A DNA stretch of 64,000 bases, taken from positions 1,674,001-1,738,000 of the forward strand of contig NC_022600.1 in NCBI RefSeq assembly GCF_000484535.1, written 5' to 3'. This DNA is from Gloeobacter kilaueensis JS1 (GTDB lineage: Bacteria; Cyanobacteriota; Cyanobacteriia; Gloeobacterales; Gloeobacteraceae). A program made the position numbers and the translations under genes. A model generated the notes under the pieces. It did no database searches, was not told the origin of the DNA, and saw nothing but the letters and a program-made list of their open reading frames with translations. Shown here one piece after another: positions 1 to 64,000 of the stretch. Position 1 is the stretch's first letter; each line of letters opens with the position of its first letter.

Positions 1-843
1 ACCGTCCGCTACCACCTCCCCCGGTGTAATCGTGCCTTCGAGGACGAATTCGGCGTGGGCGGGCACCAGCAGATCGGAGTGGCGGCACTTGGCAAGTTGC
101 ACCCCCTCACCGGCGTACAGCCCGGCGAAGATCCATTCTGAAAGTTCCACCGGGATCGGGGTGGCCGCCGCCAGGATCAAGAGCGGATCGACGCCCACAG
201 CGATCGCCACCGGCAGCTTCTCGCCCCGCTCGGCGGCTTTGCGCAGGTGACGGGCACCGCCGCGCACCGACAACCAGTGGACGCTCATCGTGTTCTTGCT
301 CTGCTGCTGGAGGCGGTAGATGCCGACGTTGGGCGTGCCGTCCTCCGGATCTTGCGTAATCACAAGGCCCAGGGTGAGAATGCGGCCCCCATCGCCGGGG
401 TAGGGCCGGATGAGCGGCAGGGTATCTAGATCGACGGCCTCGCCCTCGCGCACCACCTGCTGACACTCGGGGTTAAAGAGCACCCGCCCCGGTCGAGATC
501 GAATCACATCGACCAGGAGCGGCGCAAAGGCGATCGCATCCTGCAGATTGCGGGGCGGGCGGGGCTTCTGGAGCCTGCCCAATTTTTCGCCCAGGGCCTC
601 AAGTTGTCCTTGCTCCTCCAATCCCATCGACCAGACCACCCGCTCGACGGTGCCCAGCAGGTTCACAGCTACAGGAAAGGGCGAGCCTTTGACGTTCTCG
701 AACAAAAGCGCCGGTCCGCCGACGGCGAGCAGCCGGTTGGCAATTTCGGCAATTTCGAGATCGGTATCGACTCGGGCCGTAACCCGCCGCAACTGGCCCT
801 TCTGCTCCAGCAACTGCAAAAACGTGCGCAGATCCCGGCCCAT
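1..843 (-). CDS. ubiD: UbiD-family decarboxylase, N-terminal 281 codons (partial)
   Basis: The reverse strand reads in one frame from an ATG at 843 off the left edge. It begins MGRDLRTFLQLLEQKGQLRR and continues with GGPALLFENVKGSPFPVAVN, which is the typical UbiD N-terminus. Further on it shows NVGIYRLQQQSKNTMSVHW and RKAAERGEKLPVAIAVG, both core UbiD segments. Family members are prenylated-FMN-dependent (de)carboxylases of about 490-500 residues that act on polyprenyl-hydroxybenzoate in quinone synthesis, so roughly 40% is missing here. In a cyanobacterium the likely role is plastoquinone or menaquinone precursor decarboxylation; the substrate is inferred. It is divergent from trpS, with 116 bp between the two starts. 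Confidence 0.9.
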   Translation of the reverse strand, partial: MGRDLRTFLQLLEQKGQLRRVTARVDTDLEIAEIANRLLAVGGPALLFENVKGSPFPVAVNLLGTVERVVWSMGLEEQGQLEALGEKLGRLQKPRPPRNLQDAIAFAPLLVDVIRSRPGRVLFNPECQQVVREGEAVDLDTLPLIRPYPGDGGRILTLGLVITQDPEDGTPNVGIYRLQQQSKNTMSVHWLSVRGGARHLRKAAERGEKLPVAIAVGVDPLLILAAATPIPVELSEWIFAGLYAGEGVQLAKCRHSDLLVPAHAEFVLEGTITPGEVVADG

Positions 844-959
844 CCGCCATTTCCTCCCGTCCTGCCTCGATGGTAGGAGGCAGCGCGGGCGACTGGCAAC
901 CGCCCGCCACCGAGCGGCAAAGTAGAATCGGAAGGCAAACTCCGCCCGCAGCACCCGCC

Positions 960-1967
960 ATGTCCAGCTCATCGCCCACCAAACGCATCCTCTCAGGTGT
1001 CCAACCCACCGGCCAGTTGCATCTGGGCAATTATTTAGGGGCAGTGCGCAACTGGGTCGCCGAGCAGCACCACTACGAGAGCTTTTTTTGTGTCGTCGAT
1101 CTGCACGCCCTCACCGTTCCGCAAGAACCGGCTGAACTGCGGCAGGCGACCCGGCGCACCGCCGCCCTGTATCTGGCCTCGGGCATCGATCCGCAAGTTG
1201 CCGTCGTCTTCGTACAGTCCCACGTCCCGGCCCACACCGAGTTGACCTGGCTGTTTAACTGCCTGGTACCGACCAACTGGCTGGAGCGGATGATCCAGTT
1301 CAAAGAAAAGGCGACCAAGCTGGGCAGCGAGGTGAGCGTCGGCCTTTTTGATTACCCCATTTTGCAGGCGGCGGATATTTTGCTCTACCAGCCCCATCTG
1401 GTACCGGTGGGCGAGGACCAGCGCCAGCACCTCGAACTTACCCGCGACATCGCCCGCCGCTTTAACGACCGCTTCGGTGAAACCCTTCGCGTTCCAGAAG
1501 CCGACATCCGCAAGGAAGGGGCGCGGGTAATGAGCCTGCAGGACGGCACCGCCAAGATGTCCAAGTCCGACCCATCGGATCTTTCGCGCATCAATCTGCT
1601 CGATTCGCCCGATCGGCTGCGCGAGAAGATCAAAAAAGCCAAATCTGACCCGATCATGGGGCTGCGCTTCGATCCGGAGCGGCCAGAGGCGACCAACCTG
1701 CTCACGGTCTATCAATTGCTTTCGGGCCTTGAGCGCGATGCGGTCGAAAAGCGCTTCGCTGAGGTCGGTTTTGGCAAATTCAAGCCGGAGCTGGCGGAGT
1801 TATTGATCGAATATTTGCGTCCGATCCGTGACAGATACGACGCAATCGTGGGCGAGACCGGATATCTTGATGGCATCCTGCGCGATGGGGCTGAGCGCGC
1901 CTCGGCGGTGGCCAGTGCCACCCTGGGGTTGGTCCGCGAAAAATTGGGGCTGCTGCCGCCTTTTTAG
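960..1967 (+). CDS. trpS: Tryptophan--tRNA ligase
   Basis: Class I aminoacyl-tRNA synthetase of 335 residues that charges tRNA-Trp in the cytoplasm. The ATG at 960 gives MSSSSPTKRILSGVQPTGQL, the standard bacterial start; upstream in-frame codons would add an implausible Pro/Ala-rich leader. The HIGH-like motif is HLGN (residues 21-24) and the KMSKS loop is KMSKS at residues 199-203. GDLF-type and GEDQRQHLELTRDIA segments that contact substrate are also present. Length matches bacterial TrpS (about 330-340). It stands alone, divergent from the ubiD-family gene and 54 bp upstream of gltA. Confidence 0.97.
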   Translation: MSSSSPTKRILSGVQPTGQLHLGNYLGAVRNWVAEQHHYESFFCVVDLHALTVPQEPAELRQATRRTAALYLASGIDPQVAVVFVQSHVPAHTELTWLFNCLVPTNWLERMIQFKEKATKLGSEVSVGLFDYPILQAADILLYQPHLVPVGEDQRQHLELTRDIARRFNDRFGETLRVPEADIRKEGARVMSLQDGTAKMSKSDPSDLSRINLLDSPDRLREKIKKAKSDPIMGLRFDPERPEATNLLTVYQLLSGLERDAVEKRFAEVGFGKFKPELAELLIEYLRPIRDRYDAIVGETGYLDGILRDGAERASAVASATLGLVREKLGLLPPF

Positions 1968-2021
1968 GGGCACTCCCCACACCGTTCCCCATCCATTTTT
2001 ATAAAAAAAGGACAGCTAACA

Positions 2022-3167
2022 ATGAGTGGCGAATACGTTCCTGGTCTTGAAGGTGTGCCTGCCACCCGCTCCAATATCAGCTTCGTCGATGGCAAAAACG
2101 GCATCCTCGAGTACCGGGGCATCCCGATCGAGCAGTTGGCCGAATCGAGCACTTTTTTGGAAACCGCTTTTTTGCTCATCTTTGCCCACCTGCCGATCAA
2201 GGACGAACTGCTCGCCTTCGAGGCGGAGATCCTCTCCCATCGCCGGGTCAAATATCGTATCCGCGACATGATCAAAAGCTTTCCTGAGGGCGGCAGGCCG
2301 ATGGTGGCCCTGCAAGCCTGCATCGCTGCTCTCGGGCTTTTTTATCCGATCAGCCGCGACATGTCCAAGGAGGAATACGCCTACAACTCGACTATCCGTC
2401 TGCTCTCGAAGGTGCCGACGATGGTGGCCACCTTTCACCAGATGCGCCTGGGCAACGATCCGATCCCGCCCCGCGACGATCTGGGCCACGCCGGCAACTT
2501 TTTGTATATGCTCACAGGCCGTGAACCGGACCCGCGAGCGGCGCGCATCTTCGATGTCTGTCTGATGCTGCACGCCGAGCACACCGTCAACGCCTCGACT
2601 TTCTCGGCCCTCGTCACCGCTTCGACCCTGGCCGATCCCTACACCGTGATCACCTCGGCGGCGGGCACCCTCTCTGGTCCCCTGCACGGCGGTGCCAACG
2701 AGGAGGTGATCCGGATGCTCAAAGACATTGGCACCATCGAGCGGGTCCGGCCCTACATCGAGGAGCGGCTGGCCCGCAAGGAGCGAATCATGGGTGTGGG
2801 CCACCGGGTCTACAAAGTGAAAGATCCGCGCGCAAAGATCCTCCAAAATCTGGCCCAGGAATTGTTTGACCGCTTTGGCCATAGCCGCCTCTACGACATC
2901 GCCCTCGAAGTCGAGCGCGTCTGCGACGAACTATTGGGCCACCGGGGGATTTATCCGAACGTCGATTTTTACTCCGGTCTGGTCTACGAAAAGCTGGGCA
3001 TCCCCTCGGATCTGTTTACGCCGGTCTTTGCCATCTCCCGCGTCGCAGGCTGGCTTGCCCACTGGCACGAACAACTCACCGACAACCGCATCTTCCGTCC
3101 CAGCCAGGTCTACACCGGCACGCGCCAGGTCGAGTACACGCCTCTGTCGCTGCGCTCCTACGCCTAG
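2022..3167 (+). CDS. gltA: Citrate synthase
   Basis: A 381-residue citrate synthase condensing oxaloacetate and acetyl-CoA at the entry to the TCA pathway. The catalytic triad is visible: His222 in GPLHGGANE, His261 in GVGHRVYK and Asp315 in NVDFYSG. The short length and the N-terminus (VPGLEGVPATRSNISFVDG) fit the ~380-residue bacterial and cyanobacterial form rather than the ~430-residue NADH-inhibited enterobacterial one. The start is preceded by an A-rich AAAAAAAGGACAGC stretch that supplies a purine-rich ribosome site. A 55-bp gap separates it from the next gene on the same strand. Confidence 0.96.
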   Translation: MSGEYVPGLEGVPATRSNISFVDGKNGILEYRGIPIEQLAESSTFLETAFLLIFAHLPIKDELLAFEAEILSHRRVKYRIRDMIKSFPEGGRPMVALQACIAALGLFYPISRDMSKEEYAYNSTIRLLSKVPTMVATFHQMRLGNDPIPPRDDLGHAGNFLYMLTGREPDPRAARIFDVCLMLHAEHTVNASTFSALVTASTLADPYTVITSAAGTLSGPLHGGANEEVIRMLKDIGTIERVRPYIEERLARKERIMGVGHRVYKVKDPRAKILQNLAQELFDRFGHSRLYDIALEVERVCDELLGHRGIYPNVDFYSGLVYEKLGIPSDLFTPVFAISRVAGWLAHWHEQLTDNRIFRPSQVYTGTRQVEYTPLSLRSYA

Positions 3168-3222
3168 CGCCGGGTTGCTGCCAGGACGCTATATTGGGTG
3201 TCAGACACTGGAGCCAGCCTCG

Positions 3223-3843
3223 ATGCGTCTGCCGCTTCTGAACCTGCATCCCGACCACGTTGCCGAGGTGATCGAGACGGCAACGACCGAATTTTTGGCC
3301 CAGTGCCTCGACAGTGACTCCCTCGACTTTCCAGTGGCACCGCCTTTTGGCTCGCTGGTCAAGGCGGTGGACGAGGAGGCGGGAATAGATGTCTACGCGG
3401 TGGTCTACTTTGCTACCACCAGTCCGGTCGATTCGGTTCACCGGGCGCGGGCGATGGGCCTTTCGATGCAGCAGTTGCGCACCGAGCAACCCCAGATCTT
3501 CGATATGCTCAAGACCGAATTTAAAGCGGCGATCGTCGGCTTCAAAGAAGACCGGCGCATCGTGCAGCACCTGCCCTCCCGGCCCCCGTTTGTTCACCAG
3601 GCCGTCCACCGCTGCTCGACGATGGAGTCGGCTTTTTTTAGCACCCGGCTCGACTTTTTGCGCACGGTGCTCCTTGTCTCCGGCGCGCCGGTCGATGAAC
3701 TGCTCGCTGCCACTGTCCGCCACTGCCACGCCGCCCACAACCACAACCGCGCCTGGCTGGTAGAAGCGGGCCGCGAGGTGAGCCAGTTGCTCAAAGACGA
3801 CTACGACCGGCTCGGAGCCGTCCTCAGACGCATCCGGCCCTGA
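3223..3843 (+). CDS. HAS-barrel-type conserved cyanobacterial protein
   Basis: A 206-residue soluble protein beginning MRLPLLNLHPDHVAEVIETA. The conserved block around residues 10-75 (HVAEVIETATTEFLAQC, PPFGSLVKAVDEE, YAVVYFATTSPVDSVHRARA) resembles the HAS-barrel domain found at the N-terminus of HerA-type ATPases and in a short stand-alone family widespread in cyanobacteria. No ATPase motif is present. The C-terminal half is helical and contains FLRTVLLVSGAPVDELLAA. The role is unknown. It lies 55 bp after gltA on the same strand, and the next gene starts only 3 bp after its stop, which suggests cotranscription with the following secreted protein. The family assignment is from memory of similar sequences. 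Confidence 0.6.
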   Translation: MRLPLLNLHPDHVAEVIETATTEFLAQCLDSDSLDFPVAPPFGSLVKAVDEEAGIDVYAVVYFATTSPVDSVHRARAMGLSMQQLRTEQPQIFDMLKTEFKAAIVGFKEDRRIVQHLPSRPPFVHQAVHRCSTMESAFFSTRLDFLRTVLLVSGAPVDELLAATVRHCHAAHNHNRAWLVEAGREVSQLLKDDYDRLGAVLRRIRP

Positions 3844-3846
3844 TTT

Positions 3847-4320
3847 ATGGAATTAAAGCCCATGCCCAGATCCCTGCCCGCTGCTATTGGCCTCGCCCTG
3901 TTTTTGGCGCTCCCCTGTTTCTTCTTATCTGCCCTCCCGGCCCAGACAATCTTTGCCGAACAGGAGATCCGCACCCTGATCGCCCGGCAGGCCGAAGCCT
4001 GGAACCGGGGCGATGTCAACGGTTTTATGGCCGGCTACGAGCACGCGACGACCACGACCTTCGTCGGTGCAAGCATTACCAGAGGCTACCAGCAGGTGCT
4101 CGAGCGCTACCTGGAGCGCTATCCAACCAGACAGAAGATGGGGGCGCTCACCTTTTCAAATCTTGAAGTGCAGATGCTGGGAGAAGCGTACGCCTCGGCA
4201 GTCGGACAGTGGAATCTCAAGCGGGCATCCGATGACGGGGGCGATGTCGGCGGCTACTTTACGCTCCTGTTGCGCAAGACCGGCGTCGGCTGGCGGATCA
4301 TCCTCGATCACACCAGTTGA
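3847..4320 (+). CDS. Exported NTF2-like/SnoaL-type protein (DUF4440-like)
   Basis: A 157-residue protein with an N-terminal hydrophobic segment (residues 10-32, ALFLALPCFFLSALPAQT) that looks like a signal peptide. The mature part reads EIRTLIARQAEAWNRGDVNG then FMAGYEHATTTTFVGASITR and ends WRIILDHTS. The pattern of a first helix with AWNRGD, an alpha-beta cone and a WrI-hDHTS end is diagnostic of small NTF2-like proteins (SgcJ/EcaC, DUF4440). Such proteins bind small ligands or act as accessory subunits, and no specific substrate can be read here. It follows the HAS-barrel-type gene by 3 bp. Confidence 0.75.
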   Translation: MELKPMPRSLPAAIGLALFLALPCFFLSALPAQTIFAEQEIRTLIARQAEAWNRGDVNGFMAGYEHATTTTFVGASITRGYQQVLERYLERYPTRQKMGALTFSNLEVQMLGEAYASAVGQWNLKRASDDGGDVGGYFTLLLRKTGVGWRIILDHTS

Positions 4321-4330
4321 TCGACGCTTT

Positions 4331-4477
4331 TTAGCACGGTTGAACGGTACGGGCCGCCCGGCTTTTTACTTTTGAAAACGCTCTTGCCAGCGCCCGAACG
4401 CTCTGTTTGGCCTCGTGCAGGCTAATCAAAGCACCGAGGGCAGCGATGGCGGTCAAAAGTGGGGGAAAGGTTTCCAT
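4331..4477 (-). CDS. Possible 48-residue single-span membrane peptide
   Basis: A small reverse-strand frame starting METFPPLLTAIAALGALISL, followed by a basic tail (RALARAFSKVKSRAARTVQ). One hydrophobic segment spans residues 4-20. An AGGAAG sequence lies about ten bases before the ATG, a good ribosome-site position. This supports translation, but there is no recognised family and the reading frame is short. It is convergent with the preceding secreted protein, ending 10 bp from its stop. It could be a small membrane regulator or a chance frame. Confidence 0.4.
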   Translation of the reverse strand: METFPPLLTAIAALGALISLHEAKQSVRALARAFSKVKSRAARTVQPC

Positions 4478-4743
4478 GATTCGTCTTCCTGTGACAGGCG
4501 GTGTGTGCGCTTGCTTTGCATCATCGGCGATTGCTAGTGAGTGTACATGTCTCGCCGGGTGTATTCTCGTTTCGACCGTGGGATAGACCTGCAGCACTCT
4601 GGGGGCACACTTTTCGATAGGTCAATTTTGAGCAGATTATGCAGTGCCGCACGTCCGGAAGCTGGTTGCGGCTCTCACTAGGGACAGCCCACCCCAGCCC
4701 TCACCCAGGGCTTTATAGTCGGCAGTGTGATTGCGGATTTCCG

Positions 4744-6282
4744 ATGCTCGCCTGCGTACACAGTGCTGCCCTGATGGGAATTGACGCCCTCGCTGTCACC
4801 GTCGAGGTCGATGTGGGTTTTGGTCTACCGCAGACGACGCTGGTCGGTCTGCCCGATGCCGCCGTACAGGAGTCGCGCGAGCGAATCAAAGCGGCGCTGC
4901 AAAATTCGGGCTACACCTTTCCGGTGCGCCGCATCATCGTCAACCTTGCCCCCGGCGATCTCAAAAAGGCCGGTCCGAGTTTCGATCTGCCGATTGCCCT
5001 CGCCGTCCTCGCTGCCTCCGAACAGCTGAGCGCCGAGCCGCTCAAAGATTTTTTGTTCGCAGGCGAACTCTCCCTCGACGGCAGCCTCAGGCCCGTCACC
5101 GGTGCGATGTGTCTTGCGATCGGAGCCCGGCAACTGGGTTTCAAGGGCATCGTCGTGCCGGAGGCGAACGGACCGGAAGCGGCACTGATCGAGGGGATCG
5201 CCGTCTATGGGCTGGACAGTCTGGGGGCGGTCGTTCGATTTTTGAACGCGCCGGAGCGGCACAGGCCCTGTACAGGCGACCTGCGTGCCCTGCTGGAGCG
5301 CCAGAGCGCGATCGAGGCGGATCTGAGCGACGTGCGCGGTCAGCCTCTCGCGCGGCGAGCCCTGGAGGTGGCTGCCGCCGGTGGCCACAACCTGCTGTTA
5401 CTCGGTCCACCCGGCTCGGGCAAGACGATGCTTGCCCGCCGTCTGCCAGGCATTTTGCCGGGACTGAGCGTCGAGGAGGCGCTCGAATCGACGCGCCTCT
5501 ACTCGGTGGCCGGTCTGCTCTCGCGCCAGGACCAGCTGATTACGGGCCGCCCCTTCCGCGCCCCGCACCACTCGGTCTCGATCGCTGCTCTGGTGGGCGG
5601 TGGTAGCCTGCCGAAGCCGGGGGAGGTGAGCCTCTCGCACAACGGCGTGCTGTTTTTAGACGAAGCGCCCGAATTTCCCCGCCCGGTCCTCGAAGCGCTG
5701 CGCCAGCCGCTCGAAGAAGGCCAGGTGCTCATCTCCCGCGCCCGCCAATCGCTTATCTTCCCGGCGCGCTTTGCGGTGGTGCTGGCCGCCAACCCCTGCC
5801 CCTGCGGCTACTACGGCGATCCGCAAATCGCCTGCCGCTGCACGGCTCTGCAGCGGGCCCGCTACTGGGGGCGGCTTTCTGGACCGCTGCTGGACCGCAT
5901 CGACCTGCAGATCCTGGTTGGACGGCCCAAACCGGAAGAGGTGGCTCGCCTGGGCACAGGCGAATCGTCTGCCGCGATCCGCGAGCGGGTCGCCCGCGCC
6001 CGCGAGCGGCAAAAAAACCGCTTTACAGACCATCCAGGAGTGCGCTGCAACGCCCACATGCAGCCGGGGCAACTGCGCCGCTTCTGCCGCCTTGACAGTC
6101 CTTCGCAGCAACTATTAGAAAAGGCCGTGCGCAGCCTGCACCTGTCGGCCAGGTCCGCAGACCGGATATTGAAGGTCGCCCTTACCCTCGCGGATCTGGC
6201 CGAATCCGAAGCGATCGGTGCCGTTCAGATCGCCGAAGCGCTGCAGTTTCGCACTCTCGAGCGAATGCAGAGCGCCAGTTAA
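4744..6282 (+). CDS. comM: YifB/ComM-family Mg-chelatase-like AAA+ ATPase
   Basis: A 512-residue ComM/YifB-family protein, a hexameric AAA+ helicase that promotes branch migration during natural transformation in species where it has been studied. The N-terminal ChlI-like domain reads GFGLPQTTLVGLPDAAVQES. Walker A is GPPGSGKT at residues 221-228, Walker B is LFLDEAPEF, and the C-terminal block contains ANPCPCGYYG with paired cysteines typical of the family. The ATG at 4744 (MLACVHSAALMGIDA) matches the normal start; upstream in-frame codons encode a non-conserved leader. Its stop overlaps the stop of the convergent gene by 3 bp. Confidence 0.93.
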   Translation: MLACVHSAALMGIDALAVTVEVDVGFGLPQTTLVGLPDAAVQESRERIKAALQNSGYTFPVRRIIVNLAPGDLKKAGPSFDLPIALAVLAASEQLSAEPLKDFLFAGELSLDGSLRPVTGAMCLAIGARQLGFKGIVVPEANGPEAALIEGIAVYGLDSLGAVVRFLNAPERHRPCTGDLRALLERQSAIEADLSDVRGQPLARRALEVAAAGGHNLLLLGPPGSGKTMLARRLPGILPGLSVEEALESTRLYSVAGLLSRQDQLITGRPFRAPHHSVSIAALVGGGSLPKPGEVSLSHNGVLFLDEAPEFPRPVLEALRQPLEEGQVLISRARQSLIFPARFAVVLAANPCPCGYYGDPQIACRCTALQRARYWGRLSGPLLDRIDLQILVGRPKPEEVARLGTGESSAAIRERVARARERQKNRFTDHPGVRCNAHMQPGQLRRFCRLDSPSQQLLEKAVRSLHLSARSADRILKVALTLADLAESEAIGAVQIAEALQFRTLERMQSAS

Positions 6283-6632
6283 GCGGTGACGCTGGTAGTG
6301 AGCGTGTCCAGCCGCTGGATATCCTCGGCGGTGGGTGCGGGCGGCAAAAAATGCTTGATCACCAGGATGTGCTCCCAGAGTGCCTGGTAAAGATGGTGAA
6401 AGACCCAGGGCGGCAGCCCCCCTTCTGGCACCAGCACCGTGTAGACCTGGGCGTAATCGTCGTCTACCACCAGGTCGAGCCGGGCCGGGATCGTGGGCAC
6501 CAGGCCCACCCGTGGCAGGGGATAGGGAGTCTGGAGCGGATGATCGAAGTCGGCCTTTCCCGTTCGCTCAAAAGGATACCAGGCGATCGTCATCGCTCCC
6601 TGGGAGTCGCACTCGACGCGCACCAGCCGCAT
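6279..6632 (-). CDS. Conserved hypothetical protein, 117 residues
   Basis: A reverse-strand frame starting MRLVRVECDSQGAMTIAWYP. It has no signal peptide or membrane segment. It is rich in Pro and aromatics in the middle (HPLQTPYPLPRVGLVPTIPA) and contains an acidic patch (LDLVVDDDYAQVYTVLVPEG) before a Trp-rich helix (WVFHHLYQALWEHILVIKHF). It looks like a genuine folded protein, not a shadow frame, because it has protein-like composition and fills the space exactly between comM and rimO. I do not recognise the family. The start at 6632 is 96 bp from the divergent rimO start, so the promoters are likely shared. Confidence 0.6.
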   Translation of the reverse strand: MRLVRVECDSQGAMTIAWYPFERTGKADFDHPLQTPYPLPRVGLVPTIPARLDLVVDDDYAQVYTVLVPEGGLPPWVFHHLYQALWEHILVIKHFLPPAPTAEDIQRLDTLTTSVTA

Positions 6633-6728
6633 TGCTCTACCTCGCACATCAATGCCACCTTCAGTGTGCCAGAGAGAAGGGCAGTGGGCGATCGGCCCAT
6701 GCCATAATGAGGCTTTGTTAGCTTTTTT

Positions 6729-8036
6729 ATGCCACCGACGATCGCCGTCACCCACCTGGGCTGCGAAAAAAATCGCATCGACACCGAACATATGCTGGGC
6801 CTGCTCGTCCAGGCGGGCTATCAGGTCGATTCTGACGAGCAACTGGCCGATTATGTGCTGGTCAATACCTGCAGCTTTATCGGTCCTGCCCGCACCGAGT
6901 CGGTGCGCACCCTGGTGCAACTGGCGGAGCAGGGCAAAAAAATCGTGATCGCGGGCTGCCTCGCCCAGCACTTTCAAGGCGAACTGCTCAAAGAAATTCC
7001 CGAGGCGGTGGCGATCGTCGGCACCGGCGACTACCACCGCATCGTCGAGGTGATCGAGCGCAGCGAAAAGGGCGAGCGCGTCGAGCTGGTGAGCGCCACG
7101 CCCACCTTCATCGCCGACGAGCACGTGCCCCGCTATCGCACGACGAGCGAGGCTGTCGCCTACCTCAAGATCGCCGAAGGCTGCGACTACCGCTGCGCCT
7201 TCTGCATCATTCCCCACCTGCGGGGCAACCAGCGCAGCCGCCCGATCGAGTCGATCGTCGCCGAGGCCCGGCAACTGGCCGCTGAAGGGGTCAAAGAACT
7301 GCTGCTCATCTCGCAAATTTCGACCAACTACGGCCTCGATCTCTATGGCCGCCCCCGCCTCGCCGACCTGCTGCGCGCCCTGGGAGAAGTAGACATCCCC
7401 TGGATCCGCCTGCACTACGCCTATCCGACCGGGCTCACCGCCGAGGTGCTGGAGGCAATCCGCGAGACGCCGAACCTGCTGCCTTACTTCGATGTGCCCC
7501 TGCAGCACTCGCACCCGGAGGTGCTGCGGGCGATGAATCGTCCCTGGCAGGCAGACTTTAACGAGCGCCTGCTGGGTCGCATCCGCGAGGAGCTGCCGGA
7601 AGCTACCCTGCGCACCACCTTCGTCGTCGGTTTTCCGGGTGAGAGCGAGGTGCACTTTGCCCACCTGTGCGACTTTGTCGAGCGCCTGCAGTTCGATCAC
7701 GTCGGCGTGTTTGCCTACTCCCGCGAGGAGAACACCGCCGCTGCCCAACTGCCCGATCAACTGAGCGAGGCGATCAAAAAGCGCCGCCGCCGCGAACTGA
7801 TGCAGCGGCAGCAGGTCATCTCTGCCCGACGCAACGCCGACCAGGTGGGCAAAGTGGTGCCGGTGCTCATCGAACAGGAAAATCCACGCAAAAAAGTATG
7901 GCTGGGCCGCTCTCCCCGCTTTGCCCCCGAGATCGATGGCCAGATCGTCGTCTCCGGAGGGGCCCAGCTCAACGCCCTGATCCCCGTGCGCATCACCGGC
8001 TCGGATGTGTACGACCTGTACGGCGAAGTGTTCTGA
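6729..8036 (+). CDS. rimO: Ribosomal protein S12 methylthiotransferase RimO
   Basis: A 435-residue radical-SAM methylthiotransferase that adds a methylthio group to the conserved aspartate of ribosomal protein S12. The N-terminal UPF0004 domain supplies three cluster ligands (Cys12 in LGCEKN, Cys48 in NTCSF, Cys77 in GCLAQ). The radical-SAM motif is CDYRCAFC, with Cys152, Cys156 and Cys159. A C-terminal TRAM-like domain follows (VLIEQ to [10 protein letters not shown]). LGCEKNRID is the RimO rather than MiaB signature. Single gene, divergent from the 117-residue protein. Confidence 0.95.
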
Positions 8037-8125
8037 GCCTGATACAAAAAAGTTCTCCAGGAACAGCGGGGATCAAGCCGCCATGTTCTGCTATAGATGG
8101 AAAGCATCACACTTTGCTTTACCGA

Positions 8126-8437
8126 ATGTCCTCTTCGAAACCCTTCGCTATGCACCAGTCGCTCGACGGCCTACCGCCAAACGATGCATCTTTGACATGC
8201 TCATACGCGAACCGTACTGGCAGTTTGCAGATCGTTCGGATCACAAATGTTGCTGGCTGGTACTTTGAGCGCGTCGTCTTTCCTGCGCAGACGATCCTGT
8301 TTTGCACGCCGCCGGAAGCGGTGCTTGAGGTATACACCGGAAGCCACGCGACCTGCCTGCTCGCTGACTCGGTTCCCTGCTCACAACTTGAGATTCGCGA
8401 AGTCGTGAGTTCTCTGCCGGTCGCTGCTGAGCAGTAG
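8126..8437 (+). CDS. DUF1830 domain protein
   Basis: A 103-residue frame (MSSSKPFAMHQSLDG...) with an internal alternative ATG at 8150. The core reads LTCSYANRTGSLQIVRITNV, AGWYFERVVFPAQTILFCTP and PPEAVLEVYTGSHAT. The WYFERVVFPGQ-like and EIHTG-like blocks are characteristic of DUF1830, a small family confined largely to cyanobacteria and of unknown function. No signal peptide is evident. It sits 89 bp after rimO on the same strand and ends 2 bp from the end of the convergent atpG. Confidence 0.75.
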   Translation: MSSSKPFAMHQSLDGLPPNDASLTCSYANRTGSLQIVRITNVAGWYFERVVFPAQTILFCTPPEAVLEVYTGSHATCLLADSVPCSQLEIREVVSSLPVAAEQ

Positions 8438-8439
8438 CC

Positions 8440-9384
8440 TCAGGCGTTGGCACCGGCGACCACTTCCAGGATTTCCTGGGTGATCGCGGCCTGGCGCGCC
8501 TTGTTATAGACGATCGTAAGCGTCGTAAGCAGCTTGCTCGCGTTGTCGGAGGCGGCGCTCATCGCCGTCATCCGGGCTGCCAGTTCGCTCGCCGCTCCTT
8601 CTTGCAGGGCGCGCAGCATCTGGGAGCCCAGGTACAGCGGCAGCAGGGCTTCGAGCAATTGACCGGCGTCCTGCTCAAAGAGGGTATCCGGCGAGAGTTC
8701 GGTCTTGGTGCTGGCGCTCAGCCGTTCGCGGCTCACCTGGAACGTGCCGTCTTTGGTCGTGAGCCGAAAGGTCTCGTCCTCGGGTGTCAGGGCGTTGGGG
8801 TCGAGGGGCAGCAGGGTCTGCAGCGTCGGGCGCGAGGAGATGAGCGAGACGAAGCGCGTGTAGATGAGTTCGACCTGATCGACGGCCCCGGCCAGAAACG
8901 GGGCGATAACCACTTCGTCGATGATCGAATTGACCGTACTCATCGTGGGAGCCTGACCGACGTTCGGGAATGCCTGGGCGACCGGGAAACTGGAGCGGCG
9001 AAAGAAAGCTGTCGCCTTGTTGCCCACCGGGTAGAGCCGAAAATCTTTGCCCTCGGCTTTAAGCTGGCGCAGGTACTCGACGGCGCGGCGCAGGATGTTG
9101 GCGTTGTAGGCACCGCACAGCCCCCGCTCACCGGCGATCACGATCACTGCCACGGTCTTGACCTCGCGGCGCTCGAAGAGGGGCAACTGCACATCCTCAA
9201 AGCGCAACCGGGTTCGGAGGCGAAACAACAGCCCCACCAGCCGATCGGCGAAGGGGCGGGTCGCCAGCACCTGCTCCTGGGCGCGGCGGACGCGGGCGGC
9301 GGCGACCAGGCGCATCGCCTTGGTGATCTTGCGCGTGTTGCGGACGGACTTGATGCGATCGCGGATGCCACGGAGGTTCGGCAC
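8440..9384 (-). CDS. atpG: ATP synthase F1 subunit gamma
   Basis: A 314-residue gamma (central stalk) subunit of the F1Fo ATP synthase, called atpC in cyanobacterial nomenclature. It starts at a GTG codon (9384) giving [20 protein letters not shown], and ends [20 protein letters not shown] then [12 protein letters not shown], both universal gamma blocks. It is longer than the ~287-residue enterobacterial protein owing to an insertion around residues 195-235 ([31 protein letters not shown]), as in cyanobacteria and chloroplasts. The insertion has no cysteines, so the plant-type thiol switch is absent. No other atp genes are adjacent. Confidence 0.96.
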
Positions 9385-9461
9385 AGCTGGACTCCTGGAC
9401 GAATCAGTTCAAATTTTTTAACAATGTTACCATTGACGGACGCTCAGGAGCCGGAATTTTT

Positions 9462-10220
9462 ATGCTGGCAAGGCGGATCGTGCCCTGTCTGGACGTGCAG
9501 GCGGGCCGGGTGGTGAAGGGAATCAACTTTGTCGGCCTGCGGGATGCGGGCGACCCGGTGGCTCTGGCAAAGCTGTACGACGAGCAGGGGGCGGATGAGC
9601 TGGTCTTTCTCGACATCGCTGCCACCCACGAGCAGCGGGCGATCTTGATCGATGTGGTCCGGCGCACCGCCGAGCAGGTCTTCATTCCTCTTACTGTCGG
9701 GGGGGGCATCGCCGATCTGGAGACGATCCAGGCGCTGCTGGCTGCCGGGGCGGACAAGGTGAGCCTCAACTCCGCCGCCGTGCGCGACCCGGAGCTGATC
9801 GCCCGGGCTGCCGATCGCTTCGGTACCCAGTGCGTCGTGCTTGCCATCGATGCGCGCTCGCGCTCTGGCGGTGGCTGGGAAGTTTACGTGCGGGGCGGGC
9901 GTACCCCGACCGGCATCGACGCGATCGAGTGGGCGATCGAGGGCGAGCGGCGCGGGGCGGGTGAGATTTTGCTCACCAGTATGGACGCCGACGGCACCCG
10001 CGCCGGATACAATCTGCAACTCACGCGGGCGGTGGCCGAAGCGGTCCAGTTGCCGGTCATTGCCTCCGGCGGGGCCGGTAGCTGCGAGCATATCCGCGCT
10101 GCCCTCACCGCAGGCAAAGCCCAGGCCGCCCTCATCGCTTCGCTCTTGCACTACGGCGAGCTGAATGTCGCCCAGATCAAGGCGGATCTGGCTCACCACG
10201 CTGTGGCCGTCCGACGATGA
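9462..10220 (+). CDS. hisF: Imidazole glycerol phosphate synthase cyclase subunit
   Basis: A 252-residue TIM barrel that closes the imidazole ring from PRFAR using ammonia delivered by HisH, in histidine synthesis. The N-terminus [20 protein letters not shown] carries catalytic Asp11 in PCLDV; the second catalytic Asp lies in VVLAIDARS near residue 130. The phosphate-binding Gly segments ([25 protein letters not shown]) are intact. AGGAG lies about eleven bases before the ATG. It overlaps the next gene by four bases (ATGA), which suggests translational coupling. hisH is not nearby. Confidence 0.96.
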
Positions 10221-10837
10221 ACGGTTTTTTGCGCAACCTGCCCATCGTCGCTGGTTGCCTGGGAGGCAGCCTGGTGATGCTCAACCATCTGCTATCTGCT
10301 CCAGCCCAGCAGACGCGCGCGGAGGCCCTGGGGCTGCTGCTCGCTGGAATCTTGATTCTGGTCGGTCTGCTGCAGCAACAGGCCCAACCGCTGCCCAGCC
10401 CTGAGGTGCAACTGACCGGCAAGGCGCTTGAGTGGATCAACCCCCGCTTTGGCCGGCTGGAGGTCAGTCTGGCCCTCGTCCGTCGGCTTTTACTGGAGCA
10501 GACAGCTACCCGCAGCCTGCTGGTCTGGTGGCAGGGGGAGGTAGTGCTGCGGGCCGGTGTTTTTGAAACAGAAGCGCCCCTCAAACCAGGGCCAATCGTC
10601 GAGCGGGTGTTGCGCACCGGTAAGCCGGTATATCTGGTGGATTTGCGTTTATTTCCTGGTCGAATCGAGTTTGATTATCTGCCCGCGAATCTGCAGGCGC
10701 TGGTCTGTCAACCGATCTTGGATCGGGGAGTATTGCTGGCAGGTAGCGCTGCGGTGCGCAGTTTTTCAAACCAGGAGCTGGCCTGTTTGGCCCTGCTGGC
10801 CGAGCATCTGGGGACGCGGCTGGAGCAGGGAGTCTAG
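10217..10837 (+). CDS. Cofactor assembly of complex C subunit B-like membrane protein
   Basis: A 206-residue protein. It starts with two hydrophobic segments (residues 8-27, [18 protein letters not shown], and 37-53, [17 protein letters not shown]), followed by a soluble GAF-like domain (residues 70-205). The layout resembles the CCB2/CCB4 family, called cofactor assembly of complex C subunit B in cyanobacteria. CCB proteins attach heme ci to cytochrome b6 of the b6f complex. It overlaps hisF by four bases. The assignment rests on layout and recalled similarity; a GAF-containing membrane protein of unrelated role is the main alternative. Confidence 0.55.
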
Positions 10838-10993
10838 AGCGCCGATTCTGTCGGTCTGCGCTTATCTTTGCGATCCCAAAACTTCTGCTCGCAGGCGACA
10901 GTTATTTCTGTCAAAAGGCGGAAGTAGCAAATTCGTACAGATTCCTACACTGGCAATCAGCAGGGTACATCGCAGAGTGGAGTCGAAAGAAAC

Positions 10994-11404
10994 ATGACTG
11001 AAAATACCCAAGATCGGATCAAAATTGCTCTGCGCGAGCTGGAGGCAGATGGTCGTCTACCGATGAATGCGGGTCAGCTGGTCGAGGAATTGATGAAGGT
11101 CACCAACCTTGCCCGCAGCACCGTTTACCGTTACCAGCGGCAGTGGCGGCGCTACGCCCGTCCGCCCCGGACGTCGCTGGACGAGGATCTGACGACGGCC
11201 AATCCGCAGCAGCGGTTTTTGATCAGCATCCGGATGCCCGCAGACCTGCTGCGCTGGCTGAAGGCAGAGGGTGAGGCGCGCAACATGGGCTACCAGTCTC
11301 TCATCGTCGCCTTGCTGTACTGGAACAAGGACAATCCCTTGTTGATGGAAAATCTCTGGGAGAGCGACGAAGAGGACGAGTTCCCGCTAGTCGAGTCCAG
11401 CTAG
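10994..11404 (+). CDS. Predicted DNA-binding protein with HTH-like and ribbon-helix-helix-like parts
   Basis: A 136-residue protein. The N-terminal half (MTENTQDRIKIALRELEADG, then LVEELMKVTNLARSTVYRYQ RQWRRYARP) looks like a helix-turn-helix that would read DNA, with a basic recognition helix. The C-terminal half (ISIRMPADLLRWLKAEGEAR NMGYQSLIVALLY) resembles a CopG/BrnA-like ribbon-helix-helix. The acidic tail ends SDEEDEFPLVESS. No partner toxin is next to it. A local transcription regulator is the simplest reading. The stop overlaps the stop of the convergent histidine kinase by four bases. Confidence 0.55.
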   Translation: MTENTQDRIKIALRELEADGRLPMNAGQLVEELMKVTNLARSTVYRYQRQWRRYARPPRTSLDEDLTTANPQQRFLISIRMPADLLRWLKAEGEARNMGYQSLIVALLYWNKDNPLLMENLWESDEEDEFPLVESS

Positions 11405-13359
11405 TCTACGGGCAATGAACTGCCCACAGACTTTGCTGCAGCAGTCGCTTGCCCTGTCTGTGTGCTGGTTGGCATCTGCCAGCGCAGGAGCACTCTTGTG
11501 CCGCCTTCCGGGCGGGCGACCCGCTGCCAGTCACCGCCAGTGAGTTCGCCGGCAATCGTATTCATCACCTTGGTGCCGTAACCGCCGCCGGTGGTCGCTG
11601 TACCGGGGCTGGGGCCATCGTTTTCGACGATCAAGTAGGCTTCGCTGTCCGACTGGCCCAGTTCGACCCAGAGCAGTGCCGCTCCGTGGGGCTGGGCGTG
11701 GCGGATGACGTTGGTGAGCGCTTCTTTAAAAAAACGAAACAGATCCTCCCGCGCATCGAGCCAGCGGCTGTCCGCTGCCGGTTCGATGAGTGGACGGATT
11801 CGCCGCTCGATGGCGAGCTTTAATTCACCGCTGTCGCGAAGCCGGTCCAGTTCAGCGTGCAGACCAGCGTGCAGGCCGTCTTTGAGAGCTGGGGTGATCT
11901 CAAGCTTGGCTGCCACCTCCCGCAGGTCGTTCAGCTCGATGCGGATGTCGCGCCCGACCGCCTGCAGTGCCAGGATCGCCTCATCGATAGCCTGGGCCTC
12001 GGGCGACTGGCCGGGTAGGCCCAACAGCAAATCTTCGAGTTTGTCCATGACCAGCTTCATCTCCTGCAGGGGCCGGTCGTGGATGTCGGTGGCCACCCGA
12101 AACAACAATTTTTTGGTCTGGTTGAGGATCGCCTCGCGCTCCGCCCGCCGCAGGCGATTGATTTCTTCTTGCTGGGCTAAAAAGCGCGCCTGGGTGGCCG
12201 CCCGGCTGCGCAGATAAAAAAGCGTGTTGCCCGCAAAGACGAAGGCGGCGAGCATCGGCATCACCGGCAACAGCAGCGTCGGTTCACTGCGCAGGCAGAC
12301 AAACACCAGCAGGGCAAAGGCGACGAGCAGGCCGCTCACCAGTATCCGGGCGGGCTTGAGGGTAAAGCACAAGCCGCTTACCATCCCAAAGCCCAGAACC
12401 AGCAGCAGATCCCAGGGCGGAGGCAGGGTACGGTCGCTCTGGCCGGTGAGCAGGTCGCCGACGATGTTGGCGTGCAGGTCGAGGGCGTCCATCGAACCGA
12501 AGGGCGTCTCGACTGTGGTCGCCTCCGGGTGATCATCGACGTGGCCGACGATCACGAGCTTGCCTCGAAAGCGGTCGAGGACAGTTTTGTCAGGCAGCGG
12601 GCCGCAGCCCTCGAACGGGTCCGGCGGGCACAGCAGCTCGACCGGGTACTCGCTGAAGGTGCGGTCCGGTCCAAAAAAATGGATCCGATCGTTCGCTCCG
12701 GGCGCGTGGGGAGAATAACCCAAAAACTTGCGCACCGCCAGAAAATCGGCGGAGAAAAAAGACTGCAGGCCACCGCCGTCGAGGCGGTTGAGGTTGACTG
12801 CTACCTGGGTGCGGCGCACGATGTTGTCGGGATCGACGAGAAATTGCCGCACACCGATCAGATCGTCGAGGGGTACTTTCAGTTGCAGGTCGTCGCCGTA
12901 GGGCAGCAGGTTGTTGAAAGTATCCACCTGGCGGTTGTTAAAAGGAACCGCCTCCAGCACCACCTGCCGGTCGTAGCGGGCGATGGCGTCGTGCAGGGGC
13001 CGGTCGTATTGATCGTCGGGGTTGCCCAGTTTGCTGAAGCTGTTGGGCAGCGTCAGCAGCACCACCTTTGCCTTCGCTGCGGTTAAAAGTCGCTTGAGCA
13101 GGGCGGCGTAGGAGGCGGGCTCCAGATAAAAATCTGGGGGTCTGTGGCCTCTAATCTGGCCGTCGATCCCGAGAATCACCACCTCTTTGGGCACCGGCGA
13201 TTGGACCTGGAAGCGCGCGAGCCAGTCGCGGCTCTGGCGATCGAGCGAGATCAAGGGGGTGAGCGGAATGATCAAACCCCAGAACGCTCCCCAACCCAGG
13301 CCCACCAGGGCTCCCAGCAAGCGGTTGTTGGAGCGCACGCCACTCATAGGCACCAGCAT
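11401..13359 (-). CDS. CHASE2-domain sensor histidine kinase (NarL/LytS-like class)
   Basis: A 652-residue membrane sensor kinase. An N-terminal membrane segment (LGALVGLGWGAFWGLIIPLT) is followed by an extracytoplasmic CHASE2 domain (about residues 35-310; VVILGIDGQIRGHRPPDFY, LVIVGHVDDHPEATTVETPF). Three membrane spans then lie near 325-395. A HisKA_3-type dimerisation domain has the phosphoacceptor His427 in TDIHDRPLQEMK. The HATPase domain contains FKEALTNVIRHAQPHG (N box) and a glycine-rich GGGYGTKVMNTIAGEL region. No response regulator lies beside it, although the small HTH/RHH-like protein is convergent with it. Confidence 0.88.
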   Translation of the reverse strand: MLVPMSGVRSNNRLLGALVGLGWGAFWGLIIPLTPLISLDRQSRDWLARFQVQSPVPKEVVILGIDGQIRGHRPPDFYLEPASYAALLKRLLTAAKAKVVLLTLPNSFSKLGNPDDQYDRPLHDAIARYDRQVVLEAVPFNNRQVDTFNNLLPYGDDLQLKVPLDDLIGVRQFLVDPDNIVRRTQVAVNLNRLDGGGLQSFFSADFLAVRKFLGYSPHAPGANDRIHFFGPDRTFSEYPVELLCPPDPFEGCGPLPDKTVLDRFRGKLVIVGHVDDHPEATTVETPFGSMDALDLHANIVGDLLTGQSDRTLPPPWDLLLVLGFGMVSGLCFTLKPARILVSGLLVAFALLVFVCLRSEPTLLLPVMPMLAAFVFAGNTLFYLRSRAATQARFLAQQEEINRLRRAEREAILNQTKKLLFRVATDIHDRPLQEMKLVMDKLEDLLLGLPGQSPEAQAIDEAILALQAVGRDIRIELNDLREVAAKLEITPALKDGLHAGLHAELDRLRDSGELKLAIERRIRPLIEPAADSRWLDAREDLFRFFKEALTNVIRHAQPHGAALLWVELGQSDSEAYLIVENDGPSPGTATTGGGYGTKVMNTIAGELTGGDWQRVARPEGGTRVLLRWQMPTSTQTGQATAAAKSVGSSLPVD

Positions 13360-13395
13360 AGCCGCTCAGGTTCCCCACCCGAGCAGGCTGTGCGG

Positions 13396-14328
13396 CTAGC
13401 GGAGCACCTCGACTTTGACCCGCGCCACACCGGCGCTGATCATGCCCAGTACCTGAGCGGCGCGGGGCGAGAGATCGAGCACACGGCCCGACACGAAGGG
13501 ACCGCGATCGAGTACCTTGACGGTCACCTGTTTGCCGTTGCTGAGGTTGGTGACCCGGATGAGCGTACCGAAGGGCAGAGCCCGGTGGGCGGCGAGCAGA
13601 CTGTCCTGCCGTAGCACAGCGCCGCTTGAGGTGCGACGGTTCAAAAAAGTGTTGCCGTACCAGGAAGCGAGACCCTGAAAAGCGTGGACGACCGTGCCGC
13701 CCAGGGCGTCGAGGAAGTTCGCTGCAGGCTGAGCTGCGAGCGATGAGGAGGGCTGATCGCTGTCACCCAGTTCCGGGGCATTGCCGAAGTGGCGGCGCAG
13801 GCGATTGGCGATCTGCAGCGCCGTCGCTTTTTCTGAAAGAGCCTGGCTGGTGCTGATGCGCACACCCTGGTCGATGGTGAGCAGTTCCTGGTCCTTGCCG
13901 GCGACGATTGCGTAGTGCTTGCCGTCGAAGCGCACGCGAATGTCGCTGCCGGGGGTGTGGTCCCACTGCAACTGGTTGACCTTGGAACTGATGATGCTGG
14001 CCCGTTCGAGTGGAGCGCTCTCGCCGCCGCTCACCGAAAGCAACGGCAGCGTACCCAGGTAGACGACGGTAGTCTTGAATTCGGGCATCTCTTGAATGTG
14101 GGCAGGTACCTGATCGGCCTCGGTACTGGTGCTGCCCAACTTCAACGGACTCTGTTCGACTGACAGGGAAGTGCTGCCCGGTTGCTGGAAGCTCGTCTGT
14201 GTACTTGTGAGCTTGCCGCCCGTCACCGGAAGGTCTTGGGCCGTAGCGGTCTGAGCATTCGCCGCTGCGACGTTTAGCATTGCCACGCAAATGAGCGCAA
14301 CAATGAGGTCTTTGATGGAGTGGACCAT
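13396..14328 (-). CDS. RlpA-like septal/peptidoglycan-associated double-psi beta-barrel protein
   Basis: A 310-residue exported protein. The start at 14328 (MVHSIKDLIVALICVAMLNV) follows a GAGGAG ribosome site and begins a signal peptide ending near ANAQT; an upstream ATG at 14367 would place a non-signal leader in front. The C-terminal domain (about residues 215-310) is the RlpA-like DPBB: GLASWYGNTFLNRRTSSG, AAHRALPFGTLIRVTNL, VKVLDRGPFVSGRVLDLS. RlpA proteins are lytic transglycosylases or structural factors acting on denuded peptidoglycan at septa. The central region (residues 30-210) is low-complexity and unassigned. Confidence 0.85.
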   Translation of the reverse strand: MVHSIKDLIVALICVAMLNVAAANAQTATAQDLPVTGGKLTSTQTSFQQPGSTSLSVEQSPLKLGSTSTEADQVPAHIQEMPEFKTTVVYLGTLPLLSVSGGESAPLERASIISSKVNQLQWDHTPGSDIRVRFDGKHYAIVAGKDQELLTIDQGVRISTSQALSEKATALQIANRLRRHFGNAPELGDSDQPSSSLAAQPAANFLDALGGTVVHAFQGLASWYGNTFLNRRTSSGAVLRQDSLLAAHRALPFGTLIRVTNLSNGKQVTVKVLDRGPFVSGRVLDLSPRAAQVLGMISAGVARVKVEVLR

Positions 14329-14667
14329 TTCGGACTCCTCACTGTTTCGACTGGGAAACCATACCACATCCTGGGAAGAGCTGTCAGCCTGAAACAGAAA
14401 AATCGGTTCTCAAGGGTCTTGACAAGCTCTCGATTGCGTGTGATGTTACCGCGAACACACTCCAGAAGACAGTACCTTAAACAGGGGAACTTGGGACTTC
14501 CCACCGTCCGGCGGCGTCCGGCGCAGGACCTACCTTCCGAAACAGATTGATATTCCACCAGAAGATAGACGAATCGGCAACTGCTTTTCTCCTAAGGTTG
14601 TGAGAAAGAAAGGCTGCACGAATCTGCGTGCCTCGCGGCCCCCAGGCAGCCTTAAAAAGGAGCACCC
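14329..14667. other. 339-bp divergent intergenic region
   Basis: Lies between the divergent rlpA-like and small secreted-protein genes and must hold both promoters. A TTGACA at about 14419-14424 on the plus strand has no good TATAAT partner at standard spacing (TGTTAC 19 bp on), so I do not call it a promoter. No RNA gene or conserved small frame could be recognised. Confidence 0.3.
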
Positions 14668-15108
14668 ATGTCCAAGCGTTTCATTCCCTTTTTGATTGCT
14701 GCAGCTGTCGTTGTTCAGAGTCCGTCCTTGATGGCCGGGGCGCAGGCTGAGCCGGTCTTTACGCTGGCCCAGGTTTCCGCCGAGCGGCGGCCTGAGGTGG
14801 TCAATATCGACCGCTTTCAAGTCAGCCCAAATGACAAATTCGAGCCAGGAACCAAACTGGTATTTCGGGTGGAAGGCACAGCAAATGCAAAAGCTTTTCT
14901 CACTATTCCCGGCTCGACAGACCCGCTGCCGATGGAGGAAGTAAAGCCCGGCATCTACGAAAGGGCGTATACGGTCAGGGCGGACGACGACCTGACCAAG
15001 CGCTTTGTAAATGTCCGTGCCGACCTCAAGCGAGGGCAGAACGTGACGACGGCGACGCTCAAGCCGGGAGAGAAGGCAGTCACCCCCGGCCAGGGCGTGA
15101 TCAAGTAA
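14668..15108 (+). CDS. Exported 146-residue protein of unknown function
   Basis: The N-terminus MSKRFIPFLIAAAVVVQSPS followed by LMAGAQAEPVF is a clear signal peptide with a predicted cleavage near AQA-EP. The mature part is beta-rich, with GTKLVFRVEGTANAKAFLTI and PMEEVKPGIYERAYTV, which looks like an immunoglobulin-type or similar small beta-sandwich that presents repeated loops. No cysteines or catalytic motif. AAGGAG sits ahead of the ATG (AAAAAGGAGCACCC). I cannot assign a family. It may act in the periplasm or on the outer surface. Confidence 0.65.
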   Translation: MSKRFIPFLIAAAVVVQSPSLMAGAQAEPVFTLAQVSAERRPEVVNIDRFQVSPNDKFEPGTKLVFRVEGTANAKAFLTIPGSTDPLPMEEVKPGIYERAYTVRADDDLTKRFVNVRADLKRGQNVTTATLKPGEKAVTPGQGVIK

Positions 15109-15121
15109 CAGCAAAATCGAT

Positions 15122-15161
15122 AAAAAATACTGGACCAGCCGATGTAAGCCACCGGCTGGTC
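15122..15161 (-). terminator. Rho-independent terminator of the acyl-CoA synthetase gene
   Basis: A perfect 9-bp stem (GACCAGCCG at 15133-15141, CGGCTGGTC at 15153-15161) with an 11-nt loop. On the minus strand it is followed, after a short spacer, by a run of six T (complement of 15122-15127). It lies 19 bp past the stop of the synthetase gene on that strand. Confidence 0.65.
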
Positions 15162-15179
15162 TGGCGCATCTTGATCGCT

Positions 15180-16688
15180 TCAAGCAGTGGGCATCTTGCG
15201 CAGTTCGCGCTTGAGAATTTTACCGGTAGCTGACTTTGGTAACTCGTCCATGATCGTCACCTGCTTGGGCACTTTGACGGCGGCGAGGCGCGCACGAGCG
15301 TACTGTACGATCTGCTCTTCGCTGGCCTGGGTGCCTTCTTTGAAACTCACGAAGGCGCGCACGACTTCGCCCTTGTCCGTATCTGGAATGCCCACCACCG
15401 CCACCTCCCGAATCGGCTCAAAGCCCAAAAGCACGTCCTCGACTTCGCGGGAGTAGACCTTTTCCCCGGCGACGATGATCATGTCCTTGAGCCGATCGAC
15501 GATAAAAAAGTAGCCGTCCTCGTCGCAGTAGCCCAGATCGCCGGTGCGCAGCCAGCCGTCGGCGAAGGCATCGGCGGTCGCCGCAGGCTGATTGAGATAG
15601 CCCTTGAAGACGTGGGGGCCGGAGACGACCAGTTCCCCCACTGCACCGGCAGCCAAAAACGCACCGCTCACCGGGTCGCGCACCGCCAGTTTGTGTTCCT
15701 GGGGCATGGGCGTGCCGATCGAACCCAATCGGGCGGGCCGCTCGGGTGGGCTGAGCGCTGCGTAGGGAGAGCACTCGGTCATCCCGTAGCCCTGGCGCAC
15801 CAGATCGCCGAAGCGTTCGGCAAACGCCTGCTCCAGTTGGGGCGGCAATGGCCCGCCGCCGCAGAGGATACAGCGCAGGTTGCTCGAAAGGCGTAGCTCC
15901 GGTGGAAAGCGCAGGATCGTGGCAAGCAGGCTGGGCACAGCCACCAGGATGCTCGTGCGCGGGTCGCTCAGGTGGGCGATGAGTCGCTTTGGGCTGAGGC
16001 GGTACTCGAAGCTGACCGTACCGCCCACCAGGGGAATAATCACCATCGCCGCCGTAAAGGCGAAGGCGTGGAACACCGGCAGAATACAAAAAAGATGGTC
16101 CGCCTCCGTCACCTGCAGCCGCTCGATGCCGGAGCGGGCGTTGGCAAGCAGGTTGCCGTGGCTGATGAGCGCCCCTTTGGGGTTGCCGGTGGTGCCGCTG
16201 GTATACATGATCTGGGCGATGTCATCTTCGTGGCGGTGGGCGATCGGGTAGTGGCCGGGGGTGGCGACGAGGCGGGCAAAATCGAGGTCGTTCTCTGCCC
16301 CGCTACCGATCACGATCGCCCTGAGACCCGGTAGCTCGGCCCGCAGCGGTGCCAGCACCGGCAAGAGCGCCTCGGGCAGGAGGATCGCCGCTGCCTCTGA
16401 GTCGTGCAGGATATAGCCCAGTTCGCGCCCGGTGAGTTGCGGATTGATGAGCACCGGTTCTGCCCCGAGCCGCCAGAGGGCGTGCATCGCGAGGGCGTAC
16501 TCCGGCAGGTTCGGCAGCAGCACCGCCACCCGCGCACCGGCGGCAAATCCCTCACAGGCGAGTGCGGCAGCCAGATTCTCGCTCAGGCCCGCAAGCTGGG
16601 CGTAGGTAAACGAGCGCCCATCGCCTTCGTAGACCACTTTGGCGGGAAAACGGGCCAGGCTGCTGTCGAGCAGGTGGGCGAGATTCAT
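15180..16688 (-). CDS. AMP-dependent (fatty) acyl-CoA synthetase
   Basis: A 502-residue ANL-superfamily ligase that activates a carboxylic acid as acyl-AMP and then acyl-CoA. The AMP-binding P-loop motif reads QIMYTSGTTGNPKGALISHG. Other conserved blocks are LRQGYGMTECSPYA-like (VRQGYGMTECSPYAAL), GWLRTGDLGYCDEDGYFFIV and the C-terminal catalytic lysine motif SATGKILKREL. Size fits the FadD/class of short long-chain synthetases. A GGAG site (AAGGAGTTCTTGCG) precedes the ATG. The PlsC-like gene lies 88 bp upstream on the same strand, so fatty-acid recycling into lipids is the likely job. Confidence 0.88.
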   Translation of the reverse strand: MNLAHLLDSSLARFPAKVVYEGDGRSFTYAQLAGLSENLAAALACEGFAAGARVAVLLPNLPEYALAMHALWRLGAEPVLINPQLTGRELGYILHDSEAAAILLPEALLPVLAPLRAELPGLRAIVIGSGAENDLDFARLVATPGHYPIAHRHEDDIAQIMYTSGTTGNPKGALISHGNLLANARSGIERLQVTEADHLFCILPVFHAFAFTAAMVIIPLVGGTVSFEYRLSPKRLIAHLSDPRTSILVAVPSLLATILRFPPELRLSSNLRCILCGGGPLPPQLEQAFAERFGDLVRQGYGMTECSPYAALSPPERPARLGSIGTPMPQEHKLAVRDPVSGAFLAAGAVGELVVSGPHVFKGYLNQPAATADAFADGWLRTGDLGYCDEDGYFFIVDRLKDMIIVAGEKVYSREVEDVLLGFEPIREVAVVGIPDTDKGEVVRAFVSFKEGTQASEEQIVQYARARLAAVKVPKQVTIMDELPKSATGKILKRELRKMPTA

Positions 16689-16776
16689 CGCAAGAACTCC
16701 TTGACTCTGGTTTTACTGTAGGTCGCTCGCCCCTTGCCGGGAGCGGGAAGGGGACAGTTTTTGAGCCGTCCCCGAT

Positions 16777-18105
16777 TTAGATCAGCCCTTCGAGGGCCGC
16801 CTGCAGATCGGAAGTCAGTGTTGCCACAGCCTGCTTCGCCCCCTGGCGATTGCTCTTATAGGCGGCGAAGCGCTCGCTCACCGACAGCGGCTCCCCGACG
16901 CTCACCCGCACCTGTTGTTGACCGAGGGAGGGCACCTGCAGCGGATCCTCGCCCTTGAGGCGGCGGACGGTGCGCTGGGCGATGAGGGCAGTCTCAGCGA
17001 AGCGATCGGCGGTCGGTTTGCTGCGCACGTAGCTGCCGGTGACGGCGACGAAGCTCTCGACTAAGCGCATGTGCCACATCCGCAGGTCGGTCTCCTCTGC
17101 GATCAAGTTGGCAAGGCCGCGCTCGGTGGGACTGAGATTGCCCAGTTCGTCGCGGAAGATCCGCTCCCAGCCTGCCTGCTCGATGCGGCGGCAGCGGTCG
17201 ATGAGGCTGCCTTTGCCCGGCAGATCAAAAAATTGCTCCGCCACCTGCAGGGCGGCTTCTAGAAGGGCGGTGAGCCTCGCAGCAAAATCCGGCTGTACTT
17301 CGAGCTTGCGCTGATAAAAGCGGCTGTAGAAATTTTCCACCTGGCCAAGGATGCGGTCGCCGACGCGCAGGAGCCGCTCGTAGCGATCGAGGCCGCTCAT
17401 CGAAGCGAGCCCCGTATCGCGTTCGAGTTCGGCGAGCAGCCGATCGAGGGCCTGCCAGGGCGGCTGCAGGTAGCTGTACTGGATGCCCACCGGCACGATA
17501 AAGACCGCCTCGCTGCGTCCTGCCGCCGCCAGATCCTCGGCGCACCAGAAACCCAACTGGGCGATGCCCGGTTCTAAGGGACTTACGATCTCGCTGTGGC
17601 CGTTGGTGCCGCCTTCGGGAGCTGCCATGAGGGGCAGTGGGCCATTGACAAATAGCTCGCGGGCCGAGCGCAGACCGAGCCGGTCGAGTTTGCCGCGCTG
17701 GATCGAGGTGCCGCCCAGCCGGGGCAACAGCCAGCCCACCGCCCTGCCTGCCCAGAGGGGAATACCCCGGTCATAGAGAAAAAAGGCGTGGATCGGTTCT
17801 TTTAGAGCGACGCCCCGCTCGCGGGCGACCCTGGGCACCGCCTGCGAAAGCAGATAGCCCATCGCAAACGGGTCGTAGGTGCTCGGGTGGCGAAAGGCGA
17901 GCAAAAAGCGCACCTTGCCCGCCTGAAAATCGCGATAAAGATCGACCAGCCGCTCGACCTGCTCGGTGCGGATTGCCGCGAGCGGCGTCTGCCAGCGCAG
18001 CCACAGAGGCAGCGCCATCGGCAGGAGAGCGACCAGCCACGGGTTGAGGGCCGGTGGCACAAATTGCAGCGGCGGCTGGGCCTGGATGAGCGGTCGGGAA
18101 GTCAT
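16777..18105 (-). CDS. PlsC-like 1-acyl-glycerol-phosphate acyltransferase domain protein
   Basis: A 442-residue protein with an acyltransferase fold. The HX4D catalytic motif is HPSTYD (His73, Asp78), and a second block, APEGGTNGHSE, provides the conserved EG(G/T) segment. The long C-terminal half (IFRDELGNLSPTERGLANLI, residues 270-440) is not typical of PlsC and has unknown role. Start taken at the ATG at 18105 (MTSRPLIQAQ) because upstream in-frame codons overlap the GNAT gene and look non-coding. It precedes the acyl-CoA synthetase on the same strand, consistent with acyl activation plus transfer to lipid. Confidence 0.75.
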   Translation of the reverse strand: MTSRPLIQAQPPLQFVPPALNPWLVALLPMALPLWLRWQTPLAAIRTEQVERLVDLYRDFQAGKVRFLLAFRHPSTYDPFAMGYLLSQAVPRVARERGVALKEPIHAFFLYDRGIPLWAGRAVGWLLPRLGGTSIQRGKLDRLGLRSARELFVNGPLPLMAAPEGGTNGHSEIVSPLEPGIAQLGFWCAEDLAAAGRSEAVFIVPVGIQYSYLQPPWQALDRLLAELERDTGLASMSGLDRYERLLRVGDRILGQVENFYSRFYQRKLEVQPDFAARLTALLEAALQVAEQFFDLPGKGSLIDRCRRIEQAGWERIFRDELGNLSPTERGLANLIAEETDLRMWHMRLVESFVAVTGSYVRSKPTADRFAETALIAQRTVRRLKGEDPLQVPSLGQQQVRVSVGEPLSVSERFAAYKSNRQGAKQAVATLTSDLQAALEGLI

Positions 18106-18262
18106 GGCGGCTGGAGGAAGACGTTGATATTTTAGGGGTTTTCGCCGGAAGACACTGCCGGTCCGCCGCCAGTCCTGGTCCTGCAACATAGCGAAGTTGC
18201 CCGCACTCGATACCGCCAACCTACGTTCCGGCGGGCGCAGCTGGGGGGAGGAGCGTGCCAGT

Positions 18263-18808
18263 TTAAGAACCGGTCTCAAACAATAGACTCACCTGATACA
18301 GCCCTTCCCCTGCCAGCCGCTCGATCGCAAAACCCAACTGGCGGCAGAGGGTGAGCATCGGCAGATTCGAGCAGAGCACGTAGCCTTCGAGCCGCTCAGC
18401 CTGGCTGGCCCTTGCGACAGCGATTGCCTTCTGGACCAGTTTGCGGCCCAACCCCAGCCGGTGCCAGGGATCGGCCACCAGTACGGCAAATTCGAGAACG
18501 CTGCTGCCTGAATCCACCAGCCGCACCACCCCCAACTCCGGTGCCCCATCCGGCAGTTGCACCGCCGTCAGCGCCAGTTCCCGGCTGCGATCAAAATGAA
18601 TAAAGCGCGCCATGTCGGCCTCGCTCACCTTCGAGCGCTCGAACTTTTGAAAGAAGCGCTGGTAGACCGACTGGGCCGAGCAGTTGGCAAAAAGTTCCCA
18701 GTGCAGCGGCAGATCGGGCGGTTCGAGGGGCCTTAAAAGTGCCGGTAAGCCGTTGCGCAACCGCCAGCTCTCCTCGGGCACCGGCCCCAAAAAACTCGCC
18801 TGCACCAT
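18263..18808 (-). CDS. GNAT-family acetyltransferase
   Basis: A 181-residue stand-alone GNAT domain. The N-terminal part, FANCSAQSVYQRFFQKFERS then MARFIHFDRSRELALTAV, matches the acetyltransferase domain fused to acyl-CoA synthetases of the Pat/YfiQ family. The acetyl-CoA pocket motif is visible in HRLGLGRKLVQKAIAVAR (R/Q-x-x-G-x-G/A). Pat-like proteins acetylate lysines of metabolic enzymes, notably AMP-forming acyl-CoA synthetases. One such synthetase lies two genes away on the same strand, which makes a regulatory link plausible but unproven. Confidence 0.75.
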   Translation of the reverse strand: MVQASFLGPVPEESWRLRNGLPALLRPLEPPDLPLHWELFANCSAQSVYQRFFQKFERSKVSEADMARFIHFDRSRELALTAVQLPDGAPELGVVRLVDSGSSVLEFAVLVADPWHRLGLGRKLVQKAIAVARASQAERLEGYVLCSNLPMLTLCRQLGFAIERLAGEGLYQVSLLFETGS

Positions 18809-18915
18809 CGCCTACCGCCTGCCACGCCACTCGAATAGTATAGCGACCGGTCCCGCCTGCCGGGTCGGTAGTCTGGGTTACTACAATTTCCGGATATTTC
18901 GGCTGAAGTAGCGCT

Positions 18916-20511
18916 ATGACTGCAGTCAAACTCAGACCGCGCTGGCTGGTGCGCGGCGACATCGATGGTTTTTTTGGTCTGGCTCTCGACAACCTGATCC
19001 AGATCCTGCTCATCGTCGGCCTCTGTCAGGGTGTGCTCGGCTTCAGCGCCGGGCTGCTCTATGGCCGGGTGCTCCCTGGTGTCGCCCTCTCGCTCCTGGT
19101 GGGCAACCTCTACTACAGCTGGCTCGCCTACCGGGTTGCCGCCGCCGAGGGCCGCGACGACGTTACCGCTCTGCCTTACGGGATCAACACCGTCAGCCTC
19201 TTTGCCCACGTCTTTCTGGTCATGTTGCCGGTCAAACTCGCCGCGCTTGCCGGTGGGGCAGGAGCGGAGCGCTCGGCGGAGCTGGCCTGGCAGGCGGGTC
19301 TGGTCGCCTGCCTGGGTTCAGGGCTCATCGAACTGGCAGGTTCGACGGTGGCGGACACCCTCCGGCGGCTCGCCCCCCGAGCGGCGCTGCTTTCGACCCT
19401 GGGGGGCATCGCCCTCACCTTTATTGCCATCGGCTTTTTGTTTCGCACCTACGCCGCACCGCTGGTGGGAATGCTGCCCCTCGCGATCATCCTGCTCACT
19501 TACTTTGGCGGCGTGCGCTTTGGCCTGCCGGGCGGTCTCGTCTCGGTGCTGCTGGGTACGGCCCTCGCCTGGGCGACGGGGCTGGTGAGCTGGGACAGTG
19601 CCCGCTTCGCCGCCGCCCTCTCCCCGGTTGGTTTTTATCTGCCAGGGTTCTGGCTGGGGGATCTCTGGGCAGGGCGGGCTGCCCTCGGCGCTTACGTGAG
19701 CGTGATCTTGCCGATGGGGCTGTTTAATCTGGTGGGCAGCCTGCAAAATCTCGAAAGTGCCGAAGCGGCTGGGGATCGCTTCCCGACCGCGCCCTGCCTG
19801 GCCGTCAACGGCCTCGGATCGGTGGTCGCCGCTGTGGCCGGATCGTGCTTTCCGACGACCATCTACATCGGTCATCCCGGCTGGAAGGCGCTTGGGGCGA
19901 GGGTCGGCTACTCGGTGCTCAACGGAGTGATCATGGGTGCGCTCTGCCTGAGCGGCACGGTGGCGCTGCTCGCCTACTGCGTGCCGATCGAGGCGGGGAT
20001 GGCGATCGTGCTCTGGATCGGAATTGTGATTGCCGCCCAGGCTTTTACCGCCACTCCCCCCTCCCACGCCCCGGCGGTCGTCGTCGGTCTTTTGCCGGGG
20101 ATCGCCGGTTGGGGAGCTTTGATCGCCAAAAACGCCCTGCGGGCAGCAGGACTTGCCACCCCCGACAAGCCTCTGAGTGCAGCCCTCGTCGCCCAGTTTC
20201 GCCTGAGCGACACCTACATCGACGGCGCGTTTGCCCTCGAACAGGGCTTTATCTTCTCGGCAATGATCCTCTCGGCGATCACCGTCTACATCGTCGAGCG
20301 GCAGTTCGGCAAGGCGGCGCTCTGGGCGCTGGCGGCGGCGGCCCTCAGCTGGGTTGGGCTGATGCACAGCTACCAGTGGACCCCCACCGATACGGTGATC
20401 CTGCTGCGGCCCGGTGCGGCGGGGAACTGGGCAATCGGCTACTTGCTCTTTGCCCTTGCCCTGCTCTATGCCCAGTGGGCAAAATCTCGCGGTATGGTAA
20501 ATAAACCCTGA
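18916..20511 (+). CDS. NCS2-like multipass permease
   Basis: A 531-residue integral membrane protein, hydrophobic throughout with about 12 predicted spans. Examples are LIQILLIVGLCQGVLGFSAG near the start, LSTLGGIALTFIAIGFLF in the middle and GLLPGIAGWGALI late. The GYSVLNGVIMG and AIVLWIGIVIAAQAF segments and the ALPYGINTVSLFAHVF block recall nucleobase/xanthine permeases of the NCS2 type. Substrate cannot be read from the sequence. Divergent from the GNAT gene. It ends 15 bp before the DUF4129 gene and may be the first gene of that operon. Confidence 0.7.
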   Translation: MTAVKLRPRWLVRGDIDGFFGLALDNLIQILLIVGLCQGVLGFSAGLLYGRVLPGVALSLLVGNLYYSWLAYRVAAAEGRDDVTALPYGINTVSLFAHVFLVMLPVKLAALAGGAGAERSAELAWQAGLVACLGSGLIELAGSTVADTLRRLAPRAALLSTLGGIALTFIAIGFLFRTYAAPLVGMLPLAIILLTYFGGVRFGLPGGLVSVLLGTALAWATGLVSWDSARFAAALSPVGFYLPGFWLGDLWAGRAALGAYVSVILPMGLFNLVGSLQNLESAEAAGDRFPTAPCLAVNGLGSVVAAVAGSCFPTTIYIGHPGWKALGARVGYSVLNGVIMGALCLSGTVALLAYCVPIEAGMAIVLWIGIVIAAQAFTATPPSHAPAVVVGLLPGIAGWGALIAKNALRAAGLATPDKPLSAALVAQFRLSDTYIDGAFALEQGFIFSAMILSAITVYIVERQFGKAALWALAAAALSWVGLMHSYQWTPTDTVILLRPGAAGNWAIGYLLFALALLYAQWAKSRGMVNKP

Positions 20512-20525
20512 GACAAATCGCCCCG

Positions 20526-21086
20526 ATGGCCACCGACGGCTTTGAGAAAACGAGCATCTTCTGGCAGTTCGACAGGCTGCAGCAGCGGCTGTGGGAAGGC
20601 TTCGAGTCGGCTTTGACGGCGATGGGCGGACCCGCCGGGGATCTAGGTTGGCTGGGGACACTTATCCAGATCGTCTTCTGGGCAGCTCTCATCGCTGTGG
20701 GCCTTCTGCTCACCCGCTGGATCAGCCGCCGGCTGCGTCCTGTAGCGCCTCGCCCTTTTGAGAAGACTGCCTCGCCAACCGCAAGCGAGGTGCGAAGCTG
20801 GCAGGACCGGGCGGGGGCTCTGGCCCGCGACGGGCGATGGGCAGAAGCCTGCCGGGCGCTTTATCGGGCGATGGTACAACTGCTGGCGGAGCGCCGGGTC
20901 GCTCCTGCTCTGCCCGGCATCACCGCAGGCGAGTACCGGCAGATTTTATCTGAGCGCCACCAGCCTGCAGAAGCCGAGGCGCTGATCGCCATCCACGAAG
21001 CGATCGTCTTTGGCGAGCAGCCCGCCGACGCCGAGAGCTATGCCCGCTGCGCCCAGAGTTACCGCGATCTGGAAGGGACACCGTGA
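20526..21086 (+). CDS. DUF4129-domain membrane protein
   Basis: A 186-residue protein with one membrane span (residues 44-66, LIQIVFWAALIAVGLLLTRW). The C-terminal soluble domain has the DUF4129 pattern EACRALYRAMVQLLAERRVA, followed by GITAGEYRQIL. DUF4129 genes are commonly clustered with MoxR and DUF58 genes, as here. It overlaps the next gene by four bases at the GTG start (21083), indicating coupled translation. Function in the complex is unknown. Confidence 0.8.
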   Translation: MATDGFEKTSIFWQFDRLQQRLWEGFESALTAMGGPAGDLGWLGTLIQIVFWAALIAVGLLLTRWISRRLRPVAPRPFEKTASPTASEVRSWQDRAGALARDGRWAEACRALYRAMVQLLAERRVAPALPGITAGEYRQILSERHQPAEAEALIAIHEAIVFGEQPADAESYARCAQSYRDLEGTP

Positions 21087-22186
21087 AACTGCCGGGCTGG
21101 TGGCCCTGGGCGCTTGCCGGTGCGATTGTTCTGCTGGTCGCCCTCCTCGCGCCCGCAGACGACCGCTCGCTGGTGGGCTCGACCTACAGCCGAATGCCGG
21201 GGGGCTACGCCGCCTGGTACGCCTTTCTTACGCGGGAGAAGATCCCCGCTCAGCGCTGGCAGTTGCCCTTCGAGCGCCTGCCGCTGGCGGCGCACACCCT
21301 GGTGCAGGTGACGGACGCACCGCTTTTTATGCTCAATGCGTCAAAGCAGCGCTGGATCGAAGAGGGCAACGCCCTCGTCGTGCTCGGTGCCCCCCAGGGG
21401 GTAGGGAGCAAGGATGGAACCCTGGTGGCACCCGGTCTGGTCAAAGCCCCTGCTCCCGATGCCCGGCTTACGAGCCCCCAGGGACTGGTGCGCGTCGAGA
21501 CGCGGCGGCGCTATCGGGGCAGCAAAACAGGCCGCGCCCTGCTCGCCGATCGCTCTGGCGTCGTCGTCTGGGAGCAGCGCCTGGGGCGGGGCCGGCTCAT
21601 CGTCGCGATCACGCCCTACCTGGGAGCGAACGCCTACCAGGACGAAGCGGGCAATTACCGCTTTTTGAGCGCCCTCGTCCAGCGCCCTCAGCTGCCGGTG
21701 CTGATCGACGAATCGATTCACGGTTTTCGAGATCAGCCGCCAGCTGAAGCTTCTGGTCGCCCGATCACAAGTTGGGTCGAATATTTGCTTGCGATCCCGC
21801 CGCTACTGGTAGCCCTGGTCCAACTGGCGGTGCTCATCGCTGCTGCCCTCTGGGCCCAGCGCCGCTTCGGCGAACCGCTGGGGCTGCCCCAACCTGAATT
21901 ACAAAATACCGACGCTTACATCCAGGCTCTGGCCGCCGTCCTGCGCAAGGCCAAAAGTCAGCGCTTCGTCTTCGAGCAGATCCTCCGGCAGGAGCGGCTG
22001 CAGCTGGCGCGGCGACTGGGCCTGGGCGAAGGGGCCGACGATGACGCTGTGCTCGCCCAGAGCTGGAGTGCCCGGACCGGCAGACCGGGCAGTGAACTTG
22101 TCGCTATTTTTCACCAGCCACTCACCCGCGAGCGCGACCTGATCCCCTGGCTGGTCCGCCTGCGTGCTTTATATCCCCCCTCTTGA
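21083..22186 (+). CDS. DUF4350-domain protein
   Basis: A 367-residue protein starting at a GTG (MKLPGWWPWALAGAIVLLVA), with one N-terminal membrane span and a second span near residues 230-255 (LLAIPPLLVALVQLAVLIAA). The segment between them (STYSRMPGGYAAWYAFLTRE, PLFMLNASKQRWIEEGNALV) matches DUF4350, an uncharacterised extracytoplasmic domain with a class I glutamine amidotransferase-like fold. The cytoplasmic C-terminus carries ERLQLARRLGLGEG. In this operon the two spanning proteins (DUF4129, DUF4350) are likely membrane partners of the MoxR ATPase. Confidence 0.8.
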   Translation: MKLPGWWPWALAGAIVLLVALLAPADDRSLVGSTYSRMPGGYAAWYAFLTREKIPAQRWQLPFERLPLAAHTLVQVTDAPLFMLNASKQRWIEEGNALVVLGAPQGVGSKDGTLVAPGLVKAPAPDARLTSPQGLVRVETRRRYRGSKTGRALLADRSGVVVWEQRLGRGRLIVAITPYLGANAYQDEAGNYRFLSALVQRPQLPVLIDESIHGFRDQPPAEASGRPITSWVEYLLAIPPLLVALVQLAVLIAAALWAQRRFGEPLGLPQPELQNTDAYIQALAAVLRKAKSQRFVFEQILRQERLQLARRLGLGEGADDDAVLAQSWSARTGRPGSELVAIFHQPLTRERDLIPWLVRLRALYPPS

Positions 22187-22191
22187 ACCCA

Positions 22192-23136
22192 ATGAACGAA
22201 GCCCGCTTTCTCCAGTTGCGCGAAGCCCTCGGCCAGATCGTCGTCGGCCAGCCGGTGCTCATCCAGCAATTGCTCGTGGCGCTCATCGCCGGTGGCCACG
22301 TCATCCTCGAAGGGGTGCCCGGCACTGGCAAGACGCTGCTGGTAAAAGTGCTCGCCCAACTGGTGCGGGCCGATTTTCGCCGCCTTCAGCTCACCCCCGA
22401 CATCCTGCCCTCGGACATTCTCGGGGTGAATATCTTCGATCTCGAAAGCCGCCGCTTTTTGCTCAAAAAAGGGCCAATCTTTACCCAGATCCTGCTCGCC
22501 GACGAGGTGAACCGCACGCCGCCCAAGACCCAGGCAGCACTGTTAGAAGCGATGGAGGAGCAACAGGTCACCCTCGACGGCAACAGCCTGCCCCTGGGCG
22601 AGCTATTTTGGGTGATTGCCACCCAGAACTCGCTGGAATTTGAAGGCACCTATCCCCTGCCGGAAGCCCAGCTCGACCGCTTTTTGTTCAAGTTGCTGGT
22701 GGGTTATCCCGAGGCGGGGGCCGAAAAGCAGATGCTGCTCAACCGCCAGCGCGGCTTTGAGGCCCGCCGGATCGATCTGGAAAGCCTCCAGCCGCTTGCC
22801 ACCGTCGAGGACATCCTTGCTGCCCGCACTGGGGCGCGGGCGGTGCGGGTGGCCGAACCGCTGCTCGACTATCTATTGGCCCTCGCTGCCCAGAGCCGCA
22901 ACCATCCGGATCTCGCCCTCGGCGCGTCCCCCAGGGCAACCGTCGCCTGGCTGGGGTGCGCCCAGGCCCACGCCTGGCTGGCCGGGCGCGAGTACGCCAC
23001 ACCGGACGATGTCAAGGCGGTCGCTCCGCCCCTGTTGCGCCACCGGCTCATCCTCAAACCCGAGGCCCAACTGGACGGCCTGCGACCGGACACGATCATC
23101 CAGTCCCTCCTCGATCGGGTGCCGGTGCCCCGATGA
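22192..23136 (+). CDS. MoxR-family AAA+ ATPase
   Basis: A 314-residue AAA+ ATPase. Walker A is GVPGTGKT at residues 41-48, Walker B is [20 protein letters not shown], and sensor 1 is [20 protein letters not shown]. The GLQ-type sensor-2 arginine lies in [13 protein letters not shown]. MoxR ATPases act as chaperone-like activators of von Willebrand factor A or DUF58 partners. Start: an ATG at 22192 ([13 protein letters not shown]) is preferred; an in-frame TTG at 22183 overlaps the stop of the previous gene (TTGA) and is the alternative. Its stop overlaps the DUF58 start by four bases. Confidence 0.9.
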
Positions 23137-24431
23137 TCCCGGCAGCGCAGCTTTTCTGGCTTTTAGGAGCGGGTCTCATCCCGGCCCTTCTGCTGGCGGT
23201 CAGGGTGGGCCTTGCCCCTGGCCTCCTCTGGCTTGCCGCCTTCGATCTGGCCGTCTTCACGGCCTGCTTCGTCGATCTGGCCCGTTCTCGAAAGCGCCGC
23301 GTCCAGGTGGAGCGCTCGGTCGCTCCGCGCCTTTCGATTGGCCGCGACAACCCGGTGCAGCTGTGGATCCAGGCACCCGCCGAGGCTCGGATTCGACTGC
23401 GGGACGACCATCCTTTCGATCGCAGCGATCCGCCCCTGGCCCTGGTCCTCGCTGCCGATTCCCGGATCGAAACCGGCTACAGCGTCCGGCCCACCGAGCG
23501 CGGCGAATATCGCTGGGGCGATCTGTGGGTGCGCCAGCGCACCCCCTGGGGGCTGCTCTGGGATAGCTGGCGGCTCAGCCTGCCCCAGACGGTCGCCGTC
23601 TACCCGGACCTTGAGCAGTTGCGGGCGCTCACCATCCGCCTCACTCAGCGCACCGGCGGTTCGCTCCGCTCTGTCCGCCGCCTGGGCCTTGGCACCGAAT
23701 TTGCCGAAATCCGCGACTATGTTTCAGGCGACGATCCGCGCCTGATCGACTGGAAGGCGACTGCGAGAATCAACCGGCCCCTGGTGCGCGTTCTGGAACC
23801 GGAACAGGAGCAGACCCTCATCGTGCTTCTGGACCGGGGCCGCCTGATGGAAGCGCGACTGGGAGCACTGCGCCGCTTCGATTGGGGGCTGAATGCCGCT
23901 CTGGCGCTGGCAGTCGCTGCCCTGGCGCGCGGAGACCGGGTAGGCGTCGGCGTCTTCGACCGGCAGATGCACACCTGGATTGCCCCCGAGCGCGGTCCCG
24001 GACAGCTCTCGCGGCTTATTGCCCGCCTCACGCCCGTGCAGCCGGAGCTGATCGAACCTGACTACCTGCAGGCGACTACCGCCGTTATTCGTCAGCAGCC
24101 GCGCCGGGCCCTGGTCGTCCTGCTCACCGACCTCGTCGATCTGAGCGCCAGCGCCGAGATGCTGACTGCCCTCGCCCGTTTGCTGCCCCGCTACCTGCCT
24201 TTTTGTGTTGCCCTGCGCGATCCGGCCCTCGACCGGCAGGCCGCCGATGCGACTCCAACCGTCGAGGTGGCCTACGCCCGCGCCGTTGCCCTCGATCTCA
24301 TCGCCCAGCGCTCCACCGCCCTCGCCCGCCTGCGCCGACGCGGCGCTCTGGTGCTCGATGCGCCCGCCGATCGAGTCAGTACGGAACTGGTGGACGCTTA
24401 TCTCAGCCTCAAGGCGCGGAGCCTGCTTTGA
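23133..24431 (+). CDS. DUF58-domain protein (MoxR partner)
   Basis: A 432-residue protein. Two N-terminal hydrophobic segments (residues 4-25 and 30-50) anchor it. The DUF58 core is plain: FAEIRDYVSGDDPRLIDWKA followed by TARINRPLVRVLEPEQEQT, and a vWA-like region has LIVLLDRGRLMEARLG and ALVVLLTDLVDLSAS. DUF58 proteins are the usual clients or partners of MoxR. The ATG overlaps the MoxR stop (ATGA). It completes a four-gene set DUF4129-DUF4350-MoxR-DUF58. Confidence 0.88.
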   Translation: MIPAAQLFWLLGAGLIPALLLAVRVGLAPGLLWLAAFDLAVFTACFVDLARSRKRRVQVERSVAPRLSIGRDNPVQLWIQAPAEARIRLRDDHPFDRSDPPLALVLAADSRIETGYSVRPTERGEYRWGDLWVRQRTPWGLLWDSWRLSLPQTVAVYPDLEQLRALTIRLTQRTGGSLRSVRRLGLGTEFAEIRDYVSGDDPRLIDWKATARINRPLVRVLEPEQEQTLIVLLDRGRLMEARLGALRRFDWGLNAALALAVAALARGDRVGVGVFDRQMHTWIAPERGPGQLSRLIARLTPVQPELIEPDYLQATTAVIRQQPRRALVVLLTDLVDLSASAEMLTALARLLPRYLPFCVALRDPALDRQAADATPTVEVAYARAVALDLIAQRSTALARLRRRGALVLDAPADRVSTELVDAYLSLKARSLL

Positions 24432-24658
24432 GCGAGGAAACTGACGGCGATCATAGAAGTGCTCCAGATGTGCCCGCTACAATGCGGGCGTCCTGCTCCA
24501 GTGGCGGAGCGGACCTGAATTTTTGCGGTCGCTTGAATCCGTTGTTCTTGCTCCTGCGTATGACCAGATGTCCGAAAAGGCGGGCAGTGCGACGAGCGTT
24601 GCCACCGGCTCGGACGTTCGATGGCCTCACATTCACTACTGAAGCTGAAGGAGTCTTT

Positions 24659-24964
24659 ATGCGTAAGTTGTGTACGAACCTGCTGGTAGTTGCTACCTTG
24701 ATTCTGCCGGTCCAGGCCGCTTTTGCTGCCCAGGTGACGCTCGTCGCCCAGACAGGTGACGCCATGAAAGGCGACACCATGAAAAAAGAAGATGCGATGA
24801 AGAAAGGCGACGCCATGAAAGGCGAGTCTATGAAGGGCGAGTCCATGAAAAAGAGCGACGCGATGAAGGGAGAATCGATGAAAAAAGGCGACGCGATGAA
24901 GGGTGACGCGATGAAGGGCGATGCCATGAAAAAAGAAGATGCGATGAAGGACAAGCCCAAATAA
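24659..24964 (+). CDS. Exported MKxD/E pentapeptide-repeat protein
   Basis: A 101-residue protein with a signal peptide (MRKLCTNLLVVATLILPVQA, cleavage near AFA-AQ) and a mature region built of about fourteen short units of the type GDAMK, GESMK, KEDAM. The repeat resembles the MXKDX pentapeptide family known from several bacterial phyla, which has no assigned function. All units carry Met and Lys, with Asp or Glu, giving a very polar, disordered and possibly metal- or methionine-oxidation-sensitive chain. AAGGAG lies just before the ATG. The gene has its own terminator and is likely monocistronic. Confidence 0.8.
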   Translation: MRKLCTNLLVVATLILPVQAAFAAQVTLVAQTGDAMKGDTMKKEDAMKKGDAMKGESMKGESMKKSDAMKGESMKKGDAMKGDAMKGDAMKKEDAMKDKPK

Positions 24965-24983
24965 TCCTGCGGGAACTCCCCGT

Positions 24984-25017
24984 GTGCCCTTCGGTTATCC
25001 TGCGGAGGGCACTTTTT
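24984..25017 (+). terminator. Strong Rho-independent terminator
   Basis: A 10-bp stem with one G-U pair (GTGCCCTTCG at 24984-24993, CGGAGGGCAC at 25003-25012) and a 9-nt loop, followed directly by TTTTT. It lies 19 bp after the MKxD-repeat gene. Confidence 0.9.
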
Positions 25018-25040
25018 GGACTTTTGCCTTAGAGGTCGAG

Positions 25041-25640
25041 ATGACGACAAAAGCCCCGTCCCGCAAACCAGCCGTCCCGAAACAGGCGCTCGCCGCCAAG
25101 ATTTTCCACTGGATCAACCTCGGCAGCCTGCTTGCGATGATGGGCAGTGGCCTGCAGATCTACAACGCCAACCCGGTCTTCGGGGGCCGAGAAGGTTTTC
25201 ACTTTCCGGACTTTTTGATCGTCGGCGGCTGGCTTGCCGGGGGCAGGCACTGGCACTTTTTCTTTATGTGGCTATTCGGGCTGAACCTGCTCTGGTACGG
25301 GATCTATATACTCGTGACTCGGCGCTGGCAGAACCGTTACGTCGGCAAGAACGACCTCGAAGCCCTGCAGAAGGGCAAAAACCCGAAGCGGCGCAACTAC
25401 GCCCTGCACCGGCTGGTCTACACCAGCATGTTTCCGATTTTGCTGATGGCCCTGTTCACGGGGCTCGGGATGTACAAGCCCGTCCAGTTTGGCTGGATCG
25501 TCGAGCTATTCGGTAGCTGGCAGGCGTTGCGCACGGTGCATTTTCTGACCGTACCGCTGGCGCTCGGGCTGATGGCAGTCCACTCCCTTCTGGCTCTGCA
25601 GGTCGGGCAGTGGAAGCTGGTGCGTTCGATATTCGCCTGA
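25041..25640 (+). CDS. Membrane cytochrome b-type (b/b6-domain) protein
   Basis: A 199-residue protein with about four membrane spans (residues 22-42, 70-92, 130-150, 165-185). Candidate heme-ligating histidines occur in KIFHWINLG (His23), GRHWHFFFMW (His70/72), LHRLVYTS and RTVHFLTVP. The layout matches the cytochrome b561-type family, which passes electrons between quinone and a periplasmic oxidoreductase. Start at the ATG at 25041 (MTTKAPSRK). It is 10 bp from the molybdopterin oxidoreductase gene, so the two likely form a membrane-anchored electron-transfer pair. Confidence 0.82.
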   Translation: MTTKAPSRKPAVPKQALAAKIFHWINLGSLLAMMGSGLQIYNANPVFGGREGFHFPDFLIVGGWLAGGRHWHFFFMWLFGLNLLWYGIYILVTRRWQNRYVGKNDLEALQKGKNPKRRNYALHRLVYTSMFPILLMALFTGLGMYKPVQFGWIVELFGSWQALRTVHFLTVPLALGLMAVHSLLALQVGQWKLVRSIFA

Positions 25641-25650
25641 GAGATTCGCG

Positions 25651-26397
25651 ATGAGTGATTTTATTCGCCTTGGCCGCCGCCAGCTCATCACCGCCGGAGG
25701 CATGAGCCTCCTGCTTTCTGCCTGCGGGCGCGGTCCAATCCAGAGTCTGGCTGAGCAAAAGCTCTACGAACTGTCGGACCCCCTCAACCGCAGCTTCGAG
25801 CAGTTACTTTTCAGCCCCCAGCGCCTCGCCCCAGAGTTCCGGCGCGATCAGATCGAGCAGGAGGCGCTGCTTATCAATACAGCCGAAGATATTACGCCAA
25901 GCATCGACCCGGAGCGCTACCGGTTGAAGGTGGGCGGTCTGGTCAACCGCCCGGCCAGCTTCACCCTGGCAGAACTCAAAAAAATGCCCTACCGCTCCGA
26001 GATCGTCCGCCACGTCTGCGTCGAGGGCTGGGCGGCGATCGTGCAGTGGGGCGGGCTGCCCCTGGTCGAACTCCTCAAGGGCGTCGAGCCCAAACCCGAG
26101 GCCCGCTACGTCTTTTTGCGCTCGGCGGAGGGTCTGCGCAGCGACTCCGGCCAGCTCTACGGCTTTTATGAGACCTGGGATATGCCCTCCTGCGTTCATC
26201 CGCAGACGCTCCTGGCCTACGAAAAGAACTTCAAGCCCCTGCCCGCCGACAACGGCGCACCCATCCGCCTCGCCTCGCCCGTCAAGCTCGGTTACAAGCA
26301 GATCAAGTGGGTCACCGACATCATGCTGCTGGCGGCTTTGCCCGAGCAGATAGGCTACTGGGTCGATTTTGGTTACGAGTGGTACGGCGGCCTGTGA
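25651..26397 (+). CDS. Molybdopterin-dependent oxidoreductase (MsrP/sulfite-oxidase fold), predicted Tat lipoprotein
   Basis: A 248-residue protein. The N-terminus MSDFIRLGRRQLITAGGMSL followed by LLSACG combines a twin-arginine-like motif (Arg9-Arg10) with a lipobox (LSAC, residues 22-25), so export as a lipid-anchored folded protein is likely. The core is the sulfite-oxidase-type molybdopterin domain, with the molybdenum-ligating cysteine in RHVCVEGW (Cys123) and APIRLASPVKLGYKQIKWV. The paired cytochrome b upstream resembles the MsrQ/MsrP arrangement (periplasmic methionine sulfoxide reductase), although MsrQ is a different family. Substrate unproven. Confidence 0.85.
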   Translation: MSDFIRLGRRQLITAGGMSLLLSACGRGPIQSLAEQKLYELSDPLNRSFEQLLFSPQRLAPEFRRDQIEQEALLINTAEDITPSIDPERYRLKVGGLVNRPASFTLAELKKMPYRSEIVRHVCVEGWAAIVQWGGLPLVELLKGVEPKPEARYVFLRSAEGLRSDSGQLYGFYETWDMPSCVHPQTLLAYEKNFKPLPADNGAPIRLASPVKLGYKQIKWVTDIMLLAALPEQIGYWVDFGYEWYGGL

Positions 26398-26479
26398 TCT
26401 TGGGCAAGCTGTCCGGTTTCTCAGTGAGCGAAACTGTAAGGCTTTGGGCTGGAGTGTTGAAGCGGATTTTGTGGGTATT

Positions 26480-26690
26480 GCTAAAGCCGTCCCCACCCCT
26501 CCACACCCCCCCTGCCCCCCCTCTCCTCCTCCTGCCCCCCGAATGGGGGGCTGCCCCGCCGGGCAGGGAAGAAGAGGGGGGGTTCACTGTAACTGGGCTG
26601 CAGGCGGGATGGGTGAAGTCGGTTTCAGAGTTGTCTTACTCCCTTCTCCCCTTGTGGGAGAGGGGCTGGGGAGTGAGGGGCCAGAGGCTC
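26480..26690. repeat. GC-rich dispersed palindromic repeat cluster
   Basis: Runs of C and G with internal complementarity. Examples are CCCCCCGAATGGGGGG near 26536 and a CTCCCCTTGTGGGAGAGGGG hairpin near 26646-26667. The last part is a reverse-complement relative of the copies at 46783-46862, which marks it as a dispersed family, not a gene. No coding frame is supported in the interval between the molybdopterin gene and panE. Confidence 0.7.
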
Positions 26691-27645
26691 AAGCCCGTTG
26701 CCGTCCGTCCAGAAACTGCAGTTGCCGGTAGAGTACGCCGACGCGCACCATCTCGAAACCGGCGGCGCGGGCGGTGCGCAGGGGAGTGGCGTAGATCGCC
26801 TCCAGTTCGAGTTCTCGCCCCTGCTCGTAGTCGAGCTTCATGCTCGTGCGATAGGGCTGCATCCGGCGCGTGTGATCGAGCATCTTGTCGATGAAGTCTT
26901 CTGGGATGCGCCGCCCGCAGGCGAGCGCCCCCGCCACGACCTCCTCCATCAGTTCTTTTGCCAGCTCAGCGGTGGCCGGATCGCTCATCAGTTCGTCGGT
27001 CTTTGCTTCGAGCAGGACCGACAGACCGTTGAAGGGGATGTTCCAGATCAGTTTGCTCCAGCGCGCCAGTTGCAGATCCTCCGCCAGTTGGACGGGAATG
27101 CCCGCCGTCTGCAGGTCCGCCGCCACCGCTGCCATCGGTGCTGTCACCCCCAGGGCTGCCTCGTCGTGGGCATAGGCACCGAGGGTGACGATGCCGTAAT
27201 CGATGTGCTGCACCAGGCCGGGGCCAATCTTGTTGGCGCAGATAAAAGTAAGGCCGCCCAGAATCGGCGTCTCCTTATCGACGATGGCGGCGACCTGTTG
27301 CTCGCTGCCCATGCCGTTTTGCAATAGCACCACTGTTCCGCCCGGCTTGAGTGCTGGCGGCAACAGTTCGGCTAGCAGAGCGTTCTGGGTGGTCTTGAGG
27401 GCGACGAGCACCACGTCGCAGGGGGGCATCGCCGTCGCCTGCCGGTACACCCGCACGTCGCTTAGATGAAAGTCGCCCTCGGGCGATTGCACCCGCAGCC
27501 CCGCGCGGGCGATCTGCTCGTAGTCGCTGCGCGCCAGAAAATGCACCTCTGCCCCGGCCCGCTGCAGCCGTGCTCCGTAAAAACCCCCTACCGCGCCGGT
27601 TCCGAGCACTGCGTAGCGGCGGGACATTGAAGATTGCACGTTCAT
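26689..27645 (-). CDS. panE: 2-dehydropantoate 2-reductase (ketopantoate reductase)
   Basis: A 318-residue NADPH-dependent reductase of pantothenate/CoA synthesis. The Rossmann motif is GTGAVGGFYGARLQRAGAEV; the catalytic lysine lies in LARWSKLIWNIPFNGLSVLL. HTRRMQPYRTSMKLDYEQGR and ELEAIYATPLRTARAAGF are family blocks in the C-terminal domain. Start at 27645 (MNVQSSMSRRYAVLGTG); the Met at residue 7 is an alternative. Length and blocks are normal. It is convergent with the repeat cluster and 181 bp from the FG-GAP gene. Some family members are annotated only as PanE/ApbA-like. Confidence 0.88.
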   Translation of the reverse strand: MNVQSSMSRRYAVLGTGAVGGFYGARLQRAGAEVHFLARSDYEQIARAGLRVQSPEGDFHLSDVRVYRQATAMPPCDVVLVALKTTQNALLAELLPPALKPGGTVVLLQNGMGSEQQVAAIVDKETPILGGLTFICANKIGPGLVQHIDYGIVTLGAYAHDEAALGVTAPMAAVAADLQTAGIPVQLAEDLQLARWSKLIWNIPFNGLSVLLEAKTDELMSDPATAELAKELMEEVVAGALACGRRIPEDFIDKMLDHTRRMQPYRTSMKLDYEQGRELELEAIYATPLRTARAAGFEMVRVGVLYRQLQFLDGRQRA

Positions 27646-28036
27646 GGTTTTTGGTTAAGCCCAGCTTTGATCGTAACCACGGTTGCACGGGCTACAGAAT
27701 AGCCAGCCAATCTCAACAGTAACGGCAGCAGTAAACAGATGCTGTCTACTCAGCTTAGCGTCGTTTAGAACACAGCGATTTTGCAGCGTCCTGGCTACAA
27801 TTTAGGCGATTTTTTGGGGAGTGGTCATGGCAGTTACGCACAAGAGGCGGTGGTGCCAGCGGCTGTGCTGGAGTTTGGGGCTAGCGGCTGTGCTTGGAGT
27901 ATGGCCTTCAGCGACGATGGCACAGGTGGTCTTTGAGTTGCCTCTGAATTTTCCTGCTGGCCAGCGTCCCGGTACAGCTGCCGTGGGAGACATAGATGGC
28001 GATGGCGACCTCGACACTGTCACCGCTAATTACGGG

Positions 28037-28172
28037 TCAGACAACGTTTCGGTGCTGTTGAATACTGGAAGCGGTAGTTTTGCTTCTCCAAGAAATTTCC
28101 CAGCTGGAGACGGGCCGAGGTCAGTGGCCCTGGGGGATCTAGATGGCGACGGCGACCTCGACATCGTTACTG
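28037..28172. repeat. Intragenic repeat copy A (near-identical to 29063-29198)
   Basis: A 136-bp segment differing from the copy 1026 bp downstream at only a few bases. It spans one inter-loop region and one Ca-binding loop of the FG-GAP protein. The 1026-bp offset is a multiple of three, so the reading frame is preserved. Confidence 0.8.
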
Positions 28173-29062
28173 CCAACGCAACCTCTAAAGATGCGTCGGT
28201 GCTACTGAATACCGGCAATGGCAGCTTTGCTCCTGACCGATCCTTCGCAGCTGGGAATAGCCCCTACTCTAAAGCGGTGGCTCTGGGAGATATCGATAGT
28301 GACGGTGACCTCGACATTGTCATTGCTGATATAGGTCTGTCCCCCGACTTTTTCAGTACCGTATCAATACTGCTCAACGCTGGTGATGGCAACTTCGCTC
28401 CTGCCCAAGCCTTCGCAGTCGGGGAGTTTGCCGTGTCGGTGGCATTGGGGGATCTAGATGGTGACGGCGACCTCGACATCGTTACTGCCAACGAAACCTC
28501 TAAAGATGTGTCGGTGCTACTGAATACTGGCAGTGGCAGCTTTGCTCCGGCTCGATCCTTCGCAACTGGGAATAGCCCCTGCTCTGTAGCGCTGGGGGAT
28601 CTCGACGGCGACGGCGACCTCGACATCGCTATCGGCGGTGCTATAGCAGTGCTGCTCAATACCGGCGACGGTAGTTTTGCATCTCCAGAACTCGTTGGAC
28701 AATATTTCCAATCGGTAGCTCTCGGTGACATTGACAGTGACGGCGATTTGGACATTGTCGCTGGTAGTAATGGCATCGTGGCGATATTGTCCAATAGCGG
28801 AGGTGCCACCTTTACGGCTGCTCACTACTTTCTAGTGGGGTTTACCTCGACCCAAGCGTTGCTGGGAGATCTAGATAAGGACGGTGACCTCGACATCGTT
28901 ACCGCCAACAGCAGCGCAGACAACGTGACAGTAGTGCTAAATATCGGTGGGGGCGCTTTCGCCGCGCCTCAAAGTCTTCTAGTAGGGGATTATCCTGGAT
29001 CGGAAGCACTCGGAGATATCGACGGCGATGGTGACCTTGACATCATCACGGCCAATGTCCTG

Positions 29063-29198
29063 TCAGACAACGTTTCGGTGCTGTTGAATACTGGAAGCGG
29101 TAGTTTTGCTTCTCCAAGAAATTTCCCATCTGGAGACGAGCCGAGGTCAGTGGTCCTGGGGGATCTAGATGGCGACAGCGACCTCGACATCGTTACTG
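29063..29198. repeat. Intragenic repeat copy B (near-identical to 28037-28172)
   Basis: Second copy of the same 136-bp coding segment, just upstream of the IS630 insertion. Differences such as GACGAG versus GACGGG and GACAGC versus GACGGC change single residues. It points to recent internal duplication or gene conversion. Confidence 0.8.
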
Positions 29199-29297
29199 TT
29201 AGCAATTCCACAGATTCGGGTACAGTGTCGGTGCTGCTCAACAACGGAGATGGCAGCTTTGCGCCCGCCAAGTTCTTTGTGGTCGCAGAGGCGGCTA

Positions 29298-30593
29298 GTG
29301 CAGGTGGGCTGAGTCAGTCTGGTAGTTTGTAGGCAGGATTTCGGTAACCACTCATGCCTGGACCCAAACCACCCGCTCTGGTACTTGCTGAAGATGTCCG
29401 CTCAGCTCTGCAGAAATTCTCAACCAAACACAGCACCCCCCAACAGCTAGCCTGGAGAGCCAAACTCATTCTTGGTTGCGCCGACGGCCTCAATAACTCC
29501 CAGGTGGCACACGCTCACGACACGGACCCCGATGCCGTGCGCTTTTGGCGCAGCCGCTGGCTGGCTGTTGCGGCCATCCCACTGCCAGATCTCAGCATTG
29601 AGGAGCGACTGGCCGATGCCCCCAGAGCAGGCAAGAAGTCTGCTATTAGCCCGGAGCAGTTTTGTCAGATTGTCGCTCTAGCGTGTGAAGCGCCAGAAAA
29701 ATCAGGCCGCCCGATTACTCAGTGGTCTGGCAGCGAAATCGCCAAAGAAATCGTGGCCCGTGGCATCCTGCCTTCAATTTCGCCGCGTCATGCCTTGCGC
29801 CTACTCAAAAAGGGGATCTCCAACCCCACCGCGTCCGGGGCTGGCTCACCGCGCTAAAAGACGAGAACTTTGAACCTAAAGTGCAGCACATCTGCGCACT
29901 TTACCAACAGGCACCCGCCCTGCAAGCGGCGGGAGAAGTAGTTTTCAGCAGTGATGAAATGACCGCAGTGCAAGCACTGGAGCGTCTGCATCCAGACAAG
30001 CCAATGCGGCCAGGAGCGCCTGAGAAGCAGGAGTTTGAGTACATTCGTCACGGCACGCTGTCTCTGATTATTCATCGGGAGGTGGCCAGTGGCCAACTTG
30101 TCGCGCCGTTTGCCGCTCCCACCCGTGCAGAAGAAGACTTCGCTCTTTCTTTGGTGCTGGCGATGGGCACCCGTCCTGAGGCTGTGCGCTGGCACTTTGT
30201 GGTGGACAATCTCAACATTCATCAGTCTGAGTTGCTGGTGCGGTTAGTCGCTGCTGTGGAGGGTAGCTCTGAGAAGTTGGGGCGCAAAGGCAAAAGCGGC
30301 ATCCTCAAGTCGATGGCCAGCCGACAGGCATACCTGAGCGATCCGAAGCACCGAGTTGTTTTGCACTACACACCCAAACATGCCTCCTGGCTCAATCAAG
30401 TCGAGATGTGGCTATCGATCTTGGCACGCAAAGTGCTCAGGCGTAGCTCGTTCCGCTCAGTTGAGGAGTTGCGCGAGCGGGTGTGGGCCTTTATTGAGTA
30501 TTACAACCTGGAATGGGCGAAGCCGTTCAAGTGGACCTACCAGGGCAAGCCTTTGCAGGTATGAACTACCAGCTCTTTTCAGCCCATCTGCAC
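29298..30593 (+). mobile_element. IS630-family insertion sequence, complete (1296 bp)
   Basis: The ends are 15-bp inverted repeats with one mismatch: GTGCAGGTGGGCTGA at 29298-29312 and TCAGCCCATCTGCAC at 30579-30593. The element is flanked by a duplicated TA dinucleotide (29296-29297 and 30594-30595), the normal IS630/Tc1-type target duplication. It carries a two-frame transposase. It sits inside the FG-GAP gene, and the restored junction is in frame. Confidence 0.93.
29354..30564 (+). CDS. IS630-family transposase, two frames joined by -1 frameshift
   Basis: The first frame (29354-29857) starts [20 protein letters not shown] and carries the HTH DNA-binding domain. The second frame (from 29809 to 30564) reads [20 protein letters not shown] and carries the DDE catalytic domain: [24 protein letters not shown] and [13 protein letters not shown] supply D, D and E. 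The frames meet at CTCAAAAAGGGG (29804-29815), where slipping back one base on the A run after the Leu-Lys codons joins RLLK to [12 protein letters not shown], giving about 403 residues. The conserved LKPHRVRGW-type block is restored only by the shift, so a functional frameshift is more likely than decay. Transposase cuts and pastes at TA sites. Confidence 0.85.
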
Positions 30594-31637
30594 TAGTGCG
30601 ACCGCCCTGGGAGACATCGACGGCGACGGCGATCTCGACATCGTCACCAGCATCGAAAGCTCAGACCCCAATGCCAATCTATCGGTACTGCTCAACGCTG
30701 GTAATGGCAACTTCCTCTCGGCTCCAGCGCTCTCGACTGGACTGCCGGTTGGTACCCTTGCCCTCGGTGACATCGATGGTGACGGTGATCTAGATATCGT
30801 CGGTAACAATGGTGGCCTCTATCCTAGCTATGCTGGCACAGTAGCTGTGCTGCGCAACGCTGGTGGCGGCAATTTTGCTCCTGCCCAGTTCCTGGCGGTT
30901 GGCAAGCTCCCGGTAGGAGTAGCCCTGGGAGATCTCGATCGGGACGGTGATCTCGACATCGTTACAGCTAACTATTCTTCCGCTGATGTGTCTGTGCTTT
31001 TCAACACCGGTAGCGGCAGCTTTGCTCCCGCCCAGGCCACTACTGCCAACGCCTCTCCTCTTGCGCTGCGTCTAGGAGATCTAGACGGTGATGGCGACCT
31101 TGATATTGCCACCGCTAACGGTTTTACTTGCACAGTATCGGTGTTGTCGAACACTGGTAGCGGCAGCTTTATTAGCCCTGCCCAGAGCTTCCCAGCAGGG
31201 GATTTTGTCACTGCAGTCGCCCTGGGGGATCTCGACGGCGACGGCGACCTCGACCTTGCCAGCACCGACAGATTCTCCAATAGCGTGACGGTGCTGCGCA
31301 ACATTACCCAGGCTCCAGCTCCTCCTACCATCACTGCCCTTACTCCCCGCTTCGGCGCGGTGGGCAGCGAGGTGACAATCACCGGTACTGGCTTCAGCAG
31401 TACTACTGCTGTCACCTTCCGCCTCGGCTTTCCTAAAAAGCGGGTAGCAGCCCAGTTCACCGTGATCTCGGACACCGAGATTCGGGCGGTGGTGCCGCAG
31501 GGTGCGAAAAAGCTGGGCCGCATCGCAGTAGAGACACCGGCAGGCGAAGCCGTTAGCCCCGTAGTCTTCTTCGTGACGGCGCAGCAGCAAGCCGGTGCGC
31601 CCCTCGTTCCGCAAGCCCGCTGAATCCTGGCTTCCAG

Positions 31638-34325
31638 TCAGGGAGCGGCAGCCGCTGGTTTTGCCACGGCAGCGGCGTTGGGGCTGACGACGACGGTGGT
31701 GAACTGTTTGATGGGCAGCAATCGCTCGGCGACTCGGCGCACGTCGGCGGGCCGGATATTTTCGAGGGTGCGCACGTAGGTGCTCGGGTAGTCCCGGCCC
31801 AGGTTGTAGAGGGATTCTTCTAATAGCAGGTTGGCCACCCCGGCGTTGTCGGTGAGGGTGAGGGGAAAGCGGTCGATGAGCGAGCGGCGCGAACGATCCA
31901 GCTCCGCCTGGGTGGGTCCGGTGGTGCGAAAGCGCTCCAGCTCCGCACCCACGGCGGCAAGGGCCGGTTCGACGCCGGTGGGGCTTGTCTGGAGGCTGAT
32001 CGTGAAGGGACCAGCCAGAAAACCGGGCGAGTAGCGCGAGTAGATGCCGTAGGTGAGGCCCAGTTGATCGCGCACGCGCACCCCCAGGCGGCTTGATAGG
32101 GTGTTGCCGCCCAGGATGTCGTTCATCACGAGGGCCGTGTAGTAGTCCGGGTCGGTGCGGGTGAGGCCGATGCCACCGACGATCACCTGGGCCTCACTTT
32201 TGCCGGGCATGACGACTGCCTCGCGCCGGGCGACGGGAGGGACCGCCGCCGCTTCGAGGGTACCCGGTGGAGTGTCGGAGCGCCAGTCGCCAAAGAGCGC
32301 TTTTATCCGCGCTATCACCTGCTCCGGATCGACGTCGCCCACGACGGTGAGGATCAAGTCCTGGGGCCGGTAGTAGCGCTGCTGAAAGGCGATCAACTCG
32401 GCGCGGGTGATCGCTTTTAACGACTCCTCGCTCACCAGTTCGTGAAAGGGGTGGCCCGCCGGATAGAGGGTGCTGTAGAACGTCCGCTGGGCGACGGTGG
32501 CAGGATTGTCGAGGGCGCTGGCAAGGCCGGTAAGAAACTGGCCGCGCACCCGTTCGAGTTCTTTGTCAGGAAAGCTCGGGTTGCGCAGCATATCGGCGCT
32601 CAGCGTCAGCAGCAGATCGAGGTCTTCGCTGAGGGCCGCTCCCTCGAAGACGGCGTTTTCGCGTCGGGCCTGAAAGCCCAACTGGATGCCCTGGTCCTCG
32701 ATCAACCGGGCCAGTTCCTCGCCGGTGCGGGTGCGGGTGCCCTCGTCGAGGAGCGCGGCGACGAAGCTGGCGGTGCCTGTGCGGCCCGGCGGGTCAAAGG
32801 CGGAACCTGCCAGAAAGCGACCGAGCACCGTCACGGTCGGGGCGCTGCGGTTGGTGAGCACCTGGAGGCGAATGCCGTTGGGCAGGGTCGCTTCGACCGG
32901 TCTGGGCTCGCGGATCCGGCTGGATTTGCCGAGGGTGGGCAGATACCGGCTCAGCGTGTCGTAGTTCACCGGCTGACCACTCGCGAAGGATTCGGCCTTC
33001 TCCGGAGCGCTCGGGGCGGCGGCGGTCGCTTCGCTCGGAATGAAGACGCCCACGGTGCGGTTGGTGGGCCGGAAGTACGTTTCGAGCACCCGCTGAATAT
33101 CCTTTGAATCGACCCGCTGCAGTTGGGCCAGGTAGGTATCGAGCTTGCGGTAATCGCCGTAGGTGGTCTGGAAGGAACCGAGCAGGTTGGCCTGGGCCTC
33201 GATCGAGTCTTTGCCCAAAAGCAGGCTGACGCGCACCTGTTCGCGGGCACGGGCCAGCTCCTCGGCGGTGACGCCTTCGGTGCGCACGCGGGCCAGCTCC
33301 GCGTCGAGGGCCGCCAGTACGGTGTCGGGATCCTTGCGCGGGGTAATGCTGAAGCTGTACCAGCCCGGATCGATCTGGGTGGACTGGCTACCGCCGGCAG
33401 CGGCGGCGAGGCCGGTCTCGATCAGGCTTTTGAAGAGGCGGCTGCTGCGACCGCTGGTGAGGATCGTATCGAGCACATCGATGGCGGCGACATCGGGGCT
33501 GTTGGCGGCGGGGGTGTGATAGAGCACCTGCAGGGCGGGCACCCTTCCGGGCTGACGCAGCTCGACTCGTTGCTCGCCCGTCTGGGTGGGCTCGATCGGC
33601 GGACGGTCGGCTTTGAGGTTGGCGATCGGTTTGAGGGTTCCAAAGTAGCGGCGGACTTTGCTGAGCAACTTGTCGGTGTCGAAGTCGCCCACGACGATGA
33701 GCGTGGCGTTGTTGGGACCGTAGTGGGCGCGGTAAAAATCGCGCACCTCGGCCACGCCCAACGCTTCGACATCCTTGCGCTCGCCAATCGGCGTGTAGTG
33801 GTAAGGGTGGCGGCTGAAGGCTCTGGCTAGAACCCTCTCGTTCAGCACCGAGCGGGGATTGTTGCGCTTGCCGTCCAGCTCCGAGAGGACGACGGTTTTT
33901 TCGCTTTTGAGGGAGGCCCCATCGATCACTGCCCCGGTCATCCGGTCAGCTTCTAACTGCAGCAGGGCGTCGAGCTTGTCCGAACCTGCAGTCGCGTAGT
34001 AGGCGGTCTGATCAAAGCTGGTAAAGGCATTGGCGTCAGCTCCCAGAGCGTTGTAGAGCTGGCCGAACTGTACGGGCCGGGCGCGGGTGCCCTTGAACAT
34101 CAGGTGTTCGAGCTGGTGGGCGATTCCGGTTTTGCCGGAGGTCTCCTCCCGCGAGCCGACGCCGTACCAGACCTGGACCGTCACCGCCGGGCTGGTGTGA
34201 ATTTCTTTGCTGAGTATCCGCAGGCCGTTGGGCAGGAGCGTCTCGCGCACCTCGGCTGCCAGCAGGGGCGTGGCAAGCCAGAGCAGTAGCACCGGAGCCG
34301 CCCACAGCCAGTTTGTTCTTTGCAT
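31638..34325 (-). CDS. M16-family zinc metallopeptidase with duplicated domains
   Basis: An 895-residue exported protein with a signal peptide (WAAPVLLLWLATPLLA). The first M16 domain has the inverted zinc motif HXXEH as HQLEH (His70, Glu73, His74) with the downstream Glu in SLKSEKTVVLSELDG. The second half repeats the fold (VEATLPNGIRLQVLTNRSAP) without an HXXEH, as in pitrilysin/processing-peptidase-like double proteins. Cyanobacterial members are probably periplasmic peptide-degrading proteases. Length normal for the two-domain form. It is convergent with the FG-GAP gene and divergent from the TPR gene. Confidence 0.92.
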   Translation of the reverse strand: MQRTNWLWAAPVLLLWLATPLLAAEVRETLLPNGLRILSKEIHTSPAVTVQVWYGVGSREETSGKTGIAHQLEHLMFKGTRARPVQFGQLYNALGADANAFTSFDQTAYYATAGSDKLDALLQLEADRMTGAVIDGASLKSEKTVVLSELDGKRNNPRSVLNERVLARAFSRHPYHYTPIGERKDVEALGVAEVRDFYRAHYGPNNATLIVVGDFDTDKLLSKVRRYFGTLKPIANLKADRPPIEPTQTGEQRVELRQPGRVPALQVLYHTPAANSPDVAAIDVLDTILTSGRSSRLFKSLIETGLAAAAGGSQSTQIDPGWYSFSITPRKDPDTVLAALDAELARVRTEGVTAEELARAREQVRVSLLLGKDSIEAQANLLGSFQTTYGDYRKLDTYLAQLQRVDSKDIQRVLETYFRPTNRTVGVFIPSEATAAAPSAPEKAESFASGQPVNYDTLSRYLPTLGKSSRIREPRPVEATLPNGIRLQVLTNRSAPTVTVLGRFLAGSAFDPPGRTGTASFVAALLDEGTRTRTGEELARLIEDQGIQLGFQARRENAVFEGAALSEDLDLLLTLSADMLRNPSFPDKELERVRGQFLTGLASALDNPATVAQRTFYSTLYPAGHPFHELVSEESLKAITRAELIAFQQRYYRPQDLILTVVGDVDPEQVIARIKALFGDWRSDTPPGTLEAAAVPPVARREAVVMPGKSEAQVIVGGIGLTRTDPDYYTALVMNDILGGNTLSSRLGVRVRDQLGLTYGIYSRYSPGFLAGPFTISLQTSPTGVEPALAAVGAELERFRTTGPTQAELDRSRRSLIDRFPLTLTDNAGVANLLLEESLYNLGRDYPSTYVRTLENIRPADVRRVAERLLPIKQFTTVVVSPNAAAVAKPAAAAP

Positions 34326-34390
34326 GTCACAGTATGCCGCTAAACCCTACACTAGGATGACCCAAACGGTGGTGAAGTTCCCTGCCTGCA

Positions 34391-35551
34391 ATGAATATGC
34401 GTTCTATTTCCTGGCTTGCGCTTTTCTTCTTACTCACTCCGGCGGCTGTCCTGGCCCAGTTCCCCGAGCGGCCCCTTCTGATCGCCCAGGACGATCAAAA
34501 GCGCTTTGAGGCCCAGCAGCTTTTTAATCGGGCCAACGACAAGAGCAGCGCAGGCGATTTTGCCGGGGCGATCAACGATTACAACCGGGCGATTCGCCTT
34601 TATCCCGGCTATTACCAGGCTTTTGGCGGTCGGGCAGAGGCGAGGCGCAAATCCGGCGACCTGCAGGGGGCGATCGCCGACTACCAGCAGATGGTCCGCA
34701 TCTTTCCGAACGATGTCGGGGTCTACCACAACCTGGGCAAGCTCTACTTTCAGTTGCAGGACTATCCCCAGGTGGTCGTCTATACGACCGAGGCGCTCAA
34801 CCGCAACGGTGACCTTAAAGACGTTCACCAACTGCGGGCAAATGCGCTCATCCGCCAGGGCGACTTTGGCCGCGCCCTCGAAGACTTCGACGCGATTTTG
34901 GGGGTGCGGGCACCGGATGTAGTCAATCCCGACAATCCCGAGGTGTCCACCTTCAGCCCCGACGACGCACCGGTGCTTGCCCGGCGGGCATTACTCTATC
35001 AGCGGCTGGGCAGATACACCGAAGCGCTCGCCGACTACAACGCCGCCCTCCGGCTCGATCCGAAGTTGAGCTACGCCTACGGCTGGCGGGCCAGCCTGCG
35101 CTCGGTGCAAGGATCCAATCTTTCGACCCTCGACGACTGCGACGCAGCGATCAAGGCGAATGCCGCTACGGCGCTCATCTACTACATCCAGGGCAACGCC
35201 CGCTTCAATCTGGGCCAGAAGGCTCTGGCCACCGCCGCCTACGAACAGGCCGTCGCTCTGCCCTTCGGCAGCGATGCGATCCCGGCAGAAGATCTTGACT
35301 ACAAGGCCCGCGCCGATGCCCGCTTCAACCAGAAACAACTGCCAGAGTCTCTCGCCGACTACGATCAGGCGCTGCGCTTCAATCCGAACTACGCCGAGGC
35401 GTACTTCAAACGGGGCAGTCTGAAGCTGGAACTGGCGGACCGGACCGGAGCGCTGGCGGACTTGCAAAAAGCCCAACAGCTCTTTGCCGGGCGGGGCGAC
35501 AAGTTCAACGCCGACCGCGCCCAGGCGCTGGTAGCCAAACTCCAGACTTAA
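34391..35551 (+). CDS. Exported TPR-repeat protein
   Basis: A 386-residue protein with a signal peptide (SISWLALFFLLTPAAVLA, cleaved near A-QFP). The mature chain is made of tetratricopeptide helices. Examples are GDFAGAINDYNRAIRLYPG, GDLQGAIADYQQMVRIFP and LGRYTEALADYNAALRLDP; at least six to eight units are visible. TPR proteins in the cyanobacterial periplasm or lumen serve as assembly scaffolds; the partner is unknown. It begins 65 bp from the M16 protease and may share a divergent promoter region with it. Confidence 0.85.
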   Translation: MNMRSISWLALFFLLTPAAVLAQFPERPLLIAQDDQKRFEAQQLFNRANDKSSAGDFAGAINDYNRAIRLYPGYYQAFGGRAEARRKSGDLQGAIADYQQMVRIFPNDVGVYHNLGKLYFQLQDYPQVVVYTTEALNRNGDLKDVHQLRANALIRQGDFGRALEDFDAILGVRAPDVVNPDNPEVSTFSPDDAPVLARRALLYQRLGRYTEALADYNAALRLDPKLSYAYGWRASLRSVQGSNLSTLDDCDAAIKANAATALIYYIQGNARFNLGQKALATAAYEQAVALPFGSDAIPAEDLDYKARADARFNQKQLPESLADYDQALRFNPNYAEAYFKRGSLKLELADRTGALADLQKAQQLFAGRGDKFNADRAQALVAKLQT

Positions 35552-35616
35552 GGAGGCTCCAGCTTCTGCGATTCGGGGGCATACTGGCTTAGATAGCGCG
35601 CACGGAAGCGTCGTTC

Positions 35617-36939
35617 ATGGGTTACATCTATCCCAGCGATCTCGCCGCCTTTGTCTTTGAAATTTGGCAGCGCACGCCCGGCGAGATCGAGGGCCACTGG
35701 TTAAACCAGCCCGCTTACCAGTTACCCTCTCTGGCGACGCTCGAAGAGTTGCTGTCCACCTGCTTTCAGGCAAGTCTGCTGGTCGAGGAGCAGCGCCCGG
35801 TCACCTTCCGGCTACTGTTTGGCGAACCGGAAGTGTTCGAGCCGCAGGCGGGACCGCCTATGGGTCTGTTGCGCCTGCTCTTCGATGTACCGCAACCATT
35901 TAGCGCCCACGATCTGCGCCGCCTCTCCCCCGCCGTCCGCTTCGAGCGCTCGCTCATCGGGGTGCGCCTCAACGACGAAGGAGAGCTGGAGATCTGGGGG
36001 ATCATCCACTCCGGGCCGCGCTGGCTAAGGCTGTTGCGCGGTGGCCGGGGCACCAGCCCCCCCTTGCCGCCGTTTCTGGTTATCTGTGCCAGTGGCCGGG
36101 GCCGCCTCGAGGTCTGCAAGGGCACCACGGCCCTTGCCCAATTGAGCGAGGGACAGCTGTATTCTCAGTCGCTCAACGTCTTTGAATCCCACTGGCTACC
36201 GGCCAGTTTTGCCACCGTGCGCGCCGAACTGGCGGAGTTGCACGCCCAGTCCCGGCGGCAGGAGGGTACCGATTGGGCGGCCCTCGATCCGTATTTTGTC
36301 AAGCGTCTGGCCCAGAACATCGTCAAGCGGGTGATCGCGACGATCCGGGGTGCCCACCACGGCGGCACCGTCGTCTTCGTCGATCCGCAGCGCACGGAGC
36401 TACTCACAGAAAAAAATCCGTATATCACCTTCAAGTACCGCTTCAGGGCGGAGGAGGCGAGGGCGCGCTTCCGGACGTTGCTGGTCAAAAGCATGAACAC
36501 GCTGGCGGCGATCGAGAGCGGCAGCCAGAGGCCGGTGGGCTGGAAAGATTACGAGTGCAGCAACGACGAGATGCTTCTCACGCTCGACGAGGCGATCTTC
36601 GAGCTGGCCCATCTTGTCGCGACCCTCGCCTCCGTCGATGGGGCGGTGGTGATGACCAAGCGCTTCGAGATTCTTGGTTTTGGCGGTTTTATCGGCTGCG
36701 AGAATGCCGAGGTGCCGGTGGTCGCCCGCGCCCTCGATCTTGAAGGCGAACAGGTGTGCTTTGAATCGACCGCCAGTGTCGGCACCCGCCACCGCTCCGC
36801 CTATCGTCTGTGCCAGCAGTGGCACGATGCCGTCGCGGTGGTTGTCTCTCAAGACGATGGGGTGCGCTTTTTGCACTGGAAGGACGGTTTTGTCACCAGC
36901 TGGAATCAGCAGACGCTGCTCAACGCGATGGATTTTTAG
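35617..36939 (+). CDS. DACNV-like sensor plus diadenylate-cyclase-type (DisA_N) domain protein
   Basis: A 440-residue protein. The C-terminal part has both signature motifs of c-di-AMP synthases: DGA in ASVDGAVVMTKRFEILGFGG (Asp341-Ala343) and RHR in GTRHRSAYRLCQQWHDAVAV (Arg391-Arg393), with intervening spacing similar to DAC domains. The N-terminal 250 residues match the layout of the DACNV sensor domain that precedes DAC domains in some proteins. I infer a diadenylate cyclase or an ATP-sensing relative. No adjacent c-di-AMP phosphodiesterase is visible. The dimer-interface and metal-site residues beyond DGA/RHR cannot be judged by eye, so activity is not assured. Its 3' end faces cobU. Confidence 0.65.
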   Translation: MGYIYPSDLAAFVFEIWQRTPGEIEGHWLNQPAYQLPSLATLEELLSTCFQASLLVEEQRPVTFRLLFGEPEVFEPQAGPPMGLLRLLFDVPQPFSAHDLRRLSPAVRFERSLIGVRLNDEGELEIWGIIHSGPRWLRLLRGGRGTSPPLPPFLVICASGRGRLEVCKGTTALAQLSEGQLYSQSLNVFESHWLPASFATVRAELAELHAQSRRQEGTDWAALDPYFVKRLAQNIVKRVIATIRGAHHGGTVVFVDPQRTELLTEKNPYITFKYRFRAEEARARFRTLLVKSMNTLAAIESGSQRPVGWKDYECSNDEMLLTLDEAIFELAHLVATLASVDGAVVMTKRFEILGFGGFIGCENAEVPVVARALDLEGEQVCFESTASVGTRHRSAYRLCQQWHDAVAVVVSQDDGVRFLHWKDGFVTSWNQQTLLNAMDF

Positions 36940-36945
36940 TCGCAT

Positions 36946-36976
36946 CCCGCCACTGACCCTGCAGGTGCAGTGCGGG
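36946..36976. terminator. Stem-loop between convergent genes, possible bidirectional terminator
   Basis: CCCGCCACTG (36946-36955) pairs with CAGTGCGGG (36968-36976) with one bulged C and a 12-nt loop. It lies 7 bp past the DAC gene and 15 bp past the cobU stop on the other strand. There is no clear T run, so strength is uncertain. Confidence 0.4.
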
Positions 36977-36990
36977 CCTGCTCGCTCTCG

Positions 36991-37572
36991 CTATTGAAAG
37001 GTAAAGGGCAGGTGGGCGAGAGATTTGATTTCTACCGGCAGACCGGCCACGAGCAGATAGACCCGCTCGGCCCGCTCGGCGATGCTCTGGTGCAGGCGTC
37101 CGAGCACGTCGCGGTAGAGGCGTCCGAGGGGATAGGGCGGCACGACGCCCATACCGACCTCGTTGCTCACGATGAGCAGGTGGGTGTGGGCAGCGGCAGA
37201 AGCGTCGATCAGGCTTTCGACTTCCCGCAGCAGGGCAGCCTCGTCCGCCTCGCTCCAGCGGATGTTCTCAAAGTCGCCTCCGGCAAGAAGCCAGTTTGCC
37301 ACCAGCACACTCAGGCAATCGAGGAGGATCACCGGGGCCAACGGTTCTTCAGTCACCGAACAAAGCAGGCGCGGGCACTCGATCGTCTGCCAGTGGGCGG
37401 GCCGCTCGGCCTGGTGGCGCTCGATGCGGCTTATCATCTCCGGGTCGCTGGGCTGGGCGGTGGCAATGTAGAGAACTGGCTCCGTCCCGGCGTAGTGGCT
37501 CGCGAGGCGTTCGGCAAAGCGGCTCTTGCCGCTACGCGCTCCACCGAGAATCAAGATCAAAGCCGGGTTCAA
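36991..37572 (-). CDS. cobU: Bifunctional adenosylcobinamide kinase / guanylyltransferase
   Basis: A 193-residue CobU/CobP that phosphorylates adenosylcobinamide and then attaches GMP in the nucleotide-loop branch of cobalamin synthesis. The P-loop is GGARSGKS near residue 10. Other family blocks are SRIERHQAERPAHWQTIECP, ILLDCLSVLVANWLL and VSNEVGMGVVPPYPLGRLYR. The start is a TTG at 37572 (encoded as Met); no in-frame ATG is close enough to the P-loop. No other cobalamin genes adjoin, so it works with a dispersed set. Confidence 0.9.
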   Translation of the reverse strand: MNPALILILGGARSGKSRFAERLASHYAGTEPVLYIATAQPSDPEMISRIERHQAERPAHWQTIECPRLLCSVTEEPLAPVILLDCLSVLVANWLLAGGDFENIRWSEADEAALLREVESLIDASAAAHTHLLIVSNEVGMGVVPPYPLGRLYRDVLGRLHQSIAERAERVYLLVAGLPVEIKSLAHLPFTFQ

Positions 37573-37692
37573 GGTGCCGGCTCCGCATATCTGGGTAAAA
37601 AAGAGGGGCTAGTGGCAGTCGGCGGCATAGGTTCTCCAGATGGGAGGCGCTGGAATTCTCCTTGGGTGGACCTCGAAGAAACGTCGCCGACC

Positions 37693-38451
37693 TCAGCGGC
37701 TGGGGGTGCGCAGGGTGAGAAAGTCGCGCACGTAAGGCTCCACCGGGTGCTCTACCAGTTCAGCGAGAGCACCGCGCTGGACAATCTGTCCGGCGCGCAT
37801 CAGCACGATACAGTCGCCAAAGTAGGCGGCCTCCGTCATATCGTGGGTGACGATCACCACCGTCTTTTTTAGGTGGTCGAAGATCGCCTTGAGTTGCACC
37901 TGCAACTCGCTGCGGGTGATCGGGTCGAGGGCTCCGAGGGGCTCATCGAGCAGCACGATCTTCGGATCGTTCATCAGTGCCCGCATCAGGCCGATGCGCT
38001 GGCGCTGACCGCCGGAGAGTTCCCTTGGAAAGCGATCGAGGCTGGTCGCCGGAATCTGGACTAGGTCCGCCAATTCCTGCACCCGTCTTTCGATCGCTCC
38101 TTTCGGGTGGTTGAGATAGCGCGGCAGCAGGGCAACGTTGTCGCGGGCACTCAGGTGCGGAAACAGGCCGCCGTCTTGAATGACGTAGCCCAGTTTCTGG
38201 CGCAACTCGCCGCCATTTTGGGCCGTCAGTCGCACACCACCCAGGCTCACGCTGCCGGTATCGGGGACGATGAGACCGGCGATGATCCGGATCAAAGTCG
38301 ATTTGCCGCAGCCGCTCGGCCCGATAAGCACAGTCGTGCTGGCCGGATCGCAGGTGAGATCGCTCGGATACAGGGCAACGGTGTCGCCGTAGCGCCGGGA
38401 GACGTTTTGAAGGGCAATCGTCGCCGGGGGGGCCGCCGCCTCGGTATCCAT
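37693..38451 (-). CDS. ABC transporter ATP-binding protein (osmoprotectant/OpuCA-like)
   Basis: A 252-residue ATPase. Walker A is GPSGCGKS (near residue 43), the ABC signature is ELSGGQRQRIGLMRAL, Walker B is KIVLLDEPLGALDPITRSEL and the H-loop is VIVTHDMTEAAYFGD. The closest family by look is the ATPase of quaternary-amine/osmoprotectant importers (HPVEPYVRDFL C-terminus). No permease or substrate-binding protein is adjacent, so this is an orphan ATPase. It starts 3 bp after the DUF427 gene on the same strand, suggesting cotranscription. Which transporter it serves is unknown. Confidence 0.85.
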   Translation of the reverse strand: MDTEAAAPPATIALQNVSRRYGDTVALYPSDLTCDPASTTVLIGPSGCGKSTLIRIIAGLIVPDTGSVSLGGVRLTAQNGGELRQKLGYVIQDGGLFPHLSARDNVALLPRYLNHPKGAIERRVQELADLVQIPATSLDRFPRELSGGQRQRIGLMRALMNDPKIVLLDEPLGALDPITRSELQVQLKAIFDHLKKTVVIVTHDMTEAAYFGDCIVLMRAGQIVQRGALAELVEHPVEPYVRDFLTLRTPSR

Positions 38452-38454
38452 CGC

Positions 38455-38952
38455 CTACCAGCCCCAACTGCCGGGACCGCCCTTGAAAGGACCGACGATA
38501 TCGCCTGTGATCCAGCCGCCGTAGAAGCCCCCCGGCTGGGGTTGGACTTTTTCGTCGTCCACGTAGCAGGCGTCCATCCGGCTTGCATAAAAGGCGAGGT
38601 AGCTCCTGATCGCTTCAAAGCCAGGACTGGGCTGTTCGTAGCTCCAGGCTGCATCCGGGGCGGTACGCTCCCCCACCTGCACTGTCCAGTAGCGGGCGTT
38701 GCCCTTGAATTCGCAGAAGGAACTGCGAGCGGTCGCAATCAAAAATTCAAGGCGAAGGTCGGCGGGCGGCAGGTAGTACACCGGTGGATGGCTCGTCTCC
38801 AGAACCCGGAAGCCATGCCGGGTGTCAGCGATCGTCTCGCCACCAAAGAGCACCCGCAGGCGCTTCGCCACCGGCTCCAATCTGGGCGGTCGCGGGTAGT
38901 CCCAGACGGACTCCTGACCCGGCTGAGGCTCGACGCGCTGACCAGGTATCAT
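38455..38952 (-). CDS. DUF427 domain protein
   Basis: A 165-residue soluble protein. The domain is recognisable from LRVLFGGETIADTRHGFRVL, SHPPVYYLPPADLRLEFLIA, CEFKGNARYWTVQVGE and MDACYVDDEKVQPQPGGFYG then GWITGDIVGPFKGGPG. The start at 38952 is supported by GGGAGG a few bases before the ATG; upstream codons lack this. DUF427 is a common small domain of unknown function, with an NTF2- or double-psi-like fold proposed. The gene leads a two-gene unit with the ABC ATPase. Confidence 0.88.
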   Translation of the reverse strand: MIPGQRVEPQPGQESVWDYPRPPRLEPVAKRLRVLFGGETIADTRHGFRVLETSHPPVYYLPPADLRLEFLIATARSSFCEFKGNARYWTVQVGERTAPDAAWSYEQPSPGFEAIRSYLAFYASRMDACYVDDEKVQPQPGGFYGGWITGDIVGPFKGGPGSWGW

Positions 38953-39477
38953 TCTCCCTCCCACCAAGACTCGCGGCCCCCATTGTATCCAGGACGGCGG
39001 ACGGCCTTGACGGGCAACCCTCAACCTATTATTATCCATAATGGATACATCCGGATTGGATGTGAATGCCTGAAATCGGCTCCAGCTATTGCCTGTGAAG
39101 ATACAGGCTTCAACTATTATTCGTCAGCTGGGAGGTATTATTTGCGTTTCTTAGTCCGGCTATGCAGCTGGCCTTGTGCCGGTATTCCAAACTTGTTTTA
39201 CACCTTCGCTCGCCGCACTAGAATGAAAAACAACGGTCACACGCACCCTCAGTAGAGCCAACGCTGGATACAGATCTGACGGGGAACATAATTTCAGTTC
39301 CGATTGTCGTCGTTCGTGCGTATCTACCAGGCACCTTCTACAACTCGCAGTTTTGCTAACAGAAACTCACAAACTCTAATCCAGATAAGCACATCTGATC
39401 CCCCGATAGGCGTATCTAAGTATTAATGTTCCTGGGCTGGCCCAGTCTGCAGGCAGTGTCCACAGGAGAGGCGCAGA
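38953..39477. other. 525-bp intergenic region, no gene recognised
   Basis: Holds the divergent promoters of DUF427 and parB. A 7-bp inverted repeat with a one-base centre (TATCCAT-A-ATGGATA, 39033-39047) lies about 80 bp from the DUF427 start and could be an operator. The rest is moderately AT-rich, and no coding frame or RNA gene is convincing. Confidence 0.4.
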
Positions 39478-40386
39478 ATGATGAGCGGCAAGCGCGATAC
39501 GGCCCGGCCTGAAGACCGCCTCAGAGTGGTAAACGCTCCGCGCACGGAGGCGGCTGGTTGCTGGTTATCCGTAGATGCGATCCGGCCCTGCGACAGCCAG
39601 CCCCGGCGCTTCTTCGATCCCACTGCTCAGCAGGAATTGATCGAGTCCGTGCGCCTGCATGGCATTCTGCAACCGCTTCTGGTCCGGCCCGTCGATGGGG
39701 GGCAGTACGAACTGGTCGCCGGTGAGCGCCGCTACCGGGCTGCCCGCACCGTCGGCCTTGAGAAAGTGCCGGTGCTGATTCGGCAGCTGAGCAATGCGGA
39801 GGCAATCGAATCGGCGCTCATCGAAAATCTGCAGCGGGAGGAACTCAATCCTCTCGAAGAGACCGAGGGCATCTTGCAACTGCTGGCCCTCAAGCTCGGC
39901 CAGTCCGAGGAGCAGATCGTCTCGCTACTGTACCGGATTCAGAACACGGCACGCCTCAAGGGTACCGATAACGTTATGGGTAGCGCTGAGGCTACCGCCG
40001 TACAGGCACTGTTTGCCAGCCTCGGCAAGATGACCTGCGACTCGTTTATCAACAACCGCCTGCCCCTGCGCAACCTGCCTGCCGATCTGTTTCGGGCGGT
40101 ACGGCAGGGCAAGCTCGCCTACACGAAGGCGCGCCTGCTGGCCCAAATCAAGGACCGCCCCCGGCGCGAGCGGCTGCTCGATCAGACCCTGCGCGAGGAT
40201 CTGAGCCTGAGCCAGCTACGGCAACTGGTGCGCCTCGCCTGCGCCCAACCCGAGCCTGAGCCTTTATTCAAGCGCCTGGCAGCGGTCTACCGCCGGGTCA
40301 AAAAGATCGACTGGCAAGATCCCGCCAAGCGCGCCCGCTTCGAGCAACTGCTCGGCGAGTTGGACGCGCTGGTAAGCAACGAGTAA
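39478..40386 (+). CDS. ParB/Spo0J-family protein without adjacent ParA
   Basis: A 302-residue protein. The ParB/Srx nuclease-like N-domain has box I AGERRYRAA (GERRYR, residues 82-87) and box II ENLQREELNPLEE (residues 116-128), which bind CTP in true ParB clamps. A HTH region follows (LRNLPADLFRAVRQGKLAYT, KARLLAQIKDRPRRER). The C-terminal region (LFKRLAAVYRRVKKIDWQDP) may dimerise. No parA lies nearby. It may be a chromosomal segregation protein with parA elsewhere, or a repurposed ParB-like DNA-binding protein. Confidence 0.82.
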   Translation: MMSGKRDTARPEDRLRVVNAPRTEAAGCWLSVDAIRPCDSQPRRFFDPTAQQELIESVRLHGILQPLLVRPVDGGQYELVAGERRYRAARTVGLEKVPVLIRQLSNAEAIESALIENLQREELNPLEETEGILQLLALKLGQSEEQIVSLLYRIQNTARLKGTDNVMGSAEATAVQALFASLGKMTCDSFINNRLPLRNLPADLFRAVRQGKLAYTKARLLAQIKDRPRRERLLDQTLREDLSLSQLRQLVRLACAQPEPEPLFKRLAAVYRRVKKIDWQDPAKRARFEQLLGELDALVSNE

Positions 40387-40715
40387 GTTCGATTCGCTCT
40401 AATCGCAGTTTCTGTGCCCTTGCACCGATGCCGTTTTGGCGCAGGGGAGCTGTTTTTTTCAAGTTTGGGTCTTATGCGCCGTTTTTTTGGGCTGCTGCGA
40501 TCGTCTGTTTGTCGCATCTGAGCGGCAGTTACAAACAGCGCTCAACAGTGACGAACGGCGTTTATCTCGACCTATGTGATCAAAAATAAAGAAGCAGACC
40601 TGCAATCCCATGTTGGTTTTTGTACAAAAACGGCTCGTCCTGGCAAGTAAAAACTTTTTAAATATAGACCGGTATATCTGATCTATTTACTTGTAGAGAA
40701 CGTAAAAACCCCTGA

Positions 40716-40749
40716 AAAAGAAAAAGGGCGGACAAACATTGCTGCCGCC
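40716..40749 (-). terminator. Minus-strand terminator-like hairpin with no matching gene
   Basis: Read on the minus strand, GGCGG (complement of 40745-40749) pairs with CCGCC (complement of 40727-40731). It is followed by CTTTTTCTTTTT (complement of 40716-40726), the look of a Rho-independent terminator. An outer CCCTGA/TCAGGG pairing encloses it. No minus-strand gene ends nearby. Confidence 0.5.
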
Positions 40750-41255
40750 TCAGGGATTTCCACTTGTGGTGCTCTTATGATAGCACGTATCTAATTCGGT
40801 GCAATTGGTGAATCAGTAAAAGCAGGTCAAAAGAAGCTCATTCCCTGCAACAATTTCTCGATGTAAGTGCTCAGTCGAGGCAATAAGCCGTTCAAAATTA
40901 TGAAACCAGGAAAAATTGCTATGCGCTAAAAAGCTTGCTCTACAAGCATTTTAGCTTAATAGCCTATTGATACTGTGCTCCGTATCCTCACAAATTCTCA
41001 ATTGCTCCAACCCGCAGCTATTGTTGCCGCGAAATCCAATGTTGCTCAAAGCACTTCAGGATTTTTCTGCAAAATCCCTCTGAGTTCTGTTGACAGAATT
41101 ATCCTGGTCTTTGATAAGTGACGTTCGTGTAGCTATTAAAGTTTCCAGAATTGGCAACAAATTCCAGGCTGAAATACATGTCTATTTGCCTGATAGCGAC
41201 TCTGGATCCGCGCAAACTTTGTCCAGGTCAGGAGCAAATCTTTTCTCGGTACAAA

Positions 41256-41283
41256 CTGACGAACTGGTACTAAACTGTATTAT
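41256..41283 (+). promoter_or_regulatory. Predicted sigma70-type promoter of the first TonB receptor gene
   Basis: -35 CTGACG at 41256-41261 and -10 TATTAT at 41278-41283, separated by 16 bp. Transcription would begin near 41290, about 57 nt before the ATG. A second pair (TTGACA at 41090, GATAAG at 41113, 17 bp apart) lies further upstream and could be a second promoter. Confidence 0.5.
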
Positions 41284-41346
41284 CTACAGCATCCGCTTGA
41301 ACCCGGATGCTCTAGGTTCATGGTGAGTGGCAAGGAGTGAACGGAA

Positions 41347-44055
41347 ATGAAAATGAAGCAACGCGAGACTCACTCGCGTCTTTTGCTGGCTACACTTGTT
41401 CCAGCCCTGGTCGGTACGAGTGTTCTGGCAGATGCGGCCCAGGCATTGCCGACGACGAAACTGGCAGAATTGCCAAAAAATAGTGTTGCGCGAGTAAAGC
41501 CCTCTAGCAGCGGCTCCCTGGACATTACGGGGGCGAAGAGTCTCTTAGAGCAGGCGAGTGGTTCAGCGGTCGATCTGGAGGTGCGCCCGGAAGCCTGGAA
41601 CTGGACTCGACCGGTGACTGTGCCCCGCGTTGCCCAAGGGGCGGCTCCGGCAGCCACGCCCCAGACAGCGGCAGAACCGGCGGAACCCTCAGACGAAGAG
41701 ACCGAAGTCCTCGACGAGGTAAACGTCACGGCCACCCGCCGTCCGGCCCGCGCCCGCGATATTCCGTCGGTCGTCTACACGGTCAAAAAAGAGGACTTCC
41801 GCGCCCAGAACGCCCAGACAGCCACCGACGCGCTGTCGCTGGTACCGGGCTTTCAGGCGGCTCCGGCTCTGGGTGGTGTGCGCAACGCGGCGGCGGTCTT
41901 CTTGCGCGGCTTCGACGACCAGCGCTTTCAGGTTCTCAAGGACGGCTTACCTCTCGAGCGGTCTTCCAACGGTCGCAGCGACGTGTCGCGCTTTCAAGTC
42001 GAAGAACTGGAGCGCATCGAGGTCGTGACCGGCGGTGCCACCCTGCGCTATGGCTCTGGAGCGGTGGGCGGCGTCATCAACTTGATCACCGAGACGCCCA
42101 AGGGGCCGCCCAAGCTCACCCTGCAGTACCAGGGCGGCTCCTACGGCTTCAACAAGTTCGTCGCCAAGTACGGCGGCGGCGACGACACGTTTAGCTACAA
42201 CTTCGTCTACACCGGCATCGTTGCCCCCAACCGCTATCCATTCCAGCTCACCAATCAGGCCAACGCCCAGTTCTACGGACCCAACGACTTTGCCAAAAAC
42301 CCAAGCTGTCCGGCGCAGTTTGATCCCGACGGCAACTTACTCAACAACTGTGCCAACGGCGGTTTCCCAGACGGTACCCCCTTATTTGGCTTCCTCAAGC
42401 CCGAGGTGGGACCGCCGGTGACGGTGAGCGGCACCGCCGATTCCTCGAACGCCGCCAGCGACACCTACAGCGGTAAGCTCGTCTTCAAGCCCGATCCGAG
42501 TAACCGGATCACCGCTCGCGTCACCCAGCAAAATTCCTCTACCGAGTCGAACAGTCCGGGTGCCTACTACTTCTCGCCCTGCGTCGGTGGTCCATCGAAT
42601 TTTCCAAACGGTACGCTCAGCTTTGACCGCTCGGTAGCGGTTGATCGCTCCGGTCGCGAGGTGGGCTGCGGCCCGCAGCGCTTTATCATCAATACGCCCT
42701 CGGCTGCCTTCGGTCCACCTTTTTCTTACAACACCTCGTTTAATGGCAAGACAGTCTTTCCCACCGGCCAGGCGTACCAGGGGGCGGAGCCGGTCACGGG
42801 CACGATCGATTTCTTTCAGCAGAACAACCAATCCCAGACCGAAGCTGCCGTTCAGTGGGATTACAACATCACACCCACCACCAGCCTCAACAGCTTCATC
42901 TACTACTACCGCTTCGGCAGCACCAACACCGTTCCCACCAACTTCATCTATAACTCCAACTTTGGCATCGGCACCGCCGGACCAAACGGCGACTTTGGCA
43001 TCGTGACGCGCAACCCGGCAGCCCAGCCCTTCGCCTCCGGTAACAAGTTCGTGGCCGAGACAGCGCTCAACTGGCAGATCTCTCCCGGTCAGACCCTCAC
43101 CTTTGGGATCAACTTTACCGAGGACCGCTCCTACCAGCAGAAGCAACAGGGTAGAAGCTTCTTAGACCGCTCGGTGGCGCGCACGTCGATCTTCCTCATC
43201 GATGACATCAGCTTCAGCGATCTGATCAAAGCGAACGTGGGCATACGCTACACGAGCAGTTCGCAGTTCGGCGAGGTGCTCACCCCCGGCGTCGGCCTGC
43301 GGGTCACACCCCTGAGCTGGCTGTCGTTTCGGGCCAACTGGAACTACGTCTTCAACGCCCCCAAAATTAGCGACCTCTACGTTCAGAACGGTCCCTTTCT
43401 GGCCAACCCGAACCTGAGGCCCGAATCGGGCGTGGCGGTGGATGCGGGTGTAGACATCACCCCGGCCAACAACCTCTTCTTCCGGGCCACCTACTTCAAC
43501 ATCTACCTCGACGGCTTCTTCGGCAACCAGCTCTTTGCCAACCCCAACTTCAACAACCCCAACGATACGACCGGTACCTCGAACTTCGCCTTCCTGCAGC
43601 AGGTGCAGAACCTCGCTACCCTCATCTCCACCGGCATCGAATTTCAGGGCCAGTGGCAGATAACAGACCAGTTCTCGCTCCTGGTGAACTGGACCAATAC
43701 CGACTCGCGGGCCGTTGGGCGCACCGATAGCATCTCGACCACCCTCTTCACCTACCAGATTCAGAACGCCGGCATCCCCTTCAACAACGTCGGTTTCCGG
43801 CTCACCTACGCGAACAAGGGGTTGATCGCCGCCTTCGTGGGCCGTTACTACGACGGCTTTGTAATCGACTACAACAACACCCGCACCCCGACGTTCTTTA
43901 CCCTCGACTTCAACTCCGAGATCCCGATCACGCCCTACTTCACCCTGTTGGGCAGTGTCTTCAACATCTTCGACACCCAGTATCAAAATCCCGCCGGTCT
44001 ACCCGCGCCGGGGACCACCTTCACCGTGGGCGGTCGCCTCGAAATCGGCGGCTAA
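41347..44055 (+). CDS. TonB-dependent outer-membrane receptor (copy 1)
   Basis: A 902-residue outer-membrane receptor. The signal peptide is near residues 10-33. An unusual N-terminal extension follows (RPEAWNWTRPVTVPRVAQG), with a Pro/Ala/Glu-rich stretch and then a TonB-box-like start VLDEVNVTATRRPARARD. The plug domain shows LSLVPGFQAAPALGGVRNAA and LERIEVVTGGATLRYGSGAV; the barrel ends with ITPYFTLLGSVFNIFDTQYQ and GTTFTVGGRLEIGG. Such receptors import siderophores, cobalamin or other large ligands using TonB/ExbBD; the substrate cannot be read. cobU is about 4 kb upstream but has no evident operonic link. It is followed by a homologous receptor. Confidence 0.92.
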   Translation: MKMKQRETHSRLLLATLVPALVGTSVLADAAQALPTTKLAELPKNSVARVKPSSSGSLDITGAKSLLEQASGSAVDLEVRPEAWNWTRPVTVPRVAQGAAPAATPQTAAEPAEPSDEETEVLDEVNVTATRRPARARDIPSVVYTVKKEDFRAQNAQTATDALSLVPGFQAAPALGGVRNAAAVFLRGFDDQRFQVLKDGLPLERSSNGRSDVSRFQVEELERIEVVTGGATLRYGSGAVGGVINLITETPKGPPKLTLQYQGGSYGFNKFVAKYGGGDDTFSYNFVYTGIVAPNRYPFQLTNQANAQFYGPNDFAKNPSCPAQFDPDGNLLNNCANGGFPDGTPLFGFLKPEVGPPVTVSGTADSSNAASDTYSGKLVFKPDPSNRITARVTQQNSSTESNSPGAYYFSPCVGGPSNFPNGTLSFDRSVAVDRSGREVGCGPQRFIINTPSAAFGPPFSYNTSFNGKTVFPTGQAYQGAEPVTGTIDFFQQNNQSQTEAAVQWDYNITPTTSLNSFIYYYRFGSTNTVPTNFIYNSNFGIGTAGPNGDFGIVTRNPAAQPFASGNKFVAETALNWQISPGQTLTFGINFTEDRSYQQKQQGRSFLDRSVARTSIFLIDDISFSDLIKANVGIRYTSSSQFGEVLTPGVGLRVTPLSWLSFRANWNYVFNAPKISDLYVQNGPFLANPNLRPESGVAVDAGVDITPANNLFFRATYFNIYLDGFFGNQLFANPNFNNPNDTTGTSNFAFLQQVQNLATLISTGIEFQGQWQITDQFSLLVNWTNTDSRAVGRTDSISTTLFTYQIQNAGIPFNNVGFRLTYANKGLIAAFVGRYYDGFVIDYNNTRTPTFFTLDFNSEIPITPYFTLLGSVFNIFDTQYQNPAGLPAPGTTFTVGGRLEIGG

Positions 44056-44076
44056 CGCCGCAACCCACCAAACACT

Positions 44077-44112
44077 GATCTCGCCCGGTGCTGCTGCGCG
44101 CCGGGTGGGATC
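44077..44112. other. Intercistronic stem-loop between the two TonB receptor genes
   Basis: Twelve-bp stem with two G-U pairs (GATCTCGCCCGG at 44077-44088, CCGGGTGGGATC at 44101-44112) and a 12-nt loop. No T run follows, so it is more likely an mRNA processing or stabilising element than a terminator. Confidence 0.55.
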
Positions 44113-44165
44113 TCTCAAATTGCGTACAGGGGGAGATTTTTCTACCTGCAAGGAGCCTGCAAGCC

Positions 44166-46778
44166 GTGAAACTCTATCCACTTGATTGGCAGACAAAGCT
44201 CGTCGTCACTGTCCTGGCAGGGACGCTCTCGCTCGCCGCAACCGCCCAGGCAAGCCCAAATGCGAAGCTGGCAAAATTGCCCACGGCCCGCTTCGGGAGC
44301 GAGGGTGCAAGAAGCCTCCTAGAACAGGCGAGTGTCTCTGCCGCCGACCTGGCAGTGCGTCCGGAAGCCTGGAACTGGACCCAACCGGCAACGGTGCCGC
44401 GCCTTGCCCAAGGGGCGGCTCCGGCAGCCACGCCCCAGACCGCAGCCGAACCGGCGGAACCCGCCGAAGAAGAAGGCAACGTCCTCGACGAGGTCAACGT
44501 CACCGCTACCCGCCGCCCCACCCGCGCCCGCGACACGACAGCGACCACCTACTCGATCAAAAAAGAAGATTTTCAAAAGCAGGGAGCGACCACGGTCACA
44601 GACGCGCTGGTGCTGGTGCCGGGCTTTGTCGGTCAGCCCTCGCTGGGCGGTATTCGCAACTCCGGCGGCAACTTTTTGCGCGGCTTCGACGATCAGCGCT
44701 TTCAGGTGCTCAAAGATGGCCTGCCCCTGCAGCGGCCTTCCAACAACCGCTCCGATGTCTCGGTGATCCAGGTCGCAGACCTCGAGCGCATCGAGGTCGT
44801 AACCGGTGGGGCGACGCTGCGCTACGGTTCTGGGGCAGTGGGCGGTGTCATCAACCTCATCACCGAGACGCCCAAGGGGCCACCCAAGCTCACCCTCGAA
44901 TACCAGGCGGGCAGTTACGGTTTCTCGCGCTACCTGGCCAAGTACGGCGGGGGCGACGACACCTTCAGCTACAACTTGATCTACACCGGCCAGGTCGCCT
45001 TCAACAACTATCCCTTTAGCTTCACCCTGCCCAATTCGGCCCAGTTCTATGGCCCCAACGATGTCGTCACCGGCTCCACCGATCCGAACGTTCCGGACGG
45101 CACCTCGCTTTTTGGCTATCTCAAGCCCGATGTCGGCCCGCCCATCAAAGTCCAGGGCACAGCCGATGTCGCCTTCTCGGCGATCGATACCTACACGGGC
45201 AAGCTCGTCTTCAAGCCCGATCCGACCAACAAGATCACCCTCCGCCTCACCCAGCAGAACAACCGCAACTCCGGCAACGGTCCGGGAGCCTACGCCTTTG
45301 GCACCTGTTTTGGCGGCGTTGCCCTACCGGGAACCAACGGCACGATCGGCAACTTCGGCGGTCCGCGCTTCGTGCCCCTCGATACCGCCGGTCGCGAGTT
45401 GCAATGCACCCAGCAGCGCTACGTGGTCAACACGCCGACGAACCTGGTGGCGCTGCCCTACAGCTACAACACGACCCTGAGCGGCCAACCGATTCCGCCG
45501 GGCCGCGCCGATCTAGCAGAGCGGACGATCGGTACGATCGACGGCTTTCAGATCAACGACCAGAGCCAGTTCGAGGCGGCGGTCCAGTGGGACTACGACA
45601 TCACCCCCACCACCAGCCTCAACAGCTTCATCTACTTCTACCGCTTTGCCAGCAACGGCTTCTACCAGCCGTCGGTCTACGGCGGCATCAACACCAACTT
45701 TCCGCTGTTCGGTCTGGGGCCGGTGCCCTCGATTCGGACCGCCGATCTGTTCGGCGACATTGCCCAGCCCTACACCGAAGGCGACAAGTTCGTCGCCGAG
45801 AGCGTGCTCAACACGCGCTTTTCGCCGGGGGGCAACCTGCAGGTGGGGCTGAATATCACCGAGGACCGCTCCTACCAGCAGAAGGGAGGAGGAACGACCT
45901 TTTTTGACAGGACGATCACCCGCAGCTCTATCTTTGCGATCGCCGACATCAGCTTCAGCGAAGAGTTGAAGGCAAATTTTGGAGCCCGCTACACCTACTC
46001 GACCCAGTTTGGCTCAGTCGGGACACCGGCGGTCGGTGTGCGCTACACGCCAAACAACTTCATCTCCTTTCGCAGCAACTACTCCTACGTCTTCAACGCG
46101 CCCAGTCTGTCGGATCTGTTCGTCTCAGGCCAGGTCTTCAGACCGAATCCGGGCCTCAGACCAGAATCCGGCGTGACCTGGGACGTGGGCTTCGACCTGA
46201 CCCCGGCCCAGAATATCGGCGTGCGCTTCACCTACTTCAACACCTACCTGGACGGAGCAATCGGCACCCTGGTCTTCCGCAACCCGGATACCACTTCGCC
46301 CATCATCTTCCTGCAGCAGCAGAACAACCTCGACAGCCGCTACGCCTCGGGAATCGAGCTGCAGGCGGACTGGCAGGCGACGCCCCAGTTTTCTTTCCGG
46401 GCGGTCTGGTCCAACTACGACGTGCGCCAGTACGGCCAGATCGATAACATCAACAACCCCGCCTACCCCTTCTTCTACGGCTATCAAGATCCGAACATTC
46501 CCTTCAACCAGGTGGTCCTCACGGCGACCTACGCCAACAAGGGCTTTACAGCCACGTTGCTGGGCCGCTATGACGGTGGCAAGCGGCGCACCGGGGCGCT
46601 CGACTTTGTACCGGCCTGGTTCACCCTGGATCTGAACGTCGAGCTTCCGATCACGCCGTTTTTGACGATTACGGGCAATGTCTTCAACCTCACCGATACC
46701 CAGTACGAGTACGTGAGCGGTGTACCGGCACCGGGAACGACGTTTCGGGTGGGGGGGCGATTAGAGTTTGGGGGCTGA
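44166..46778 (+). CDS. TonB-dependent outer-membrane receptor (copy 2, paralog)
   Basis: An 870-residue paralog of the preceding receptor. It starts at GTG (44166) with AAGGAG ahead of it; earlier in-frame codons are non-conserved. A signal peptide (LVVTVLAGTLSLAATAQASP) leads to the same motif set: an RPEAWNWTQPATVPRLAQG extension, VLDEVNVTATRRPTRARD, LERIEVVTGGATLRYGSG and a barrel end GTTFRVGGRLEFGG. The two proteins are highly similar in plug and turn regions, less so in the extracellular loops, which suggests a tandem duplication followed by loop divergence. Substrate unknown. Confidence 0.92.
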   Translation: MKLYPLDWQTKLVVTVLAGTLSLAATAQASPNAKLAKLPTARFGSEGARSLLEQASVSAADLAVRPEAWNWTQPATVPRLAQGAAPAATPQTAAEPAEPAEEEGNVLDEVNVTATRRPTRARDTTATTYSIKKEDFQKQGATTVTDALVLVPGFVGQPSLGGIRNSGGNFLRGFDDQRFQVLKDGLPLQRPSNNRSDVSVIQVADLERIEVVTGGATLRYGSGAVGGVINLITETPKGPPKLTLEYQAGSYGFSRYLAKYGGGDDTFSYNLIYTGQVAFNNYPFSFTLPNSAQFYGPNDVVTGSTDPNVPDGTSLFGYLKPDVGPPIKVQGTADVAFSAIDTYTGKLVFKPDPTNKITLRLTQQNNRNSGNGPGAYAFGTCFGGVALPGTNGTIGNFGGPRFVPLDTAGRELQCTQQRYVVNTPTNLVALPYSYNTTLSGQPIPPGRADLAERTIGTIDGFQINDQSQFEAAVQWDYDITPTTSLNSFIYFYRFASNGFYQPSVYGGINTNFPLFGLGPVPSIRTADLFGDIAQPYTEGDKFVAESVLNTRFSPGGNLQVGLNITEDRSYQQKGGGTTFFDRTITRSSIFAIADISFSEELKANFGARYTYSTQFGSVGTPAVGVRYTPNNFISFRSNYSYVFNAPSLSDLFVSGQVFRPNPGLRPESGVTWDVGFDLTPAQNIGVRFTYFNTYLDGAIGTLVFRNPDTTSPIIFLQQQNNLDSRYASGIELQADWQATPQFSFRAVWSNYDVRQYGQIDNINNPAYPFFYGYQDPNIPFNQVVLTATYANKGFTATLLGRYDGGKRRTGALDFVPAWFTLDLNVELPITPFLTITGNVFNLTDTQYEYVSGVPAPGTTFRVGGRLEFGG

Positions 46779-46779
46779 T

Positions 46780-47049
46780 CCCTCACCCCCCGGCCCCCTG
46801 TCCCACAGGGATCTTTTCCCCTCACCCCCCGGCCCCCTCTCCCACAAGGGGCGAGGGGGAGAAGTAGTTGTCTTGAGGAAAGCCCGCGTCCCTGCGGACA
46901 AAATCCTCGCCGCCCCACCGAGCCGCCACAGACTCGGCGTCGGGGGGGAGGGTGAGGGGGCCACGGGTGTCCCCCTCACGCGGGGCGGGGGGTTTGGGGG
47001 GAGGGCGCGAAGGGCCCCTCCCCCCGATGGCTTTTGTTTCCTCAAGACA
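46780..47049. repeat. Cluster of GC-rich palindromic repeats, including a 181-bp unit with 13-bp terminal inverted repeats
   Basis: Starts with two direct copies of CCTCACCCCCCGGCCCCCT-type sequence (about 46781-46862). Next is a unit bounded by TGTCTTGAGGAAA (46869-46881) and its exact reverse complement TTTCCTCAAGACA (47037-47049). Inside are several further hairpins, such as GTGAGGGGG...CCCCCTCAC near 46961. The copy at 26646-26690 belongs to the same family as the 5' part. No coding frame is supported. Confidence 0.75.
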
Positions 47050-47176
47050 GCTCACCCCAAAGACCCCCCGATGGTTTTGTCTCCCAATTCAAAACACCCA
47101 CCAAAAAAACCGCCAGATTGTCGCCGCAGACGTCCCGTACCAACTGGCTAAAAATTGGTTTTATCAGGTCAGGGGC

Positions 47177-48664
47177 TTATTCTGGCCTCAAAGTCGGAAA
47201 GGCGATCACATCGCGGATGCTGGGGCTGCCCGTAAGGAGCATGACCAGTCGGTCGATGCCGATGCCGACGCCGCCGGTGGGCGGCAGGCCGTGCTCGATG
47301 GCCGTCAAAAAGTCCTCATCAAAAGGATGGGTCTCGGTGGCTCCGGCGGCTTTGGCCTTTGCCTGGGCCTCGAAGCGCTCGCGCTGGTCTACCGGGTCGT
47401 TGAGTTCGGAGAAGCCATCGGCGGTTTCGCGGCCATTGATATAAAGCTCAAAGCGCTCGACCATGCCCTTGAGGGTGCGGTGGGACTTGGCCAGGGGCGA
47501 AATTTCGATCGGGTAGTCGAGAACAAAGGTGGGCTGGATCAAGGTCGGCTCGCACCGGTGCTCGAAGACGTGGTAGAGAATTTCACCGACGGAGAGGGAG
47601 GGGCCGGGCAGGTCGAGGCCGAGGCTCAGAGCCTTGGCGGCAGCATCGGCAGGATCGCTTATTTGATCGAAGGCGATACCGGTCACCTCCTTGACCAAAT
47701 CGAACATTGTGATCCGCCGGAAGGGTTGAGCCAGATCGATGACGATCTCGGCTTCGGGTTGGAGCTGGGTGGTGCCCAGAACCTGCCGGGCGACGGTGCG
47801 CAGCAGCTCCTCGACGAGGTCCATGATGTCGTGGTAGTCGGCGTAGGCTTGATACAGCTCGACCGTTGTGAATTCCGGGTTGTGGCGGGTGGAGATGCCC
47901 TCGTTTCTGAAGATCCGGCCCAGTTCGTAGACGCGCTCGAAGCCACCCACGACCAGGCGCTTCAGGTGCAGCTCGGTGGCGATGCGCAGATAAAGATCCA
48001 GACCCAGGGCGTTGTGGTGGGTGGTGAAGGGCCGGGCCGCCGCGCCGCCCGCTTCGGTCTGCAGAACCGGCGTCTCAAATTCGAGAAAGCCCCGCTCGTC
48101 TAAATAGTGGCGGATGGCCCGAACGATGAGGGCGCGCCGCATGAGAGTCTCGCGCACCTCCGGATTGGCGATGAGGTCGAGGTAGCGCTGGCGGTGGCGC
48201 TGCTGGACGTCCTTGAAGCCGTAGTACTCAGAAGGGAGGGGGAGGATGGACTTGGTGAGCAGTTCGTACTCGTGAACGTAAACCGAAAGTTCGCCCTTCT
48301 CGGTGCGGCGGATCGTACCGCGCACGCCGATAAAGTCGCCCGCGTCGGTGAGCTTGTCGAGCCACTTGAAGGCGTCAGCGCCCATCGTCTCGCGGATGCG
48401 CCGCTTGTCAAAGTACAGCTGGATGCTGCCGGAATCGTCGCGGATCGTAAAGAAAATCAGACCCCCGGCGATGCGGCGCGAGAGGATGCGTCCGGCGACG
48501 GCGACGCTATCTTCAACCTGCTGGCCGTTTTCGAGGTCTCGATATTTTTGCTGGAGATGGGCAGCAAGATCGGTACGCTCGAAGCGGTAGGGGTAGGGGT
48601 TGATGTTGTGAATGCGCCATTGCTCGGCCTTTTCAAGGCGAGTGTTGCGCAAATTCTCTTCCAT
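47177..48664 (-). CDS. lysS: Lysine--tRNA ligase (class II)
   Basis: A 495-residue class II aminoacyl-tRNA synthetase charging tRNA-Lys. An N-terminal OB-fold domain ([20 protein letters not shown]) binds the anticodon. Motif 2 is [19 protein letters not shown] and motif 3 is [20 protein letters not shown]. Start at 48664 ([17 protein letters not shown]), with GGAGAGAG before it; an ATG ten codons upstream is less likely. The gene lies 96 bp downstream of chlD on the same strand but has no evident link to it. Confidence 0.96.
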
Positions 48665-48691
48665 GCGGCTCTCTCCAGCTATCCAGAGACT

Positions 48692-48764
48692 CATCGTAGC
48701 GGATGGCGCGGACGGTTTCAGGCTGTCCGAAGACGCATCGTAGCGAATGGCGCGGCAGTTTCAG
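48692..48764. repeat. Pair of 30-bp direct repeats at the chlD/lysS boundary
   Basis: CATCGTAGCGGATGGCGCGG at 48692 and CATCGTAGCGAATGGCGCGG at 48736 begin two near-identical units ending in GTTTCAGG, about 44 bp apart. The second covers the chlD stop codon. It looks like a small tandem duplication of the gene end. Confidence 0.65.
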
Positions 48765-50749
48765 GTACGCAGGTCGGCGATCGCCTCGCGGGTCGCTCCG
48801 GCAATCGCCTGGTCGCTGGCCCTGGGCAGATAAAAGTAGCGCCCGCCCGCCTGGGTAGCGAGTTCTCTGGCAAAACCGGTGGAGACAAAGCGGTTCTCGG
48901 TGTCGATGATGAGCAGCTTGAAGCCGAGGGCACGGATGCGGCCGGCGATGGCGAGCAGTTCGGCTTTGATGTCGGGTTTTTCTTCGCCGGGTGCTTCGCC
49001 CAGCGAGCGGCTGAGGGGAATGTTGCCCCGACCGTCGGTAATTGCGACGATGATCACCTGGCCGATGTCGCCGGTGCTCTGGGCGTTGAGGCCCAGGTGA
49101 ATTGCCTGGCTCAGGGCGTGGGCGAGGGGTGAACCGCCGCCGCAGGGCAGGGCATCGAGGCGGCGGCGGGCCTGGGCGATCGAGCGGGTGGGCGGCAGCA
49201 GCACTTCGGCTTTTTCGCCCCGAAAGGGCACCAGGGCCACCTTGTCGCGATTCTGGTATGCCTCGGTGAGCAGCCGCAGGACAGCGCCCTTGGCCGAGCG
49301 CATCCGGTTGAGAGCCATCGAACCTGAGGCATCGACGACGAAGGTGATGAGCGCCCCGGCCTTGCGCACCAGGCGCTTGGCGCGGAGGTCCGCCGCCTCG
49401 ACGATCACAGGACGATGGGGGTTGCGCGCCCGGCGGGCTTTTTGGTGGGGCGCGGCGGCCCGCAGGGTGGCATCGACGGCGATCCGGTTTATCCGGCCTC
49501 GGGGCAGCATCGGCTTGACGTAGCGCCCCCGCACATCGGAGTAGATTTTGGTGCGCGCTCCGGACTTGCTCCTGCGCCGCAGCGTCTGGGCAAAGGCGAG
49601 CAGGTGCGGATCGAGGATCACCCCTTCCGGGTCAAAGACGAATTCTTCGGGCAGGCTGGGGGGTGCCTGCTCCTGCTGTTCGTCGTTTTCGGTCTGGGGG
49701 TTGTCCTGGGGAGTGTCGTCCGGCTCGTCGTTCTCGGGAGGCGGAGGCGGTGGGGGCGGCGGGGGCGGGGGTTCCTCCGACTGGATCACCGTCGCACGGG
49801 GAATAATCACCAGCTCCACCGCCCGGCGCAGATCCTCGGCGCTCACGCGGGTGCGGCCATCGAGGGCGCAGTGGACGCGGGCGGCCCGCTCAGCAAAGAT
49901 TTCGGCCCGATGGCCTTCGACCGCACCGCGCAGGGCTTCTTCGACCAGGTAGGCAACCTGCTCCGGCTCGATCGTCACCTCCGGCAACCGCTCGCGGGCA
50001 AGGACAATCTGGGTCTGCAGTTCGTCCAGTTCGGCCCGGTAGTGCGCCAAAAAATCCGCTGGATCGCGGGCGTACTGCTGGGCGGACTGGACCACCGCCA
50101 GCCGCTCCTCCAGACTGAGTTGCGCCTCCGCACTCAAACAAATGGCGATCCGATCGAGCAGGTGCTCGCGCAGTTCGCCCTCCTCAGGATTGTAGGTAGC
50201 AAGCAGCACCGGGCGGCTGGTGTGCTCGAAGCTCAGTCCCTCGCGCTCGATGCGGTTGATCCCCTCGCTCAAGGTTGTGAGGAGCAAATTGGCGATCTGG
50301 CTGTCGAGCAGGTTGATCTCGTCGATATAAAGAATGCCCCGGTTCGCCTCGGCCAGTAGCCCCGGCTGGAAGACCGCCTCGCCCTGAGTGAGGGACTTTT
50401 CGAGATCGACGGTGCCCAGTACCCGGTCTTCGGTCGCCCCGAGCGGCACCTGTACGAAGGGCACTGGCCGCATCCGGCGCTCGGGAAGGTGACTTGTATA
50501 GAGGCGGCGGCACTGGTCGCACCAGCGGTCGGGATCTTCTGGGTCGTCGTTGGCTGGACAACCGGCAATCACCTCGATGGGCGGCAACAGGGCGTGAATG
50601 CCGCGCGCCATCACCGATTTGGCGGTGCCGCGCCTGCCGCCGATGGCGACGCCGCCCAGGTGCGGGTCGGTCACAGCGAGCAGCAGCGCCAGTTTGATCG
50701 CCTCCTGGGCGACGACAGCGGTGATCGGAAAGGGAGTGGGACCGTTCAT
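48761..50749 (-). CDS. chlD: Magnesium chelatase subunit D
   Basis: A 662-residue ChlD. It inserts Mg into protoporphyrin IX together with ChlI and ChlH, the first dedicated step to chlorophyll. The N-terminal AAA+ domain has a degenerate P-loop (GGRRGTAKS, residues 37-45) and Walker [13 protein letters not shown] 12-Pro stretch then an acidic Glu/Asp linker (residues 325-360) joins the C-terminal integrin-I-like domain with MIDAS motif [20 protein letters not shown]. Length is typical. The ATG overlaps the upstream nudix stop by four bases, so the genes are coupled. Confidence 0.96.
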
Positions 50750-51207
50750 GGACAGCTCAGACGCCTTTGAACGAGTGGGATGAGCGGGGCATTCGCCTCC
50801 GGAAAGGCGTAATCGCCCAGTTGCTCCGGCAAGACCCAGGCAACGGCGTCGCAGGCGAGTGCCTGGGCCTCGTCGCTTTCACTCTCGCACAAAAAAACCT
50901 GCAGGCGGACGCTGAAGGTAGCGTAGGCGTGATCGAGGGTCGCCAGATGTTCGATGACCCGCACCGCAAGGCCCACCTCCTCCGCCACTTCCCGCCGCAC
51001 GCACGCCGCCGCACTCTCGCCGGGGGCAAGCTTGCCCCCTGGAAATTCCCACAGCCCACCCATCACTCCACCGGGGCGACGGCGGTCGATAAGCACCCTG
51101 CCGCCAAAGCAGACGACGGCAATCGCAATCTCCTGAAGGGGCGCAGCGGCGCTCAAGGCGGAGATGGGGCGGCGGTGGAGGTGTCGCACTCTGAGGCTAC
51201 CGGGCAC
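50746..51207 (-). CDS. Nudix hydrolase (MutT-like)
   Basis: A 153-residue nudix protein that probably hydrolyses oxidised or other nucleotide diphosphates (8-oxo-dGTP in the MutT type). The nudix box is complete: [20 protein letters not shown] then EVGL, matching GX5EX7REUXEEXGU. The preceding strand reads [20 protein letters not shown]. The ATG at 51207 overlaps the upstream gene by about 55 bp; an in-frame TTG at 51156 that overlaps that gene's stop (TTGA) is a plausible alternative start. The stop overlaps the chlD start (ATGA). Confidence 0.88.
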
Positions 51208-51524
51208 AGGTAGCAGGCAGGCGGACCCAGCGCACCGACCACCGGCACCGGAATCGGTTCGCGGCAGGTGACACAGTAGTCCATTTCAAACTTTGCGTGA
51301 CTCAACTCGGCAAAAGCAAAACCATCTTCTTCGATGTAGTAACGAAAAAAATGACCGCTCGACAGCAGCTTTTCGATGAAGTCGTTGAAGGCTTCTGAGT
51401 AGTTGCCCCGACCGTCGTATACCCGCCCGCAAAAAACAACGCTCTCGCCCTTTTCGCCCATCAGGCGGCGGCCCTTGTTGACATGGTGGGCAATGTAGTG
51501 TTTGATGTCGTAAAAATTTGCCAT
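51153..51524 (-). CDS. Small CxxC-containing protein of unknown function
   Basis: A 123-residue soluble protein starting MANFYDIKHYIAHHVNKGRR, with GGGAGGGC a few bases before the ATG. The C-terminal part has two cysteine pairs (YCVTCREPIPVPV and [11 protein letters not shown]), the look of a small zinc ribbon. The rest is helical. No recognised family. It lies at the head of the nudix-chlD unit and overlaps the nudix start, so coregulation is likely. A DNA- or RNA-binding regulator is possible but not shown. Confidence 0.6.
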   Translation of the reverse strand: MANFYDIKHYIAHHVNKGRRLMGEKGESVVFCGRVYDGRGNYSEAFNDFIEKLLSSGHFFRYYIEEDGFAFAELSHAKFEMDYCVTCREPIPVPVVGALGPPACYLCPVASECDTSTAAPSPP

Positions 51525-51956
51525 TTTGCCCTCCCAATAGCCCGCTGAGCGCGATCCCATCAAGGTTGGCCAATAAGCTTAACCCCTGGCCACTGCCAGG
51601 ATCCGAGTTTTTCTAAAATTTTTTCTGAACAAAGAAATGTTCACAGATCATCGAGAATACGCAGAGAAACTTTGATGAGATAAAAGCGGCCCCTCATCAA
51701 AAACTCGATAAAGTTCTTTCTAAAGACGGAGGCCAGATTGGTGTAGCAGTGCCCATGTTCCAGTAGCGAAGGGAGCAGAAGGGTGAATGGAAGAAAAGCT
51801 TATAGAAGATCCTTTTTAGCTCAAAGGCGATCAATCCTGGAAGCGGGGCAAAAGTTCCCGCGCCTGCACTGCAGTGGGATCATTTGTGCCTTTATCCCGG
51901 CAGGGTTTGTCACTTGTCTGCGCTCGCCGCTGCGCTAGAAATACCAGGGTCTGATC
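51525..51956. promoter_or_regulatory. 432-bp regulatory region upstream of a TetR gene, with a 9-bp inverted repeat
   Basis: TTTGATGAG (51671-51679) and CTCATCAAA (51693-51701) form a perfect 9-bp inverted repeat with a 13-nt loop. It lies about 255 bp before the TetR start and could be an operator or a stem-loop. No gene or RNA gene could be recognised in the rest of the interval. Confidence 0.45.
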
Positions 51957-52583
51957 ATGGAATCGCTCAAAGGTTCTTCAGGACAAAAAAACCAGGCGGA
52001 CAACCGCCGCAAAATTCTCGACGCTTCGCTGCAGCTGTTTGCCGAGCACGGCTACGGCGGCACACCCACCAGTCAGATTGCCCAGCAGGCGGGCATTTCT
52101 GAGGGAACGATCTTCCGGTACTTTCCCGGCAAAAAAGACATTCTGGCGGAGCTGGTGACCGCCGGCTGGGTGACGATCCTCACCGACTTGCTCAACGAGC
52201 TGAGCATGATGGCCGATTACACCGACGTCGAGTCGGTGCTGCGCAGCCGGATGCGCTCGCTTGAGAACAACACGAATTTGATGAAAGTTTGTTTTTACGA
52301 GGCCCAGCACTTTCCAGAACTGCGCGAACAGGTCTACAGCGACGTGATCGTGCGGGTTCTATCCGTAGCGGAGGCGTTCTTTCAGACGGCGATCGACCGG
52401 GGAGTGTACCGCAAGATGAATCCCAAGACCGTCGCCAAGATCTTTTTGGGGATGTTCATGGTCGCCGGCTTTGGACCCCAGACGATGGGCGGTGCTGCCG
52501 AGGGTCCGCAGGCTCTCGACGAGGACGAGATGGTGCGCGGCATCAGCGATATTTTTCTAAACGGTGTGCTCGCCGCCACCTAA
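51957..52583 (+). CDS. TetR/AcrR-family transcriptional regulator
   Basis: A 208-residue repressor. The N-terminal DNA-binding domain (residues 15-65) reads RRKILDASLQLFAEHGYGGT, SQIAQQAGISEGTIFRYFPG then KKDILAELV, a textbook TetR HTH. The C-terminal ligand pocket is helical and diverged (LMKVCFYEAQHFPELREQ, FLGMFMVAGFGPQTMG). The target operon is not identified; the convergent neighbour codes a membrane protein. TetR genes commonly autoregulate, which fits the inverted repeat upstream. The stop overlaps the convergent gene by four bases. Confidence 0.92.
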   Translation: MESLKGSSGQKNQADNRRKILDASLQLFAEHGYGGTPTSQIAQQAGISEGTIFRYFPGKKDILAELVTAGWVTILTDLLNELSMMADYTDVESVLRSRMRSLENNTNLMKVCFYEAQHFPELREQVYSDVIVRVLSVAEAFFQTAIDRGVYRKMNPKTVAKIFLGMFMVAGFGPQTMGGAAEGPQALDEDEMVRGISDIFLNGVLAAT

Positions 52584-53152
52584 CCCACCCCGCCCCAGTC
52601 CCTGGAAGAAAGACCGGAGGCGAGCCGCCCGCTCAGCGTCCAGAGCCGTTCGCCGAGCAGGCAGAGCGTGGCGGCAATAAGGGGGCTCATCAGAAGCATC
52701 AGCGGAAAAGTAGAGGGAGTCTGGCCCGTCCAGTGGTAGATGCTCCAGTGGGTGAGCAGCCCGGCGGTCGGGGCATTGGTGAAGATCAAGCAGACCCCGG
52801 CGACGTAGGCGATCTGGCCCAGGGTGAGGGCGAGGATGAGCAGGCGCACAGCCGCCACCTCGCAGGTAAGGGAGCGGGGCCGGGCCGGTAGGCGCAGAGC
52901 GGTCGGGGTATTGCGGGAGGGCCGCAGTTGCACCGGCGGCTGGGGACGGCTCAGCCCAAAAGGATCGCTGTAGCCAAATAGCGAGCGCGATCCTGGACGG
53001 TAGACCTCCGGAGGAATCGGTACTTCAAGGTAGCCCCCCGGCGGCCAGGCCACCCAGAAAAGTCCCTCGCGGCGCGGCTGGGTCCAGCCGTGGCGTTCGC
53101 ACCACAACTCGACGCGGCGTCCTTGCACCCGATCACTGTCTTTGTCGTTCAT
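52580..53152 (-). CDS. Membrane protein of unknown function
   Basis: A 190-residue protein. The soluble N-terminus (MNDKDSDRVQGRRVELWCER, then GLFWVAWPPGGYLEVPIPPE) is followed by three hydrophobic segments. These are AAVRLLILALTLGQIAYVAG (about residue 105-125), LLTHWSIYHW nearby, and LMLLMSPLIAATLCLLGERL (about 155-175). No family recognised. The start at 53152 was taken because the upstream extension (MDYRPALRS) would overlap the obgE promoter. Divergent from obgE and convergent with the TetR gene. Confidence 0.6.
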   Translation of the reverse strand: MNDKDSDRVQGRRVELWCERHGWTQPRREGLFWVAWPPGGYLEVPIPPEVYRPGSRSLFGYSDPFGLSRPQPPVQLRPSRNTPTALRLPARPRSLTCEVAAVRLLILALTLGQIAYVAGVCLIFTNAPTAGLLTHWSIYHWTGQTPSTFPLMLLMSPLIAATLCLLGERLWTLSGRLASGLSSRDWGGVG

Positions 53153-53260
53153 CGACCTCAAGGCAGGGCGGTAGTCCACACATTATAAATGTCCGCCCAG
53201 CCGGGAGCAGCAGGGGCTGAAACGAATCGCTACGATGGGATCGAGCCAGAAACAGAAGCG

Positions 53261-54268
53261 ATGCAATTTATCGATCGAGCCGAAATTCAGGTAGAAGGCG
53301 GCAGAGGCGGCGACGGCATGGTAGCCTACCGGCGCGAGAAGTACGTCCCTGCCGGTGGCCCGGCGGGGGGCGACGGCGGCAGGGGCGGCGCGGTGGTGCT
53401 GGTGGCCACCGAGAATCTGCAGACGCTGCTCGATTTTAAGTACCGCCATTTATTCAAAGCCGACGATGGCGGCAAAGGCGGTCCAAAAAATAAAACCGGT
53501 GCCCAGGGAGCAGACCTCCAGATCGCCGTGCCCGCCGGGACAGTTGTGCAGGATCAGGACACCGGAACGATCCTGGGCGATCTGACCCGTGCAGACGAGC
53601 GGCTGGTGGTGGCGGTGGGCGGCAGAGGCGGCCACGGCAACACCCACTTTGCGAGCAACCAGAACCGCGCCCCAGATTTTGCCACCGAGGGACGGCTGGG
53701 CCAGCAGCGCACCCTGCTTCTAGAATTAAAGCTCCTGGCCGAAGTCGGGATCATCGGGCTGCCGAACGCCGGAAAATCGACGCTGATCTCGGTGCTCTCG
53801 GCGGCCAGGCCGCGCATCGCCGACTATCCGTTTACGACCCTGGTGCCCAATCTCGGCGTGGTGCGGCGGCCTACCGGCGACGGCGTCGTCTTCGCCGACA
53901 TTCCGGGCCTCATCGAAGGAGCGCACCAGGGCGTTGGCCTTGGCCACGAATTTTTGCGCCACATCGAGCGTACGCGGGTGCTCATCCACCTGGTCGCCCT
54001 CGATCGGCCCGATCCGCTCGCCGACTACTGCACCGTCAGGGCTGAACTGGAGCGCTATGGCCGTGGGCTCACCGCCAAACCCCAGATCCTCGCCCTCAGC
54101 AAAGCCGACCTCTGCCCGCCCGATGCTGCCGGCGACTGGCAGTCCCGGCTCGCCGAGTTGACCCAGAGTCCGGTCATCGTTCTTTCGGCGGCAGCCCACG
54201 CCAACCTCGATCTGCTGCTCGGTCGGGTCTGGGGGCTGCTCGAAGTTCCCGCAACTGTCGCCACCTGA
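53261..54268 (+). CDS. obgE: GTPase Obg/CgtA
   Basis: A 335-residue essential GTPase involved in large ribosomal subunit assembly. The N-terminal Obg domain is glycine-rich ([20 protein letters not shown] and [20 protein letters not shown]). G1 is [21 protein letters not shown]3 is [20 protein letters not shown] and G4 is SKAD. It ends soon after the G domain, without the C-terminal OCT domain of some homologs. Start at 53261 ([10 protein letters not shown]) is the standard one. The next gene begins 3 bp after its stop. Confidence 0.95.
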
Positions 54269-54271
54269 TTT

Positions 54272-54757
54272 ATGAAAACCCGTCGCCTGTTTGCTCTATC
54301 TGGTGCGCTCCTGCTGGGCAGCCTGACTGTCGGAGCCATCGATAAAGCCGAGGCCGCCGCCCGCGAGCGCTTCATCCGGATCATCGAGAAGCTGGAGAAG
54401 GCGCGCTTCTGCCAGAGTGGCCGCTGCCGCTACACCGACGTGCGCTTCGAGGTGCGGCCCACCGGTGTACCGGCCCAGCCCTTCAAGGGACTCATCCGCG
54501 CCGGTATCCTCCGCCCCTCCCAGGCGCTCGATCAGGCCCGCTACCAGTTCGTATTCAGCGGCGGGCGATGGCGGCTGGTAAGCGGCAGCGAGACGACCGA
54601 CGTCAACGAGGCCACCTACAGCGGTGAGCACTACGAATTCAGCAGCGCCTACGGTCGTGCCCCTATCCAGGGCAGCCTCACTTCCCCCGGCAACGACCTG
54701 GAAACCGGCTACAAGCTGCTGTACCTGAAAATTCTCAATCGCGGCGAGGAGCGCTAA
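54272..54757 (+). CDS. Exported protein of unknown function, 161 residues
   Basis: The N-terminus (MKTRRLFALSGALLLGSLTV GAIDKAEA) is a signal peptide. The mature chain has one CxxxxC-like pair (FCQSGRCRYTD) and then a beta-rich region (QFVFSGGRWRLVSGSETTDV, SGEHYEFSSAYGRAP). Nothing recognisable beyond that. It follows obgE by 3 bp on the same strand, so it is likely cotranscribed. Confidence 0.6.
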   Translation: MKTRRLFALSGALLLGSLTVGAIDKAEAAARERFIRIIEKLEKARFCQSGRCRYTDVRFEVRPTGVPAQPFKGLIRAGILRPSQALDQARYQFVFSGGRWRLVSGSETTDVNEATYSGEHYEFSSAYGRAPIQGSLTSPGNDLETGYKLLYLKILNRGEER

Positions 54758-54823
54758 AGCCGTCGGCGTTTACCAGTAGCACCCGCCGGCTTATCGACTG
54801 GTTCGTTGAGCAGGATAGACCCG

Positions 54824-55465
54824 CTAGCGGGCAGCCACCTGGCGGGCTCTGAGGCGGCCATTGAGCAGCGTGATCCGCCAGGACCACTGCTGCATCTGAC
54901 CGCGCTGCAGCGACTGCTGCAGGTCGTTTTGGAGGTCGCTTTTAAGCCGCCCGAGGGCGTCTTTGTGGTTAAAAAGTTCGCGCCAGCAGCGGTTGACCAC
55001 CTCTTCGGTGCGCAGCAGATCGAGCGGACCGGCGCTCGCCACTTTCAAAAACAGTTCCGAGCGCAACTGTTCCAGCAGGCGCTCACGCCCATCACCGGCC
55101 CGTTTGGTCTGCACCAGGTTGAACGCCTGCACCGCCAGATCGTCGAGGAGCACATCCATCGGCTCCAGGCTTTCTTTGAGCCCGGTCGCCACCAGCAGAC
55201 AGTGGCCACCGTAGCCGCTGATAAACTGCGCCAGCCCCAGCGTAAAAAGTGCATGGCCAAAAAGCGGTTGGGCTTCGGGAGTCTCCAGTTCAGAGTCGGC
55301 GAGAGTGACGACCTGCCTGGGCACCAGATAGGTCTGGCCACCCTCGACCAGGGCCAGTTGCAGTCGCTCGAAGGCAGGCAGGCGCTTCTCGGCGACCGAG
55401 AGTTTTGTCGGATAAATCAGTTCAACCGCTTCCACGATCAGGAACTTTGTCCAGAGAAACACCAA
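54824..55465 (-). CDS. Conserved hypothetical protein, 213 residues
   Basis: A soluble protein starting MVFLWTKFLIVEAVELIYPT. The middle contains GGQTYLVPRQVVTLADSELE, and a hydrophobic patch LFTLGLAQFISGYGGHCLLV; the second half is helical and basic (LRSELFLKVASAGPLDLLRT, SDLQNDLQQSLQRGQMQQWS). I do not recognise the family. It lies 16 bp after the malQ end on the same strand, so it could be transcribed with malQ. Confidence 0.55.
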   Translation of the reverse strand: MVFLWTKFLIVEAVELIYPTKLSVAEKRLPAFERLQLALVEGGQTYLVPRQVVTLADSELETPEAQPLFGHALFTLGLAQFISGYGGHCLLVATGLKESLEPMDVLLDDLAVQAFNLVQTKRAGDGRERLLEQLRSELFLKVASAGPLDLLRTEEVVNRCWRELFNHKDALGRLKSDLQNDLQQSLQRGQMQQWSWRITLLNGRLRARQVAAR

Positions 55466-55481
55466 GTTAGCACGGTCCTTC

Positions 55482-56996
55482 TCAAGCCGGCCATCGACCG
55501 TAAAGAGCCGTCAAATCCGCCAGCCGCTCCCGCATCCAGGGCTCAATCGCCTCCAGGCTCAAGCAGCGCCAGGCCCAGTTTTTCTCGGCGGTGCCGGGCG
55601 TGTTCATCCGCGCCAGCTCATCGAGGCCCAGAATATCCTGTAGCGGAATGATCGCAACATGGCCCACCGATGCGAGGGCAGCCCGGATGAGTGCCCAGTG
55701 AATCTCCCAACCGGTGTTGAGGTTGAGATAGCGCTCGGTGGCTCGATGGACCCACTCGGGGGAGCTGTTGTACCAGCCGACGGTGGTGTTGTTGTCGTGG
55801 GTGCCCGTGTAGATGAGCGCGTTGCGCACGTGGTTGTGGGGCAGGTGCAGATTGTTGGCCACCCCGTCGAAGGCAAATTGCAGCACCTTCATGCCGCTCA
55901 GGCCGTAGTGATCTCTCAGGGCGTCCACTTCTGGAGCCTGGACGCCCAGATCCTCCGCCACCACCGGCAGGCTGCCCAATCTCGCCTCGATCGCATCAAA
56001 AAGCCTGTTGCCTGGGCCTTTGACCCACTGGCCACCGATCGCCGTTGTCTGAGTGGCCGGGACTTCCCAGTACGCCGCGAAGCCACGAAAATGATCGATC
56101 CGCACCAGATCGACCATATCGAGCATCCGCCGAAGACGCCGGGCCCACCAGATGTAGCCGTCTTTTTCCATCGCCTGCCAGTCGTAGATCGGGTTGCCCC
56201 ACAGCTGGCCGGTGGCGCTGAAGTAATCGGGCGGCACCCCGGCCACCACCGTCGGATGGCCGTCCTCACCCAACTGAAACAGGTGCGGGTGGGCCCAGAC
56301 ATCGGCGCTGTCAGCTGAGACGTAGATGGGCAGATCCCCCAGGATGCTCACCCCCTTCGCGTTGGCGTAGCGCTTGAGGGCCGACCACTGCTCCTCGAAG
56401 AGGTACTGGGCAAATTTGTAATAGAACACCCGCTCCTGCAGTTCTTTTGAGTGCTCGTCGAGCACCGGCTCCTCCCGCCGGGCCAGCTCTGTGTCCCACC
56501 GCTGCCAGGGCAAATCGTCGTTTGCTTCTTTGAGGGCGGCAAACAGGGCGTAATCGTCGAGCCACCAGCCCTGCTGCTCACAAAAAGCGTCGAACAGTTT
56601 TTTGTCCGCTTCGTTATCGGCCAGAAAATTTTCGCACGCCGTCTCCAGAAGGCGCGTCTTGTAGGCCACCGCCTCCTCGAAGTTGACCTGCGGATGGTGC
56701 CATCCAGCGGTGGTCTTCAACTCGTCAGGGGCCAGATCGTCCGGGCTGAGTAACCTGCGCTCCACCAGCGCCTCCGGATCGACCAGTAGCGGGTTGCCCG
56801 CAAAGGCTGAGATCGACATGTAGGGGCTATTGCCAAAGCCGGTGGGCGTCAGGGGCAGGATCTGCCAGAAGCGCTGACCGGCGGCGGCCAACAGATCGAT
56901 GAACCGCCTTGCTTCACTGCCGATACTGCCGATACCGAAGGGACCGGGCAGGCTGGTCGGGTGCAGCAGAATACCGCTAGACCTGGGAAGCTGCAA
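55482..56996 (-). CDS. malQ: 4-alpha-glucanotransferase (amylomaltase)
   Basis: A 504-residue GH77 enzyme that transfers alpha-1,4-glucan segments, used in glycogen/maltodextrin metabolism. Its N-terminus reads RSSGILLHPTSLPGPFGIGS, and other blocks are GDLPIYVSADSADVWAHPHL, MVDLVRIDHFRGFAAYWEVP (nucleophile Asp), PVVAEDLGVQAPEVDALRD (acid/base Glu) and IYTGTHDNNTTVGWY (third acid Asp). It starts at a TTG (56996), with AAGGAG seven bases upstream. Length is normal for bacterial DPE1-type enzymes. Confidence 0.95.
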   Translation of the reverse strand: MQLPRSSGILLHPTSLPGPFGIGSIGSEARRFIDLLAAAGQRFWQILPLTPTGFGNSPYMSISAFAGNPLLVDPEALVERRLLSPDDLAPDELKTTAGWHHPQVNFEEAVAYKTRLLETACENFLADNEADKKLFDAFCEQQGWWLDDYALFAALKEANDDLPWQRWDTELARREEPVLDEHSKELQERVFYYKFAQYLFEEQWSALKRYANAKGVSILGDLPIYVSADSADVWAHPHLFQLGEDGHPTVVAGVPPDYFSATGQLWGNPIYDWQAMEKDGYIWWARRLRRMLDMVDLVRIDHFRGFAAYWEVPATQTTAIGGQWVKGPGNRLFDAIEARLGSLPVVAEDLGVQAPEVDALRDHYGLSGMKVLQFAFDGVANNLHLPHNHVRNALIYTGTHDNNTTVGWYNSSPEWVHRATERYLNLNTGWEIHWALIRAALASVGHVAIIPLQDILGLDELARMNTPGTAEKNWAWRCLSLEAIEPWMRERLADLTALYGRWPA

Positions 56997-57023
56997 AAAA
57001 AACTCCTTTGCTTCTCTAAGAGT

Positions 57024-57437
57024 CTAAGCTGCCGGAGCCGCTTTGGCTGTAGCGGTCTCCTGGCTGGCGGCAAAGCGGGTGAGACTATCGAGCATCGCCG
57101 TCTGCCCCAGCGCCAGCGGCAACAGCGACACACCCGCCACCGTGCATTGAATCCAGCCATCGCCCCAGCGCCAGCGGATGTGACCATCGACGCCCTGCCA
57201 GAGCACCATCTCAAGGGAGTTGTCGTTTAACCGGGCGATCCGATGACCCAGCGGCACCGGCCCAAAGTACGAATAAAATTCGAGCCCCGCTTCCATCGCC
57301 TCCGGCAGCGAGGCAGGAAAGCTCTGCGTCCAGGCCCAGCGGCGGACCAGATCGAACTGTGTCAGGCAGCGCCTGATCGTGGCAGCCCCAGCGGCCACCT
57401 GCACGCGCACGGTCGATTGCTGAAACGATCCAAACAT
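57024..57437 (-). CDS. SRPBCC-like small protein
   Basis: A 137-residue protein starting MFGSFQQSTVRVQVAAGAAT. The order of segments (IRRCLTQFDLVRRWAWTQSF, LEFYSYFGPVPLGHRIARLN, EMVLWQGVDGHIRWRWGDGW) fits a START/SRPBCC ligand-binding barrel, a shape shared by many cyanobacterial small proteins that bind hydrophobic ligands. It ends with a low-complexity Ala/Thr tail. The start at 57437 is chosen because upstream in-frame codons belong to a non-coding stretch. Divergent from the amidase gene, 58 bp away. Confidence 0.55.
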   Translation of the reverse strand: MFGSFQQSTVRVQVAAGAATIRRCLTQFDLVRRWAWTQSFPASLPEAMEAGLEFYSYFGPVPLGHRIARLNDNSLEMVLWQGVDGHIRWRWGDGWIQCTVAGVSLLPLALGQTAMLDSLTRFAASQETATAKAAPAA

Positions 57438-57495
57438 AGCTTCATTCTGGCATCGCTCCTCGGATCGTAGAATGGCCCGAGCACCCCACGCACCG

Positions 57496-58155
57496 ATGAA
57501 CCGGATTCTTCCTGCTCTGATTTTTTGCCTGCTACTGGTGGTGCCACAGGTGTTCGCCGCTTCTCCGCCCGAGATTATCGACCGACCGATTCCTTTTGGG
57601 CCTGAGCGGCGCGCCCTCACCCTCCAGTACATCCGGCAGCACTACGACCCAGAGGCAAGCGCGATCGCGATCGTGCCGCGCATGATCGTTGTTCACTGGA
57701 CTGACGGTCCTACCCTCGCCTCCGCCCTCGCTACTTTTACCCCTGCCCGCCTCTCTGGCCGCACCGACATCCGCAAGGGCGGTCCTCTCAACGTCTCTTC
57801 ACAGTTCGTCGTCGATCGCAACGGCACAATCTACCGGTTGATGAGCGAAACCCAGCTGGCGCGCCACGTCATCGGCCTCAACTGGCTCGCCATCGGCATC
57901 GAGAACGTGGGTGGTCCCCGATTGCCCCTCACGAGTGCCCAACTCGCTGCCAACGCCTGGCTGGTGCGGGATCTGGCCAGGCGCTTTTCGATCGAATATC
58001 TGATTGGCCACCTCGAGTACAGCCGCTTTCGAGGCAGTGCCCTCTGGCGGGAGCGCGTCCGGGGCTACTTTACCGGCAAAGACGATCCTGGCCCTGCGTT
58101 TATGGCCCGCCTGCGCGCCCGAGTCGCCGACCTCAAGCTCAAGGACCGGCCCTGA
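57496..58155 (+). CDS. N-acetylmuramoyl-L-alanine amidase-like exported protein
   Basis: A 219-residue protein with a signal peptide (ILPALIFCLLLVVPQVFAAS). The catalytic domain has the Amidase_2 look: IVVHWTDGPTLASALATFTP (zinc His), SSQFVVDRNGTIYRLMSET, LARHVIGLNWLAIGIENVGG and a C-terminal GHLEYSRF (His in place of a typical GHxD). AmpD-type enzymes cut the N-acetylmuramoyl-L-alanine bond. The missing Asp of GHxD is notable, so activity is unproven. Start at the ATG at 57496 (MNRILPAL). Confidence 0.75.
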   Translation: MNRILPALIFCLLLVVPQVFAASPPEIIDRPIPFGPERRALTLQYIRQHYDPEASAIAIVPRMIVVHWTDGPTLASALATFTPARLSGRTDIRKGGPLNVSSQFVVDRNGTIYRLMSETQLARHVIGLNWLAIGIENVGGPRLPLTSAQLAANAWLVRDLARRFSIEYLIGHLEYSRFRGSALWRERVRGYFTGKDDPGPAFMARLRARVADLKLKDRP

Positions 58156-58167
58156 GTCCCAGCAGGA

Positions 58168-58173
58168 TATAAT
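58168..58173 (+). promoter_or_regulatory. -10 element of the tRNA-Gly gene
   Basis: An exact TATAAT (58168-58173) lies 11 bases before the tRNA. No TTGACA-like box is found at standard spacing, so only the -10 is called. Confidence 0.55.
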
Positions 58174-58184
58174 ACCGATCGAGT

Positions 58185-58255
58185 GCGGGTGTAGTTTAGT
58201 GGTAAAACCACAGTCTTCCAAACTGTCGTTGCGGGTTCGATTCCCGCCACCCGCT
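58185..58255 (+). tRNA. tRNA-Gly (anticodon TCC)
   Basis: A 71-nt cloverleaf. The acceptor stem is GCGGGTG at 58185-58191 with CACCCGC at 58248-58254, and base 58255 (T) is the discriminator. The anticodon loop reads CTTCCAA, which centres TCC for GGA codons. The T arm is GCGGGTTCGATTCCCGC with the GTTCGAT loop. CCA is not encoded. It lies immediately upstream of the integrase, so it is the likely attachment site of the island. A TATAAT sits 11 bases upstream of its 5' end. Confidence 0.95.
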
Positions 58256-58267
58256 TCAAAGCTTTCA

Positions 58268-58379
58268 GGCTCCAGGAGCCACTTCCAGCAATTGATCCAC
58301 TGAGATGAACCGTGGATCTTTGGGGGTATTTGTGGGCAATTGTGGGCCGTTTTTTGTTACCAGCTTGCTACCGGTAGCA
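58268..58379. promoter_or_regulatory. Palindromes and direct repeats between tRNA-Gly and integrase
   Basis: GGCTCC-A-GGAGCC (58268-58280), a 14-bp perfect palindrome TGCTACCGGTAGCA (58366-58379) and two TTGTGGGC units ten bases apart (58330-58337, 58340-58347). The one-helical-turn spacing suggests paired protein sites, such as integrase arm sites or an integrase-gene repressor operator. Confidence 0.4.
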
Positions 58380-58439
58380 GAGACTGCTCCGGTAGAATTT
58401 TGACCACAGAGTAGAGTTTGGTCCTTCCAGGAGCTGTCG

Positions 58440-59585
58440 GTGGACGAACAGATCGAGGAAGCGAACGCACGGCTGAAAGCGGTCGGCATCGCCGTGCGCG
58501 TTCACAAGAAAGGCGACTATCTCTACCTGCGGGCCATCCTGCCTGCCAAACCGGGCAGCAAAAAGCAGGAACCCCACTGGCAGTTCATCGCCGCGACTGC
58601 CTTCGCCCCCTGGGTACGGGCCAATAAAGTCGGCCTGCGCCGGGTGGAACGCGAGGCCCACACCGTTTACCAGGCTCTGTGCAACCAGAACTTTAACTGG
58701 GCGGAATACCTGAAATTCGAAGAAACAGAGCCGGAAGCGCCGCCGGTGGTCACCGCTGCTCAGTGGATCGAGCGCTTCAGAGAGGACTACTTCAAGGACA
58801 AGCGGGAGACCCTGCAGACGCTCTCCACCTGGCGCAACAACTACGATATGGTCTTCAGGCACCTCGATCAGGACGGTCCCCTCACGATCGAGGATATGAA
58901 GCGACTGGTGATGGGCACCAAAGCCGATAGTCGCTCCAGGAAGGGGTACTGTGAGGCACTGAACAGGCTTGCCCGCTTCTCAGGTATCGAAGTTGATCTC
59001 TCACCGCTCAAGGGCGACTACAGCCCCGAGAGCGTAGTGCCGCGCGACCTGCCCAGCGACGAGGCGATCTATTCCTGCTACGCGGACATCGAGCTGCCTC
59101 ACTGGCGGTGGGTCTACGGGATGATCGCCACCTACGGCCTCAGACCGCACGAGGTGTTCCACCTTGAACTTGATGAGTTCATGGGAGGAGGCGAGATCGT
59201 TGAAGTAGGGCGGGACACCAAGACTGGCCAGCGCTACTGCTGGCCACTGTACCCTGAGTGGATCGATGATTTCGGACTGAGGGACATTCGACTACCGCCC
59301 ATCAAACTGGACCGCGACAATCAGGCTCTCGGAGGTGCAATCAAACAGGCGTTCCGGCAGCAGTACGGCTTACCTTTCAAGCCATACGATCTGCGCCACT
59401 GTTGGGCAAGGCGCGCCTCGGAATTTCGGATCGAGGTGGCTTCGGCGGCATACATGATGGGTCACAGCGTCCAGGTACATATGAAAACCTACCACCGCTG
59501 GTTCGGCAGAGGACATTACCAGTTAGCCTATGAGGCTCTTACCCGGCATCCAGACCGGCCACAACCACCATCTAAACGGGAATAA
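58440..59585 (+). CDS. Tyrosine-type site-specific integrase
   Basis: A 381-residue phage-type integrase starting at a GTG with AGGAG ahead. The C-terminal catalytic domain shows Arg in YGLRPHEVFHLELDEF, His-x-x-Arg in DLRHCWARR, the later His in MMGHSVQVH and the tyrosine nucleophile in KTYHRWFGRGHY. An N-terminal SAM-like arm domain (KDKRETLQTLSTWRNNYDMV) and a basic region precede it. It would insert DNA at the tRNA-Gly site just upstream. GC content is still high here, unlike the cargo that follows. Confidence 0.92.
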   Translation: MDEQIEEANARLKAVGIAVRVHKKGDYLYLRAILPAKPGSKKQEPHWQFIAATAFAPWVRANKVGLRRVEREAHTVYQALCNQNFNWAEYLKFEETEPEAPPVVTAAQWIERFREDYFKDKRETLQTLSTWRNNYDMVFRHLDQDGPLTIEDMKRLVMGTKADSRSRKGYCEALNRLARFSGIEVDLSPLKGDYSPESVVPRDLPSDEAIYSCYADIELPHWRWVYGMIATYGLRPHEVFHLELDEFMGGGEIVEVGRDTKTGQRYCWPLYPEWIDDFGLRDIRLPPIKLDRDNQALGGAIKQAFRQQYGLPFKPYDLRHCWARRASEFRIEVASAAYMMGHSVQVHMKTYHRWFGRGHYQLAYEALTRHPDRPQPPSKRE

Positions 59586-60098
59586 ACGCTGTGAATGTGA
59601 GGTACTGCACTCATGTCAGGGGCTCGAACTTCCTCTACCAATTCAAAGACAGATGGAGAGTAGGGGATTTTCAGTCCTAGTTTCTGAGGCCAAAAGCCTG
59701 TTGGAGACAATTTTTAAGGAGGCGTCCTGTCTATTGGTTACAATTTTGGGTACAGATTCACGCCGATTCAGCATCTTTAGCAGGTTGATCTGGCACCAAC
59801 TGTGCTCGCAGAAGAACTAAAGTAGATCGGCGAGAGTGCGCTCATAATGGCTGTGTGCGCGAGAACTTGGTTGCAGGCAGAGTGAGTAATCAGCAGTAAG
59901 TTGCATCGAAACGACTGTCAGATTGAGGCAGTATACAATTTTATCATGTTGATAGTTTTGTAGTTATAACCGGGTGGGCAGCCCAAACAGGCGTGATAAT
60001 GCATCCACATTAGCTCTAAGGGTGTAGGAGCTTCATCTTCTCTTGTATCAAACAAATAGTATCTAGCTTACTTGCTTCACCAACTGCTCAGGACAAAT
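59586..60098. other. 513-bp non-coding region after the integrase
   Basis: GC falls towards the AT-rich cargo. The only sizeable frame (59530-59820, plus strand) overlaps the integrase end and lacks protein-like composition; I do not count it. No RNA gene recognised. A weak tRNA-like patch near 59615-59690 on the minus strand was examined and not accepted. Confidence 0.4.
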
Positions 60099-61353
60099 TT
60101 ACATATAGTATCTGTAAAAGTATTCTACAATGTCTTCCTCACCATTTAGGTATTTAAGAATTGCGCCAACTTCTCGAGCCGCTTTAAGTGTGATGGGCCG
60201 AGAATTCTCAAAACGCGAAGAATTCCAATTCATTTTGGTTAGCGCAAGAATTTCTTGAGCAAGAACTGTTGAAGTCTGCTGCGTGAACTCGCATTTGAAC
60301 TTTAAAGGCTTAGGTACGTACATTCCTGGATACTCTTTGTAGAAGTCGATCGAGCCAAAGGTGTAGAGAACATGAGAAACTTCGTCTAGCTCAATCATTG
60401 TTCCCCTAAGTGGCGGGTAATACTCGTTTCGGTAAAGCCTTGTTCTATTGTACGAATCGTCCAAATTCAAAAAATCGTAAAAATTTACTCTATTACTTTT
60501 GAGAACTTCTTTAAAACCGTTGAATTCACAATCGGTATACTTCGAGCTTTTGTGCATAACAAATCTCGTTGGCATTGTATCGTGTTCTTGTTTGTATGCA
60601 TGCAATATTCTTTCCATTAAAGTTGCTGCATCTTCTTCTGCCAAATGGGGCTGCCGATCATCTTTATCGAGTTTGGCAGGAGCACCTCGTAAAATATGAC
60701 CATAACCTCTTTCGTTAAAAATTTGCGCAGTACTCGTCAGAAGCTTTGATTTATCGAGACTTTGATAAAATGCTAAACCAACATAGCAGGTTGGATAATC
60801 GTAAGGGTTTAAGGGCATTCTCCAGGGTGTAGCCCCAGATTTATAATACAGGGCCAGGTAAATGTTCCATGCGCATGTTGCATCATCTTGTAGTGCTTTG
60901 TTCTTAAAGCCGGAGCGTCTCTTTTTTCTTTGCTTTCTGGCATCGATATCGTAGGTTGTCTGTCTTATATATTGAACTGGTCTTCGAAGACGCATTGCTT
61001 TTGCTTTAAGGTAGTCATGGAAGATCAGCTTTTGCTTAAACACAACCAGACCTTGCAGTTTGGATATGTGCTCGGCCTCATCCTCAACATCCTCTAGGTC
61101 GTCAAGGATATCAGTTAGAAATTTGGGTGGAGCACAAATCAAGACATCAACCGCACTTTTTTGAACAATGTATTCCATAGCTTCAATAAACAATTCGGCG
61201 ACATTGGTCACTGCTTGGTTGTGCTGGACTCCTGCCGTAGCTGCGATCAAATCTTCTTCGGATACTGCTTTGCACCTCTGTTGTGAGAATGCTAGCGAGA
61301 TAGGTAGGGGACTATGTTCACCAAAGCCGGGGAATGGAGGGTAAAGATTGGAC

Positions 61354-62850
61354 GTAAGCATTCACGTGCTGGTCTTGACGGAGCGATAACAGACTGTACG
61401 CTTTCGGTATGAGTGCGTTACCACCCCTGCCCAGCCGTGACGAGTTATTGCAGATGCCCCAGCCGCAGGCGATTGACTTGTTGCTGGAGTACATTACCCG
61501 CCTGGGGGGCATCGTTGAACAGTTGCAAACCCGTCTGGCCACCGACAGCACCACCTCAAGCCGTCCCCCCTCCGCAGACCTCCTCACAAAGCCCGAATCA
61601 CCCAAACCCAAGCCCGAAGGAGAACCCAAGGTTCCGAAAAGAAAACCGGGTGCTCAGCCCGGCCATCAGGGCAAAACCCGCAAAGGCTTCGGCACCCCAG
61701 ACCGTTTGGAAGCGGTCTCGCTGGGGGAGTGTCCCCAGTGCGGCGGGAGGCAGTGGCAGACCCTGAGCGTCGAAGCGCGGCAGGTGGCCTGTTTTGCCGA
61801 GCGGCCTCTCGAAATCGTCGAGTTTCGCCGCCCGACTGGATGCTGTACGCACTGCCGGAGCACCCACACCCCAAAGTGGCCCAGCCGTCTGGTCGGTCAC
61901 TTTGAGCTGGATGCCACGCTCATGGCGGTGCTGAGTTGGTTGGGCCACTACGGCCATCTCAGTCTGGACAAACAAGCCGAATTCGTCGAGAGCTTGTGCG
62001 GCTGGCGGCCTGCGGTGGGGACGCTGGCGGCAGTCAAGGAGCGCACGGCCCTGGCGGTCGCTGCCAGTGTGCAGGCGGCCTGGCAGCATCTGGCCACTGA
62101 GGCGGTGGTGTATGTGGATGAGACGCCCTGGCCGGTGGCTGGGTGTAAAGAGTGGTTGTGGCACTTTGGCAGCGAGCGGCTGAGTCTATTTCATGCCGGG
62201 CAGACGCGCTCGCGTTTGGAACTGCGTGGTCGGTTGGGCGAGCGCTTTTGTGGCACCCTCGTCAGTGATGACTTCAGTGCCTACAACGGCTATCAGGTGC
62301 AGGCGCAGCAAAAGTGTCTGGCCCATCTGCGGCGGCATTTCAAAAAACTCGCCCTCCATCCAGCCGAGCCAGCAGGCATCGGCGCGGTCTTCATTGAGCT
62401 GATTGACGAAGCGTTCAAGCGCTACCGGCAGTGGCAGCAGGACGGGGACAGCGCGAGTTGGCAAAGTTGGGGGCAGCAGTTTCGGGTGCGGGTGGAGCAG
62501 GCGATCCGCACCTGGCAACCGAAAGCAGCCTATGCAGGGAGCAAACTGCTGCGCTCGTTGCAGGAGCGCGCTGGGCAGTGGTGGCAGTTTTTGTCGAATC
62601 CGGCGGTGCGTCCGGACAACAATCTGTCGGAGCGGAACTTACGCTTGGCTGTGACCCGGCGCAAAGTGTCGGGAGGAAGCCGGTCGCAGGCAGGGTATGC
62701 CCAGACGGCGGACTTGTTGAGTGTGATCCAATCGTGTCGGCGGCAGGGCCGCTCGGCGATGGAGTTTTTCGTGCGAGCGTTGCAGGCAACCTATCATGGG
62801 GGTTTTGCTCAACCGTCACTGATCCCGGAAACCAGCACCTGAACAGTTAC
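61354..62850 (+). mobile_element. IS66-family insertion sequence (1497 bp, single-gene type)
   Basis: Its ends begin with GTAA: GTAAGCATTCACGTGCTGGT at 61354, matched by GTAACTGTTCAGGTGCTGGT on the other strand at 62850 (16 of 20 positions). It is flanked by an exact 8-bp duplication GATTGGAC (61346-61353 and 62851-62858), the size typical of IS66. One large transposase gene is present and no tnpA or tnpB, as in the ISBst12-like subgroup. It lies inside the Argonaute gene. Confidence 0.95.
61409..62842 (+). CDS. IS66-family transposase (TnpC type)
   Basis: A 477-residue DDE transposase. The N-terminal leucine-rich region is followed by KRKPGAQPGHQGKTRKGFGT, a zinc-binding part (GECPQCGGRQW and GCCTHCRSTHTPKW), and the catalytic domain. 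Conserved acids lie in VVYVDETPWPVAG, CGTLVSDDFSAYNGY and NNLSERNLRLAVTRRKVSGG. Composition is GC-rich, unlike the surrounding cargo, as expected for a recent arrival from the GC-rich host or a similar genome. It is the sole gene of the element. Confidence 0.94.
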   Translation: MSALPPLPSRDELLQMPQPQAIDLLLEYITRLGGIVEQLQTRLATDSTTSSRPPSADLLTKPESPKPKPEGEPKVPKRKPGAQPGHQGKTRKGFGTPDRLEAVSLGECPQCGGRQWQTLSVEARQVACFAERPLEIVEFRRPTGCCTHCRSTHTPKWPSRLVGHFELDATLMAVLSWLGHYGHLSLDKQAEFVESLCGWRPAVGTLAAVKERTALAVAASVQAAWQHLATEAVVYVDETPWPVAGCKEWLWHFGSERLSLFHAGQTRSRLELRGRLGERFCGTLVSDDFSAYNGYQVQAQQKCLAHLRRHFKKLALHPAEPAGIGAVFIELIDEAFKRYRQWQQDGDSASWQSWGQQFRVRVEQAIRTWQPKAAYAGSKLLRSLQERAGQWWQFLSNPAVRPDNNLSERNLRLAVTRRKVSGGSRSQAGYAQTADLLSVIQSCRRQGRSAMEFFVRALQATYHGGFAQPSLIPETST

Positions 62851-63087
62851 GATTGGACTTATTGCTTTGTTTTCCTTCAATGCCTCCCTGAATGACCGCA
62901 AACCAATGAATAACTGCTTCAATAGTCTTATTAGTTCCAACTATGCCAATCAGTATTTCCTTGCGTAACTCGTCATTTTGTATAAGCGGGCCGTACTGCA
63001 TCAATCCAAAACGAATATCGATATGTTTGCCATCATTCCCAAACTGAAGTTCTGGCTCAGGCAGAAATCTAGTTTTCATAATACGCC

Positions 63088-64000
63088 TCAAAAATCTAGC
63101 TTCAATTGGTTTTCGTCTATCAGCTTGGCGTCAGAGGAACTCTTACTCTCATCTTCGTCTTCGTCCGCAGTAGATCTCCAATAGCCATCGTCAATTCCAA
63201 ATTCAGACTCGTACCTCATAAGGTCTCCGAACTTCAAATAAGAATACTCTGGATTGAGCAAACTTCCTTGTTGCTGAAGGTACCTTGCCCACATCACTAC
63301 CTGCCTGAAAACAGCCAGATTCTTTTCTATCTCCTTGATTTTTCTTAGCTTCTCGTAAGCATTAGGTAACGGCAGGTACCCATTTTTTGTGAACCTGTAA
63401 GTGGGTTCAATTTCCAAATACCACTCCCCATCATACCGTTGAAATTGACCGATGAAAGCTGAATGCCTGTAATATTCGGACTCTGATTTTGAAGTGGTAG
63501 TAGTGCTGCTTGAATTCGTTTCTTTTGCCAGAGTTATCACTTTAGTTTTTGTTGAAAGCGTGGTTTTTTGAGAAGACTCTATTCTAGAGTAGCCTTTGAA
63601 AACTTCTCTAGATGTGATATTTTGAGTGGCTTTATATTTAAACTCTCTTGGTGCCAAATCAGGAGTTGGTCTAAAGTAAAAAATTCCTTTGCGAAATAGG
63701 AATCCTACTTCGTCATCCACACGTTCTCTTAAAGCGCTATTTAGAAGTTGTATGAACTGACGATATTTTTCTGGACTGTCAGTAGTAGACCATTCTGCAA
63801 CGTCAAACTCCTCCATTGTCGTTAAATCACAAACATTTTCATAACCATTGCTGGAAGGATCAAAAAATGAAAATATTGTGTTATCTTCGAGAAGCCAGTC
63901 TTGCCTTTTGCGTACATTACATTTTATCAGTTGATCGTTGATGGCTCTAACACTAGAAAATCTAGTTGCTGCGGCAAATATAGATGGTCCGATATGGTCT
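63088..64000 (-). CDS. APAZ-domain partner of short Argonaute (partial; N-terminal effector outside window)
   Basis: One minus-strand frame is open from the right edge to 63088 (304 codons). The APAZ part (C-terminal ~180 residues) is recognisable: YYRHSAFIGQFQRYDGEWYL, EPTYRFTKNGYLPLPNAYE, VFRQVVMWARYLQQQGSL and YLKFGDLMRYESEFGIDDGY. Upstream it reads GPSIFAAATRFSSVRAINDQ. APAZ proteins pair with short pAgos and carry effector domains such as SIR2, TIR or nucleases at the N-terminus. Here the effector is not visible. Ser/Thr- and Glu-rich stretches (NSSSTTTTSKSESE) form a linker. It ends 8 bp before the Argonaute ATG, so they are one operon. Confidence 0.88.
   Translation of the reverse strand, partial: DHIGPSIFAAATRFSSVRAINDQLIKCNVRKRQDWLLEDNTIFSFFDPSSNGYENVCDLTTMEEFDVAEWSTTDSPEKYRQFIQLLNSALRERVDDEVGFLFRKGIFYFRPTPDLAPREFKYKATQNITSREVFKGYSRIESSQKTTLSTKTKVITLAKETNSSSTTTTSKSESEYYRHSAFIGQFQRYDGEWYLEIEPTYRFTKNGYLPLPNAYEKLRKIKEIEKNLAVFRQVVMWARYLQQQGSLLNPEYSYLKFGDLMRYESEFGIDDGYWRSTADEDEDESKSSSDAKLIDENQLKLDF

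Follow-up and report, generated by a model that had tools for sequence, protein, structure and literature searches.

A DACNV–DAC protein of Gloeobacter kilaueensis, a candidate sensor-linked diadenylate cyclase

The diadenylate cyclase (DAC) DisA carries its DAC domain at the N terminus, with DNA-binding domains behind it, and has no histidine before its DGA motif. In CdaA, the side chains that contact ATP are those of Leu31 (GALI motif), Asp71 (DGA), Thr102, Arg103 and His104 (GTRHR), Ser122 and Glu124 (SEE), and Glu124 of SEE is the metal binder (PMC7288161). Mutation of RHR to AAA in Mycobacterium tuberculosis DacA abolishes both ATP binding and activity (PMC3328451). Cyanobacteria need c-di-AMP to survive the night and to acclimate to stress. 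For the early-branching cyanobacterium Gloeobacter, Agostoni et al. (2018) listed two DACs in each of G. violaceus and G. kilaueensis JS1. They described the second as 'extremely divergent', perhaps 'a novel class', noted a '2nd DAC' in Cyanothece as well, and stated that cyanobacterial DACs have no sensor domains (PMC5986932). Proteins combining a DACNV domain (PF21751) with a DAC domain (PF02457) are an architecture catalogued in Pfam, which itself describes DACNV as a 'probable' sensor domain, a role that we adopt here as presumptive. We found no experimental study of this architecture in the literature, nor any publication using the name DACNV. Here we describe a DACNV–DAC protein from G. 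kilaueensis JS1, whose gene is in all likelihood the Gloeobacter '2nd DAC' of the earlier survey.

The gene lies in a stretch of 64,000 nucleotides (64 kb; hereafter referred to as the window) of the G. kilaueensis genome, which is a single contig of 4,724,791 bases. An uninterrupted open reading frame (ORF) of 440 amino acids occupies exactly positions 35617 to 36939 on the forward strand, and the features discussed below are as follows, in window coordinates.

34391–35551, + strand: TPR-repeat protein gene (Pfam TPR), upstream with a 65-bp gap, a possible local partner
35617–36939, + strand: DACNV–DAC protein gene, 440 amino acids, candidate sensor-linked diadenylate cyclase (ORF; Pfam DACNV and DAC; conservation within the genus and across many phyla)
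35710–36009, + strand: DACNV 'probable sensor' domain, residues 32–131 (PF21751, 106.5 bits; in all 67 members scanned)
36076–36165, + strand: conserved four-stranded β subdomain after DACNV, residues 154–183 (AlphaFold2 secondary structure, pLDDT 85–93 in blocks)
36184–36924, + strand: DAC (DisA_N) fold, residues 190–436 (VIA-align Z 12.2 to 3c1y and 9y4s)
36361–36375, + strand: GALI-equivalent strand GGTVV, residues 249–253 (model strand at residues 250–255; H/G/G conserved; matched to GALI by eye)
36637–36645, + strand: DGA motif, residues 341–343, with the putative ribose-binding/catalytic Asp (D341 invariant, 72/72)
36781–36801, + strand: GTRHRSA motif, residues 389–395, putative phosphate binding (G389, R391 and H392 invariant, 72/72)
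36847–36855, + strand: SQD, residues 411–413, in place of the canonical SEE, with the putative metal-binding acid kept as Asp (S411 72/72, Q412 70/72, D413 68 Asp and 4 Glu)

The start codon aligns with those of the congener copies, and conservation extends along the entire ORF, at 64–65% identity in three further congeneric genomes; its product shares 45–52% identity with relatives in several other phyla. The initial annotation had proposed a DACNV-like domain joined to a DAC domain, and profile searches bore this out. The DACNV profile matches residues 32–131 with 106.5 bits (E = 8e-31, 97 of 98 profile positions, cut-off 27) and was found in all 67 family members scanned (67/67), with S53, E58 and G128 nearly invariant across 72 relatives. 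The same annotation had described the N-terminal 250 residues as one domain free of other homology; this part divides instead into the DACNV domain, the β subdomain (conserved positions P151, G162, G169 and G179 in the 72 relatives) and the beginning of the DAC fold at about residues 190–225. The sequence match to DAC is itself weak, since PF02457 scores just above its cut-off (residues 365–415, 27.9 bits versus 27, E = 2e-6), the NCBIfam DAC models fall far below theirs, and a search of the PDB with the single sequence returned no match. A first contig scan with the 440-residue protein as a single sequence likewise gave no match, and a PDB search with a 67-member profile retrieved diadenylate cyclases, the only other matches being chance ribosomal ones at E = 0.014 or worse. 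The identity of the DAC domain is therefore settled by structure.

An AlphaFold2 model built on a 67-sequence alignment has a pLDDT of 91.4 and a pTM of 0.87, and its residues 190–436 adopt the α/β fold of DACs. This region superposes on Thermotoga maritima DisA (3c1y) with a Z score of 12.2 and an rmsd of 2.8 Å over 137 residues (20% identity), as well as on M. tuberculosis DisA (9y4s), mycoplasma DacM and CdaA. At Z scores of 8 and above there are 58 chains, every one of them a DAC, whereas the best unrelated chain scores 2.9. For the DACNV region (residues 1–185), the best match to a known fold was fructose-1,6-bisphosphatase at Z 2.9, too weak to be accepted, and an origin of DACNV as a degenerate DAC by internal duplication was not supported, as a profile–profile comparison of the two halves gave a probability below 5%. 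A search of a viral structure library with the model returned nothing significant.

The ATP contacts of CdaA correspond to D341, T390, R391, H392, S411 and D413, an assignment made by motif rather than by superposition. D341, G389, R391, H392 and S411 do not vary among 72 relatives, and residue 413 is acidic in all 72 (68 Asp, 4 Glu), so the catalytic pocket, far from missing, is kept. The motifs read DGAVV (residues 341–345) and GTRHRSA (389–395), as the initial annotation had recognized. It was mistaken in calling their spacing canonical: 50 residues separate the Asp of DGA from the first Arg of RHR, versus 31 in the CdaA of the same genome. The family carries an insertion between the two motifs, and the insertions in the DAC domain are longer than in CdaA. 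Where canonical enzymes have (V/I)SEE, the protein reads VSQD, retaining the Ser and the third-position acid and exchanging the middle Glu for Gln, a residue found there in 70 of the 72 DACNV–DAC relatives. In these genomes, SEE is the reading of most canonical DACs, the few exceptions belonging to other subfamilies, so SQD(G) is a signature of the DACNV–DAC family. We file the protein as a divergent member of the DAC fold and not as a canonical DAC, because the change from SEE to SQD is a conservative departure common to the whole family. Together with the longer insertion between DGA and RHR, it could affect the use of metal, the reaction rate or the identity of the product.

The Gloeobacter copy retains the second Arg of RHR, a position occupied by Ser, Asn, Gln, Leu, Gly or Ala in many relatives, some of which, judged by this residue, may be inactive or confined to binding; this Arg is absent from the CdaA ATP contacts listed in PMC7288161. 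The Gloeobacterales genome ES-bin-313 (G004) encodes two distant DACNV–DAC paralogues (L059:7998–9284 and L068:7923–9083), of which one reads GARHG, having lost the second Arg and exchanged T for A, and the other GARHR; they form a possible active/inactive pair.

The genome also encodes a canonical CdaA (L001; TIGR00159, 254 bits) in a lysA–cdaA–uppS cluster and one candidate 7TM-HD (PgpH-type) phosphodiesterase, and contains no c-di-AMP riboswitch (RF00379). No Rfam family was found near the DACNV–DAC gene; a promoter scan gave none, and terminator-like sites occur at chance level. The upstream neighbour differs at a congener locus (L011), and the TPR partner is not conserved elsewhere; the downstream neighbour, cobU, is encoded on the opposite strand. 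Ten nearby upstream and downstream genes are mutually unrelated (efflux, radical SAM, histidine kinase, ETF-QO, LuxC and others), and clustering of the flanking ORFs of 80 loci revealed no neighbour family that recurs across phyla. The gene is thus a stand-alone unit, in agreement with its initial description as a compact single-gene unit. Elsewhere, the window carries FG-GAP (integrin-like) repeat proteins at 27821–29332 and 30847–31623, an IPT/TIG domain being present in one of them, with a helix-turn-helix gene nearby at 29354–29857; a ParB/Noc-like partition protein (ParB_N plus HTH) at 39478–40386; adjacent tandem TonB-dependent receptor genes on the same strand at 41347–44055 and 44088–46778, encoding about 900 residues each; a tRNA gene at 58185–58255, the sole Rfam match in the window; and an IS66-family transposase gene at 61409–62842.

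DACNV was present in 7 of the 116 cyanobacterial genomes sampled. A scan of the collection yielded 79 DACNV–DAC loci in about 15 phyla, the lineages including Melainabacteria, Myxococcota, Actinomycetota, Planctomycetota, Verrucomicrobiota, Desulfo-lineages and Magnetococcales. In the phylogenetic tree, the Gloeobacter sequence stands apart from the other cyanobacterial sequences and beside Melainabacteria and one Pirellulales sequence, a placement with an SH-aLRT of only 85; ancient vertical descent combined with losses is possible, as is horizontal transfer.

Co-occurrence with PgpH-type phosphodiesterases bears on the activity of the family. Among 24 genomes checked, a few have no DAC besides DACNV–DAC, and three of these keep PgpH; in the 14 control genomes, PgpH never occurs without a DAC. 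Across 41 Magnetococcales genomes, DACNV occurs in 38 and a PgpH-like enzyme in 40, and a canonical DAC was found in none (0/41; best DAC matches at 1e-6 or weaker). These genomes (G127, G129 and G136–G174; for example loci L117–L146) hold one to three DACNV–DAC copies each, several of the proteins being 600–700 residues long with extra N-terminal sequence, and all copies read are without the second Arg of RHR (RHN/RHS/RHA-type). In the verrucomicrobial order that includes L025 (57 genomes), seven genomes are without a strong canonical DAC, and DACNV is present in six of these seven versus 8 of the 50 others (Fisher p = 0.0005, which overstates independence because the genomes are mutually related and mostly unfinished). 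The seventh (G208) has neither a canonical DAC nor DACNV and is also without PgpH. On the PgpH tree, one clade (G119, G177 and G213) robustly lacks a canonical DAC; its DACNV–DAC proteins have intact DGA, GTRHRS and SQDG motifs, the G119 copy (L025) being 46% identical to the Gloeobacter protein; the other three apparent losses may be assembly gaps, since close sisters of those genomes keep a canonical DAC. DACNV–DAC thus looks like the only DAC in Magnetococcales and in one verrucomicrobial clade. As these lineages keep a PgpH-type enzyme, the pattern argues for genuine c-di-AMP synthesis by the family, and it is the best available sign of it.

On this evidence, the Gloeobacter gene probably encodes an active, DACNV-gated c-di-AMP synthase. 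We infer catalysis, the identity of the product, dimerization and sensing for the 440-residue protein as follows. It would be a soluble, two-part signalling enzyme, in which the classical DisA/CdaA pocket of the C-terminal DAC domain takes up ATP and two such domains, placed face to face, condense two ATP molecules into c-di-AMP. The N-terminal DACNV region would most likely bind a ligand or partner and thereby gate the pairing of the DAC domains or access to the pocket. In Gloeobacter, the protein would provide a second, regulated source of c-di-AMP beside the housekeeping CdaA, and the PgpH-type phosphodiesterase would remove the product. If so, a sensor-linked cyclase would constitute a direct input into the c-di-AMP pathway.

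An unlikely alternative is a DAC relative with no or very weak catalytic activity, acting as a receptor or regulator through its binding of ATP or c-di-AMP, with CdaA making all of the Gloeobacter c-di-AMP. The canonical CdaA in the same genome and the family-wide replacement of SEE by SQD would accord with such a role, as would the replacement of the last Arg of RHR in many relatives (by Gly in a Gloeobacterales paralogue), given the effect of the AAA mutation in M. tuberculosis DacA. However, the Gloeobacter copy keeps both DGA and RHR, the acid at the metal position is retained in 72/72 relatives, the list of ATP contacts does not include the second Arg, and lineages without another DAC keep a PgpH-type enzyme. 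Less probable still is an active cyclase with another product, such as a mixed or linear adenine/guanine dinucleotide: the SQD change falls at the phosphate/metal motif and the insertion lies near the pocket, but c-di-AMP is the main product reported for the DAC family (PMC7288161), and the co-occurrence with PgpH-type phosphodiesterases fits that product. The idea that the ORF arose by chance or decayed recently and has no function is refuted by the full-length conservation (64–65% in the genus, about 50% in other phyla), the intact motifs and the lack of stops.

Returning to the reading as a c-di-AMP synthase, we tentatively suggest for the family as a whole that DACNV–DAC proteins may form a separate synthase class, with SQD and a built-in sensor, which replaced the canonical cyclase in Magnetococcales and the verrucomicrobial clade and persists as a second, signal-gated enzyme in Gloeobacter. 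We found no literature joining Magnetococcales with c-di-AMP. If DACNV–DAC is their only cyclase, c-di-AMP signalling would reach a group nearly invisible to PF02457-based surveys, and the ligand of DACNV would become a well-defined, testable question.

A comparison with known systems places the protein apart from both DisA and CdaA. Like DisA, it has the DAC fold (Z 12.2, 20% identity) and no histidine before DGA; unlike DisA, which reads SEE, it carries its DAC domain at the C terminus with DACNV in front and reads SQD, and it scores 13.2 bits against the DisA model NF010009 (cut-off 201). With CdaA/DacA (Listeria monocytogenes 4rv7, Bacillus subtilis 6huw and the G. kilaueensis CdaA), it shares the fold (Z about 10), DGA, GTRHR and the Ser, whereas CdaA has a transmembrane N terminus that anchors it in the membrane, HDGA and SEE as its motifs, a 31-residue spacing between DGA and RHR, and a place in lysA–cdaA–uppS; the CdaA model TIGR00159 matches that other gene and not the DACNV–DAC gene, and the neighbours here are the TPR and cobU genes. 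The Pfam DACNV–DAC proteins have the same domain order, SQDG signature and size, and the Gloeobacter protein falls within their RHR-keeping subset, from which nothing sets it apart. In contrast to the statement that cyanobacterial DACs have no sensor domains, the second Gloeobacter DAC contains DACNV, a probable sensor domain. New here are the recognition of DACNV in the Gloeobacter copy, its predicted fold with the pocket, SQD as a family signature and the lineages in which DACNV–DAC appears to be the sole cyclase.
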